Below are positions 1 through 64,000 of a stretch of DNA of 64,000 nt, one piece after another. Made by a program: the position numbers and the translations under genes. The notes beneath the pieces were generated by a model. That model ran no database searches. It had not been told where the DNA came from and saw only the letters and a program-made list of their open reading frames with translations. Positions within the stretch are counted from its first letter, which is position 1. Each line of letters opens with the position of its first letter. Location: contig NW_017264198.1 in NCBI RefSeq assembly GCF_001619985.1, positions 434,001-498,000 on the forward strand, read 5' to 3'. This stretch comes from Xylona heveae TC161. Taxonomy: Eukaryota; Ascomycota; Xylonomycetes; Xylonales; Xylonaceae.

Positions 1-119
1 GGTTTCTGCTTGACTTTCTCGGCGAAGATCCTGTCTGCGTCCTCGGCGGAAGGCAAGACGGAGCTTAGAAGCTGGTGGGCGATGTGGTCATGATCGGCAG
101 ATGGACGTGGTTGGTCCAT
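1..119 (-). CDS. 5' end of an unidentified gene (partial, runs off left edge)
   Basis: A reading frame opens with an ATG whose complement lies at 117-119 and stays open to the left edge, giving about 39 residues beginning MDQPRPSADHDHIAHQLLSS. The predicted peptide is acidic and helical-looking, with no signal peptide or membrane segment. I do not recognise the family. It would be transcribed divergently from the SNF2-RING gene that starts at 971, with about 850 bases between them. It could be only a short first exon, because the window ends before any splice site or stop. The call rests on an open frame with fungal-like codon use, so confidence is moderate to low. Confidence 0.4.
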   Translation of the reverse strand, partial: MDQPRPSADHDHIAHQLLSSVLPSAEDADRIFAEKVKQK

Positions 120-970
120 GATTGTGTGCCCGTGTTTCGTAGATATGCGTAGTTCAAGAGGAGGCAAGCTTCGTGCTGAAGGGTAGCATCTGGCTCAATA
201 AGTTTTGCAAATACTTAGGAAGGGCGACGGATATTTTGGTCGTTCTGGAGGACAACTGCGGATTATTATTGCTAAGTTACTAGACTGTAGATGGTTGATG
301 AGATTAGATGTGATTAGATTCATCTGACAAGCGAAAATTTATCGACGAGCCGATTAGATCGTTCAGTGCCATCGAGCCAACGAGCCTCGGGGATGATCCA
401 TGACACTCTAGACGCGTCGTCAAACTCTCGGCCTTTGATTAAGTCTTTGGTTTTCCTGGATTTTGCATTACATTCGGAGTTTATCGGACTGCAGGGCCTC
501 GGTTGTCTTTTCTTGGGAACTGTCGATAGAAGTTTACAAGGGCCTGTCTGCTGTGTCCAGCCCCGGATTGTCGCCCCCGTCTCATTCGCTCCAACTCCTC
601 CGCATTGTCTACGCTACATTCACATCACAGCAACTGCGGGCGCGCGGCACGGTCAACGATGTTCAGAACCTGAACCCACAATACGATTCCGAAGCCATCT
701 TCGTCGCACTCCAGGTCTGAAAAGGCGCTTTCTAATACCTGGGACGGGAATTATTTATTTCAGGACTGATACGGGTCGCAAGATCTTATCGCGAGATCGG
801 CGGGTGACGCATCAGGTCGTTGATTAGGTCCGGTGGGAACACTGGCCACTGCCTCCCCTCTTTACCATCCGTGGACTGTCTAAATCGACTGTCGTCATTG
901 CATCATCCAAGTCGAATATTCAACGTCTTGGTGTAGTGGCTGTCCCAGGCTTATATCGGAACTCTACGTG
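120..970. other. Intergenic, probable divergent promoter region
   Basis: About 850 bases between the left-edge gene and the SNF2-RING gene. A 150-codon frame exists near 366-827, but it lacks an ATG at its start, resembles nothing known and looks like chance. No RNA gene or repeat was seen. Confidence 0.5.
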
Positions 971-3900
971 ATGTCAGACGCTTTATTGAGCACAGAGAGT
1001 CTTGAGGAGCAGTTGATTCTGAACAGGGTTCTTCTAAGGTCTCTTATAGAAGACCCTGAGCATAACATTGCACAGGAAGACGAGTTGCGACGCACTATCA
1101 AGAGCCAGGAGACTGACCTAGCTCATAGAAGGCGGGAAAGAGAAATGGGCGATCGAAATGTAGCGACACCTTCCGCATATTCTGACCATGATACTCACGG
1201 CGGAAATCGAGCTCCCCCTCCACATACCTACCCCAAAGCGCGAGCGGTAGACTTTTCAACGCTTCCTCCAAGATCCATCAGTTCTCCTTCGCTCGCCAGT
1301 TCGACTTCGAATGAACAAAGCAATGCCTCTTTTTCCTCCGGTTCAAGCCCTCCACAATTATCGATGACGCGCTCCTCCCCGATGTTTCAACACTCGCTTC
1401 CAAGCCGAAAGCGGGAGCGAGGAAGCCTTGAATTACATTCTCCATCCCATGCGCGGCACAGCAAATCCAGGCGCACTTCACCTGGCAGAGCAGGATCACC
1501 TGATTCCTTCGGAATGCGAGATGACGTAGAACAAGAACTACTTCGCCGTCAAGGGGAACTCGAGATCCGGGCACTAAAGAGATATGAACAAGAAAAGCGT
1601 GACGCCGCAGTTGCAAAACGCTTACAAGATGAAATGACGAGATCGGATCGAGCCGTTTCCATGGCGTCGCGACCCTCTTTTCAAACTTCACTGGTAACTT
1701 CGCCAAGACGTCAACCACCCAAACCCAGACCCTACCCTACGATAAAAGAAAGCCGACAGCAAAGTCCGGTAGTAAAGCAGGACCCAGCTACAGCAGATTC
1801 CAGACTTCCTCTCATGGGCAACTTTTCGGGAATATCTGGGGTTAGCAGTGACGATGATGATGAGTTACTGGAGATCTCAGCAAATGAATTTCAGCACAAC
1901 ACCCGGTCGCCGCCCTTACATCCGACATCCGCCTCGGGCTCAGCGTTGAGTCGTACGCGGAGATATGGCAACCTAAACCCGTCTGCGGACTTTATTGATA
2001 TTGATGATCTCGAAGACGCCATGTCGCCATTGCCCTCTTTGCCTTCCACTCGTTTGCCATCACAAAACTCCTCTGCTTCATTCGATATCCAACCTGGAAG
2101 GAGAGACCATTACAACAAACCTGATGAAAGATCACGGTTCTCGTCGGCTGTGGATGCTGTCCGGCAAGGATCGGCTACTATAGGTTCTCATTTAAGCAAC
2201 CTTGGGAGTGCCGTAGGGAGATGGATGAATGTGCCAGAGGGATACCAACCAGCGTCACCCTATGGAAATTTGTATGGCTACCCGTACTCGAACGAATACG
2301 GCGGTGCATATGGATACGGATATCCATCTCCGTTTGGTATGCCATACGGGGCTGACCGTTCAATGCCTGGTGGCTCGAACTCGTCGTATTTCAATCACCT
2401 TTCACATATGGTACAAAGCGGAAAGTATGGGCCGAACCTCTCTGGCGATGCTTTTCAAGCTTTAGCAGATCGCTACGATTACATTGTCAACGACCCAACT
2501 AAGACCCGAGAGGAGATAAAGGCGCTTCTGGATAATATCCGGCCAGATGAGGAGCTACCTCCTGAAAACCGCGAAGGAACACCTGATGGCCTAAAATATC
2601 CGTTGATGGAACATCAAAAACTTGGCTTGTCATGGTTGAAGAAAATGGAAGAAGGGTCCAACAAGGGGGGAATATTGGCTGATGATATGGGCTTGGGCAA
2701 AACAATACAAGCTCTGGCATTGATGCTGTTTCGGCCTTCCAGCGACACTCGACAGAAAACAACTCTTATAGTTGCTCCTGTCGCACTTCTAAGGCAGTGG
2801 GAACGGGAAATTCAGACCAAGGTTAACACCAACCATCGTCTCACAACATATCTTCTCCACGGAGTAAACAAAAAGAATGTCACTTGGAATCGAATCAGAG
2901 AGCATGACGTTGTTCTAACAACCTACGGCACTCTCGCATCAGAATACAACCAGAAGGAGAGTGCCAAACGGGCTAGGAGGGCCAATCCTGCGCTCAGAGG
3001 TGTACGCACGGAGAAATTACTGCTATTGGGAGATGAGTGTAGGTTTCACCGGTAAGTAATTTCGGATTCTCTTCTCGCTTTGAGTTTTGCGATATTCGAG
3101 AGACTGAATCCATACAGGGTAATTCTTGATGAGGCACAATGTATCAAAAATAAAGACACCAAGGCCGCTAGAGCAGCCTGTTGTCTACAAGCTTCGACAC
3201 GTTTTTGCATGACAGGCACGCCCATGATGAACAATGTTGAGGAGTTATATTCTCTGATCTGTTTCCTTCGAATTAAACCGTACAATGAATTAGAAAGATT
3301 CAACAAGGTATGTCCAATCGCAAACTTTTCCTTTAAGCGTTCCACTCACAGCTTTTAGGATTTCAAGCGACCCTTAAAGGGTACAAGCGAAGCCGGCAAG
3401 GAACAGGCAATGAGGAAGCTGCAAGCCTTGCTCAAGGCAATACTACTTCGTAGAAATAAGAAGTCGAAAATTGATGGTCGTCCGATTCTCCAACTGCCGG
3501 AACGAACGACGGAAGTTGTGCACGCCGTGTTCGATAACGATGAGAGCGAGTTTTATAGAGCTCTTGAAACGAAAACGGTTCTGCAATTCAACAAATATCT
3601 GAAGGCCGGTACGGTTGGTCGGAACTATTCGAATATCCTCGTCTTGCTCCTTCGACTTCGGCAAGCTTGCTGCCATCCACACCTTATAAAGGATTTCGGC
3701 GTTGCCGCTAATGCCGAGCTCTCGACAAATGATATGCTCGCTCTGGCCAAGGAGCTGGCTCCCGATGTTGTGGCCAGGATCAAAGAGATTGCCGCTTTTG
3801 AATGCCCTGTCTGCTATGATGCGGTGGAAAATCCAGCCATATTCCTCCCTTGTGGACATGATACTTGTTCCGAGTGTTTTACGAGAATCTCAGATCCATC

Positions 3901-4997
3901 GCAAGCACTCACACTAGGCAATGAAGACCCTGTCGTCAAATGTCCTTCTTGTCGGCAAGTTATCTCACCCAAGAGGGTTATCGACTATGTCTCCTTCAAG
4001 AAGGTGCACATGCCCACGGAGGCTGAGAACGAGGAGAATGAGGAAGAAGAAGAAGAAGAAGAAGAAGAAGAAGACGTCGATAGTGCTACCGAGAGTGATG
4101 AAGATGACGGAGACGAAGACGAAAATGATGATGACTCAGAGACCAGCAGCCTGGGTGGGTTCGTCGTAGACGATGAACGTACGGATGACCAGGATGAAGA
4201 AAAATATGCCCAAGGCGACAATCCGTTCAGCAAGGCGAAGAATGGCGGAACTCAGAAAAAGACGAGAAGCAAAGGAAAAGGAAAGGGCAAAGCCAAGGAG
4301 TCCAAAGCGCCCCGCAAGACTCTGGGGCAGTTGAAGAAAGAAGCTTTGCGCAGTGTCAAGGCGAAGAGAAGGTACATGCGCCGCCTGGCGCGAGACTGGG
4401 TTTCCAGCGCAAAGATTGACAAAGCATGCGAACTTCTACAGCAAATTAGCGATCGCAAAGATGGGCAAAAGACTATCGTTTTCAGCCAGTTTACCTCTCT
4501 TCTTGATCTTCTCGAAGTACCTGTCGACCGAAACGGCTGGGGCTACAGGCGCTACGACGGGAGCATGACGGCCAAGCATCGACATCAAGCAGTGATCGAT
4601 TTTACGGATAATCCAGATTGCACGATCATGCTTGTATCGCTAAAGGCTGGCAACGCAGGACTCAATCTCGTTGCTGCATCGCAAGTCATTATCCTGGATC
4701 CATTCTGGAATCCATATATTGAAGAACAGGCTATTGATCGCGCTCATCGAATCGGGCAAATGCGGCCAGTCCAGGTTCACCGCATTCTTGTCAAAGACAC
4801 AGTGGAAGATCGCATTATCGATCTCCAAGAGAAGAAGCGGGAGTTGATTGAAGGCGCCCTTGACGAGAAGGCTAGCCAGAATATAAGTAGACTCGGAACC
4901 CGCGAGTTGGCATTCCTTTTTGTAAGTTGATTTGAAAGCCCCTCTTCGAATGACCGGGAATTCTAATTTTTTTTTGCAGGGTGTTTCTAACCACTGA
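971..4997 (+). CDS. uls1: SNF2-family ATPase with internal RING finger, Uls1/Ris1-type
   Basis: Four exons (971-3051, 3118-3307, 3359-4921, 4980-4997) give about 1283 residues. The ATG at 971 is preferred because the in-frame codon before it is GTG. Residues 1-520 are low-complexity and Ser/Pro-rich. The ATPase N-lobe has Walker A DMGLGKT (about 570), a DEAQ box split by intron 1, and TGTPMMNN. A C3HC4 RING (CPVCYDAVENPAIFLPCGHD, then CPSC, about 906-950) sits between the two ATPase lobes, the mark of the Rad5/Rad16/Uls1/HLTF group. The C-lobe ends with DRAHRIGQ and RELAFLFG. A glutamate run follows the RING. No HIRAN domain is seen, so Uls1 (a SUMO-targeted ubiquitin ligase-translocase, nuclear) fits better than Rad5. 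The last coding exon is only 18 nt and restores the conserved LFGV ending. Confidence 0.88.
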
Positions 4998-6023
4998 GTG
5001 GTTTCATAAGGAACGCCGAATCCTTAATGTCTCGGTCGAAACGCTTTCATGATAAATGCTCTTCTGTTTTCCCGTTTTCATTTCCGCATCGATACCCATG
5101 CAATAACATTACTAGACCTTTGGTAGTCCTCGTGCACTTGTTACCTCGCAGAAAAATTATTTTAGAGTTGGAGATACAGAGTTATGGGCAACATTCGCCG
5201 TCACTTGCATTGTGTAGAGCATGAGACTGATTTCACCGAACTTCCATTTCTTTTCGCAGAGTCAAGGATATCCAAGTGATTTTCGGCTGGGAATACGTTT
5301 TACGTTGCATCATATACTTCTAAAGATGTAGTATTATGAAGATTTTGCTCAATTTGAATAATGAATGAAGCTCAGATTTGAAATAAGCTAGAGTGATTAA
5401 TGCCCAAAACATCGTGAAGTGGGTCGAGCTTCGATGACGTAGATGTAAAGAATCTTTGATGATTTTGAACAGAGGCTGAGATAACCGACAAACGCCAGAG
5501 TAACTTATGATAGTTTTAGATTAGGTTTCATAATGCAAAATAATTTGTTTAGTTCAATGAATTATAGGCTTAGAAAATTTCAGATCATGCGTCTGCATAA
5601 ATTGTCCAGCAAAATTCATTCTTTGTTTGACTCGGCGAAAGAAAGTGGCCCTGGTGGATGGCCTTTAATCACGTGACCAAACTTTCGCTTTGACCACACC
5701 ACAACACGGCAAATTCGCTGTTCAACCTACCTTTTGCCCCACTGTTCTCTACATCTCATCATCACTTCCCCTAGCAACCATCGCAACTGACCAGCGCTTC
5801 GGCAAGTCTACTGCTTGGGACGCTTGAAAAAGGTGATTCAGTTTTGCTTTTTCAAATTCTCTGTTGTGGAAGCTTTTTCTGGGATTGGGAAAAAAAGTTT
5901 CCAGTTAGTTTGTTTTGCTGGACGTGCTAACTTTTGATAACAGTTTTTTTTACAAAGTCCACGACCGTTGCGTCTCCGTACAAGTTTTTTACTTTCCGCG
6001 TTTTCTCCTATCATCCTTTCAAA
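4998..6023. other. Intergenic: 3' region of uls1 and promoter of ran
   Basis: AT-rich sequence of about 1 kb. The last 250 bases contain pyrimidine-rich tracts and a CAAC-rich leader typical of a strongly expressed fungal gene. No other gene or structured RNA was seen. Confidence 0.5.
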
Positions 6024-7177
6024 ATGGCTGCGGCTGCGCCTCAGGTTCCTACCTTCAAGCTCGTCCTCGTCGGTGACGGTGGTACCGGAAAGGTCGGTAT
6101 TCGCGATTAAACATTCTTTTCTACGGCCCGTTTCTCGTTCCAACCCCTGGCAGAGCCTACAATATCCTCTGAAGCTGGATCACTCTTGCTCCGTCATTTT
6201 CCCACATCGACGAAGGCTCTTTTCCTTTGTTCAAAGAAAAGTGATGGATCGTCTTCGCTTTTCCGATTCGCTTTCCTCTGGACGTTTACCACCATCCGCG
6301 CTCCCGTTCTGTCTTTTCGCATCGTCTACCGATTTTTAAGCAAAAAAGAGAAAGGAATCGAAGCTGACTTTCGCCCCTTGTACAGACCACTTTCGTCAAG
6401 CGTCACTTGACTGGTGAGTTCGAGAAGAAGTATATTGCTACTCTCGGTGTCGAGGTCCACCCTCTTGGCTTCACCACGGTACGTACCTTTACTCTGGATC
6501 CGTTTCTAGGCTTTCAGAACAATCGCTGACGTTTCTTGGGGTGATTTAGAACTTGGGCGAGCTTAAGTTCGATGTCTGGGACACTGCGGGACAGGAGAAG
6601 TTCGGTGGTCTCCGTGACGGCTACTACATCAACGGCCAGTGCGGTGTTATCATGTTCGATGTCACCTCCCGTATCACCTACAAGAACGTCCCCAACTGGC
6701 ACCGTAAGTGGCAGCTGCAAAGAATTTTTAAGACGCAGGAAATTTCTGACGTTTTCTTTTAATAGGCGACCTCGTCCGTGTCTGCGAGAACATCCCCATC
6801 GTTCTCTGCGGTAACAAGGTTGATGTTAAGGAGCGTAAGGTGAAGGCCAAGACCATCACCTTCCACCGGAAGAAGAACCTTCAGTACTACGACATCTCCG
6901 CCAAGTCCAACTACAACTTCGAGAAGCCCTTCCTGTGGCTTGCTCGCAAGCTCGTCGGTAACCAGTCCTTGGTACGTTTTGTCTCTTTTATAATTTAAAC
7001 TCTTGGTATTTTTTACAAATTGATTGTTTACTAACTGTTTTGTAGGAGTTTGTCGCTGCGCCCGCTCTTGCTCCCCCTGAGGTCAACGTCGACCAGCAGC
7101 TGCTCGCTCAGTACCAGAACGAGATGAACGAGGCTGCTGAGATGCCCCTGCCCGATGAGGATGATGCGGACTTGTAG
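6024..7177 (+). CDS. gsp1: GTP-binding nuclear protein Ran/Gsp1
   Basis: Five exons (6024-6092, 6386-6478, 6550-6703, 6766-6971, 7046-7177) encode 217 residues, the normal Ran length. G1 is GDGGTGKT, G3 is [12 protein letters not shown]4 is NKVD, G5 is SAK, and the protein ends in the acidic PDEDDADL-type tail. Ran drives nuclear import and export, spindle assembly and envelope formation by cycling between nuclear GTP-bound and cytoplasmic GDP-bound forms. Intron 1 is unusually long (293 nt), has a GTCGGT donor, and splits the P-loop between Lys and the following Thr pair. The other introns are 62-74 nt. The identification is near certain from almost continuous identity with animal Ran. Confidence 0.97.
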
Positions 7178-7714
7178 ATGTGTGCGACATCTCTCTTCTC
7201 TGTTGGTGGAGCGATTGGGGGAGCCATATGGTTTAGCTATTCGCACCGCTGGACATGCGGGAAATACTCTGTTCCTCTCGGTTGCTTAGAGCGCATTTCT
7301 TAGTAGTTCTTTTACGATCATCTTATATGCTCAGCACTTGGCGAAAGGGCTCATCATGACAGCTCAAGGTGGGCCTACTGCTGGATGGGGGGGTGGATTG
7401 CGACGAACTGGAATGAAGATAAAAAGAGATAAATTTATCACGAGCTTTCTATTTAGAATTTTCCCCGCATGAATGTATCTACTCTGCGTGAAAGTCGAGT
7501 TTTATCCCGGATAAAGATTTCTCATGTCGTAGTTCAACCGAGCCTAATGAAGGAAAGCACATTTACTGATTAATTGCGAACCACAAACTGATAGACCGGT
7601 GGACGAGGTAAAGTCGAGATTGATGCGCTATATAAAAAGTGACAACAGTAGATGCTTCTCGCCCGGAAAATAAACGACCAAGTATGATGGAGGAAAGAGG
7701 ACCGAGATAAGGAG
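7178..7714. other. Intergenic between convergent ran and NDUFB8-type genes
   Basis: Shared 3' region of two convergent genes. It is AT-rich with no coding signal. One TCATCAT/TCAG pair on the minus strand is too closely spaced (about 20 nt) to be a box C/D RNA. Confidence 0.5.
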
Positions 7715-8352
7715 CTAATATTGATCCTCTCCTTCTTTCCGCGCCTGTTTTCCATCAGTTTCCGAATGTTTGTCGGGCTGATCGCTCAAAAGACGATTAA
7801 AGGGTGGGGAATATGCAAACCATCACTTACCCGTAAAGCATTCGGACCCCCCAATTCTACCTCCAAACCATTTGGAAATGTTCTTGGCGTGGCGGGCTTG
7901 TCTGGATAATACTTGTAGACCACACCACAGAGGCCAACAGTAGCTGCGATAAAGCATCCCACCAAAAATAGCGAGCGACCGGGAGTGAAATGGGTATATT
8001 CCTCGAGCGAGAATATGCCTAGAATATCATTGTCTTCATGCACCGGTTCACCATAGTTGCGGCGTTCTTGCTTGTCCCACCAGTCGCCGTACGGGTCTCG
8101 CATTTGACGTTTCTCAGCAGGAGGGTTTATATAGCCGCCATTCTGTGAGGAGGTTATTTATTAGAGACGAAATCACCAATTATTGCAAAGCAGAATTCAA
8201 AAGTAAGGCCCAAAAATATTCACCATTCCAGGATCCTCGACATCTGCCTGGGAAAGGCATCGAATCTGGGGAAGGCTTCTTTGTGGGGCGGATATCGCTG
8301 GTCGGACGGCCCAGGCGAGAGGCCTCGCTCCCAATATCCGTCGAGAGAGCAT
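7715..8352 (-). CDS. Mitochondrial complex I accessory subunit, NDUFB8 (ASHI) family
   Basis: Three exons read on the minus strand (8224-8352, 7831-8142, 7715-7744) encode 156 residues. The first 35 are rich in Arg, Ser and Ala without acids, as in a mitochondrial presequence. Then come the family hallmarks: NGGYINPP, DWWDKQERRNYGEPVHED and FSLEEYTHF. A single membrane helix (about residues 100-120) follows, and the short tail includes ELGGPNALRA. The protein is a supernumerary subunit of the complex I membrane arm in the inner mitochondrial membrane. The terminal 30-nt exon restores the usual basic/acidic end. The gene converges with ran and diverges from swr1. The family assignment is strong, but naming the exact fungal subunit (about 20 kDa) is from memory. 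Confidence 0.88.
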
Positions 8353-9065
8353 CTAAAGTCGTTAGCTAGGTTAGAAGCTTCCCCAATGACAGAGGACAAT
8401 TATCATCGCAGGCCAGCGATTAGCATACACTGGGAGTCCTCGAGAAAAAAAATCACCAGCCAAGTTTTTCTTCTTCCTCTGTATGTTTGGTCTTCAATTA
8501 TTCACACTTGAAACATGGAGCAGTGATGTGACGATGTTGGTCCACGCCAGAATTGTCGTGGAGTAAGTAGCGTCTACGACGAGCCTAATGAGGCAAGGGA
8601 CGGCGGTACGTGAGGGGGAAGAAAGACGGGGAAAGTGAAAGCTAATGGATTCTGCTATAAGGAGGTATAAATGGGGTACCTCTGCTTGTTTACTGTGTTT
8701 CGAGGTACTTTTCGGTTACCTTCTTATGAGCTCGTTGGAACGATTTGGGCAGGAGCGAAAGAGGGAGTCGAGCCGAGAAGTTGTGCAATGATTTGTGAAC
8801 GAATTGCTCGCAAGGCTCTTATTCCCTCGGTCCCCAAATTTTGCTGGCCAAGGTGAAAGTGGCCTATACCTGTTCATCACACGTCTTTGATGCTTTTTTC
8901 ATCGCCCCACGCTCACCGGAGCCGATAACTCTGCCAAACTTCGCCACAGGGATCCTCTCACTCGTAGCTTTCATTTGACACCGGGGTTGACCCAGCTTCT
9001 TTCGTTTTGACGCGGAAAGTTGGGGCCAGCCGTGTCGTAAGGGATCGTGTCTCGTCAGCTTGGAC
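8353..9065. other. Divergent promoter region between NDUFB8-type gene and swr1
   Basis: About 710 bases between two gene starts that point away from each other. No reading frame with family resemblance and no repeat. It presumably holds both promoters. Confidence 0.5.
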
Positions 9066-12000
9066 ATGCAAAGCCGCAGCCCTTCGGATCCTGCAGATCA
9101 CGAAAACCACACAAATGGCACGCACGGTACGTCACGCTTTCCTCGAACAATGCTTTTCAGATCTCTAGACACGCTTGACATTAACCTTGGAATCAATTTT
9201 AGACTCCATTTCTGAAGTAAAGACTCCAAAAGTCGAGGAAAATTCCACCGAGGGCACCGCCACCCCGGACCACGATGGCGCACCTCCGCTCAAAAAGCGG
9301 AAGCTCGCTGATCCGCTCTTTCGAGAACGTTCGTCATCTCGACCAACGTCTCCTCCCTGGAAAAAGGTCGCCGTCGATGGTCCGACGTCCTTCGTGGAAG
9401 GTGGCCGACGGAAATCGTCGCGTGTGAACGCGGTGCCCCTGGAATTACAGCCGCAGAGCGAGAAGCGACAGACGCGGGCGGCAGCACACCAATCTTCCGC
9501 CACCAAGGTCAATGGAGCTCGGGGCGCTGCTGCTTCGACTCCTGCGACATCGAAACCTGCCGTCTCTCATGCGTCAGCTCAATCCAGCGGTCGGCGGTCA
9601 CGGCCCGCCGCCGCGACTAAACCTACTCAACCTCCACCGAAGCCTGCCTCCAAAACGCCCGGCTCCCAGACCACGTCAACGAGGACAAGCGCGAGGAGGG
9701 CATCGCCACATAATCTTCGACAGCATCATCACAATCAAGCTCCCGACACCCCCGTTCCGGCGCCCCGTTCCGGCCCACCGACTCGCCGATCCGCTCGCAC
9801 TTCTGGTAGGGTCACGGTGAAGGACGAAAACGTCGTGGAAACCAACGGCTGGCATGACGGAGAAGACGATACAATAGGAGTTGGAAAGCTGTTTAAGCCA
9901 CAAAAACTCAAGTTTCGAGTCCGCGCTCCTACTGTTCCGGTCTTGCATCCGGACCATGCGCTACGACCTCGACAATTTTCATCTTTTCAAGAATGGCTAG
10001 AAGCCGATGATGCTACGGGCGGGGAGGATGGGGCTCTCATCACAGCCGAAGATGCTTTGAAGGAGGCAAGGATAAGACAGCGTGTCCTTGATGCTATCGC
10101 TCCTGGAGGGATATTGAGCGAAGAGAGATGCTCAATTTACATTCCGGATGCCCAGGAAGAACCGGCCCGCCAATATGCCCATCAAGACCACCTCGTCTCT
10201 CAGGCACTCCATTTCCAAAGGCTACTGTTTCAAGAACAAAGGCATCATCGAAATATGGCAAAGAAGCTTGCATATGCGGCCGCAGCGGAATGGAAGAGGA
10301 GGCAGCCAAAGACAAAAGAAGAACTTGTCCAGGAGCAGCTCGAGGCTACAATACTGGTATATAGGCAGGTTCGAAAAGCCCTGCAACAGAAATGGGAAAT
10401 GGTTACGGCTGAGGTCAATCGGAGGAGGCTAGAGCGGTGGGAGGAAGAACAGCAGGCACTCGGCAAGCAGGCGCTGAACCAGATGTTAGAGCAATCTACA
10501 GCCCTTTTGGACAAGCGGAGAATGCGAAGGTCCTCCGAGGTCTCAAGCGACGTGCAGTCCTCTCACGATGACTCCGAAGCCTCAGACAGGAGCGAGAATG
10601 AGGAGGACAACTCCGCCGAGAGCAATATGTCATCCAGCGGCTCTGAAAGCGGCGAGGATGAAGTTAAAGAGGTCGACAATGACGAAGGCCTAACGATCGA
10701 GGAACTACGACGAAAATACTCCGCCATCGCCGCAGACACTCCAGGCTCCGTCGATGTACCTGAAGAGCCTTCTCATGAGCAAAGTGAACTTTCCACATTG
10801 TATGCTGCCAAAGATGCACCTGAAGATGATGAGCAGGCTAGCGAGAGAGGCAATGCGCAGGACACGGATGCCGAAATGGTCGATGCCGATATGGCCGATG
10901 TTGAGCTCGAAGAAGTTGATGAAGCGTTAATGGATGATAGTGACGAGTCAACAGACATGGACGATGATATGGGGGATAGCGACGAGGAAGAAGAAGAAAA
11001 CGATGACGAGCAAGATGCAGGGGATGCCAGTGAAGAGAGCGATGAGGAAGATGTTGACCGTGGGCTTTTGGGATTCTTCTCCAAAAAGGAAATTGAACAG
11101 GCACGCGATGAACCCAAACCGCCAGAGGCTGTTCCCGCAGAGAACAATGCTCAGTGGTCTGATGAGGAGATGGATGAGATATCGCTGATTCCAGACCATC
11201 CATTGGTGCCAGCGACGCACGCTCCGGAGACTGTTGAAATACAAGAAGGCGCTGGTCTTGAGGAGAAGCCCACCCCAGCAGACGACGTAGAGCAGAATCT
11301 GGAGCTTTCGGAAGTTAGCCGTCATCCAAGCAGTCGCGCCTCGCCTGAGACCAATCCTACGACAAAACCTTCTGATGGTGAATCTGCTTCGTCTGTGGAG
11401 CCTCAGGTTGATCAGCAGCCGCAAGCGTCGGAAGAACCATCGGAGAAGCCATCTGAGACAACACACGGACTACGGACGCCATTACCCTTCCTTCTGCGAG
11501 GAACATTGAGAGAATACCAGCACTATGGGCTGGACTGGCTCGCTGGTCTCTACTCGAATCATACCAATGGCATCTTGGCAGATGAAATGGGCCTCGGGAA
11601 GACAATTCAAACAATTGCCCTTCTGGCGCATTTAGCTTGTGAACATGAAGTTTGGGGCCCGCACTTAATCGTGGTACCGACCAGTGTTATGCTTAATTGG
11701 GAGATGGAGTTCAAGAAGTGGTGTCCTGGCTTCAAGATTCTGACCTACTATGGATCCCAAGAAGAGCGAAAGCAAAAGCGGAAGGGCTGGCTCGACGACG
11801 ATCGTTGGCACGTGTGTATCACATCCTACCAGCTTGTCCTGCAGGATCAGCAAACTTTCAAGAGACGGAATTGGCACTATATGATTCTCGACGAAGCGCA
11901 CAACATCAAAAATTTTCGCTCGCAAAGGTGGCAAACCCTCCTAACCTTTAAGACCCGCGCTCGCCTACTTTTGACCGGCACGCCCCTTCAAAACAATTTG

Positions 12001-14193
12001 ACGGAGTTGTGGTCGCTTCTCTTCTTCTTGATGCCATCGGACAGTAGGGAGTCTGGAATGGGCGGCTTCGCTGATTTAAAGGAATTCTCGGATTGGTTCC
12101 GAAGACCCGTCGAGCAAATCCTTGAGCACGGTCGAGAAACAATGGACGATGAAGCAAAGGGTATAGTAACTAAACTGCACAAGGTCCTTCGTCCCTACCT
12201 TTTGCGCCGATTAAAGGCAGATGTCGAGAAGCAAATGCCGGCCAAGTATGAACATGTTGTTTACTGTCGTCTGTCGAAGAGACAACGTTTCCTATACGAC
12301 GGCTTCATGTCACTGGCACAAACCCGTGAGACCCTCTCGTCAGGGAACTATTTGTCGATCATCAACTGTCTCATGCAACTTCGGAAAGTCTGCAATCACC
12401 CTGATTTGTTTGAGACTCGGCAGATTGTCACTTCTTTTGCAATGCCAAAATCCGTGGTAGCTGATTTTGAGATTAAAGATCTGTTTGTGCGGCGACGCCT
12501 TCTACGGGAGGATCTCTCGAACAAGGCTAATCTCGATTTCCTGAATTTCTCATTTACGGGAGATGCTGCCGGTTCTTTACATGGCATGACTGAAAGTTCC
12601 CGGCTCACTGCCATTCCTGCGCTTCGAGAACGGCTTAGGCGACAGCACGGTCGGATTGACTGGCGAAAGAGATTGGATGGATCATCCATGGAATCGACCT
12701 TGGCGTATATGGAGAACGCCGCGAGATATTCGAGGCTCGAGGAGCTTCGTCACTGCGTCTATATCAATTCTCTCCGCACCCAAAAGCGACCTGTGTATGG
12801 AGAGGGACTTCTTGGACGTCTCACTCTTGACTTGCAGGAGCGCCCTCTTTTGCCGAGACCTAAGAAGCAAGCAGAGCTCTCCAATTGGGCTCTGAATTCA
12901 TCCTCTGTTCTTCGAGACATGGTCAAGACAATCTATGAACGTTCTCAAAGCCTAGAATCGACCATTCAGGCTTTCGGATGCGTTACTCCAGCCGTTGTCG
13001 CCACTGACCTTGTCCCACTTGCGCTGCAGTCGCAGGGCATGGAATTGGTTCAAAGATCGTCCAGAGTCTACAAGTCTGACCCTTTTCATGAAGCGAGAAT
13101 CCGCTTGTCCATTGCTTTCCCCGACAAACGATTGCTGCAGTATGACTGTGGCAAACTTCAGCGCCTCGATCGTCTTCTCCGCGAGCTCCAGGCCAATGGT
13201 CACCGGGCACTCATTTTCACGCAAATGACAAAGGTCCTTGACATTCTAGAGCAATTTTTGAACATCCATGGCCATCGCTATCTCCGACTTGATGGTGCAA
13301 CAAAGATTGAACAACGGCAAATCCTCACTGACCGTTTCAACAATGATAACCGCATCCTCGCCTTTATCCTTTCGACTCGCTCTGGAGGTCTTGGCATTAA
13401 TCTTACCGGTGCTGACACGGTCATCTTTTACGATCTCGACTGGAATCCAGCAATGGATAAGCAATGCCAAGATCGTTGTCACCGTATCGGACAGACTCGA
13501 GACGTCCATATCTATCGCTTCGTTTCCGAGTATACGATTGAGTCTAATATTCTCCGCAAGTCCAACCAGAAGCGCATGTTGGACGATGTCGTTATTCAAG
13601 AAGGAGAGTTTACGACTGATTATTTCAATAAGCTCAGTATCAGGGATATGCTCGGTGATGAAGCTCCTCCTGTGGACGAGGACTCGGCAGCAAATGCCGC
13701 CATGGATCGCGTACTTGGCGGTATGGAGTCAGAGAAGGCTCTTCAGCAGGTGGAAGACCGCGAGGATCGCGATGCCGCCAGACTTGCTGAGAAGGAAATG
13801 GTTCATACAGATGACGCCGATTTCGAAGAAAAGGCTGGCCACGAGAGCAGCTCTGTCGGGACGCCAAAAACGCGTGGCCCGTCCACTCCGAGGGAACTCA
13901 TGCCACCTCCCTCGGCTTTCCCAAATGCTTCCAAGACCGTTCAGTTTGGTACTGACACTGTGGACACAACAACTTCTCTCGAAGCTGCCGGATCAGGTCT
14001 TGCCGCGCCGGATGACGCAATGGATGCAGAGATGGCTGATGCAGATGAGGAAGAGGAGCCTGGCCACATTGATGAGTACATGCTCCGTTATGTCGAGTGG
14101 GAGCTCAAAGACGTCCCAGTCGCCATTCCTCTGGATCCGAAGAAGAAGAAAGCCAAGAAGGGGCAAGCTCATCATATTCCGCGGCGCAGGTAG
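9066..14193 (+). CDS. swr1: SWR1 chromatin-remodelling ATPase
   Basis: Two exons (9066-9126 and 9203-14193) give about 1683 residues. The ATG at 9066 opens a 61-nt first exon. A nearer acceptor at 9160 would run into a stop, so the acceptor at 9202 is used. An HSA region (about 340-430, rich in Arg/Lys/Gln helices) binds actin-related proteins. Long acidic stretches (about 480-700) probably bind histones. The ATPase N-lobe has DEMGLGKT (about 812) and DEAHNIKN. The long insertion of about 320 residues before the C-lobe is typical of the SWR1/INO80 class, and the C-lobe has DRCHRIGQTRDVHIYRF. The enzyme exchanges H2A-H2B for H2A.Z-H2B in nucleosomes. The HSA domain, insertion and C-terminal match place it with SWR1 rather than INO80. 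Confidence 0.95.
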
Positions 14194-15702
14194 TGGATGC
14201 ACGCCCGTGTCGATTGCTTTTGCCTTTCGGGCTCCTCCTGTTTCATCCTTCACGGGCTGATATCACTGTGTTCAGTCCTACGTCTTGGGATGTATCATAA
14301 TTGGTGGAACTTTCTTGATCTTGTATTATTACTTGGTTCTTGCTCCTCGCTGACAATTTCCGTTCCACCCGTTTTACTCTGTCTCTAATCGGCTTGAGAT
14401 CAAGGACGAGAACGACTTTTGCTTTTTTTTTTAATGTTTGCTGTAACTGACTTGTTTCGGAACCCCTGGCAAATTCCCCTCTACTCATGAAAAACCGGCG
14501 TTGTATGATTCTTTGATATGGGCTGGATATCACCGCCCATGGATTTGCATTGATTGGCGTCTTTGGCTATTTTTCTCATAGCATCTTCTCCCTTTATCTT
14601 TGATATGCCTTTTTTACCTTATCTGTCAAGCGAAGGTCGTGTAGCTTAGTATAGCGCCTAGTCATTAATTGTACAGTACGATAATGGCAAATAGTGTTGA
14701 TGATACCCATCTCTAGTCTAGATTAAGGAGGTCAAACCTGACTAAGCAATCGAGGCGGTGAGGGCATGCATGGTATATTTATCACAGCATAGATGTACTT
14801 TGGGAATAAGCATTGAAATGGTAGAAAGTATAATACAAAAGCTGGATATGTTTTGCTATTGTTGTGACTCGGATATTTTAAGGTTTATGCGGGCATTTAT
14901 GGGATTGTGGTTGAGTTGTAACGTGCATTGTCAGGTCAAAATATTTGGTGTTGCGACCAGCAACCATGACAGGTTTCCCTTTAATACCACGCTAAAACCA
15001 CATTCGTGGCTCTGATTGGTTGAGCATTTGAGATGGTAATTTCCTTGTTCGGTTAACTCCAAACCTGACTTGGCATCTTGATTGTCCTCAGGGAGAGAGA
15101 GAGAGAGAGAGAGGGAGACAAGAAGGCATCAGGCTTTGTCTCCCATTGTCGCATGGTGGTGAAGGACATTATCACTACTCACGCGAAACATATCTTGTCA
15201 AGGGATAACAGCAGGCTGGTATCGATCCTTTTTAAAGCACAATCAGTTGAAGTCCCCCCTCGTTGTGTGCTGAAAGGCTTCCTCGCGTGTTCTGATCGAT
15301 CCACCTCCCCTGACGAGTGTGAGACGCTCGAGTCGAACAAGTGCCTCACTCCTTAGCTCCTCCGTTAATCATTTTACTCCCAGACGTTTGACCCAACCCA
15401 CTCTGAAGGACGCGACTCTGCTGCGCAATCCTTCTTCCATTCGTTTTGACTCCTGCAATTCTGCATCATTCTTTCGATTTTTTTTTTTTTCTTTTCTTTT
15501 CTTTTTCTCCTAACCTCTACGCTCGTTTTCCAATCCGAATCAGATCAAGCTGTGGCTAGCCATTCACGATACCACTCGAATAACGTCGCTCCTGAACTGA
15601 ATCCCACTTTGACAAGTCCATTCGATCATTGAACGGTTATTTCTTAAAGTTGCCGAGCAATTTTTATCCCTTATCTACGATCAGAAACAAAAAAGGATCA
15701 CC
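14194..15702. other. Intergenic between swr1 and the rax1-type gene
   Basis: About 1.5 kb. It holds the swr1 3' region, a GA microsatellite near 15093-15113, and a long pyrimidine-rich leader (15470-15513) before the rax1-type start. No supported gene was found. A TTGATGA/CTGA pair near 14696-14742 is too short and lacks a closing stem, so it is not called a snoRNA. Confidence 0.5.
15093..15113. repeat. GA dinucleotide microsatellite
   Basis: About ten consecutive GA units in the intergenic region, bounded by GGG on each side. A simple-sequence tract, likely length-variable between strains. Confidence 0.9.
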
Positions 15703-16950
15703 ATGTCCTTTACAGGTGCATTTCCACCTCATCTGGAGGCAGCGCGAAACCGCTTGCCTACTCTATTCGAAGTGCTGAGTCGGCGCACACTTGCTCCCGT
15801 GGACCTCTTCTCGTTTTACATTTACATGAGAGATCAGCAGCGATCGGTCGATTACCTTGACTTTTGGTTGGTCTCCCTCTCCCTCTGCCCCCATGACCAA
15901 AGGTCGGAGGCATTGATTGCAGGAACCAAAGCTAATATTATTTGTAGGCTTGATGTCTCCCAACACATGTCTCTTTGCCGTCACTATGTTCGAGAGCTTC
16001 GAAGATCCGTCCTGATTGAAACACCCGATCCCGAAAAGACTGGAAGCAAGCGATCGTCTGCAATTCTCGAGAGCTTCGGCGACATGGGCGAGGCTGGTCC
16101 ATCCATGCATGCTGGGGGTGATGAGAAGAACCAGGATCAGCGCCTTTCTGCGTTTTTGAGATCTGAGACTGGCACTGGCCATTCTCCTCAGTCGAGTGTC
16201 GGTTCGCATCCTCAAGAGTCCAAGTCCTCGGAGCGCCCCCAACTTTCGAGCTTTATGAGCACACCGGAACACCTTACCGACTCCAACTCGCCCTCTCATA
16301 CTGTTGCACGTGCCGATATCCGTGCCTCTGCTGAAAAGATTCTGTACACCTATCTGCTTCCTGGCGCCGAGAGGGAGATTGTCTTGCCGCAGGGCATCGT
16401 CACCGACGTTACCAACAATATCGAAGAATATGGACGAGACGATCCCGAAGTCTTTGACGCCGCCAAGGACTATACGTTCCAGGCCATGGAGAGAGATGCG
16501 TTCCCTGGCTTCCTTCGCTCCAAAGCTCTCGGAAACCTTGTCCCGCCGAGCTTGATGCTCCGCTTAATCTTTGGGCTCTTGAGCTTGTTTGGTGCCTTCT
16601 GGACTGCCTTTGCGCTCATCTTCCTCAACTACTCCCGCCACACACGTTGCTGGGTGAGATTTCATGTTTGAATTGATTAGTTGTTTTTCTATGCTGACTC
16701 GCATCTCATGCAGCTCATTCTCCCGTTCACCGTTGGCGTCTATGCCCTGGCTTCTCAACAATACGCGCTGGATCCAATAATGGCTCTGGCTGGTTACAGC
16801 GAGTACACATTCATGTCCTTTGCCCGCATCCGTGAGCCCTTTGTCCGCCAGCTCCTGAATAAGCGGGCGCTCATGGTTCTCGGCGTGACCATTCTCATCG
16901 TCACCGCCCTTGTCATCCTATTCGTCTTTGTCCCTGGCAAACGACTCTAA
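15703..16950 (+). CDS. rax1: RGS-domain membrane protein, Rax1-type
   Basis: Three exons (15703-15866, 15948-16653, 16714-16950) encode 368 residues. The N-terminal half is an RGS-like domain (PTLFEVLSRRTLAPVDLFSF, then YLDFWLDVSQHM across intron 1, and a second part containing REIVLPQG and DAFPGFLRSKA). A Ser-rich linker of about 100 residues interrupts it. Three hydrophobic helices form the C-terminus, the arrangement of Rax1 (bud-site selection in yeast; growth and stress roles in Aspergillus). It probably sits in the plasma membrane or endomembranes and dampens or senses G-alpha signalling. Intron 1 is 81 nt, a multiple of three, and contains no stop, so unspliced mRNA would still be open. 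The conserved DFWLDV junction supports splicing. Confidence 0.85.
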
Positions 16951-17750
16951 TTTTTCTTTCCATGCTGTTTTTATATCTCTTCATTTCTCTTCATTTCCCT
17001 TCTCTCCTTTTTTTTTACTTTTCTTTTTTTCTTCTCTATTTTCTTCTCTTCTAAAACTCATCTCGCGTTCCATTTCTTCGATATCCACGTGGGATCTGAT
17101 CAATCACATCGAGTTAGGCGTATCTGGTGTGCTAGGGAGCGTTGAATATATTTTTATTTACTGCCATTACTCTCATGCCGCATCTGCTTTCACTTGATAC
17201 TCGATTTGCCATGTTTTACTATGAGTTTGCTGAGCAGTTGTCGCCCGATCGCAACATTACTGTTACTGTCGTGTACTGTAGAACCGTTCACTTTTCCAGC
17301 GGAAGCAAAGCCAGAAGCCAAAACTGTCAGCGTCAGCGTCTGCTATTCAATCCTTTTCTATGAGCCATGTTTGTTCTCCCACAATCTTTTCTCACTACCT
17401 TTCTATTCTTTCTTTCTTTCTCTTTTTTTTTAAAAGAAATTCTTCCCGTTTAAGCACCTTGATCGGGTTCTTTCAATAGCGCCTTTTTTTTTCTTTTTCT
17501 CCATTGAAGCCTTTTATTTCGTGCCTTGGATCTTGTAGATCTTGTAGATCTTACAGGTCTCATAGTATCTTAGTGTCTTCGTATCTTCGTGTCTCATTGT
17601 AGCATAGACTGATCAATTCTTGATACGTTTCATTACTACCATTAAGATGCTTTTCATTACCATTACACAGTACCGCAAGATTGTGCGTGCTATTTAGTCC
17701 TGAAATAGTCCTGAAATCGTTGCCATTCCACAATTCAGGTGTGTTTTGTT
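16951..17750. other. Intergenic, pyrimidine-rich 3' region of rax1-type gene
   Basis: T- and CT-rich sequence with several poly-T runs and imperfect repeats of ATCTTGTAG near 17528-17560. No coding signal was seen on either strand. Confidence 0.5.
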
Positions 17751-18085
17751 GACTACAGAGCGGACAGCAGACTAAAGACTGTGGACAGCAGAGGGTAAAC
17801 GGGAAATGGGAAACGGGAAACAGGAAACAGGAAACAGGAAACGGGAAACGGTAGACGGCAGACGGTAGGCAGTAGGTGGTAAACGGTAAATGGTAAATGG
17901 TAAATGGTAAATGGTAAATGGTAAANNNNNNNNNNNNNNNNNNNNNNNNNNNNNNNNNNNGGTAAATGGTAAATGGTAAATGGTAAATGGTAAATGGTAA
18001 ACAGTAAACAGTAAACGGTAAACGGTAAATGGTAAATGGTAAACGGTAAACGGTAAACAGTAGACTACAGACTACAGACTACAGG
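17751..18085. repeat. Heptanucleotide minisatellite array interrupted by a gap
   Basis: A 7-base periodicity runs through the stretch. Units drift from GGGAAAC and AGGAAAC through GGTAGAC and GGTAAAC to a homogeneous GGTAAAT core on both sides of the N run, then back to AGTAAAC and ACTACAG. Edges diverged and centre homogenised is typical of an array that expands by slippage or unequal exchange. Its true length is unknown because of the gap. Confidence 0.9.
17926..17960. other. Assembly gap (35 N)
   Basis: A run of 35 N inside the GGTAAAT array. Identical units flank both sides, so the real array may be longer or shorter than shown. Confidence 1.
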
Positions 18086-18578
18086 CTGCAAACCAGGGGC
18101 TTGATAAACTGGGATGAAAAGTCTTGGTCTTTTTTGTTTGATAAGAGAGGACACAGGGAAGACAAGGGAAGACAATAGAAGAAGAGGACGTGGAAAGATC
18201 ATGAAAATGGCAATAAAAATGAAAACAAGGATGACAAAGATAAAAGATAAGATATGGGGAAAAAGAGAAACTCAACACCGAGTATTACATCCAAAATTCA
18301 TCACGTTACGAGAGAGGGTAGGAGTAAAGGAGATAGTTAACTAAATCAAACATCAAACGTGCTATTGGATATTAAACGTAAAACAGGATAAAATGTGTAA
18401 ACGATGGAAATGAAGATAAAATGGAAATGAAAATGGGAATGGGAATGGAGATAAAAATGAAAATGAAGATAGAAATGGAAATGAGAATGGGAATGAAGAC
18501 GGAAACAAAAAAGAAATAGATATGAAATATACGAAAAACAAAACCAAACGAACAAGTTCGACCGCTGCACGCTGCACA
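18086..18578. repeat. Purine-rich region with degenerate hexamer repeats
   Basis: The plus strand is strongly purine-rich from about 18110 to 18530. Between 18410 and 18500 it shows loose 6-base repeats of the type GGAAAT/GAAAAT/GGGAAT. It lies just beyond the stop codon of the copper ATPase and may form its 3' untranslated region. No gene was seen. Confidence 0.6.
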
Positions 18579-21500
18579 TTAAACAGGCTCGATATTCTGC
18601 AGCGGGACATAACCTTCATCTCTGATACGAGGTGCACGTCTAAACGAACGCAACCTGGCGACCAAATCGCTCAAGAGACCAGTACCAGTACCAGTACCAG
18701 TACTAGTGCCTGCACGTCTGACGCGCCGACCGAGGCCGGGATCACTTGCATCGGCCTTGTCCAAGACATCGACAGACATCCAGGCGGGGCGTTTCCAGAA
18801 CTTGAGCAAAAGACTGCTTCCCACCACACTGACACTGGACGCGGCCATGGCAGCGCCGGCGGCCATGGGATGCAAGTGCCAGCCCAGGGGCAAGAAAAAG
18901 CCCATGGCAAAGGGCAGGCCCAGGACATTGTACATGCAAGCCCAGACGAGGTTGAGGCGGATGCGGCGGAAGATGGTCTTGGCGAGGTGCAGACTGGTGG
19001 GGACGTCCAAGAGGTCGTCGGACCGCATGAGGACAATATCGGCCGCCTCGACGGCAACGTCGGTCCCGGAAGCCATGGCGATGCCGACGTCGGCGGTGGC
19101 GAGCGCGGGCGAGTCGTTGATGCCGTCGCCGACCATGGCGACGACCTGCGGGCCCCGGCGGGAGGGCGAGCCTGTGCTCTGGATTTCGCGGATAATGGCT
19201 TGTTTCTGGTCTGGCGAGACGCCGGCGTAGACGTTTTCAGGCGGTATTCCTGCCAGTGCCGCGACTGCTTGGGCGGTGGACAGCTGGTCGCCGGTCACGA
19301 GGGAAGTTTCGAGTCCGAGATGGTGCAGGGCACGGATGGCGGCAGTGGCGGTAGATTTGAGAGCATCAGAGAGGAAAACGTTGCCCGCGTAGACGGAGTC
19401 AATGGCCACAAAGATGGTGGAGATGCCGGCGGAAGATCTGGATGAGGTAAAAGAGGCTTTTGCACCTGCACCAACACCACTACCACGGCCATCACGGTAA
19501 TCGGGATCGGCGTCTCTTGGCAAGGCGACTCCGAGTGAGCGGAGGTAAGCGGCGTTTCCAATGGAAACGTGATACCGTTTTCGCGCGGCATGATGATGAT
19601 GGGCGGCGGGGGAAACCATTGCGGATACTCCCTGGCCGACGGAAGCCTCGAAATCGCCTGAACTACCCTCGATAGAGCCGTCTGCTTCGAGACCAAGTTG
19701 CTGCTTCGCCTTGGCAAGAATGGATTTGGCAATGGGGTGTTCACTGCCCACTTCGGTCAAACCCACCAGCGTCCACCACAACCACTCTTGATCCTCCCCA
19801 TCCCAGTCGGTTTCCAGGTTTCTTTGGACTACGTCCATTTTCCCGACAGTCAGTGTGCCGGTCTTATCAAAGACGACATGTTTTACCTTGGTCGCTGTTT
19901 CGAGAGCCGCTCCGCCTTTGACGAGAATGCCGTGTTCTGCTCCAACGCCGGTACCGACCATGACTGCCGTAGGCGTACTGAGGCCGAGGGCGCATGGGCA
20001 GGCAAATACAATGACAGAGATGCAAAGTTTAAGGCAGACCATGAAACGTCCACCGCTGGCTTCATCCGTGAAGATTTTGGGTGGGTGTGGAAGCAAATGG
20101 CTCAGCACGATCCAAACAAGAAACGTTACGAGTCCGAGGGTAATAACTGCAGGGACAAAGTAGCCGGCAACCACATCTGCCAAGCGCTGAATAGGAGCTC
20201 TACTCGTTTGCGCGTCTTGAACGAGCCTGACAATCTGGCTGAGCTGTGTGTCTCGGCCTGCCCTTGTGACTCTAAAATCAAGTCTGCCCGCGCCATTGAC
20301 CGTTCCTGCAATGAGCGAGTTGCCTTTGCGCTTGAGAATCGGTACTGGCTCTCCAGTAACCATGCTTTCGTTGACAAAACTCTCTCCACGTGTAACGGTT
20401 CCATCGGCTGGGATCTTATCGCCTGGGCGGAGAATAACAATGTCGCCAATCTGAATCAACTCGGTTGGTATAGACCTCTCTTCAGACGCATTGCCGTTCT
20501 CGACGTTATCAGCGGACTGAGAAGTTTTATCGTCGCCTTTTGAATTCTCCCACATTTCTGCGGCTTTTTCGGCCGCGATAGGGTCCGTGTAGATGGTGGC
20601 CATGGATGGCGCCAGTGACATTAATCTCGATAAGGCTCTTGATGTTTGGCCCTTGGCTCTATTTTCCAAATAACGTCCAAGACTGATAAAAGTTATCAGC
20701 ATCGTGCTTGTGTCGAACACTGTACTTGGGCGCGTGTGGGGTTTTGAAAGCACCGAGACAATCATGGCGCCAACGCTGAAGAAGTAGGCGGCCGAGGTAC
20801 CCAAGATGACAAGAACGTCCATTGTTGGTGAGCCATGGCGGAGCGATTTGAGCGCTGAACCATAGAATCGTTTGCCGATGCCGAACTGAACCGGTGTAGT
20901 GAGTGCCAAGCACACGACATCGCCGAGGTAGAGTCCCGGGAGTAGGAAAATTATCGAACCAAAATCTAGCGCTGGAAGAAACATTGGAATAATCATGCTA
21001 ATAAGAAACACGGGTATCGCAAAACAAAGAGAAACATAAAATGCTCGCTGCCACTCTCGGATTTCCCGAAGCTTTGACAACGATTCTAACTGAGCATTGT
21101 TGTCTTCCGAATCTGCCACCAGGGCATTCATCCCGGTAGCTTCTATTGCTTCCACCAACTGGCGAAGACCAGTCATGGTAGGTTTATGTGTGACGGTGGC
21201 TCTTGAGGTGATGAAATTGACCGAAGTCGATGTGACTCCTGGTAACGCGGATAGTGTTTCCTCCAACAACGAAGCCGAGGACGGATCTGTCATGCCGTAG
21301 ATCTTTAATTGAACAGCCGACGTAGCGCCCGCTCTCTGGACACCTTCGTTTTGAGAAGATATGATATGAGCATCGAATCCCCTATCTTCAATGATGGAAA
21401 CAATTTTTTCCGCGGAAAGCTTTTCGGGATCGTGCACAATAACAGCTCGCTCTGCCAAAAGGCTGATATTGAATTGCGCAACTCCTTCGAGATCCTTGAA

Positions 21501-22238
21501 ACCGCCTTCAACAGCAGACGTGCAAGCACCACAGGTCATGCCTTCTACAGCGACCGTCGTTGTCAAGACTCTTCGCTCTGGTCCGCTGGATTGAGCACCC
21601 GTCCGCTTCAGAGACGTCGATGGTTGTGATGGCTTGCTGTCAATTATTGTCGCACCGAATCCGCGTCCTTCAATGATGTCTGCAATCTGCTCCGGACTCA
21701 AAATATTCGTGTCATGTTCGATGACAGCTCGTTCAGACAACAGTGAAATGCTGATTGACTTCATGCCAGGAACATCCTTGAAGCCTCCTTCAACCGCAGA
21801 GGTACAGGCGCCACAAGTCATGCCTTCAATGGCAACGGTTGTCGTGGATAAACCATTGTTTCCCAGATTGTCGTCCAACTCGACCTCAGCATCATAATCT
21901 CCATCGCTCTCTGTGGGTAGATCGGTCGACAATATTTGCGCATCGAAGCCTCGGTTTTCAATAATTTCCTTAATCTCATCGGGCGACACCGTTTGGGGAT
22001 CATGGACAACGACAGCCCGTTCGAGTACCAAGCTGACCGACACGCTGCCGATTCCATCAACCTTGCTAAATCCGCTTTCAACGGCCGACGTACAGGCACC
22101 GCAGGTCATGCCGTCGATCCGCACAGTGGTGGTAGCCATATGCTTCGAAGACACATCTCCCTGTGGTACGGGAATTGTCGACATTTTGCGATCGGAACCA
22201 ATGTCTTGCTTCGACATTGGCAACAGTGGCGAATTCAT
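18579..22238 (-). CDS. ccc2: Copper-transporting P1B-type ATPase, Ccc2 family
   Basis: A single uninterrupted frame of 1219 residues. Three N-terminal HMA domains each carry GMTCGACTSAVE (about residues 43, 131 and 235). A fourth HMA-like domain (about 310-375) has GMTDPSSA in place of the CxxC motif, so it should not bind copper. The membrane part includes the CPC ion-binding motif (ACPCALGLSTP, about 745). The catalytic domain shows TGEPVP, the phosphorylated Asp in DKTGTLT (about 789) and GDGINDSPALA (about 1036). The protein loads copper into the trans-Golgi for secreted cuproenzymes such as multicopper oxidases and laccases. A Thr-Gly/Ser simple repeat lies near the C-terminus. The gene is divergent from csn7. 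Confidence 0.95.
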   Translation of the reverse strand: MNSPLLPMSKQDIGSDRKMSTIPVPQGDVSSKHMATTTVRIDGMTCGACTSAVESGFSKVDGIGSVSVSLVLERAVVVHDPQTVSPDEIKEIIENRGFDAQILSTDLPTESDGDYDAEVELDDNLGNNGLSTTTVAIEGMTCGACTSAVEGGFKDVPGMKSISISLLSERAVIEHDTNILSPEQIADIIEGRGFGATIIDSKPSQPSTSLKRTGAQSSGPERRVLTTTVAVEGMTCGACTSAVEGGFKDLEGVAQFNISLLAERAVIVHDPEKLSAEKIVSIIEDRGFDAHIISSQNEGVQRAGATSAVQLKIYGMTDPSSASLLEETLSALPGVTSTSVNFITSRATVTHKPTMTGLRQLVEAIEATGMNALVADSEDNNAQLESLSKLREIREWQRAFYVSLCFAIPVFLISMIIPMFLPALDFGSIIFLLPGLYLGDVVCLALTTPVQFGIGKRFYGSALKSLRHGSPTMDVLVILGTSAAYFFSVGAMIVSVLSKPHTRPSTVFDTSTMLITFISLGRYLENRAKGQTSRALSRLMSLAPSMATIYTDPIAAEKAAEMWENSKGDDKTSQSADNVENGNASEERSIPTELIQIGDIVILRPGDKIPADGTVTRGESFVNESMVTGEPVPILKRKGNSLIAGTVNGAGRLDFRVTRAGRDTQLSQIVRLVQDAQTSRAPIQRLADVVAGYFVPAVITLGLVTFLVWIVLSHLLPHPPKIFTDEASGGRFMVCLKLCISVIVFACPCALGLSTPTAVMVGTGVGAEHGILVKGGAALETATKVKHVVFDKTGTLTVGKMDVVQRNLETDWDGEDQEWLWWTLVGLTEVGSEHPIAKSILAKAKQQLGLEADGSIEGSSGDFEASVGQGVSAMVSPAAHHHHAARKRYHVSIGNAAYLRSLGVALPRDADPDYRDGRGSGVGAGAKASFTSSRSSAGISTIFVAIDSVYAGNVFLSDALKSTATAAIRALHHLGLETSLVTGDQLSTAQAVAALAGIPPENVYAGVSPDQKQAIIREIQSTGSPSRRGPQVVAMVGDGINDSPALATADVGIAMASGTDVAVEAADIVLMRSDDLLDVPTSLHLAKTIFRRIRLNLVWACMYNVLGLPFAMGFFLPLGWHLHPMAAGAAMAASSVSVVGSSLLLKFWKRPAWMSVDVLDKADASDPGLGRRVRRAGTSTGTGTGTGLLSDLVARLRSFRRAPRIRDEGYVPLQNIEPV

Positions 22239-23367
22239 GGTGTTGCAACTCCGCTCACACCTTGCTTAGGGTTACACCATTCAAGCATGCAGCTGTGGTT
22301 TCTTGGTTCTCCGCAGCGCTTATGGGAATGAGTTTGGCTCAAGGATAGCGATCCGCCAGTCGGTATTCTGCGCGGCGTCTAAAGCGTCATTTCCCCTCAC
22401 TATATCCTCCGTATTAGCCACAGGGGTCGCAGAGAAGAAATAAAAGACACATGGAAGAAATTCAGGTACATGGTGGCTTTATTACGTACCAGCTGAAGAG
22501 GAGGGATTTGGGGCCTTAGGTAGCAGCTTTGTCAGATTAGATTGATAATTTTGCCGCCAAGCCCCCGGATCCCGGCAAAACTATTCGCGATTGCGCCGAA
22601 ACTTTTCGGGATTTGCGGAGACCGAAATTGCTAGTGTCTCGTGTTTGTCCGAGAAACGGAGTCGGCTGAAGCACAAACTGTTGGATTCAACGTGTTAAAA
22701 GCCCGTGTAGTGACTATAAAGATAACTCATTGTCAGTAATGATATATCAGTCCTTTTCAATATGAACATTGATAATGGAAATTGCTCCTCAAGAAGAGGC
22801 TGAGGAGTCAAGGTATATATCCTCATCCATAGGGAGCCTGGCGAGGAACGACCAGTAGTGCATTAAAGAATGCGACGAGCGACACTGGCATGAACGGTGT
22901 GAAGGGATAACATACACAATAAAAGTTGATGAAAATCGTTTATTGTCTCTGTTGAATTATTAACATTGATTTTCCTCTTGTATCTGAGGACCTGGGCAAG
23001 CTTGTGATGGCGGGGATGTGTTCGACCGCATTCGAACAAGGTAAAGGCCACTTGAACGTACCGTGTACACTTATTAGTCGATTACTAGCCGTGCCTGAGC
23101 TTGCCCAAACGTCATGACGAATTCAAAAGTTCAACAACAGCCCAGAGCGAGCAACTATTGAATACAATTCGTGAATTTAAAAGCCTATTTCGAATAGTTG
23201 AACGAGGAGTGGCGGCCTGCACAATTTAACTGAAATACAATTATTGACCTTCAGACACGCGACTGACCTATCATCTTTCCCTTGCAAGTGCCCTCCTTCG
23301 CCCAGGGCAACAATCGCCCGCATTCCTCCACGCGATCAGCAATACCATAGAATCTCCATTCGCCATC
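22239..23367. other. Divergent promoter region between ccc2 and csn7
   Basis: About 1.1 kb, AT-rich towards csn7. No coding signal. A TTGATGA/CTGA pair at 22926-22987 lacks a closing stem and is not called a snoRNA. Confidence 0.5.
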
Positions 23368-24256
23368 ATGGAGCAAACCAGGGCGCTCAACGCGCTCGAG
23401 CCTTTTGTCTTGCTTTCCAAGACTGCATCCTCTCCGCGCGCAGCTACAGACCTCATCACTCAGGCTACTTCTGCTGCTAATACTTACGTCTTTGCGGAGC
23501 TACTGGAGAGCCCAAACATCCAGGCTCTCCGCAATGCCTCGCCGGAATACTCTCGCTACCTGACACTATTGGAGATATTTGCATGGGGTACATGGTCAGA
23601 TTATAGCTGTAAGCTCCTATACTTATCCATCGCTGTTCCTTGGGTCTAGCTTCCCGCGTGATCTAACAGCAACTGCTTCTTTAGCTACCCCAGGCCTTCC
23701 AGAGCTTTCCGAACCTCAAGCACACAAGCTACGGCAACTTTCCCTTCTTCCGCTCTCTGCCTCGCATTCGACTCTTACATATGCTCATCTGCAAGATGCC
23801 CTTTCGCTCCCGACCGTCCGAGCGCTAGAAGACCTGATCATCAGTGCTGTTTATGCCGGGCTGCTCCACTGCAAGCTTGACACAATGTCACGGCGTGTTG
23901 ATGTATCATCCGTGGCTCCTTTGCGGGACTTGCGACCAAAAAATGTGCCTGCAATGATAGACGTCTTGGACGACTGGGACAGTCGATGCGTTAATGTGCT
24001 GGCAGACATTGAAAGCCAAATACGGGACGTTCGACAGCGAACTGCTGATCGGAGACGGAGAGAGCAGACCATCGAGAATATGCTTGACAGAACTGCCATG
24101 CAAGACAAAGGTGGAAAGCGGGCCGCTGTGGAAGATGGGGAAAAGGGGGATGGCCTCAATAATGACCAAATGGATTTGGATGATCAATTCGTCCGCATGC
24201 CTAGGAGTGCTAAGAGAGGCGGACATTTTTACGGGCCAGGCCGAAGATTGGGATGA
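23368..24256 (+). CDS. csnG: COP9 signalosome subunit 7 (CsnG), PCI domain
   Basis: Two exons (23368-23608, 23685-24256) encode 270 residues. The N-terminal helical region (MEQTRALNALEPFVLLSK) and the PCI-type region (KLRQLSLLPLSA, TYAHLQDALSLPTVRALEDL, IISAVYAGLLHCKLD) match COP9 subunit 7. A coiled-coil-like segment (about 195-225, Arg-rich) and a basic Gly/Arg tail follow. The COP9 signalosome removes Nedd8 from cullins, and in aspergilli it controls sexual development and secondary metabolism. The 76-nt intron is placed by phase and conservation of the PGLPELS junction. Other PCI proteins (eIF3m, proteasome lid) are less likely given the VYAGLLHCKLD segment. Confidence 0.87.
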
Positions 24257-24644
24257 ACTTTCGTGGTCCTAGGGAAACGATTTCAGCAAAACATGAATTT
24301 CGCTGCATATTCATTGATGGGTTGCTACGGGTGTTTGGGGACAGCAACTTGATGTCGTAAACATCTCACCCGTCATACATAACGTCTTCGCATTCAAAGG
24401 AGTTCATGGGTTAAATTCCTCGTATCATATTATCGAAAATCGCTCATCAATGCTATTCAATACCCCAAAACGCTGCAAATATTCAAGAAGATTTGCTAAT
24501 TTTAGGTGCTCATTGTCCAAGAGCGTGCTCCCAAAAACAAGACCAAACGCCTTTCTCGACCCGTAAAAGTTGAGTGCGATTTGAAATTTCAACAAAACGC
24601 CCTCCAATTCATTATTTGATCATTACAGCGTAATACGTTTGAGG
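24257..24644. other. Intergenic between convergent csn7 and gcn5
   Basis: About 390 bases of shared 3' region with no coding or structural signal. Confidence 0.5.
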
Positions 24645-26138
<1,494 letters not shown>

Positions 26139-26550
26139 GATATTCGATCTGTAAAATGATTAAAAATGCCAGGTCCTGGGTTTCAAAGCTGGACTGTACG
26201 GGGTAAATGCGGAGGGAGATGCAGTATGATGAACGTTGCACGGAGGCGTAGATCCCGAGCCTCGGAGTTAACTAGAGCGTTCTTGTTTGTCGCTTAGACT
26301 TCCATTTTCGGGATGTTCCTTTGCCTAGCGCGCTGTACCTACGGCACGCGGGGAAGGCCACATACACCTCATAACACGCTCTCGTAATTGGACAAGTAGA
26401 CGTAAACCGACCTCCGCGTGTCCTTGAGTCCTGGAGTCAGAAGGCTCTCCTAATCACGACAATTGCTTCAATCACATTCATTTGAGCATATCCTCACTTC
26501 AACACGATCATAATTTACTCTTCGGGCGGCCTTTTTTGCTCGTGACGTCC
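26139..26550. promoter_or_regulatory. Shared divergent promoter region of gcn5 and ost5
   Basis: Only 412 bases separate the two start codons, so both promoters must lie here or overlap. No specific binding site is claimed. Confidence 0.45.
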
Positions 26551-26951
26551 ATGTCTTCATCTCTGCGGGAAGTCTGGGAGGGAGCTTCAAGCAACCCATT
26601 TCAACCAACTGTGGGCAAAAACAGTCAATTCGTGGTTGGTTTCAGCTTGCTCTTGACAGGCACGACTTTTCTCAATGGGACTTTACTAAGAGTTCCGAGC
26701 TAACTCAAACACAGGTCTGATACTGGCTGGTTTGTTCGGCCTAAGTTGGTCTCCCTATATCGCAATTCCTTTCATCTCACTGACGTTGCTTAGACCGTTC
26801 CCTCACATCTCTGCCTCTCCTTGGAATACCTGCATCGCTCGCATTCGGGTATGTCTCTTAACTCTCATGTGGTCTAAATTCTCTCGTTGACTGTGGTTTT
26901 AATAGCTTCGGCGCCGTGTACATGATTTGCGCGGTGGGGGTTTATGTTTGA
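26551..26951 (+). CDS. ost5: Oligosaccharyltransferase subunit OST5 (TMEM258 family)
   Basis: A small gene found by reassembling four exons (26551-26659, 26715-26744, 26794-26848, 26906-26951). It encodes 79 residues starting MSSSLREVWEGASSNPFQPT and ending CAVGVYV. Two hydrophobic helices (about 27-46 and 52-78) and the GVYV terminus are features of Ost5/TMEM258, a small ER-membrane subunit of oligosaccharyltransferase that supports N-glycosylation. Intron 1 (26660-26714, 55 nt) begins with GC rather than GT. No GT donor gives an open frame that keeps the conserved SLLLTGLILAGLFGL segment. Introns 2 and 3 are ordinary. All phases join correctly to a TGA. Confidence 0.9.
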
Positions 26952-27210
26952 AAGCGTCCATTCACCAACTCGGCCAGATACCTCATCTACTTGTCATACA
27001 TCTTAGAGACTTGTATTTGTATCAAGTGTATTATTCTCATCGTCATAATTTCAAATATTGAGAACGGGGCTCTTTGTTTTTAAGGAGGGGTTTGAGTTCA
27101 GAGATCTTACGTTTACATATTACGCAAACCAAGATCGAGATAAACCCCTGAAATCGACCAGTCTGAAGGCACCTGCTCTATTTGAACAAGGGTCTTTTTC
27201 GTGGGCAGCT

Positions 27211-28320
27211 ATGATGACCTCGTCCGACAATTCATCAGCTCCAAGCTTCTATGCCATCTCGAGTTCTGCTCGCCAGCTCTTCCTCCTTCTCAGATGTATA
27301 AGTTTTGCTCCCAAGGCGCAAGTCCAAATCACAAAGGAGGGAATTCGGCTCTCTGCTGAAGACTCACGTGTAATGCAAGGTAAGTGTAAAAATCGCCAGG
27401 GTAGTTATGATGCAAAATGTCTGATGAAACCAGGGCTTGCTTTCCTCGATAAGAGCCTTTTCTCAACGTATAATTATATTCCCCCTCGAAAATCTTCGCA
27501 TCAAGCAACGAATGATGCTGGTGATGATTTAGAAAGCGATGACGACGAACTTGACCTTCCGCCATTCCAAATTTCTCTCCCGGCTCTCCTTGAGACTCTA
27601 CAGATTTTCGGTTTCTCGGAGACCAAGGATCGATGGTCGTCAAGAGACTCGCCTTATGCAGGTGGCATGAATGGCGCATTTCCCCGCGCTGGCTCTGCCG
27701 CGGCTTTTGACACGCGCGTCCTTGGGATGACAGGCGTTTGCCGTCTCAGCTACAGTGGCATTGGGGAGCCATTATGCATCATTTTAGAGGAGTCGGGGGT
27801 TACCACAACATGCAAACTCGTAACCTATTCGCCAGAAGCTCCTGAAGAAATACCATTGCGGAGAGACAGACTTGCCCAGAAAATAATCATGAGATCCTCA
27901 TGGCTCCATGATGCGATTAATGAATTGTCATCGACTTCTCCAACTCGTCTGACAATAACAGCATCGCCAACTGCCCCATATTTCATGCTTTCTTCAAGTG
28001 GACCTCTGGGTTCTGCCACTGTGGAATTCTCAAAAGATCCCAAATTATTGGAGACTTTCCAAGTCAACCGCCGCTCAGTCAATACGTATAAGTATTCGTT
28101 GATTAGAGCTACTACTAAAGCCATGGCAATCGCGAGCAAAGTGAGCATCCGATGCGACGAGCAAGGTGTGCTCAGTCTTCAATTTATGATTGAAGTAGAA
28201 GGGGGTGGTGTGAGCTTCGTTGATTTCAGGTTTGTTCCTTTTCTCCCGGAAGAAGCTGATGAGGAGGCTCCGGATGACGAGGGCGGAGAGGAATCTGAAG
28301 AGTATGACGAAGACGAATGA
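27211..28320 (+). CDS. rad1: DNA damage checkpoint clamp subunit Rad1 (9-1-1 complex)
   Basis: Two exons (27211-27379, 27434-28320) encode 351 residues. The first of two adjacent ATG codons is used, and sequence upstream in frame has no ATG. The PCNA-like fold is recognisable: FLLLRCISFAPKAQVQIT, IRLSAEDSRVMQG, LPPFQISLPALLETLQIFG, CIILEESGVTTTCKL, and near the end VNTYKYSLIRATTKAM followed by VSIRCDEQGVLSLQFMIE. This matches Rad1 (yeast Rad17), which with Rad9 and Hus1 forms the clamp loaded at DNA damage to activate ATR signalling, the pathway in which the window's CHK1 acts. The tail is acidic. The 54-nt intron is a multiple of three without a stop. It lies 259 bases downstream of ost5 on the same strand. 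Confidence 0.92.
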   Translation: MMTSSDNSSAPSFYAISSSARQLFLLLRCISFAPKAQVQITKEGIRLSAEDSRVMQGKCKNRQGSYDAKCLMKPGLAFLDKSLFSTYNYIPPRKSSHQATNDAGDDLESDDDELDLPPFQISLPALLETLQIFGFSETKDRWSSRDSPYAGGMNGAFPRAGSAAAFDTRVLGMTGVCRLSYSGIGEPLCIILEESGVTTTCKLVTYSPEAPEEIPLRRDRLAQKIIMRSSWLHDAINELSSTSPTRLTITASPTAPYFMLSSSGPLGSATVEFSKDPKLLETFQVNRRSVNTYKYSLIRATTKAMAIASKVSIRCDEQGVLSLQFMIEVEGGGVSFVDFRFVPFLPEEADEEAPDDEGGEESEEYDEDE

Positions 28321-29051
28321 GACCGTTTCCTTTCTGATTAATTCCTTTTAGTAGTTGGAACCAGAAATTGTACTATTTCAGACACCATAGCTCTGTTACT
28401 TGTATTGGTAGATTCGCGAGCCTCTTATCGAGCTTGAGCCGAATATTCCTCCGGACAGGATCAGACTTGAATATAATGTTTGACGAATTGAATATATCTG
28501 ATTTTACTTTATATCGGTGAAAGATGGTGGAAGAATTGCGGCTCTTTAAGCATCGTTGCAAAATACTGTATAGAAGGCAATATTTATGAAGTTTAATAAA
28601 TTACGTATCAATGGCAAGTGGAGAGAGCTCAGCGATGTAATTTGCCGCGGTCGGAAGTGATCGTGCGAGTGGAAGATGAGGCATTCTGCCAAGATTCCGT
28701 GGAATATAGACACGATACCACAACACTGTGCACCGATCTCCCAGAGGGGGGAAAAAACCGACAAGCTTGCAGCAATTGCCTTCATTCTCATCCAACTATT
28801 GTGAGCGCTCAATTTCAATAAAGATTACATCCTTAACAAGAATCAGACTTGGAAATGATAGGGTTTGCTGCTAATTTTCCGTATCCGGCGACGAGCTCGG
28901 ATGAGCCACTGCCAAGTATATATCCGAACGCATGTACTGTTGGTACTCATTCAGGTTTTGGATCACCACGTGCTTAATTCCAAGGTCATTTCCACCTTCC
29001 ATTTTACATTTTCACTGGCAATAAATCGGCTTCGGGCTATTCATTATCAAT
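28321..29051. other. Intergenic between rad1 and the zinc-ribbon gene
   Basis: About 730 AT-rich bases. Open frames on the minus strand between 28546 and 28818 resemble nothing known. No supported feature. Confidence 0.45.
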
Positions 29052-29861
29052 ATGTTTTTCTGCATCACATTTGGAACACAGGGTGAGGTCTTATTAATGC
29101 ATAAGATGGCGAGATAGTCTGGGCTAACAAGCTCGGCAGAGTTCAAATCTCCTTTAAAGGGCTATGAACACATAACAGTGAGCAATGCAAAACATTCACT
29201 CTACAAATACGGCGCGTGGCTAATATGATATTGTTCTTAGACCAGATGTCTAAATTGTATGTTCTTCTCAATTTTACGCGCTCAAAATTCGACTTTGATG
29301 TGGCGTTACTGACCGATGACCAGGTAACAACTGGCGTGGTAAGCTCTTTATATTCAACCCTTCAAGTTTCAGGCCCGTTTTTCTGACAACATATAGCTTA
29401 TTGTATCAAGGATTGGTGGGTATCAAGTTCCGTCTGTTGATGCAGACCTTTTCATCTGACCGAGAAAATAACCCTTCTACAGGGAATGGATTACAATTTG
29501 CTTCATTGTAAGTGCGGCAACGTCGCCTTTCTCATATGTGATATTGGACAAAAGGTTAACAATGAGTTAAGCCGATTCTGCCGCTATCTTTCCACCCATA
29601 TAAGGTAGAATCTATGTAATTTTTCTTGCCGTTCAAAATGTGCAGGCGCTTATTGTTTTGCAGGAAGTCGAATGTCAAATCTGCCACTTCAGGCAAGATC
29701 TTCGGTACGAGACATATTGAGTAGGTCTTATTTTCAGGCCCTTGTTAACTTCAAAATGCAGAGATCGGCCTGATATAGAAGCTCAGCGACAGCAGGGCCC
29801 CGGTCAAATACAGATGACTCCTCAGGCTCCGCCAGCTCCGAATATGCCTCAGTATAAATGA
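29052..29861 (+). CDS. Small zinc-ribbon protein (zinc_ribbon_15-like), nine exons
   Basis: Nine exons (29052-29082, 29140-29177, 29241-29256, 29324-29338, 29397-29415, 29483-29507, 29572-29604, 29664-29704, 29762-29861) join in phase to 105 residues. The protein begins MFFCITFGTQ. It then has the first knuckle CLNC with NNWRAYCIKDWEW, a hydrophobic ITICFIPILPLSFHPYKEV, the second knuckle CQIC with HFRQDLRDRPD, and a Gln/Pro-rich tail ending MPQYK. The pair of CxxC knuckles around a short hydrophobic FIP segment is characteristic of small fungal zinc-ribbon proteins of unknown function. The eight introns are 57-67 nt. Most have strong GTAAGT/GTGAGC/GTATGT-like donors and CTAAC/CTGAC branch sites. 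The function is unknown; it may be membrane-associated. The exon model is inferred but internally consistent at every junction. Confidence 0.85.
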
Positions 29862-31580
29862 TTGATATCCAACAATTTTGAACAACTACATTATTTAATT
29901 TCAGGGATTTTGGTTCTTCATGCCTTCCTCGTGTAATATAGAATTTGTTTGAGCATGTGCGAGCGTGTGGCACAATTTGTTTTGTGGGTATTACTCGTTC
30001 AGCTATTTAATTATTTTCTTTTATTTCACAACGTATTTAAAATATATGAGCAAATTTGCGTATCGAAAGGCCGATTCACATTGAATCTCATACTTTTTTA
30101 CTGTCTGTGTTATAGAGTTAGTTGTTAATGATGATCGCTGATAGACAGGGCTGCAGCGTTGGCGCTGTTGAATTTACTCTGGAACTGTATCGATTCACTG
30201 TCGTCAGGGTGCACCTTGTCAATGAGGTTTCTCAAACGTCTCCATACCCGAGACCAGTCAAACTTCGTGCGGCTTGGCAGCAAACTGCTTGCGGGAAGAA
30301 TCGGTAAGCTAGGGCGCCAAAGCCACCATATTTTAGCCGCGGAATATTTCTCCGGATAAACAACACAACTTCAATTTGCAGGGACTGAAAACCTGTCTAC
30401 TTCTAAGTAGGCACAAATGGCCGCGCTTTCTCACATGCTGGCGCGAGGTATGGAGCGGTTTCGCGCTGGCTGTAGATAGGTTCTGGAACCGTGGGCGAAA
30501 TAGTCCGACACTTGGCATTGATGAACATAGGCATCAGGATGCATCCTTACAGATTTCCACGCGAATATCAACCAAACGTAACCCCATAGCGTCTCTTGCC
30601 ATCACTGTATTGTTATTGACTCTCTGTTGGTAAGATACGATCTCGAACTGGCAAACCCATCGATCCACCAACGAATTCAGATGTGACGAACTGACTTAGC
30701 AGAGGAGATGGCGTTACCAGAAAAATCATATCTCCGAAGTCTAACTTGTTTCGCTTCCTGATTTGCGAGGTGGGCGCTATGATGAAATTATTCGATGGAA
30801 TCTGCTAAATCGGCCGTCAGATAAACTTTCTCGTGCCGATTGCTCACTATGGAGTAACTTAAGGCCAACCTAGCTAAGTTAACGTGTGGGGCTCAATTGG
30901 ACATGTGCGTCAACACGTCCGACCCACGAATTTCAATACCAAAGCAGCATGAGCAATCCAACATCCACTTTTTTTTTTCCGCAGCACACTATGCCAATCA
31001 ATGCTGTGGTATTGCTGAACCTAACACATGGCTGTAAAATGATACCGTACCGTTACACTTGTGCACATACCGTATGTCGGGGTTTATCAAACATTCGGCT
31101 GCATGCACTAGGGTTCCTTTCATTTAGCAAACCCTGGATAGGTGAAGGACTGGGGTCAGAGATAAGCAAAATGTCAACTCTGAAGGTCACCGATTGCGGA
31201 TCATTGCCAATCGTCCAATCCTAACCACCGGTGTTTATCAATTGCAAATTTTCGACTTGCTCCTCGCTGCCCTCCACACTCTGCGTAACTGCTGAACTCG
31301 GCCAGTTACGTGCCCCAGGCTCCACTCCGATAGCTCCATGTCATGCATTGACTCTAGGATGCTCCGATATCAGCAGCAAGGTGATTCGTACCCCACATTC
31401 AGGATGTTCGCTCCGTTGGTGCATTTGAATGTCCGGGTCTCCTGCATCTATTGCTACCCAGAATTTTCAAACCCGCCTTTGAAATTTCTCGTTGAAAACA
31501 GCCCCCTGCCTTGCACTTCAGTGATCCACGAGAGATTGTTCTGTTGACATCTTGCGCTCTGTGGACTGTCATTTACAAGC
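29862..31580. other. Intergenic, AT-rich, upstream of dur3
   Basis: About 1.7 kb. A possible spliced open frame lies at 30157-30303 plus 30382-30410, with a good GTAAGC donor and TTTGCAG acceptor, but it resembles no family and has no clear start, so it is not called. The last 500 bases are the dur3 promoter with several GATA motifs. Confidence 0.4.
31084..31333 (+). promoter_or_regulatory. Cluster of HGATAR (AreA-type GATA) motifs upstream of dur3
   Basis: Four matches to HGATAR on either strand: TTATCA at 31084-31089 and 31235-31240, AGATAA at 31160-31165, and CGATAG at 31328-31333. They lie 250-500 bases upstream of the urea transporter start. AreA-type GATA factors activate nitrogen-scavenging genes, so nitrogen regulation is plausible. 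One or two matches are expected by chance in this length, so this is suggestive only. Confidence 0.35.
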
Positions 31581-34020
31581 ATGTTCTCAAGGAGTCCACC
31601 GCTTAGCCAGGGGACTGGATATGGTGTGGTCATTGGTCTGGGCATTTTGTTTGCCTTTGGTATGGTCTTGACCACATGGGTACTCCGCAGGTAATCAAGA
31701 TGGCGTTTCTCTGCAAAATCTCAGTTGCTTACTGACGACACAGGTACCAGAATGAGGTGCAGACCAGTGAAATGTTCAGCACAGCGGGGCGCACAGTCAA
31801 ATCGGGTCTTGTTGCTTCTGCCGTAGTTTCTTCATGGACCTGGGCAGCGACGCTGCTACAATCGTCAGCTGTGGCTTACGAATATGGCGTTTCAGGTCCT
31901 TTCTGGGTTGGTATTATTTTCGTACAACACCATATTTGCTATCTAACTTGACGTAGTATGCTTCTGGAGCGACGGTCCAAGTTATTCTATTCGCTACACT
32001 CGCCATTGAGCTCAAAAGAAAAGCACCAAACGCGCACACGTTCTTGGAGGTTATTCGGGCGCGATATGGTGCTATCACCCATGGAGTTTTCATTGTTTTT
32101 GGTCTCATGACCAATATTTTGGTGACTGCCATGCTCCTCACCGGTGGCTCTGCCGTTGTCACGTCATTGACGGGCATGCATACTGTTGCAGCATGCTTTT
32201 TGCTTCCGTAAGTGTCCTGGACACTGTCTCGCGTACAAAAGAATATTCTGACCCTCGATCAAATAGTGTTGGTGTGGTAGCCTATACACTTTTTGGTGGA
32301 ATCAAGGCAACTTTTTTGACAGACTACGTGCATACCGTCGTCATTTTGATCATCATTTTCATCTTTGCATTTACCGCTTATTCAAGCAACGAGGTCCTAG
32401 GCAGCCCTGGTAGAGTATACGATCTGCTTGTGCAGGCAGCAAAGGCCCACCCCGTTGCCGGAAATGCCGGTGGAAGCTATCTCACAATGCGGTCCAAAGA
32501 GGGAGGTATATTCTTCGTCATCAATATCGTTGGCAATTTCGGAACTGTCTTCTTAGATAACGGGTAAGTATATCTAATTGTTATTCTGTTGATTTGGTAT
32601 TCTGCCCTGAGACTAACAATAGAACAGATACTACAACAAAGCTATCGCGGCCTCACCGATCCATGCGCTTCCCGGATATATTATGGGCGGCCTGAGCTGG
32701 TTTGCTATCCCTTGGCTTTGTGCGACCACTATGGGCCTTGCAGCTCTCGCGATGGAGACAAATCCAGCATTCCCTACATATCCCAACAGAATGCCTGCTG
32801 CAGACGTGAGTAATCGCATTCATATTTGTACATATTACTGACTTTTAAAGGTTTCGGCTGGCTTGGTACTCCCAGATGCTGCTGTTGCCCTCATGGGCAA
32901 AGGCGGCGCTGCTTGCACCCTGTTGCTGATATTCATGGCTGTCACCTCGGCCATGTCCGCTGAATTGATCGCAACATCTTCGATTTTCACTTACGATATT
33001 TATCAAACATATATCAACCCTCAAGCAAGTGGACGAAGGCTCATTTATATTTCCCATTGCTGCGTCGTAGGATGGGCGGTCGCAATGGCCGGTTTTGCAA
33101 CCGGGCTGTACTACGTATGTTGAATTGTTACAAAGCAATCCTCAAATTTTGCTGACCAGTTTTAGGCTGGAATCTCTATGGGGTACCTCTATCTTCTCAT
33201 GGGTGTTATAATTTCAGCAGCCGTTCTTCCAGCCACGCTTTCTCTCCTTTCCAGAAAGCAAAACAGAGTCGCCGCCACTGCTAGCCCCATCTTGGGACTT
33301 GCGAGTGCATTGATTGCATGGCTTGTTACTGCGAAAAAGCAGGGCGGTACTTTGACCGTCGCAACAACTGGGGCAAAGTAAGTATTCTCATAATCTTTAC
33401 ACGACATCCCGATTAAGGTGTATGTTTTCTAATATTGATGTTTCGTCAGTAACCCCATGTTGGCCGGAAACGTCGTGGCACTACTCTCACCGCTGATTTA
33501 CATCCCGATCTTGACCCTTGCTTTTGGATTCCAAAATTACGACTACGCAAGCATGAAAGCCATCAGACGTGGTGACGACAGCGATCTTGCCGCTGCCAAG
33601 CACATGGATCCTGAGCTTATTCCTGGAAATGCGCACACCACAACAGCCCAGGATGAGGAAGAGCAAAAGAAATTATTGAAAGCGTCACGGATTGCTCGCA
33701 TCTTAACCGTCTTCATGGCCGTGTCTTTCCTTGTCCTCTGGCCCATGCCCATGTATGGTTCAAAATATATTTTCAGCAAGAAGTTCTTCACCGGCTGGAT
33801 CGTTGTTGGCATCATCTGGCTTTTCTTCTCTTCCTTCTGCGTTGCCTTCTATCCGCTTTGGGAGGGCCGTCACAGCATCAAGCGTACCCTCCGTGGTATT
33901 TTGCGGGACATTTCAGGAAAGGGCAGACCGACATTGGATGGACGAACGGAGTCTATTGAAGACTCACCGGCCGACCAAGGAACGGAGACTCCTGAAGAGA
34001 AATATGTTTCAAAGAAGTGA
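31581..34020 (+). CDS. dur3: Urea active transporter, Dur3 type (sodium:solute symporter family)
   Basis: Eight exons (31581-31690, 31744-31906, 31957-32207, 32267-32563, 32628-32805, 32851-33114, 33166-33377, 33450-34020) encode 681 residues, the usual Dur3 length. The protein is dominated by about 13-15 hydrophobic helices. Conserved stretches include [65 protein letters not shown] and [16 protein letters not shown]. The C-terminal tail is hydrophilic with Lys/Glu. Dur3 proteins are plasma-membrane high-affinity urea/H+ symporters (UreA in Aspergillus) and can also carry polyamines. Introns are 45-72 nt. Donors GTAATC and GTTGGT are weak but required by phase. Confidence 0.93.
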
Positions 34021-35504
34021 TATCCGAAGCCGCCAAGCTCTGCTAAAGCGACTCAAAAAAATAGTTTTGGTATTCGTCTTATCAATAATAAATATTTCAA
34101 TTCCGGCCTTTTCAAAAAGTGATTGATTGCGCTGTCCCGAATACAATTTACGTGCGGAAGTTAAGGCGTCTTCTTATTGAAACCGTTCTTACTATAAAAA
34201 CAAGGATATATGCTTGAGCAACGGCTCTTATTACTCGAAGCGTGTTGCGGTGGAAAACTAACATTCAAAGCAAAGCACTCGAAGTGTGCTGATTTCATAA
34301 GTAATGAGCACCAATGGACAAGCAAAGACTCTTGCGAAAAATGGGAAATTCAAGCTTTTCGCTGTCTTGTTCAATCTGCGACTAGATTTGCAAAGGTATC
34401 ATACATCGTGGCGGAGGCAGCGGCATGTACGGCGATAGGAAGCCGGGTCTTCTACTGCGTCTTGAAAAGGAGGATCGCTGAGGGGCCAAGGTAGAAGTAA
34501 ATGAAATGCTTTGTCTCTGCATATGTTGTCAGATGCGTAGGTATTTATACGCTCTTCAGGGTGACGTACCATGAGTAACAAAGCTGCCAAAGTTTCGGCC
34601 GACGATACAGTGCCATGTAGGTCCTTTCCGCGCATCAAACTATTTTGTGAAACGTTGTTAGGGTGATCCAGTTTGTTGATCTCTCAGACGTTTCCCATAC
34701 CTCCTTTTTGATGTACGTTGCAATCTCCTACTTGCCAGCGCGTCTTAGCAATGAAAATCCTAATCCCTGTGCTATGTTTCGTTCGCAACGCACCTTCTCG
34801 ACAGTGGCTTTCGACATGGCATCAATGGCTACACGTGAAAAGTTAGCCAATAGAGCCCAAACAATGAATTGCCAAGGTAACGAAGCATACCAACTTCTAG
34901 GGCCTCTTGTTGCATATCTTCGCTCTGGAAGCAAGTCAGAGAAACTACCCTTCAAGTTAAGAACGAGTAATTCTGGTTGTATTACCATGTCTGCATACTT
35001 GATTTGTGCTATTGACAAGCTTGTTAGTCGTGTTGCATGCTCATGCGACGGTTTTGTGACTGACCCTCAAGCTTGTCTCTCGTTTCCGTCGCCATATTTG
35101 TGTCTCTTTGTGACTAAATGTAGGAGGTATGATAAATATGTCTGTATCAATGTGAAACGGGGAGGTTGAAGGTTATCAATTCCGACTGCAAGGTTCAGGA
35201 TGTTCTTCGTAAGGGTCCCCTCGGTCGGCGATGCGAAGCACCGTCAGGGCCGAGGCGAGTAGCCACGCCAGCTGAACCAGTGACAGGACGTGACGCTAAG
35301 CTTGCCTAAGTGTCTCAACCGATCACCGTAATATAATCGCGAAAAAATTATTAGACGCGATTCTTCCAAATACTTCTCACTTTTGTTCTTTTTCAACGAA
35401 AATATTTTTCTGCAGGTCTGCACTTAGCAACCTTGGTACCCAACGCCTTTCCTACTGACTTGTTCTTGACAAGTCAGAGGCCACTGGAAATGTGATCATA
35501 TGAA
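34021..35504. other. Intergenic between dur3 and mrd1
   Basis: About 1.5 kb with no recognised gene. A 168-codon forward frame ends at 35169. It could be joined to an upstream ATG at 34571 (MSNKAAKVSADDTVP) by plausible splice sites, but neither the frame nor the minus-strand frame opposite it resembles a known protein. It is recorded as unproven. Confidence 0.4.
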
Positions 35505-38407
35505 ATGGCTTCTTCAAGAATATTTATTCGGGGGTTACCCCCAAAACTTACGGAAAATGACTTTAAGCAGCATTTTTCATCTCAGCAGCAGATCACAGAT
35601 GCAAAGCTGATCCCTCACCGCCGCATCGGCTACATTGGGTATAAAACCCCAGAAGATGCTCAGAAGGCTGTGAAGTATTTCAATAAATCCTTCATTCGCA
35701 TGTCCAGGATTGCAGTGGAAATTGCTCGCCCGGTAAGTCGCTGTCCTTCCCGACCTTTTCCCTTGGAAGGCTGCCGCTAATACGACACCCAGTTCAATGA
35801 CGACAATTTACCCTTATCAAGGCAGCAGCGTAAACAAGACAAGGCTACTGATGGTCGTAACAATGTCACCGCTGAGGCTCCTGGACAAGAATCGTCACAA
35901 GACAATCCCCTTAAACGGAAACGTGAGGGACGAGACGATAAGGAGGATCTAGAGAAGGATCCCAAGCTTCAAGAGTTCTTGGAAGTGATGCAGCCGACGT
36001 CCAAATCTCACACTTGGGCAAATGAAGGCGCAGTAAACCCCACCGCTGACACACAGACGCCCGGTGATGAAGTTAAACCTCATGTTCCGGAAGCTGAGAG
36101 CGATGATGAGTATGAAGTCGTGCCGAAGCGGTCTAAGACTACTTCGGAAACACACATACCATCTACGAACACAACAGTAGCTGGACCTGACCTTCAGTCT
36201 AATGGTCCCGATGCTGAACCAAATGGTGAACATGACGGCACTCAACCCACCGTCCCATCAGAAGGGGAGCAGGGGCCCTCTGGACCTGTCTCTGATGCGG
36301 ATTGGCTTCGTTCACGTACAAGCAGACTGCTTGGTTTAGAAGATGAAGACGACGAAGAATCAAACCTGTTCCAAAGATCACAGGGCGCAGCATCACTTGC
36401 TCCTAGTGCACAGCCCGTTGAGGAAACGGAGAAACAGGGGGTTCCAAATGATATTTCAGAAGCACAGGAAGATGTCGAAATGGCAGATCCCCACGAGCAA
36501 GATGAGAAGGACTCGAAGGATGCGGATCTCGAGACCATCTCCTCGACCCGCCGACTCTTCCTAAGAAATCTGCCTTTCTCCACTTCTGAAGATGACTTGC
36601 GGCAGCTGCTAGGCCAAGTTGGCGCGATTGAAGAGGTAAGAAAGATTTGCATTTCTTTGAACTATTTCCCTACTCGACTTCTATGATGAACCCAGATAGG
36701 GACAACTGATGCTCAGCATTTGGTGAGACCTTGGGAGACATTTTAGTAGATGCGTCTCTTATCTGAGAAGTCTTTCGTCAACCTGTTTATAAATCCATTG
36801 GCGTTCCAGGTAAACGGTGCTAATACTCTTATCTATCAGGTACACTTACCGCTTAATCCATCCTCAGGTCACAGCAAAGGGTTTGCTTACGCTCTATTTG
36901 CCGATGGCTCCGCAGCTCAAGAAGCCTACCAAAAGTTCGATGGTCAAATCTTTCAAGGGCGGCTTCTGCACATTCTACCTGCTGCAGCGAAGAGAAGTAA
37001 TACGCTTGATGAGTTTGCTATCTCCAAATTGCCTCTCAAGAAACAGCAACAAATCAAAAAGAAGTCGTCTGCAGCGTCTTCCACTTTCAGCTGGAATTCG
37101 CTTTACATGAATGTACGTGGAACTCCATTAGAAGGTCCTTTTGACCAACAACTGACGTTGAAATGCAGGCCGATGCTGTCATGTCTTCTGTCTCAGAGCG
37201 ACTGGGCGTTTCAAAGTCGGATTTACTTGACCCTACGTCTTCAGACGCTGCTGTCAAGCAAGCACATGCCGAAACTCATGTTATACAAGAGACGAAAGCG
37301 TACTTCAAAACTCACGGAGTTGACTTGGACGCATTTAAGAAGCGTGAACGTGGCGACACGGCCATTCTCGTCAAGAATTTCTCATACGGCACGACAAGTC
37401 AAGAGCTGAAGAAGCTTTTTGAAGAATTCGGTCAAGTTGTACGATTGTTGATGCCACCGACGGGCACCATCGCGATTGTCGAATATGCTCAAGCGCCCCA
37501 AGCTCGTGCTGCTTTTAGTAGTCTTGCATATCGGAAGATAAAAGACTCTATCCTCTTTCTAGAGAAAGCCCCCAAGGATTTATTTGTCTCTGGGCCTATC
37601 CCTGATCAAGTCCCCGTAGCTGGAGGCACAGTGCAAACGCCACAGGCCACAGAGGCCCCACAGGCACGCAGCGCTGAACTTTTGAAGATGGATAACCCCG
37701 ACGCAGGTATTAGCACAAACACACTGTTTGTGAGAAATCTCAATTTCGCCACAACAACTGCGAGACTCCAGGAAGTTTTTCAACCTTTGGATGGCTTCCT
37801 CTCTGCGAGAGTGAAGACGAAGTCAGACCCGAAGCGTCCCGGTCAAACACTTAGCATGGGCTTTGGGTTCCTCGAGTTTAGAACTAAGGCGCAAGCCGAA
37901 GCTGCCCTCGCATCTATGAACGGATATAACCTTGACGGACACCAGCTACTCCTTAGGATGTCGCATAAAGGCATGGATGCGGCAGAAGAACAAAGAAATG
38001 AGGCAAATGCAAAGAAGCTGGCAGGGAAGAGGACGAAGATCATCATCAAGAATTTGCCGTTCGAAGCTACAAGGAAAGATATTCGTGCCCTCTTTGGCCC
38101 TTACGGCAAACTCCGATCAGTGCGATTGCCGAAGAAGTTCGACAGTTCTACGCGAGGATTTGCATTTGCGGATTTTGTTACGCCGAGGGAAGCCGAGAGT
38201 GCCATGGACGCTCTCAAAGATACCCATTTGCTTGGCCGCAGGCTAGTCTTGGACTTTGCCGCTGCAGAAGCCGAGGATGCGGAAGCAGAGATTGAAAAGA
38301 TGCAGAATAAGGTTGGCCGCCAGGTCAACAAAGTGGCGTTGCAGCGACTTACAGGCGGGGGACGAAAGAAATTCAATGTGCAAAGGGACGAGGACGACGA
38401 AAATTAA
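35505..38407 (+). CDS. mrd1: Pre-rRNA processing RNA-binding protein Mrd1 (five RRMs)
   Basis: Four exons (35505-35732, 35793-36635, 36840-37112, 37169-38407) encode 860 residues. Five RRMs lie at about 4-76 (IFIRGLP), 331-410 (LFLRNLPF, split by intron 2), 510-580 (ILVKNFSYG), 633-715 (LFVRNLNF, GFGFLEF) and 737-813 (IIIKNLPF, GFAFADF). A long acidic, low-complexity linker separates RRM1 and RRM2. Mrd1 is an essential nucleolar factor that binds nascent pre-rRNA and is needed for the early cleavages that yield 18S rRNA. Intron 2 is 204 nt, far longer than the others (56-60 nt), and contains a box C/D snoRNA. The five-RRM architecture makes the identity secure. Confidence 0.96.
36676..36772 (+). 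ncRNA. Intronic box C/D snoRNA within mrd1 intron 2 (candidate snR76-type)
   Basis: A perfect C box ATGATGA (36683-36689) and a D box CTGA (36763-36766) are closed by a 6-bp perfect terminal stem, GACTTC (36676-36681) with GAAGTC (36767-36772). An internal D' box CTGA lies at 36706-36709, followed by a degenerate C' (GTGAGA, about 36723). Total length is 97 nt. The nucleotides just upstream of D' include AGATAGGGACA, complementary over 11 bases to TGTCCCTATCT, a conserved segment of large-subunit rRNA. By the D+5 rule the target is the first C of CCC, which appears to match or lie within one nucleotide of yeast 25S Cm2197, the snR76 site. The rRNA sequence and site number are from memory. The snoRNA ends about 67 nt before the 3' splice site. 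Confidence 0.85.
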
Positions 38408-39692
38408 GCTTGAACAGGACCAATTATTATTTTTTTTTACGAATCCCTCTCATTCCTGCCTTTCGCCTCTGGGGTTAGGCATCTCTTCCTAGGTGGCGCC
38501 CTTGCTTTACTATCGCTCCCTTTGAGGGCCGATCACCCCTACTACGCGTTGAAAAAGTCCCTACCATGATTTCCTGTTCTTTGTGATGGGACAACTTTTT
38601 GTTCTATTTCTCACTTTTAAGATACCCCGAAATATTTTATCTCATTCTTTAAAATTGGTTGCTTTTTTTCATGATGTTTTGTGTCCTTTATCCTGACCCC
38701 TACGAAAGTGAAAAGACTCCTTCCCAACGGCTTCGCTTAAGTTTACAACTGCTTTATCTGAAGCTTTTTTGTTGATTGCAATGATTGTAACATTTGCGGC
38801 AAGCCTTGGTTGGGTTTCTGAATGAACCTGCCAAGTGCCCTTGATCTCCGTCCAAAATCTGTTTTGTCTTAATGACTTTTGCTTGTGTCTGTGGCCACCC
38901 CTGTCTATGATCCTTTCTCTCCCATCCGTCCCCCCTGGACATTCTCGTGCCTTTGTTCATTCCTGGCACGAGGCTTTTGATTAGACGAACTCACTCTTCT
39001 GCCCTAGCGACAGATCAGATCTTCAACGGGAAGGCCCCCAGACTCCCGTTTGCGCTTACGCATCGCATCACCGTTGAGCTCCTTGCTTTGGACACATACT
39101 GAGGAAAAGCGCCTGCAGCTCCCTCGAGGTCTTCGCGATCTGGAAATCGGTGCAATGGGCCCCTCGAAAATCAAGCCGGGGTGTCCTTGCCTAGGAAAAA
39201 GGTCGACGACGACAGGGCAGACCTATATGCCCTGAGCCCTCGCTCTGTTAGCTCATGAACCCTCCAACGCGGGACTCTCTCGTCGACTCTAATAGGACTT
39301 TTGAGGTCGCGCCTTCAACACCCTGCGTTAGAGTGAAAGCAGTGATCCGTATTTCCCGTGATCCGTGGCGGGGTAGGGCAAATTCAGTCTTATAATATCT
39401 AGACGATGCTCCTACATTCTCCTCAGTCAACTTTGTTCTACATTCTCTTTCTCTTTTTCTTTAAACTTATTCTTGCCGCTGGCATTGCCATTCCTTTAAA
39501 GATACCTCACCACAATCCTTAGAGACAGTTTGAGTGGGAATTCTGGCCCGTGACCTTGCCAAGTCCCTTTTCGATTCTTTCTTCTTTTGCTTTTGCCACC
39601 TGTTTAGGCAATATTCAACTCACTCATACATTCATTTGTCCATTCTTTTGTTCACAGCTTGCATGAGTTGCTCTATGCTACGGTATTGTTGA
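38408..39692. other. Intergenic: mrd1 3' region and long abaA leader/promoter
   Basis: About 1.3 kb. The stretch before abaA is pyrimidine-rich and carries a cluster of CATTCY motifs. A TTCACAG acceptor-like signal at 39652-39658 hints at a 5' UTR intron. No other gene was seen. Confidence 0.5.
39415..39646 (+). promoter_or_regulatory. Cluster of CATTCY (AbaA response element-like) motifs upstream of abaA
   Basis: CATTCT at 39415-39420, 39441-39446 and 39641-39646, and CATTCC at 39489-39494, all on the coding strand within 280 bases of the start. In Aspergillus, AbaA's TEA domain binds CATTCY and regulates its own gene, so autoregulation is a reasonable inference. The pyrimidine-rich context raises the chance of random matches. 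Confidence 0.4.
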
Positions 39693-42318
39693 ATGCTTAT
39701 GGAGTCACGCCAGAGCATTTGCATCGTACCATCAAACGCACCCGCACATTCTTCTCACCGTACATCTTCTGTTGGTTCTGGAGTTCCAAAGCGTGTCCTG
39801 CAGGACACGTCTGGAAACGGACAAAGCTCCGTCCTGGACAACGTTATTTTGAGCCACCCAAAAGTCTGCTCTCAGCTAGAAAACATCGATACCAAGAATC
39901 GACATTCTTCTACAATCAACGCTCAGCAGACAGTTGCAGCCCGGCTTGAGCAGAAACGACGGGAGCGGGCGCGTCTACGTGCCAGCTCCCAATTGCCTAT
40001 TCTTACGCAGCAACAACTTAATAGTCCAGAGTATCAACAATACCGAGCACGTCAACGGCAGAATACCGGGGAGGATGGTGAGCCTGTATGGCCGGACGAG
40101 GTGGAAGAAGCTTTCTTAGAAGGTGCATACAACCAAATTGTTTCCTCTTGACGATATACTGTGGTGCAAAAAGTCGCTGACAGCTCATCTGTTGATCAGC
40201 TCTACTCATTCTGATAGCTCCAATCGGGAGGAGAAAAGTATCCCAGCATGGCAAGCCATGTGGAAGGAACGAGCTCATTGCGGATCATATATTCAAGAGG
40301 ACAGGTGTGCAACGTAGTCGGAAACAAGTTTCAAGTCATATCCAAGTCTTGAAGGGTTTCTTTAAGAAGAACCCGGCCTGTGAGTGGCCCCTTGACTGTT
40401 GATCACTTGCCATAATCGAAACTTTTGCTGACATCACTCTACTCTAGTCATGGATAGAGTGACGGCTAAGGACAACACTGGAAATCCCTTTGCGACCCAA
40501 GAGGAGCTACGTCGATGTCTTGGAATGAGCCAGAGCAGTGCCTATTCTCATAGAAGCTCCGATAGCAGACAAGGCTCTGGTCATCCTTCACATGTGGGAT
40601 TGTTGCCGTCATCAACTGGCAGCCTGGGCTCCAATGTACCGACCCCGGACAAGGTCACTGTGCACCCTGTTGACTTCAGCATGTGGGTGCAGCCACGGGA
40701 GGAGACCAGTTCGACTGACAATCGAGTCATCCACATATACACGACCTTGCAGGGACAAGAGCCCCTTCCCCGGGTCTCGCTTGACAACATCCGCCAGTGG
40801 CAATCTCGTTTTCCCCCATTGGCTTCTCTTTACCGTGGAGGTGGTAGTACTGATTGCGATATTATCCTTATGGAGGCGTCCATCAATTTGACTGTTGAAT
40901 ATCCTCTTTCCGGTCTCGTTTTTGGCAATCATCTCGAGCTGACGACGAGCAACGACGGCTCCGCATACGATAACTGGGAGTGCCTTACAACAATATATAC
41001 CCGAGACGGCCCAGCAGAGACACGCTTCAAATCCAACTTTCTCCGTCAAGCCGACGGGACCGCCCGAGTCAGTCTGGGCTTCCATAGCAAGTTCTGGGCT
41101 GGCCTGTTCTCTAGTATAACCGCCAATTGTCTACTCCACAAAGCCCAAGGGGACATGGACAGCCTTGCCCACGAAGAGGACAAGGCACGCTCATTTGTTC
41201 GCGGAATGACGGCTGTGCAGGAGCTCTACGCCACGCCCAAGACGGGCTGGCCAGCACCGCACCGCATTGCCATACTCATCTGGAAATTCCGCCTCACGGG
41301 ACCCGGCGAAGTTGGCAGTGCTACCTGGCGACGCGTTGTTCCACCGGCATCATCATCTACGCTACCACCATCCTCACTCGCATCCTCACACATGATTCCA
41401 CGGTCATCGCCACCCATCCCCACCGCTCCGCAAATTGCGTCTATGAATTTCCAGCGCTCTCTCTCCTCTGACGAGAACAACAACAGCACCAACAGCATTA
41501 ATATCAACAACGATGACAGCCTCAACGACCCCGACGATGGGGTTGTAGACATTAATCTCTCAGATTTCGGCGGACCCGACGACCCTTCGTCTGCAATTTC
41601 CTCACACAATACCTCCGGCCATCACCACCAGCCGCAGCACTTATTATCTCCTGCGGACTCGCTCAGCCAACAAGCTCTCGATTCACTCAGTCAACAGACC
41701 CACAACGGTCACCACCACCACCACCACCACCTTGGGCTCGGCTTCTCTTCATCCCATCAACCCGTTGTTACTTCATCCCATTTCACGTCCTCTCCGAAAT
41801 TACCCGACTATCAGCTCGTCACCGGAGTTGGGGTATCTTCTGCCTCATTGGGCTCGGCTCTGGGCCCTACCGGTGCAGGCAATACCGTTGGAATTGGTTC
41901 TTGCTCTTTGGACCCCTCAGATACCCCTGGAGTTGGAATCGGAGTTGGAGTCGGAGCTGTCTCCCAGGGCGTTCCTGTTGGACTGCAAGCAGTCTCGCAT
42001 CACCACCACCACCACCATCATCAGCAGCAGCAGCAACAGCAGCAAGAGCAGCAAGACGTGACTTCGGACTTTGACCCAGCAGCTCACATGAGCTTGTATT
42101 ATGATGCCGTTGGCTCCGGACTAGACGGATACGATCCCGCCGGGTCATTCGCAGAGCTTTCTCCCGAAGACGTCCAGCATTATAGTGCCGTCCAGTGGGG
42201 ACCCGCGTTCCCTCAGCTCTTGCTTGATGCGAATGCCCTTGGACCACATCCTGCGTTTGACGATATGCGGTCTGCTCACGGACAGGATGGGCATGATGGA
42301 GTGCTGGCGTTTCAATGA
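39693..42318 (+). CDS. abaA: Conidiation regulator AbaA, TEA/ATTS-domain transcription factor
   Basis: Three exons (39693-40122, 40200-40379, 40448-42318) encode 826 residues; a second in-frame ATG lies two codons later. The TEA DNA-binding domain (about 131-204) is split by intron 1. It reads [13 protein letters not shown] then [19 protein letters not shown] and the recognition helix [14 protein letters not shown] conserved AbaA region follows (about 280-505), including [19 protein letters not shown] and [10 protein letters not shown]. The tail has poly-His and His/Gln runs. AbaA acts downstream of BrlA in phialide differentiation and activates wetA. Compared with A. nidulans from memory, the Trp after GRRK is Val here and the N-terminal region is more divergent. 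The 77-nt and 68-nt introns preserve phase. Confidence 0.93.
41712..42055 (+). repeat. CAC/CAG trinucleotide tracts coding poly-His and poly-Gln in abaA
   Basis: Two CAC-rich tracts (near 41712-41740 and 42000-42020), the second passing into CAG repeats (to about 42055), encode His8-type and His/Gln runs. Length polymorphism between strains is likely. Confidence 0.85.
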
Positions 42319-43532
42319 GGCTTTTTTTTTTCTTTTCTATTTTTATCTCTATTTTTTTTTTGGCGCATTCATTCCTAGTTTCGTATTCCCCTATTCCCTT
42401 ATTACGGTATTTGTCTGAGACCATTACATTTCCTCGCTGCATTTTGGCAGTGACGACTTTACTTAAAACTTATTCACTTGAGTCTTGACGAAACCCAATT
42501 ATCCCTTTCCTCCCATCCTCCTTCTTCCTTATTAATTTTTGTACGTCTCTTACGCGATAACGATATGAACCTACCTATACCTATACCTATACCTATGTTT
42601 ACGACGAGGTTGCGGACTGATACGGACCCACGAGTATGGTATATTTCATTGTACTATCGGGTCTTTTCGTTTTACTTTTTTCTTTTCCACCACTTTCTTC
42701 TTAATGATCTAATTCTTTTTTTCTTTTTTTTTTCTTCTTCTTCTTATATTTTCGGTTCGGTTCAAATTATTTTGAGCGAGTCACGCGGGAATAGTTGTCT
42801 GAGGATGGTGATGGGTTGGGTGTCGTGTAATCCGTGCAATCCGTGCAAAGAGAATGAGACAAATTCCATCAAGCGGGGAGCGGGAGCGGGAGACAGGGTT
42901 TAAACGCAGATTGTCGTTGTCTAGGACTAGAGCACAAACGATGGGGGAGGGGGGAGAGACTCTTGATACCACAAAACCAGAGAAACCAGAGAAAGAAAAG
43001 AAGAGAAGAGAAGAGAAGCAAACATAAATTTGTTGAACTCTACGCCGAATTGTGCTCGAAAATGATAAAACCACTCTTCCGGGCACATAATGCACCAAAG
43101 CATGGGACCAAACAAATTGAGATGTACCAATAATAGTCTTCTGAAGAGAAGAAGAAGAAATGTCACGGGTGATACGTCAATGCAGCTAATCAAATTTTGT
43201 GGCTACATCTTGAGAGCAGTCTCGGGATCTAAGACGATAACGAAAGAAAAAAAAAAAGAGGAAAAGGAATAGTGATGAGTAATGCAAAGACAATCTTCTG
43301 TGCAATTCGAATCTGATGCGTGAATTTCAGTGAGAAGAAAAGCAAAGCAAAGCGAAACCTATCCGCAACAGAAAGCAATCAGTAAAGAAATGAGCCTTCC
43401 CACGCCACGTGCCTGAATGCGATTCCATTCGATGCATCTGAAAAAAAGAAAATGGGATTCCGACCCGAAAACTCCAAAAGCCAATGGTCAAAAAGAGTCG
43501 TGTGGAGAGAGAAGAGAGAGAGAGAGAAGGTT
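42319..43532. other. Intergenic between convergent abaA and E2 gene
   Basis: About 1.2 kb, T-rich at the abaA end and A/G-rich at the E2 end. It contains a short hexamer repeat of ACCTAT (about 42570-42596, four units). No coding signal. Confidence 0.5.
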
Positions 43533-44274
43533 CTACTCTTCGTCAATGTCCCGATGTCTTGCCAGGACTAAGCGCTTGTACTCTGCTGGGTCCTTGTCCC
43601 ACAGCTCGGCGGCTTGGCCGTTAAGAGGGCTCGCACTATAGTAAGAATAGTCAGCATACATGTTATCTGGAGAGACATGGAGAATTCAAGAGTGACCAAC
43701 TTGTTCGGCTCTCCCAGCAAGCTCTGGAGACTCAACAAAACGCTCTGGACATTATACACGGCGCTCCACTTGTCCTTGAGAATGTCAAGGCAGATGCGGC
43801 CCGAGAAGTCGACATTGGGGTGGTAGATTGGCGTCTTGAAGATCACAGTTGGGGGGTTGTAGGGATACGTGGCCGGAAAAGCAAACGACAATTTGAAAGT
43901 AAGCCCCTCGTAGTATGTATCGGCCGGGCCCGTAATGGTGCCCGTCCAGGCGAGAAGATTGCCATCGGCATCGGGGAAAGCGGAGACACCGGGAGTCGAG
44001 GACATCATCAGCTGCATGAGCTCAGTTTGGAGTCTGTTCATAATCAAGGGGAGGTTAGCAGCACTTCCTTGCATTATGGGTATTCAATATGATTCTGCAG
44101 GGAGTTGGGCAAAGGGGTTTCAAAAGTGAAGTGGTAAAGATATACTAAAATGTGAAGAGAAGACGGATCTTACCTCTTGGTGACACTCTGGATGTCAGCT
44201 TTGCAAGTTGCAGGCGCCGGCTTGCTTTCAGCCATGTTTTGCGGACGAGGAGCGGTGTTCTGAATGTCTTCCAT
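43533..44274 (-). CDS. ubc11: Ubiquitin-conjugating enzyme E2 C (UBE2C/UbcH10, yeast Ubc11 type)
   Basis: Three exons on the minus strand (44174-44274, 43701-44033, 43533-43635) encode 178 residues. The UBC fold shows [13 protein letters not shown], the TYPYNPPTV motif, [20 protein letters not shown] with the catalytic Cys at about 115, and [18 protein letters not shown]. The ELMQLMMS helix and this overall pattern are those of E2-C, the enzyme that starts ubiquitin chains for the anaphase-promoting complex on cyclin B and securin. The N-terminal extension is about 30 residues; a second possible start (MAESK) lies 13 codons in. Intron 1 is 140 nt. The gene is divergent from chk1. Confidence 0.93.
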
Positions 44275-44970
44275 CTTGATGTGGTTTTGTACTTCCAGTG
44301 ATATATGAATTGAATCTGGTACCCTGGTAAGGTAGTCTTGGAAACGAGACCTCTCCCGACGACGTGGGAAAGGAATGTAGGGTATTTCCTTGTATCCGAA
44401 AGGTAGAGACAGTGGGATGACGCCTCTAAAGCGTTTGTTGGATTGAGGATAAGAAAGCGACGCGTGATCTCAAGTGTTACAAGTGAATGAGTGTGAGATG
44501 ATGCTGGAGGGGAATAGTGAAATAGAAGTTACAGGGAATAGAATTTTTTTCTCTCTCTTTTGGCAGTTTCTTGGTGTTGGTGTTGGTTTTGGTTGGTTTA
44601 GGAAAGAAATCCAACTGTGGGTTCGGTTTAGAGCGGGTTGTTTACCTGGAGGGCAGCGAGGATTCACATAGCAACGACTTTGCCCAACAAGGACACTTTA
44701 TTAGTTGGACAGCGTCTCTAAGTACTGATTGGCTGACGGGGTCCCCTGTTCGTGTTGGTTTTCTCCCCCGGTAAGCGATTCGAGGTAACGCGTCAACTTT
44801 CCCACTCAATTTAACTAACAAATGGGTAAACTAATCGCCAAACCCCAATATCACCCACGCGACACGCGCGGAGACAAGCTGGGGGACGAGACAACCCCAC
44901 GCACAGATCGTCGGCCCTGTTTGCAGTGTTTTAACTTGGGAAGGAGATGATCTGATGAGGGGATGCCAAC
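44275..44970. promoter_or_regulatory. Divergent promoter region shared by the E2-C gene and chk1
   Basis: About 700 bases between two cell-cycle gene starts. It contains CT-rich and GT-rich tracts but no motif I can assign with confidence. No coding signal. Confidence 0.45.
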
Positions 44971-46807
44971 ATGGCACAGTCACAACAACTGTCCTCTTAT
45001 TCGCAGGGCGTATCGCCTTCCCAGCCTCCCTCCCAATTCCAGACCAAGTCGTTGCAAGCTTCCCAGTCCCAGCTCACGCTACCTGCTGATCTGCCCTTTC
45101 GAGTCATTTCCAAAACAATCGGCCAGGGCGCCTATGCTTTGTGAGTAGAATTCCTAATCCCTTCTTGGCTCTTCCCCCCCACTGTTGGATGATATTCGCA
45201 CTTGCTTTCTTATCCGCCATTTGTTTGGAAACAAACTAACCATCCGAGTTGGAATTGGCAGTATCAGGAAAGCTATTCCCCTCGAGCAATCCGAACCCGT
45301 CTTCGCCGTAAAATTTATCCACAAAGCCTCGGCCATCAAACACGGCCGCATCACCGCCAAGCAATTGTTGTTGGAAGTCAGCTTGCATCATCACATTGGG
45401 TTCCATCAGAACATTGTGCAGCTCTTCGACTACGGTCAAGATGCAAATTGGCAATGGGTTGCAATGGAGCTCGCCGAAGGCGGCGACCTCTTCGATAAGA
45501 TTGAAGCCGATGAAGGCGTGGGCGAGGATATTGCCCATTTCTACTTTACTCAGCTGATTGGTGCTGTGAGCTTTATGCATTCCAAGCACGTTGCACATCG
45601 AGATATCAAGCCTGAGAATATCTTGTTATCCGCCAGCGGAGACTTGAAGCTTGCCGACTTTGGATTGGCAACCTTGACCCGCCACAAAGGGCATGTGAAG
45701 CCTTCTACATTTATATGTGGCAGCCCACCATACATTGCCCCAGAGGTTCTTGCGTGCGGGAGCATGTCTCGCACGACCCATCACTCTGGTGCAGTCGGCT
45801 ATCTCGGAGATTTGGTAGATATTTGGTCTTCTGGCGTGGTGCTTTTCGTCTTGCTGGTGGGTAACACTCCCTGGGACCAACCCACAGAAGCAAGCCCAGA
45901 GTTTCAGGAATACCTGGAAACAAATGGAAGAACGACGGACACGCTGTGGGACAATCTACCGCCTGAAACTCTTTCGCTTCTTCGAGGCATGATGAGAGTA
46001 GACCCCGCATCGCGCTTCACCTTGGAGGATATCCGGAGACATCCGTGGTTTACTCGACCGAACCCGTACATGAGTCCTAACGGCCGAGTGAACAATCCAG
46101 TGTCCCTGGCGACCAAGATGCTCGAGAGCCTCAAGATTGATTTGAATAAGCCGTTTACCGCCTCGCAGTCTACGCAAGCGTCAGACAATATGGACACGGA
46201 TGGCTTTGACCTGAGCACCAAGCTCGCATCCACTCAGCCCGAGACGCCTGTCAGCGACATGCTATTTGACTGGGAGCGTCCCGCGCGAATGGAGGCAAAT
46301 GATGGCTGGAGTGCAAGCCAGCCCGTGGTTGCGGGGCGACAACGACGAAACCTTCAATACGGAGAGAGCTGGGACCGTCTTGTGGAGGATCCTACCTTGT
46401 CTCAATTCTCCGCCACGCCGACGGTGCCTTTGTCTCTTACACAACACGCGCAGCGCTTTCGGGATATCGTCCCTTCGCATTCTCTCACGAGATTCCTTTC
46501 ACATCTTTCCTTCTCGCTGCTGCTTCCGCTGATTAGTGAAGCCTTGGGTCGCCTGGGTGTTCCGGTCTCGAATATTCCACAATCTGCACTAGAAGGAAGA
46601 GAAGACATGACCTGGATCAAGATCGTCACCGTGGACGGCCGAGCATGCGGCCTCAGAGGTGATGTTGTTGTCGAAAGAATGTGGGGAGATGCTGAGGGTC
46701 TTTTGGAAGTCCGCTTCATCAAGGCCAAAGGCGACCCCCTCGAGTGGCGCCGTTTCTTCAAGAAGGTCGTCGTTCTCTGTAAGGACGGCGTTTATATTCC
46801 ACAGTGA
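44971..46807 (+). CDS. chk1: DNA damage checkpoint kinase Chk1
   Basis: Two exons (44971-45140, 45262-46807) encode 571 residues. The kinase domain (about 44-320) has GQGAYA, the Lys in AVKFIH, HRDIKPENILL, DFGLATL and GSPPYIAPEV. A C-terminal KA1-like domain (about 470-571) includes TRFLSHLSFSLLLPLI and LEWRRFFKKVVVLCKDGVY. The absence of an FHA domain and the presence of this C-terminal domain identify Chk1 rather than Chk2/Rad53. It acts below ATR and the 9-1-1 clamp to block mitotic entry. The N-terminus carries an extra Ser/Gln-rich stretch of about 40 residues with several SQ sites. The 121-nt intron splits the glycine-rich loop. Confidence 0.95.
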
Positions 46808-47330
46808 TGATTTACAAGCATTAATGAATGATGGGGAGGGATCGGACGGATTTATGACCAAGGGATGGACGAGCCAGATATCACTTATGAAACGGCGTTT
46901 AGGGAAGGAAAGTATGAAGGCTTCTGCATATTCGATCAAGAGCGAAGAATGAGCAGGGGAAAGTTTCAGACCAGAACCATGCATATTCCTGCAATCACAT
47001 AGATTCAAATCTCGTTGTATGTAGACTAGATCTCTCATCGATAGATCCCGGTATCTGCGCTGGGTGGTGTATTTTCGGGGACAATTTCGGGGTAATAAAA
47101 AGAGGTATCTTTTCACGTGTTTCCCACACTTCGTCACTTCCAAGCGGTGTGCGCCTCATCAGAGTTGTTTGTGTCAATGCTTCTTCATTTTTTCGTGAAA
47201 GATGACTACAGATGGCCAAAGCCATAGGCGGCTTGAGCAGCAAAGACACAAGCCCAGAGCCGATAGACGAACGAACTCCCCTCCATAGCCAGCCCACTAT
47301 CTCAAACCGCAAGAAACCAAAGCGTCAGAT
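46808..47330. other. Intergenic between convergent chk1 and eL31 genes
   Basis: About 520 bases of shared 3' region; no feature was seen. Confidence 0.5.
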
Positions 47331-48104
47331 TTATGCGTCCTCGACGACGGTCGTCTGCAGACCCTTGGGGTTCTTCACGTTGACAGCCTGGACGTAGCTG
47401 TAGAGCTTCTCCTTGGCACCCTCCTCGTCGTTACGCTTCCGCGAGATGCGGACCCGGAGGCGGAAAGGAACGCCCTTGACACCAGACTCCCACACCTTCT
47501 TGTTCAACTGAGGGTCGAGACGGACATCGGTGGTGCCCTGTTCAAATCACGAAAAAACATCTTCGTTAGCCTCCGAAGTCGTCCTAGCTCAACACGTATG
47601 GCCGGTTTCCAATATTGCCTTCAACTTATTGAAGGGGTTCAACGGAAATATTGGGGGGGAATATGGAATATCGTACCATAGCCTTCTCAGCGAAAGACCG
47701 GATCTCCTTGATGGCTCTCGGGGCCCGCTTCTTGAAAGAGATACCGTGCACCTGCAAAATTCCAACCAGTCAGTCCTCTGTACTGTGGCAAAGTTGTTCC
47801 ATTGTCCCCAAATATTTCTAGCCCGGCCGTAGTTCGAAGTATCCCAGCACTCAACGAGCCCCCTTCAATCAACGTCTCTTTTTTCTTCATCTTTCCTCAT
47901 CCCGTATCCCTCCTCTTTTTTTTTCGAAATTGCTCTCCGACCGGGCTCAAATAGAAACATCGAAACAACCGACTAGATCCAGAGAATTCGACGTACCCTC
48001 TTGTGCAGGTGAATGGTGTACTCGCGAGCGACGACGTCCGAGATGGCAGAGCGGCCGCCGGTCTTGCCCGCCGCCCGGCTGGTGTGCTTGGCTTGGTTGG
48101 GCAT
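47331..48104 (-). CDS. rpl31: Ribosomal protein eL31 (60S subunit)
   Basis: Three exons on the minus strand (47997-48104, 47677-47751, 47331-47537) encode 129 residues. Family hallmarks are [51 protein letters not shown] and [14 protein letters not shown]. eL31 lies near the exit tunnel of the 60S subunit. The two coding introns are 245 and 139 nt, long for this genome. A likely 5' UTR intron (48115-48206, GTACGT donor, TTCACAG acceptor) ends ten bases before the start. Intron-rich ribosomal protein genes are usual in fungi. Confidence 0.96.
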
Positions 48105-49906
48105 CTTGAATATCCTGTGAACCGGACAGAATTGTAAGAATGATATCTTCTGAAAATCAAAATGTCGATAACCGTCGACAGCGAATTGGACGGGGTCAAT
48201 ACGTACGGCGCTGGTGTCGGCGACGTTACGGCGTTTGTCGAGGTGGTTTGCGCGATTCGGCCTCCTTCAATTTTGTGTGGATCACGGGGTTGCTCGGCAT
48301 TGCACCGTGGGCGCGCGGTAGGGTAGGGTTTGTGCCCCCGTTTACGCGAACACCTCCGAGGTCCTCTCTCGCTCAAAAGGTACTGCGCCACACATAGTTG
48401 CCCGGTGTTCAGCCTAAGCGAGGCATTTCGAGATGCACCGCCACAAACCTTACGGACCCCTCAGACGACCCCTCGAATGTTTGAGATTCACGGGTACGAA
48501 GGTACCTTAGGATCTCCTGGGAATAGGTAGACCCGTCTGAGCCGGCCGTGCCGCTACTGGTAACCTTTATCCACCTCGCACCGTTGACTGGTAATAGACG
48601 CAATAACTACTCCGCATAGGAACCCCCTGCTTAGACACTCGAAAGTTAAGTCCAATGCCAGTGAACTTGCTCTGGACAACAGCCACTTGTTGGCAATTTA
48701 GCTAGAATGGGTCAGGTCTGACTTGCAAGGGACTCATTTTCATTTCCTGTACACATGGTTTCGTGCAATGTAGTAGGTACTTATCAGGGTCGTCGTCAAT
48801 GTTTACCTGACGTTCCAGTACTCAAGTGTACTCCGGAACGTGTCCCTGCATCTGCTAGATTCACAATCCAATAAAATATGTTTCCGAGGATAGGATCAAC
48901 TGAGCATAGAGGTAATGCATGGCTAGAGTTCAGTGCTTCTGTTTGGACCGGAACGTCGTTGACAAAAGTCCTGGCCATAAGGACCCAAAGCCATGCTTAC
49001 GACCAAGTATCGATTACATCAGATTCACGACATACCGTATGGATCGAATGTCCTGCTCCTTAATAATGGCCAGCAAGCATTTGCTGCCAGCGAGCTTCTC
49101 CTGATCTTTTACAAAGTAATTAGGTGTGTATTATGAAAAAGAGCACATCTAGAACTCAGACCTGAATAATCCTTAGCTCATGTACTCCCGAGTTAGTGGC
49201 GTGCCATTGCAGTCAATTCGTCGATTTGAGCCGTTTGGTTTCCCCCCGCGCCGTTACCGAGGAGAAACCACGACTTCGAGTATATCGGTGGAAATCGATG
49301 ATTCGATCGACTTTTACCCTGGGTTGTAGCTCTCCCAGGGACCTGTTTACAAGTACATGTATGAATATTAGCTGCACCATTATTGGCTCATACCGCTCCG
49401 TTGGAATCCAAATGTTAGCACGTGTCATCGGTTTTACCATGACGGCGCGGGAACACCATCGCAATTGGGATCGCGCAAGAGGACTGCCATCGCCTGTGCG
49501 GAAAGGAGGCGTGCCGGACACAAATCCTATTGTAGCATTCGCCCTCAACTACGGAGTTACAGCAGGTGTAGCAACCCCACTTTAACTATCTGGACTTAGT
49601 AAGGTCGATTACAGTGAACTGAGCTTTGACTACCGTAACAGTAAGAAAACCTGGAGCTTGAAGTCGGCAGTTGGGACCCCTCATTGTTTGGGTAAGCTTG
49701 CGACGAAAGTCATACGTCATGACATCTTCAGACCACAGCTTAAGCTGAGGGGTCATATATAAATACCCAATGCAACCCGCGTTCACGTATCGTGTATTGT
49801 GACGAGCAAGTTCGTTGCAGATAATAATCACTTGTCATCTAATTGTTGGATTCGTCATTCGATGACTTCGATTATATCTAGTGGTCTTGAGAAAGTTCAG
49901 CACACC
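48105..49906. other. Intergenic between eL31 and catalase genes
   Basis: About 1.8 kb of divergent promoter sequence. The part next to eL31 holds its probable 5' UTR intron. Short open frames around 49196-49585 resemble nothing known. Confidence 0.45.
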
Positions 49907-52204
49907 ATGTCTTCAGCCACTGAAGGGGCGAAGATCGCCGACCTCAAGAAGGACACCATTGATGTCCATGATCCTAATAACAGAATCACCACTGACTTCG
50001 GTGTGAAGTCAAGCAATACCGATGATTGGCTCAAGGCTTCGTCCGGCGACAAGACCGGACCTATGCTGCTGGAGGACTTTGTCGGAAGGGAGAAGGTAAC
50101 TACCCTTTTTCACATAATCCAAAAATATTTTGAGTCAATTACTGATGCTCTAAACTATAGATTCACCGCTTCGATCATGAACGCATCCCGGAGCGTGTAG
50201 TCCATGCCCGTGGTGCTGCGGCTTTTGGTACCTTTAAGCTATACGAAAGTGCTGAAGATGTCACTACGGCTGGAGTTTTGACGGACACTTCTCGATCAAC
50301 TCCTGTCTTCCTTCGATTTTCCACTGTATTGGGAAGCAGAGGAAGTGCTGATACCGTACGCGACGTTCGTGGCTTTGCCGTCAAGTTTTACACGGACGAG
50401 GGTAACTGGGACATTGTTGGAAACAACATTCCTGTCTTCTTCATTCAGGATGCGATTAAGTTCCCAGACATCAGTAAGTAATGATTACTATGCCTTTGGC
50501 AGATTTTGAGGACTAATGACCATTGCAGTCCATGCTGGCAAACCCGAACCTCACAATGAAGTTCCTCAAGCTCAAACTGCACACAACAACTTCTGGGACT
50601 TCCAATTCTTGCACACTGAGACAACCCATATGTTTATGTGGACCCAGAGTGATCGCGCTATTCCTCGATCGTACCGAATGATGCAGGGCTTCGGTGTCAA
50701 CACTTTCACTCTTACCAATAAGAAGGGAGAGCGTCACTTTGTAAAGTTCCACTTCACACCTACTTTGGGCGTGCACTCCTTGGTTTGGGATGAAGCCCTG
50801 AAAATTGCTGGTCAAGACCCCGACTTCCATCGCAAGGATCTCTGGGACGCCATTGAAGCCGGAGCTTACCCGAAATGGAGATTTGGTATCCAGACAATTC
50901 CCGAGTCCAAGGAACACGACTTCGATTTCGATATTTTGGACGCCACCAAGGTCTGGCCGGAGGAGCTCGTCCCTATCCGGTACATTGGTGAACTCGAGCT
51001 CAACAGAAACCCCGATGAGTACTTTACTCAAACGGAGCAAGTCGCTTTCTGCACGTCGCACGTGGTTCCTGGAATTGGCTTCTCAGATGATCCTTTGTTG
51101 CAGGGTCGTAACTTTTCTTACTTTGATACTCAAATCACTCGGCTGGGTGTCAACTGGGAAGAACTTCCGATTAACCGGCCTGTGTGTCCTTATATGAACC
51201 ACCAACGCGACGGCGCAATGAGGCACCGGATTTCAAAGGGCACTGTCAATTACTGGCCTAATCGATTTGGTGTTGGCCCGCCTGCAACCAAGGAGGAGGG
51301 CGGATATCTGGAATATCCGGAAAAGATTGCTGGATTGAAGCAGCGTCTCCGGAGCAAGAAATTCTCCGACCACTATAGCCAGGCACAGCTTTTCTACAAC
51401 TCTCTGGCTCCTCACGAGAAGGCGCACGTTCTGTCCGCTCTTAGCTTTGAATTGGACCATTGCGATGACCCAGTCGTCTATACCCGCTTGACCGAGCGTC
51501 TAGCTGACATTGATCTTGAGTTGGCGCAAGGCGTTGCTGAGGCGGTTGGTGCGCCGGTCCCACAGAAGGCTGGAACGCCAAATCATAACAAGAAGTCTCC
51601 GTCGCTGAGTCAGACTTACTACAACCCGAAGGAGCCTACCATTGCCACGCGCAGAGTTGCCATTCTCGTTGCGGACGGCTTCGATCCCGTTGCTTATTAT
51701 GGTGTCAAGGCTGCCTTGACGGCCGCAGGAGCCCTTCCCTTCACCATTGGACCCAGGCGTCTTCCCGTCCATGCTCAGGGCGAAGATAAGAGTGGCAAAG
51801 GCGTTAGCCCCGATCACCACTTTGAAGGAATGCGCTCAACATTGTTCGATTCCATCTTCATCCCCGGTGGTGCCCATGTGGAGAAGCTCCGGAAGAATGG
51901 ACGTGCTCTGCACTGGGTTCGGGAGGCGTTTGGTCACTTGAAGGCCATTGGTGCAACCGGTGAGGCGGTTGCTCTGGTTCGGGATGCCTGCCAGCTCCCA
52001 GGTGTCCAGTTCTCGAGTAGCAATGAGGTTGTTGACTCGTATGGCGTTGTCACTGCGGCCGCTACTCACCCTCAGAGCTTCAAGGAGACCATCAAGATGG
52101 TCAAGGGAGCCAAGGACTTTATCGATGTCTATACATATAACATTGCCCAACACAAGAACTACCAGCGGGAGCTGGATGGGCTGGCTTCAATGGTGGCCTT
52201 TTAA
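49907..52204 (+). CDS. catA: Large-subunit (clade 2) catalase with C-terminal DJ-1-like domain
   Basis: Three exons (49907-50095, 50161-50473, 50529-52204) encode 725 residues. The ATG at 49907 gives a cytoplasmic protein; another in-frame ATG lies 45 bases upstream. The distal heme pocket is [12 protein letters not shown] and the distal Asn side lies near [18 protein letters not shown]. The proximal Tyr is in [14 protein letters not shown]. The C-terminal part (about 540-715) is the DJ-1/glutaminase-like domain seen only in large catalases ([32 protein letters not shown]). The enzyme breaks hydrogen peroxide into water and oxygen. The absence of a signal peptide and the overall form suggest the spore-type CatA of aspergilli rather than secreted CatB. 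That assignment is an inference. Confidence 0.9.
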
Positions 52205-52896
52205 GGGTTTGGAGCTTGATGGTCTGGATCGGACCGCTAATACCCGACGACATGGTGGGATGGTAAATTGAATGAGGCGTTTGGTTTGAAATGACACGTT
52301 TGTGGTTTGATAGGTTTACCATTTAGCCGTTCATATTTTAATCTCGAATTCATTCTCCTTTATGATTTTCCAGTAACAGATTTCATTTGTACCATTTGTC
52401 AATGTAGTCGGGGCTTCCCGATACCATCAGGTGAAGTAAACGTGGCATATCTTATGTCTGTAACTTGTTGATTACGCTTCTGTTCCAGGGATACCTTTGC
52501 ATCATGCAAGCAAGGACGCTAACAAGTAAGATTCCTCGACCTCCTCTTTCGCAGGCTGCCTCAAGGTAAAGCCAAAGTATCTGCAAGGGATCTAATCGGC
52601 CTTAGAGGGGGCATAATGTACCTGATATTATGACAATTGAGACTTATAAGTACAGAGGTAGGCTGGGCGGAACAGGGGGCAGGGATTTGGCGTTTGGCGT
52701 TTCATCTTCAAGAGACTGTACTGAGTATGATTCCGACTGCTTGGCACCCGGGGCACGGATGGAAGCCCCTTCACTCTGCAATCTTCGTATCATTACAAGA
52801 AAGTATATAATAGAACTAGGTACCTATATACAGTGAAATATTTCGTAGGCCCAGATGATTAAAAAAATGATTTGGGTTTTATGTTATACTCGGATG

Positions 52897-52964
52897 AAGC
52901 CTATGGTTGGAATCAACTAAGCAGGAAAGACAGAAAACGAAGCCTACTGTTGGAATCAACTAAG
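52897..52964. repeat. Short direct repeat, 25 nt, two copies 43 nt apart
   Basis: Copies at 52897-52921 and 52940-52964 share the core GTTGGAATCAACTAAG and differ at two positions. No element boundaries were found around them. Confidence 0.7.
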
Positions 52965-53704
52965 TACTCGATAGTGAAGACAAAAAGTGACCTTGGAGGG
53001 TCAAGTCAAGTTAGTTTCAAATTGGGCCTCCTATTCGGGTGTAGCGTTACTTTGGTGTCGCGGGAGAGCGGGCGAGAGAGATGGGATGAAATGCTACCAA
53101 GGTACCCAAGAGAATTTGACTTTTGAGGGGCGAGGGCGAGGGGGAGAGTGATTAGCTCCTTGCTACAACTTTGCTTTGCAGTCTATTGTGATTTTCTTAG
53201 GTTAAGCTATATAGTCTTGAGAGTAATGGATATTCTCTTAACTGTTGCTTGGTTAAATACATAGTATATATAGCTTATAGTTTAAGTAAGAATACCTTTT
53301 TTTATTTTTATAAACTTCTTCATTGAAACTCTTTTCAATCTTTAAATGAATTACACAATTCCTCTGAGGAATCTTCCATGAATGCATTACATTGAATGAT
53401 AATGGTAAACATGCAGCCATCCTGCACAGTGCACTGCCCTTGATATACCCCAGGAACCCCCCCCTCCCTCCCCCAACCGTAACCCCCTGGGGACTGGCCA
53501 TGTAGCCCCCGACCCTCCGACCTGTTAAACCCATGCCAAACCTTTTGTCACACGCGCCCCTGTATGGTAGATCACTAGAACAACTAACTACCTAGGTCGC
53601 CCATATCGCCTGGCCCTTTTGCCGCTGCTCACTCTTGGGCTTTTCTTTTCTTGCCGCTCTCTTTTCAATCGCAGTAATATTGCGAATTCAGAGCGTACGT
53701 CTGC

Positions 53705-53725
53705 CTGCCAGCCAGCCAGCCAGCC
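53705..53725. repeat. GCCA tetranucleotide repeat abutting a start codon
   Basis: About five GCCA/CAGC units end directly at the ATG of the mannosyltransferase gene and form its immediate 5' leader. Confidence 0.8.
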
Positions 53726-55192
53726 ATGCTCGCCTTCAAATCGCCGTCACACTTTGGCCGACGTGATCAGAGACTGCGATGCCTGATCCCCATAGCCTGC
53801 GTGATCCTGTTTCTGTTTATCTACGTTGGACCTGGCATCGACCCTGTCAAGCCGACTTTGGTGCGACTCGAATCATGGCATTCAAACGTGACGAGAACGC
53901 CGCAAGACTTTTGGGACGAGTTTGTCGTGATACTCGCGGCGGCAAGGCCGCAGGTGCATGGCCCTCGAGGAGTGGACCCGTGGGTGCCAGCGAGAGCGGA
54001 TCGATTCAACTGGGACCAGGCCGATGAGGTGACGCAGCAAGATCAAATGTCGTTGGGTGACGACGAGCTTGAGAGCTTGCGCATGGGACACTCGTGGCTT
54101 GTGGAGAAGATTCAACAAGGAAAAGTCCAGCTGCCCTATGTCAAGGGCTCGCGCGGGATTGTCTACTCTGCGGGTGGTCACTATCTGGCCATAATGATGG
54201 TCTCGCTGATGATGCTACGGGACACGGGTTCAGAGCTGCCGGTGGAAGTCTTTTTGAATTCCGATTCCGAATACGATCCGATCATTTGCGACCAAGTGCT
54301 GCCGACGTTCAACGCCAAGTGCATTCTGCTCAGCGACATTCTCGAGTCGTCGAAGCTGCGGCTGACGTTTTCACACTATCAACTCAAGATCTTTGCCGTC
54401 TTGTTCTCCTCCTTTGAAGAGATGCTCTTCCTCGACGCGGATAATTTCCCGGTGCGTCTTCCCGACGATTTGTTCGAATCCCCCGAATTCAAGCAGGACG
54501 GCTTGATCCTCTGGCCGGACTACTGGATCTGCACCACCTCGTCGCACTTCTACACCATTGCGGGTCTCCCGCCGAGCGCATCGCGGCGGTATCCCACCAC
54601 CGAAGCGGGTCAAATGGTCATTTCCAAGTCCCGCCATGCCGACACGTTGCTTCTGTCGGGCTTCTACAATGCCTACGGCGACGACTACTACTACCCGCTC
54701 CTATCGCAAGGCGGACCGGGCCAAGGAGACAAGGAGACATTCCCCGCCGCCGCGCGCGCCCTCAACCACTCGTATTATGCCGTGCACACGCTCCCTCAGC
54801 CTCTGGGAAGAGCGTCGGGAGATTTCCAAGGGTGGGCGGTGCTGCAGTATAATCCGTCCGACGACTGTCTGGACAACAATGCCCACTGCAACCCGCCGCG
54901 GCCGTTTTTCGTCCATGTCGGATGGGGCAACAAGCTGAACCCGTTCCGCCAAGACGAACGCGATTACCGCATCTTTGGCAGTGAGGAATTCTTGCGGCAC
55001 CTCTTTGGCAAAGACCTCGAGAAGCTGGCCTATCAGAAGATGATCCACGTGGCTTGCGAGAAACGCTTCTTCTTCCACAATGTGGAGAATCCAGGCGACG
55101 CCTGTCAACGGTTGAAACGCATCTACGAAGCCGTCTTCAAATCCACATACGAACCTAACACTATCGCCGCTGCTCCTCAAAAGAGTTCATAG
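53726..55192 (+). CDS. Alpha-1,2-mannosyltransferase, Mnn2/Mnn5 family (GT71)
   Basis: A single exon encodes 488 residues. A short basic N-terminus and one hydrophobic segment (about 18-37, CLIPIACVILFLFIYVG) make a type II Golgi membrane protein. The lumenal domain starts with GIVYSAGGHYLAIMMVSLMM. It contains the nucleotide-sugar and metal-binding LFLDADNFPV and a conserved WPDYW, and ends in a VHVGWGNKLNPF region. These are features of the Mannosyl_trans3 family, which adds alpha-1,2-mannose branches to cell-wall mannoprotein glycans. Which family member it is cannot be settled here. The gene is unusually GC-rich relative to the flanking DNA and has no introns. Confidence 0.88.
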   Translation: MLAFKSPSHFGRRDQRLRCLIPIACVILFLFIYVGPGIDPVKPTLVRLESWHSNVTRTPQDFWDEFVVILAAARPQVHGPRGVDPWVPARADRFNWDQADEVTQQDQMSLGDDELESLRMGHSWLVEKIQQGKVQLPYVKGSRGIVYSAGGHYLAIMMVSLMMLRDTGSELPVEVFLNSDSEYDPIICDQVLPTFNAKCILLSDILESSKLRLTFSHYQLKIFAVLFSSFEEMLFLDADNFPVRLPDDLFESPEFKQDGLILWPDYWICTTSSHFYTIAGLPPSASRRYPTTEAGQMVISKSRHADTLLLSGFYNAYGDDYYYPLLSQGGPGQGDKETFPAAARALNHSYYAVHTLPQPLGRASGDFQGWAVLQYNPSDDCLDNNAHCNPPRPFFVHVGWGNKLNPFRQDERDYRIFGSEEFLRHLFGKDLEKLAYQKMIHVACEKRFFFHNVENPGDACQRLKRIYEAVFKSTYEPNTIAAAPQKSS

Positions 55193-56510
55193 TGGACCTC
55201 ATAGTCGAGAGACCTCTTTTACGTTTCTATTCATGTCACCGCCTAATCCAGCAGCTGAGCGGCACGAAGCTAGCGGTGGTAATTCTGGGAGTGCACCTCA
55301 TACCAACGCTCAAGCGTCATCCAAGGATGCTCCTCGCGCCGTCGCCGCCAGCATGTTCTGCATGATTCTCTTACGCCTTTTCATGATCAACTTTTCATGA
55401 TCCCCAGACTGCTTTTTCCCACGTTACGATCTTTTTAGAGGTCCCATGGTTTTGAGCCCATTAGCATGCTTGTCTTTGTCCGCTTTTCTCACGACCCTCT
55501 TGCATATATGCATGTGTCTCATTCGGATATCATTTACGTTTCATTATCATTTCTGTTCTACATTTTCGTTCTCGTTTTACATTATCATTTATCCTTACAT
55601 TACCATATCTGTTTTACATTTTCATTTACGTTTCATTATCATTTCTGTTTTACATTATCATTCTCGTTTCACATTTTTCATCAAAGAACTGGGCGTCATC
55701 TGGCGTTGCGTTGCGTTGCGTATTATCACTTGCCGTTTAGCCTTGTTATTTGATCCGTCCTTGTTCGCGGCCGTTGTGTTTTTTTCTCTCCCTCAGTATC
55801 TCTCTCCCGTCATGTTTCTTTGCGAAATATCTCTCTCTTAGGTTGTCTACTCGGTACATCCCTGGTTGTACTCGGTATGTTTGGAAATCATTAGATTTGA
55901 TTGACCTCCTCCTCGTCTTTTATTTCCTCGTCTGTCTCGTATCGTTGTCATACAGTCTACAGTCTACAGTCTACAGTCTACAGTCATGCTGTGCATCTCC
56001 TCATTATCACTATTATCATTATTACTCGTCGTTATCACGTTATCATTAGATTTCTTATCATATCTCCTTTGTCTTCATATCTGACGTCCCCTGGCTGTTT
56101 ATCATGTCTCCCTTGGGTTCCATCTGACGTCCCTTGGCTGCTTATTACCGTCTCCCTTGGGATCTATCTATATCCCTTGGCTTCCATGTTACGTCTCCCT
56201 GTGGGTGCGTCAACTGGGTGTGTCAAACTGGGCTCACCACCTAACACATGTCACCTGTCACCTCGTTACAAATTGACACATGTCACTTTTTAGTCGAATA
56301 CTACAGCCAGTCACCCAGTAATATCATCTATCCTCTATCTTCTATCTTTTTATCATCATCAAGTAAAACTGTACGAAGGTTCTATAATTGAAGTGAAATG
56401 AAATCAATATGTCAGTGTCTTTTTTTTTTTTTTTTTTTTTTTCAACTCGCTGTTTCGTGTAAGGTAATGTACATTGTACATTGTATATCGTATTCTGTAG
56501 GATTGTAGGA
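55193..56510. other. Intergenic with simple repeats
   Basis: T-rich sequence. An imperfect tandem repeat built from TTTACATT, TTCATTTACG and CATTATCATT units runs through about 55525-55680. A short block of TCTACAG heptamers lies at about 55950-55985. A 23-base T run is at 56420-56442. No gene was seen. Confidence 0.55.
55525..55680. repeat. Degenerate ATTATCATTT-type tandem repeat
   Basis: Recurring TTTACATT and CATTATCATTT elements every 18-22 bases in a T-rich stretch, imperfect but clearly periodic. Confidence 0.6.
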
Positions 56511-57246
56511 TTGTATACAGTAGACAGTAGACCGTAGACTGTTGACTTTTGACTGTTGACTGTAGATGTAGACAGAGAGTAGACAGTAGACAGACAGCGG
56601 ACAGTGTAATTAGACCGTAGACTGTATACCCTCAGGACGAATGGCCATAGACAGTATACGTTGACCGTGGATGGTGTACCATAGACCGTAGACAGTATAC
56701 CGTATACCGTACACCGTATACCTCTATGACTAGATGGTCGTAGACTGACTGTTTGACTATAGATTGTAGATTGTAGAATTTAGAATGTAGACCTTTATGA
56801 CTGTAGACCATAGACTATAAGACTGTATACCGTACACTGTCGACGTAGACAGTAGACCATAGACAGTAGACTGTAGACGTAGACTTAACACATAGACAGA
56901 CTGTAGACTGTAACCTGTAACCTGTAACCTGTAAGTCTAAACTGTAAACTGTCAATTGTAACCTGTAACCTGTAAGTCTAAACTGTAAACTGTCAACTGT
57001 AACCTGTAACCTGTAANNNNNNNNNNNNNNNNNNNNNNNNNNNNNNNNNNNNNNNNNNNNNNNNNNNNNNNNNNNNNNNNNNNNNNNNNNNNNNNNNNNN
57101 NNNNNNNNNNNNNNNNNNNNNNNNNNNNNNNNNNNNNNNNNNNNNNNNNNNNNNNNNNNNNNNNNNNNNNNNNNNNNNNNNNNNNNNNNNNNNNNNCTGT
57201 AACCTGTAACCTGTAACCTGTAACCTGTAGCCGTAAGCCGTAAGTT
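56511..57246. repeat. Large heptanucleotide minisatellite array with a gap
   Basis: Seven-base periodicity throughout. Outer units are variants of GTAGACT, GTAGACA and GTATACC. The inner part, on both sides of the N run, is almost pure CTGTAAC. The edges again look degenerate and the centre uniform. The array is related in unit sequence to the one at 17751-18085. Confidence 0.88.
57017..57196. other. Assembly gap (180 N)
   Basis: A run of 180 N flanked on both sides by CTGTAAC units, so it lies within the repeat array and its true size is uncertain. Confidence 1.
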
Positions 57247-58096
57247 GTACATATGTGATGCGCATGAGTCATGAGGGCCCCGCAGGCTCCAGCCACTTTA
57301 GTAGCAGGAGAAATAATAAAGAAGTAAAAAGAGAGAAAAATAAATAAGTAAAAACGGAGAAATAAAAAGGAGTCAAAACTGAGGAAAATAAAGAAGTAAA
57401 TAATGGAGAAATATAAACAAGTAAAAAACAAACAAACATAAAGAAGTAAAAAAATAAAATAAAATAAAGCTTGATTCAAAGTTGAATAGTTACATTGTAG
57501 GTATGTAATGATCAATTAATGGTTGGGGTACTTGGTGACACAGTAATATCTTATATATCAAGTATTGTACTATACTATTGTATGGGTATATATATACCTT
57601 ATGTACAATACCGCATTGAATTGAATTACATTGCGTTGCATGTAGTCATGCATCATGATGAATATGATGCATGAACATGATACAGTTAGGGTAGAAGAAA
57701 GGGCATGCGTGATAATGGAAAGAGTGATATGAATTATATATGTAGGAGAGAGACAGACGCAATAAGGAAAAAAGAAATGGTACGAAATAAAGGACGAAAT
57801 AAAGGACAAAATAAAGGAATAAGAATAACACCGATTAGACAAATGAAAAGGAAAAAGTATATAGATGACGGAGAGACGGAGATATAAACAGGTGACGAAG
57901 AGTGGGAACATAAACAGGCAAACAAAATGAACATGAACAGGCAAAAATGAATATTATACTCAAAAAATGACAAGACAGAAACGTGAGTAACATGAAAGCT
58001 ATAATGACAATTGCGTACTATCTATTGCATACTGTATACTGTCATTCCGGGCTAGCAAAGCTTACTCAACGCTGACAGAATAGTATACTGGGGCGG
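57247..58096. other. AT-rich intergenic region
   Basis: About 850 bases rich in A on the plus strand, with loose repeats such as AAATAAAGGA near 57785-57820. It forms the 3' flank of the SLC35F6-like gene. No coding signal. Confidence 0.5.
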
Positions 58097-59671
58097 CTAC
58101 AAATGCTCAATGGGCTCTTCGGGCAACAACTCGACCCTCGTGGCGCTCGGATGGCCGAGCCAGCGCTTCATTGGTGGTTCGACGATATCGTTAAACACAA
58201 AGGTGCCGTAGACGAGCAGGGCAAAGCCGACGACTTGCAGCCACTTGAACGTTTCCCAGCCGAGGCCGAGCGAAACGACCCAGATGAACAGCGTGCGGCA
58301 GGTGTCAATGGTGGAGCGCGAGGTGGCGCTGACGGTGCGCGTCACCGACAAGCCGAAAAAGTTGAAGCCCCTATTCCGGTGATAGTATATTTTAGTATTA
58401 TAATTTTCCCGTATTGTACGTATTATTTACGGCGGTAGAAGTGAGGGGAATAGGAAAGAAAAGAGAGGTCGGGACGTACCCAATGCTAATCATAATCAAG
58501 ATGCTGGAAACGGCAATGGCACGGTTATGCGTCATTTGTCGCCAGCCTTCCTTGACATCAAAATAGCCATAGCGGCCAGCCGACGTGCGGCCAACGGCAA
58601 AATACAGTATGATCATGCCGAGAATGGTCACGACGAAGCCAAACAGGCCCTCCCAGGCAACGACCTTGAGCGGCTCCAGCGCATAGTTTTCGAGAATCCA
58701 TTCCTCGGACACAAACTGCGTGGCGGTAAAGATTTGCGCGCCCGCAATGAGCAGCACGCCAATCACAGCGCGCACCGCCTCGGGCGTACGCACAGTAGCG
58801 TCAACCTCGGACGCTGCACGGCGGATCAAGAAGAGACTGGCCTGTGCAAGGCTATCCGTGTCCTCGGGCAGTCCGAGTGAACTTCCGCCGCTTTCCTTGA
58901 CATTGTTCGCGATCCAGCCAGCCAGACCGACGAGCGCGACGCCTGCAACAACTACAAAGAGAGCCAGCCATTGGTATAAATGCAGTTTGCGCCGAAGGAA
59001 CAGAACGCTAAACAGCCCGACAAACAGAACCAAGGCGCCGCGAGTCATTTGGTAGATGCTTGCCACGACAAACAACAGGCCCACGTTCATGAGCGTTGTG
59101 GCCGCAATGTCGCAGCATGCGGGGAGCGCAAGCAAAACTATCCGTAGCCCGCGAAGAGGGACGCGGCCTTCCTCGTCAGTACCATCGTCAGCGTCGTCAG
59201 CCAACGCTGCCTCTGAATTTCCCTGGTCATCACCTGTCACCACCCGTGTGTCGTCGGACTCGGGCGAGTCAGCGGATGCGGCGCCTACGGGCTGGTAGCC
59301 CCGACTGGCGGAGGCCTTGGAGGCAAAGTGTTTGTAGACTGTCGAAGCGCCGATCAGGAGCCAGCAGCCCATTTCACCGACAAACATTTGCGCTCTGTGT
59401 AGTCAGTCAGTCAGCCAGGAAACTCCTTCTTTCAGTTCAACTTTTGAGATACACGTACGTCTGTAGGATAGGCTGTTCAAAGTATCGTCGCCTATTGGGA
59501 TCCGACGAGTGGCAGTGTCTGACGCATTGCATATCCTAAACAGTCAGTAAGGACCACGGCAAGAGAAGATCAAGTCTGGTAATATACCTGGTATTTGCTC
59601 AACAATGTATTGCAGACACCAGTCAACAGCATCATCCCCACTAGGAACGGTATGAGTGCGCGGATCGTCAT
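58097..59671 (-). CDS. SLC35F6-like EamA/DMT-family membrane transporter
   Basis: Four exons on the minus strand (59588-59671, 59459-59535, 58480-59394, 58097-58370) encode 449 residues with about ten hydrophobic helices. The first exon gives the initial helix (IRALIPFLVGMMLLTGVCNT) followed by LLSKYQDMQC. MFVGEMGCWLLIG, ATTLMNVGLLFVVASIYQM, RGALVLFVGLFSVLFLRRKL and TFVFNDIV match the SLC35F6 (C2orf18) group of drug/metabolite-type transporters. An acidic, Ser-rich loop lies after helix 2. The substrate is unknown; relatives are found in lysosomal, vacuolar or mitochondrial membranes. Intron 3 (109 nt) separates off the FNFFGLSVTRTVSATSRS helix. Confidence 0.85.
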
Positions 59672-61188
59672 TGTAGCGTTTGTATTCTGAAGTGCAAAGC
59701 TCCCGAAAGTCGTATCGGTTGGAGATTCAAATAAGCGTCTCTTGGGGTCGTTAGGTAGTTACAGTGTTTCCTCCGTATTGATATGTGTAGTTCAGCGGTA
59801 TCACTATCTGATCCAAAATCCAAAACCCCAAAATCTAAGCTTGCATCATCATTCGCATAGATCGTCCTCAGCTTCAACAACGATAATTCTAGGTTCGCAG
59901 TAACAGTATGATTACGGTGTAAGAGCTCAGACTCTCATAACGTATAACGGCCGTGGCTAGAAAATTCAATCTATATCAACCAAAGATACGGTGCAAAAAC
60001 ACCACGAAAGAAGATCAAGTCTCTGCGTAGATGAGTTGAGAGTTTGGAGTGAGTGACACTTATGCGGTGTCAGCTCCGGCTGGCTGTTGTTGGGTTCCGA
60101 GGGAGGAGAGCTCCGATAAAGAGACTCCACCTATCCGGGCTCACTATTGGTAATTCAGTTAGTTATACGGATAACTCCCTTTGTATTAGCACCCACCTGA
60201 CCTTTTTGCTTGAACAAGGGAAAGACGGGCACTAATTAAGCTATTGATGGGCTAAATTAGGTCTAGTCTCCAATCCTACAGGGGGCACCTACAACCTTAA
60301 CCAGCACGCCATTAAAGCACAACCACCAAGTCACAAGCCGCAAGGTGGCTTGGGTTCTCTGGTGTCCGAAGCAGACTTTTTTTGGCAGCCCCTGTGGCCG
60401 GATATGGCCTGTGCCTCATGATGCCCATGCGCTCACCTGCGCTGTACTATCGACAAGCTGCCATCATGGAAGACAACAAAATAGTTACGAAAGATGTAAT
60501 AGGATAAGAGATGTGCATACATCGACATGTTTAATGATTGAACTGGTAAAAAAATCAATCTACTCGCAAGTTTCAAAAGCAGTTGATATAGACATGATCT
60601 CATTGTAATCTAAGACTCTAAGCCACAAAGGCGATGTGAATAAGAGAAGAGCAAACGGCTGTACTTGAAGGTCGCCACATATCTGCGAATGATGATAACG
60701 ACAAGGTGGACCAAAGACGACAAAATGTGGACAAAACTACATGGGGAATAAAGTTTTGAGCCCAACAAAAAAAAAAAAAGCATAGTCAACGAACATGCCG
60801 CCTCCCATACTGAAATCAATAATGAAAAAGGACAACAGGAAAAAGAAGAGACCGCATGGACGAGCGGCAGGGCGCCAGACACCATAGTTACGCCAAAGAC
60901 CGGGAATTAACCCAGTCTCAGTCCCAAACCAAACCAATCTTTTCCACCGAGAATTTTCGTGACATGGTATATCTGTTGAAAAGAACAGCAAAGGGGAAAA
61001 AAGGGCAAGGTCAATTAAAACCAATCAGTTCATCGCCGCCCATTTCCAGCATACGGAAAAGAAGAAAGAAAATAAAGAGAGAAAATTCCCCACAAGGCAC
61101 AACGCCAGAAATGATCAAGGGGGAAAAACGCAGCAAAAGAAGAAAAAAATATGAAAAAGAAAGCAGACAGCCACTCATGCATTCATAA
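59672..61188. other. Intergenic between SLC35F6-like and MED15 genes
   Basis: About 1.5 kb. The segment from 60600 to 61188 is A-rich and is probably the MED15 3' region. A C/D-like box pair on the minus strand at 59792-59852 lacks a closing stem. No gene was called. Confidence 0.45.
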
Positions 61189-64000
61189 TTAATAAGTCAC
61201 GGCGAAGAGGTTCGGGTCAAACCCAGATCCCTTGGCCCAGCCATTGGCTGGATTGTCCACGAGTCCCGACTTGGCTCCAAACGTCGTGTCCCAGTCAAGA
61301 TCGAAAATATCCCCGCTAGGATCCATTCCCAAACTCTCCATGTCATTCGACAAGCCGCCGTCGGGGAGGTCAAACGGGTTCCAGTTCAAGTCAGCACTGC
61401 TGTTGATCTTGATTTGCAAATCGTCATTTTCAGAAATGTCGCTGCTCTTGCTGCTTTCATTGTCTTTGCTTGACGGCGTAAATGCTGGCGTCGAGGATCG
61501 CAAATTATCGTAAGAGCAGATACTCTGAAGACTGTCAAGGTCTTCAAAGTATTGAATGAGCTTCTCGGGGGCAAGCTGGCTATCGGCCCAAGCAGAAGCA
61601 ATAATTGGTGACTTTCCAGTTGCACCAACCGTTGCAGTACGAGGTGACTCAGCCTTTGGTTCGGGGACCTTGCCAGTTTTGCTCAACATCGCCTTCATGC
61701 CCGAAGCCCCAGAACCAGGAGTCTTGGCGTTTGTCAATTGAGGAGTCTTGAGAGGATTGGACGCCGGGGACGCAGACTTGATCCGGCTCGGTGCAAGGCC
61801 ATTGACTGCAGGTGTACCCCCCGAGCCGACCGGAGTTGCGCCGCCTTCAACCTTGGCTTTCGGTGTTTGTCCCGATTTAGATGCGGCCGCTTGCATCTTC
61901 TGGGAAGCCTCCACAGAGGCCGCCGCCGCAGCTTTCTCGGTAATAGGCGATGGCTTTCGTGTTCCGTCCTTTTCAAGGCCAATCGCCTCAGCCAGACTTT
62001 CAAGTACATACGAGACTGGGTCGTCAATATGCGATTCCTTGGCTTCGTGCGCATCAGACGTATGCTTGGCCAGTTCAAGGCGTGAGGAGAAGCCCTTGCC
62101 GTGGAATTCGCAGGTCGGTACAGGGCACTGAAAAGCAGGCGCCGTTGGCATGGCCGCCTTATCTGCCAACTGTTGCTTCTTGCTTTCGGGAGAGCCTGCC
62201 TTGACCAGCTGGGGAGAAGTTGTGGATCCCGGAGTGGTCTGAACTGCAGTCGGAGTGGACACGTTACTAGCTTGATTACCCTTTCGTCGTTTGGCCGGCG
62301 GGAACTTGAGTTTATCAGGTGTGAGTTCGGTTGGGCCGTATGCCTGCGGGACGCCATGTGGAGAGGCAGCGCCCAGAGGGAACGGAGGCTGTGTGGTGGT
62401 CGGCGCCGCAGGTGGACGATTGGAGTTGTTCGACTGCTTCGAGACTGACGCACGACGAGCCATCTCCAAAGCCTGCTGCTGTTGCTGCAGATTAGCAGCA
62501 TTAAGTTGAGGTGTAGGTGCCTCTGTGGTCGGTGCCGGAATGTCTGCCGCCGTGGGGCCTGCCGGTTGCTGAGCTGGTCCACGATTCTGGCCGGCGGGAC
62601 CGCCGGCGGCGGCGGCTGCCATCTGCTTCTGCTGCACCATCTTGGCCATGTTGTTACAGTACCGTCTCAGTTTCATGACCAAGTTGTCGAGTTGATCTTG
62701 CGTGATGCTGAGATCCTCGCGCACATGATACTCCTTGCCTTGCACCGAATATTGTTGCACTAAAATCAGCCGCTAGTCCCAACCGTTAGCATATCTCAAT
62801 AGAAGAGGGTTGGTGGGTGGTGGGGAAATCATAAAAAATGGTGAAGCTCCCTTACCGTGGCGATCAAATCTCTCATCATGTCCTCTTGGCCGATCATACG
62901 GAAGAAAGCAGGAAGCGTCTGTTCTAGCCTATGCAACATGTCCCGCGATTCGCGCAGCTTTTGCATCATTGCGTCCTTGACCGGCGGCGGAAGCGGAAGC
63001 GGTGGACCGCGAGGATGGCTTTGAAGCACCTCTGACACAATTTGACGAAGACGAGCATCCTTTTTGGCCGCTTCTTGTCGTTGTTGCTGGGACTTGTCCA
63101 TAGGTGTAGGCTGACCGGCGTTCGTTGGTGGGTTCGCCATCTGAGCCGCTCTAGCACGCATTTGCGCCTCAAGTTGAGCTCGTCGTTGAGGCGGCATCTT
63201 GGCAAGCATCTCCGGAGTAATCTTTGGCATAGCGGCCGGTAACGCTGGCTGCATTGGCATAACGTTTGGATTCGGCACCTCGACAACATCATCACTACTG
63301 GGCCGCTTGACACCTTTCTGAGCTGCCTGCACAGGACTGGGAGCACTGGCGCGGCCCTGCTGGGCCTGGCGACCACCTCGAGTGGCGGCCGCCTGGTTGC
63401 GCGCTGCCTTCACCTCTGCCGGCGTCGGCGGTTGCTGAAGTTGCGGGCGAGGGACCTGTGGAATTGCGGGAGCTTTGGCGGCGGCGGCGGCGGCGGCTTG
63501 ATTCGCTTGCTGCTGTTGCGTCTGTTGGGCAGCGACTGCCGCTTGCTGCGCAGCCTGCTGAACTGCCATCGGCTGCGGTGCCCCGCCAGCCTTGGCAGCT
63601 TGAGCGCTGAGAAAGGCCCGTAACTTTGTCTGTACAAGTAGCCGTTTGACATCCTCATCGCTGGCTCCCTTGAGTCGGTCACCGACCTTGAGTCGGACTT
63701 CTTGAATCTCCTGCACGGTGGGTTCAGGAATCGGAGGCATTCCGGGCGGGAGCCGCATCTGGCCCATGCCCATTTGTGATACTGAAGGAACCATGGGTGC
63801 CGGAGGGGCCGCAGCAGGGGGCGCCGAGGCCGGCTGAAACTGGCCCGGTAAGGCATTGGCTGCTTGTTGTGCCATTTGGCGCTGATTGAGTTGATGCCAG
63901 TGCATGCTCTGGAGGCCCTTGAGGGTCTCAAGCCCACGTGCCGGCAGCGTTTCTGGATTACGTGCCACCCACTCCTTGAGCTGACCCCATGTCTTGACAG
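61189..64000 (-). CDS. med15: Mediator complex subunit 15, fungal type (partial, 5' end off right edge)
   Basis: Two exons on the minus strand are visible (62856-64000 and 61189-62772), about 908 residues up to the stop. The visible part begins TWGQLKEWVARNPETLP. It continues through Gln/Ala/Pro-rich sequence, and the central segment runs MMQKLRESRDMLHRLEQTLP, FFRMIGQEDMMRDLIAT, then across the intron to VQQYSVQGKEYHV. A CxxxC segment, CPVPTCEFHGKGF, resembles a single zinc finger. The C-terminus is acidic and ends near PNLFAVTY. Med15 (Gal11) is a tail-module Mediator subunit that receives signals from activators. The acceptor at 62773 is chosen because it keeps phase; a nearer one would shift the frame. 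The identity rests on composition and the central conserved block, so it is good but not certain. Confidence 0.75.

What the first reader, a model, noticed from the sequence alone, without database searches (positions are those of the whole stretch)
36676..36772. Box C/D snoRNA inside an intron of the pre-rRNA processing gene MRD1
Seen: perfect C (ATGATGA) and D (CTGA) boxes, an internal D' box, and a perfect 6-bp closing stem GACTTC/GAAGTC. All lie in the one MRD1 intron that is 204 nt long when the others are about 60. Established: box C/D RNAs guide 2'-O-methylation at the base paired five nucleotides upstream of D or D'. Inference: the 11-base guide matches TGTCCCTATCT of large-subunit rRNA, which would give a site at or next to yeast Cm2197 (snR76). 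A snoRNA hosted by a gene whose protein acts on nascent pre-rRNA suggests co-regulated supply. I do not know of a prior description of this host.
Basis: partly seen in the sequence, partly recalled or inferred. Interest (0 to 1): 0.78.

Follow-up and report, generated by a model that had tools for sequence, protein, structure and literature searches.

The report
MRD1-intron snoRNA matching fungal snR64
An intron of a fungal ribosome-assembly gene (MRD1 of Xylona heveae) holds an ordinary small RNA gene of a known family, predicted to guide one chemical mark on the large ribosomal RNA at the site served in yeast by snR64, not by snR76 as first proposed.

Summary
Window 36676-36772 (+) matches Rfam RF01513 (Afu_335, an Aspergillus fumigatus box C/D snoRNA) at 68.7 bits, cut-off 50. 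It is the one match to that family reported in the 24.3 Mb genome. It lies in intron 2 (36636-36839, 204 nt) of MRD1, whose spliced protein equals the Xylona heveae TC161 Mrd1 entry over 860 aa. The 11-nt D' guide matches TGTCCCTATCT in a eukaryotic LSU rRNA. Its D'+5 C lies exactly 140 nt 3' of the snR76 site and 49 nt 3' of the snR75 site, so it is yeast Cm2337 (snR64 / human U74), not Cm2197. The genome's snR76 homologue is another locus with another guide. Unremarked before: a block shared with Afu_335 holds 8 nt complementary to rRNA overlapping and just 3' of the guide's target, between 8-nt pairing arms. I read it as a likely accessory guide, though two energy controls do not support it. 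Expression, methylation, and whether other fungi host this snoRNA in MRD1, could not be tested. New member of a known kind; modest interest.

The parts
35505..38407 (+). host gene MRD1: exons 35505-35732, 35793-36635, 36840-37112, 37169-38407
   Evidence: spliced translation of 860 aa identical to P0001, 'putative pre-rRNA processing protein Mrd1 [Xylona heveae TC161]'; 5 RRM_1 stretches
36636..36839 (+). MRD1 intron 2 (204 nt, phase 0), GT...AG; CTAAT branch-site-like motif at 36820
   Evidence: no extra residues at this junction in 6 of 6 aligned homologues; the branch site is a motif match only
36676..36772 (+). box C/D snoRNA, Afu_335 family
   Evidence: RF01513 68.7 bits over 36679-36768
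36676..36681 (+). 5' arm of the terminal stem, GACTTC
36683..36689 (+). C box ATGATGA
   Evidence: aligned
36694..36704 (+). D' guide AGATAGGGACA, complementary to LSU TGTCCCTATCT
   Evidence: 11 Watson-Crick pairs to L011 2703-2713; duplex -18.9 kcal/mol, 5 of 500 shuffles as good
36706..36709 (+). D' box CTGA
36720..36726 (+). degenerate C' box TTGGTGA (5 of 7 to RUGAUGA)
   Evidence: aligned with AUGAUGU of the RF01513 consensus; read by eye
36732..36739 (+). left arm TGGGAGAC of an internal 8-bp stem (two G-U pairs)
   Evidence: 151 of 20000 shuffles; but the 43-nt fold is no better than shuffles
36744..36751 (+). TAGTAGAT, proposed accessory guide, complementary to LSU ATCTACTA (L011 2710-2717), 4 nt shared with the D' guide's target
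   Evidence: lies in the block ATTTTAGTAGATGC (36740-36753) shared with the RF01513 consensus
36754..36761 (+). right arm GTCTCTTA of the internal stem
36763..36766 (+). D box CTGA
36767..36772 (+). 3' arm of the terminal stem, GAAGTC

Best explanation
Window 36676-36772 matches the known box C/D snoRNA family Afu_335 and lies in intron 2 of MRD1; it is predicted to be trimmed out of the spliced intron and to guide 2'-O-methylation of the large-subunit rRNA C that corresponds to yeast 25S C2337, the snR64 / human U74 site. Shown here: family match, boxes, host gene, intron borders, 11-nt complementarity, and the position of the site by counting on a eukaryotic LSU. Inferred: that the RNA is made, that it binds the usual four proteins (fibrillarin and partners), and that the methyl group goes on at D'+5. 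Also inferred: the 8-nt element TAGTAGAT, 3' of the C' box, likely adds pairing with the rRNA next to the target, as accessory guides do in yeast.
For: RF01513 68.7 bits, cut-off 50; single reported family match in the genome. Host protein identical to Xylona heveae Mrd1. Guide complement at L011 2703-2713 in an LSU_rRNA_eukarya match of 1778.7 bits; distances 140 and 49 nt to the snR76 and snR75 sites equal yeast 2337-2197 and 2337-2288 (positions; yeast numbers). The best place in the genome for the yeast snR64 model (18 bits) and for the insect Cm2645 model (25.7 bits) is this locus. P. falciparum PFS15 and PFS16, assigned to LSU Cm2337, carry the same TAGGGACA. N. crassa CD36 (26S-Cm2299, D', intronic, listed as homologous to snR64 and U74) is a separate snoRNA from CD12 (snR76, Cm2159); both numbers differ from yeast by 38.
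Against: Scores to RF00509 (18, cut-off 38) and RF00530 (25.7, cut-off 48) are below the families' cut-offs, so the snR64 link rests on the target, not on sequence family. No expression or methylation data. Xylona's own LSU was not seen: the LSU family search did not complete and TGTCCCTATCTACTA is absent from the assembly, so the target was read from an unnamed eukaryote's rRNA on a bacterial MAG record (L011). Accessory element: the 17-nt segment's best duplex near the site is elsewhere and no better than shuffles (219 of 500), and both Plasmodium RNAs lack it.
Confidence: 0.9

Rival explanations
1. It is the snR76 orthologue and methylates the yeast Cm2197 equivalent.
For: Both are box C/D RNAs with D' guides to LSU C residues.
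Against: The site is 140 nt away. The snR76 homologue is at C2:253812-253902 with guide AUAGCACUGGGCA (Afu_513 60.4 bits, over its cut-off of 48; snR76 model 31 bits, below its cut-off of 55), between Afu_300 and snR75.
Confidence: 0.01
2. A decayed snoRNA copy: a pseudogene in the intron, not expressed.
For: C' box degenerate; no RNA data; weak fold z-score.
Against: C, D', D boxes, terminal stem and the 11-nt guide are intact, and no other family copy was reported in the genome to do the job.
Confidence: 0.05
3. The conserved block ATTTTAGTAGATGC is a structural hairpin or protein site and its match to rRNA is chance.
For: 8-nt complementarity near the site arises in 185 of 5000 shuffles; the whole 97 nt has two other 8-nt and one 9-nt perfect matches elsewhere in the 3.1 kb LSU; the block can pair with itself; the duplex energy test is no better than shuffles.
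Against: The same 8-mer is in the Afu_335 and in the Tetrahymena TtnuCD23 consensus, beside the same D' guide, and its rRNA match directly overlaps and extends 3' of the guide's target.
Confidence: 0.4

Closest known systems
Afu_335, Rfam RF01513 (A. fumigatus)
   Same: whole length matches (model 1-96), same C, guide and D boxes, same ATTTTAGTAGATGC block
   Different: stem arms around the block differ in sequence, D' box is CTGA instead of CUUA; the host of Afu_335 in Aspergillus is not known to me (paper not held)
yeast snR64 / human U74 (SNORD74) / Neurospora CD36 / P. falciparum PFS15
   Same: D' guide with TAGGGACA for PFS15; predicted same LSU C (yeast 2337)
   Different: host and genomic setting: snR64 monocistronic in yeast, U74 intronic in human, CD36 in an intron of a gene not named in the passages, PFS15 and PFS16 in one intron of a ribosomal protein S27a gene
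snR76 (Afu_513 homologue of this genome)
   Same: box C/D RNA guiding from D' onto LSU
   Different: other locus, other guide, other site
yeast snR13 with its accessory guide (PMC5389607, passages)
   Same: extra rRNA pairing that overlaps the guide's target; paper says overlaps also occur in snoRNAs with a single site
   Different: here it is only predicted, and lies between 8-nt pairing arms

Membership tests
box C/D snoRNA | C box RUGAUGA and D box CUGA near the ends, brought together by a terminal stem | tested here: met
   ATGATGA 36683, CTGA 36763, 6-bp stem
box C/D snoRNA | guide of 10 or more bp upstream of D or D' with rRNA target | tested here: met
   11 bp to LSU, one nt (A 36705) between guide and D'; rRNA of another eukaryote
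box C/D snoRNA | stable RNA bound by fibrillarin, Nop56, Nop58, Snu13 | not testable with these tools
   needs RNA and pull-down data
Afu_335 (RF01513) | score over the curated cut-off | tested here: met
   68.7 vs 50 bits
snR64 / U74 (site family, yeast Cm2337) | D'+5 nucleotide is the yeast C2337 equivalent | tested here: met
   140 nt from snR76 site, 49 nt from snR75 site
snR64 (RF00509) and snoMe28S-Cm2645 (RF00530) as Rfam sequence families | score over the curated cut-off | tested here: not met
   18 vs 38 and 25.7 vs 48 bits, though the top place in the genome
snR76 | guide complementary to UGCCCAGUGCU (yeast Cm2197 site) | tested here: not met
   guide is AGATAGGGACA; snR76 homologue found elsewhere
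Mrd1/Rbm19 (host) | five RRM domains, full-length homology to Mrd1 | tested here: met
   5 RRM_1 stretches; identical to P0001; five RBDs outside animals per PMC3440411 (abstract and passages)
accessory-guide box C/D snoRNA | second rRNA-complementary element near the target that raises methylation | tested here: inconclusive
   8-nt element present, shared with two family consensuses, absent from 2 of 5 compared; energy control negative; effect on methylation not testable

The most novel reading that the evidence does not exclude
The snoRNA is a two-handed guide: an accessory 8-mer shown in the loop of a hairpin, kept from Aspergillus to Xylona while its stem sequence changes, first catches rRNA at ATCTACTA and then hands the four shared nucleotides over to the D' guide, so that methylation at the C2337 equivalent depends on hairpin opening; and it is made from the transcript of a pre-rRNA assembly factor, tying its supply to ribosome production.
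Probability: 0.2. Interest if true: 0.5.

Novelty: new member of a known kind. Interest (0 to 1): 0.25.

Why it matters
It places a snR64-type guide in a class (Xylonomycetes) with few described snoRNAs as far as I know (recalled, not searched), adds MRD1 to the list of ribosome-assembly genes that host snoRNAs, and corrects the predicted site, which decides where a methylation assay must look. If the accessory element is real it is a compact case for testing how extra rRNA pairing and a hairpin regulate a guide.

Tried and rejected
Rejected: snR76/Cm2197.

Rejected as chance level: a strong antisense match of the C' region (36713-36741) to LSU 2633-2655 of L011, -28.7 kcal/mol, stronger than the guide itself. 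Against a 160-nt stretch near the site 2 of 500 shuffles reach it, but against the whole 3.1 kb fragment 20 of 300 do; the Afu_335 consensus segment gives -25.5 with a different pairing.

Led nowhere: viral-contig scans for relatives with two patterns, 0 matches each. Own-genome LSU family search, eight tries without an answer. Papers not held: the A. fumigatus ncRNA paper and a fungal snoRNA survey, both recalled by DOI. Literature on an MRD1-hosted snoRNA: 0 papers with mrd1, snoRNA, intron and host gene; 42 papers with two of mrd1, snoRNA, rbm19, of which 20 were listed and none shows this in title or abstract start. Conservation of the host in other fungi could not be tested: no fungal genomes are held and no metagenome scan was allowed.

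Full report
Observation. Rfam gives one match over a gathering cut-off in the whole window: RF01513, Afu_335, 68.7 bits against 50, E 3.1e-9. In the own genome that model gave one match at E<=1, this one, 54.8 bits (54 of 2561 candidates scored). A DNA search with the stretch found only itself. Folding energy alone is unremarkable (z -1.97, 12 of 200 shuffles).

Host. Joining four exons gives 860 residues identical to a protein named Mrd1 of Xylona heveae TC161, so the organism is that fungus or a very near relative (Xylonomycetes). The search scored 7996 candidates and found 1882 homologues, of which 120 were listed. The protein has five RRM stretches. Intron 2 splits it after residue 357, within an RRM; six homologues aligned there show no extra residues at the junction. 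The snoRNA starts 40 nt after the 5' splice site and ends 67 nt before the 3' splice site. In N. crassa 45 of 55 box C/D snoRNAs are intronic and 5' distances are mainly 41-60 nt (PMC2780460, passages), so this layout is usual for the group.

Target. Xylona's own LSU was not obtained: the LSU family search did not complete in eight tries and the string TGTCCCTATCTACTA is absent from the assembly, from which I infer that the rDNA is not assembled. A scan of genome contigs found the string CTGTCCCTATCTACTATC in five stretches. One, L011, is a eukaryotic LSU fragment by Rfam (1778.7 bits), on a record titled as a bacterial MAG. Four of the ten stretches were scanned and only L011 matched a family. 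The guide pairs with L011 2703-2713 and D'+5 falls on C 2706. The snR76 site there is C 2566 and the snR75 site G 2657. The distances of 140 and 49 equal yeast 2337-2197 and 2337-2288, with snR64, snR76 and snR75 assigned to those sites in PMC5199042 (one passage). N. crassa and T. rubrum tables agree: CD36 26S-Cm2299 and CD12 Cm2159 are both 38 below yeast; TRnc_3573 Cm2324 and TRnc_4261 Cm2184 both 13 below (passages). One table seen in PMC3511168 prints Cm2235 for snR64, which disagrees.

snR76 of this genome. The snR76 model's best place is C2:253812-253902 (31 bits, under its cut-off of 55); that stretch is Afu_513 at 60.4 bits (cut-off 48), between Afu_300 and snR75, with guide AUAGCACUGGGCA. 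A paper on fungal clusters gives the order snR77-snR76-snR75 (PMC3596301, passages). Whether Afu_300 is snR77 was not tested.

Family. By sequence it is Afu_335. Rfam's snoMe28S-Cm2645 (clan CL00069) also matches, below its cut-off, and PMC3511168 lists U74, snR64 and snoR44 in that clan. The snR64 and Cm2645 models have their best genome place here, but at 18 and 25.7 bits against cut-offs of 38 and 48. I therefore file it as Afu_335 with a predicted snR64-type target, not as a member of RF00509.

Accessory element. The most evenly conserved block besides box C and the guide is ATTTTAGTAGATGC (36740-36753). It holds TAGTAGAT, complementary to L011 2710-2717, which overlaps the guide's target by four nucleotides and extends 3' of it. 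The element lies 11 nt before the D box, so it is not a normal D guide. It is also in the Afu_335 and TtnuCD23 consensuses and not in PFS15 or PFS16: 3 of 5 compared. Arms of 8 nt flanking the block can pair in Xylona (151 of 20000 shuffles reach 8) and in the Afu_335 consensus (327 of 20000), and 7 of the 8 pairs differ between the two. Against: a consensus is not a real sequence, the alignment has gaps in both arms, several pairs are G-U, the 43-nt fold is no better than shuffles (85 of 200), the 8-nt match near the site occurs in 185 of 5000 shuffles, and the duplex test on the 17-nt segment is negative (219 of 500, best pairing elsewhere). Yeast precedent: accessory guides that overlap the guide's target (PMC5389607, passages) and similar suggestions in vertebrates (PMC8522698, passages).

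Host meaning. A pre-rRNA factor hosting a snoRNA is not new in kind: P. falciparum Enp1 hosts three (PMC2656528, passages), and host genes are said to be enriched for ribosome biogenesis (PMC12309372, passages). Co-regulation remains untested, and a 44-genome survey favours drift of snoRNAs among broadly expressed genes (PMC3511168, passages). I found no paper on an MRD1-hosted snoRNA in the searches; the library lacks most subscription papers and the two most likely ones.

Verdict. A real, intact-looking snoRNA gene of a known fungal family in an MRD1 intron; site corrected to the snR64 position; a likely accessory guide as the one feature worth an experiment.

Noticed in passing
window 36810-36839: An upstream TTCCAG at 36804-36809 could serve as an alternative 3' splice site; it would add ten codons in frame (VNGANTLIYQ) within an RRM. 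Six homologues show no such insert.
   Followed up: partly
window 36684-36686: If intron 2 is retained, the first in-frame stop (TGA) lies inside the snoRNA's C box.
   Followed up: no
window 36713-36741: C' region can pair with LSU about 50-73 nt 5' of the target at -28.7 kcal/mol, stronger than the guide; 20 of 300 shuffles do as well against the whole fragment.
   Followed up: partly
L009 2800-4200 (-), own genome C2 near 253.6-254.2 kb: A box C/D cluster Afu_300 - Afu_513 (snR76-like) - snR75 in the conserved fungal cluster I order.
   Followed up: partly
window 50516-52201 (+), 53726-55189 (+), 18579-22238 (-), 968-3052 (+): Open frames with Pfam matches: long catalase with DJ-1-like end, mannosyltransferase, four-HMA-domain heavy-metal P-type ATPase, SNF2-related helicase part.
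   Followed up: no
L011 (record titled Gammaproteobacteria MAG DT_94): The 3.1 kb contig is a eukaryotic large-subunit rRNA, likely contamination in a bacterial genome record.
   Followed up: no
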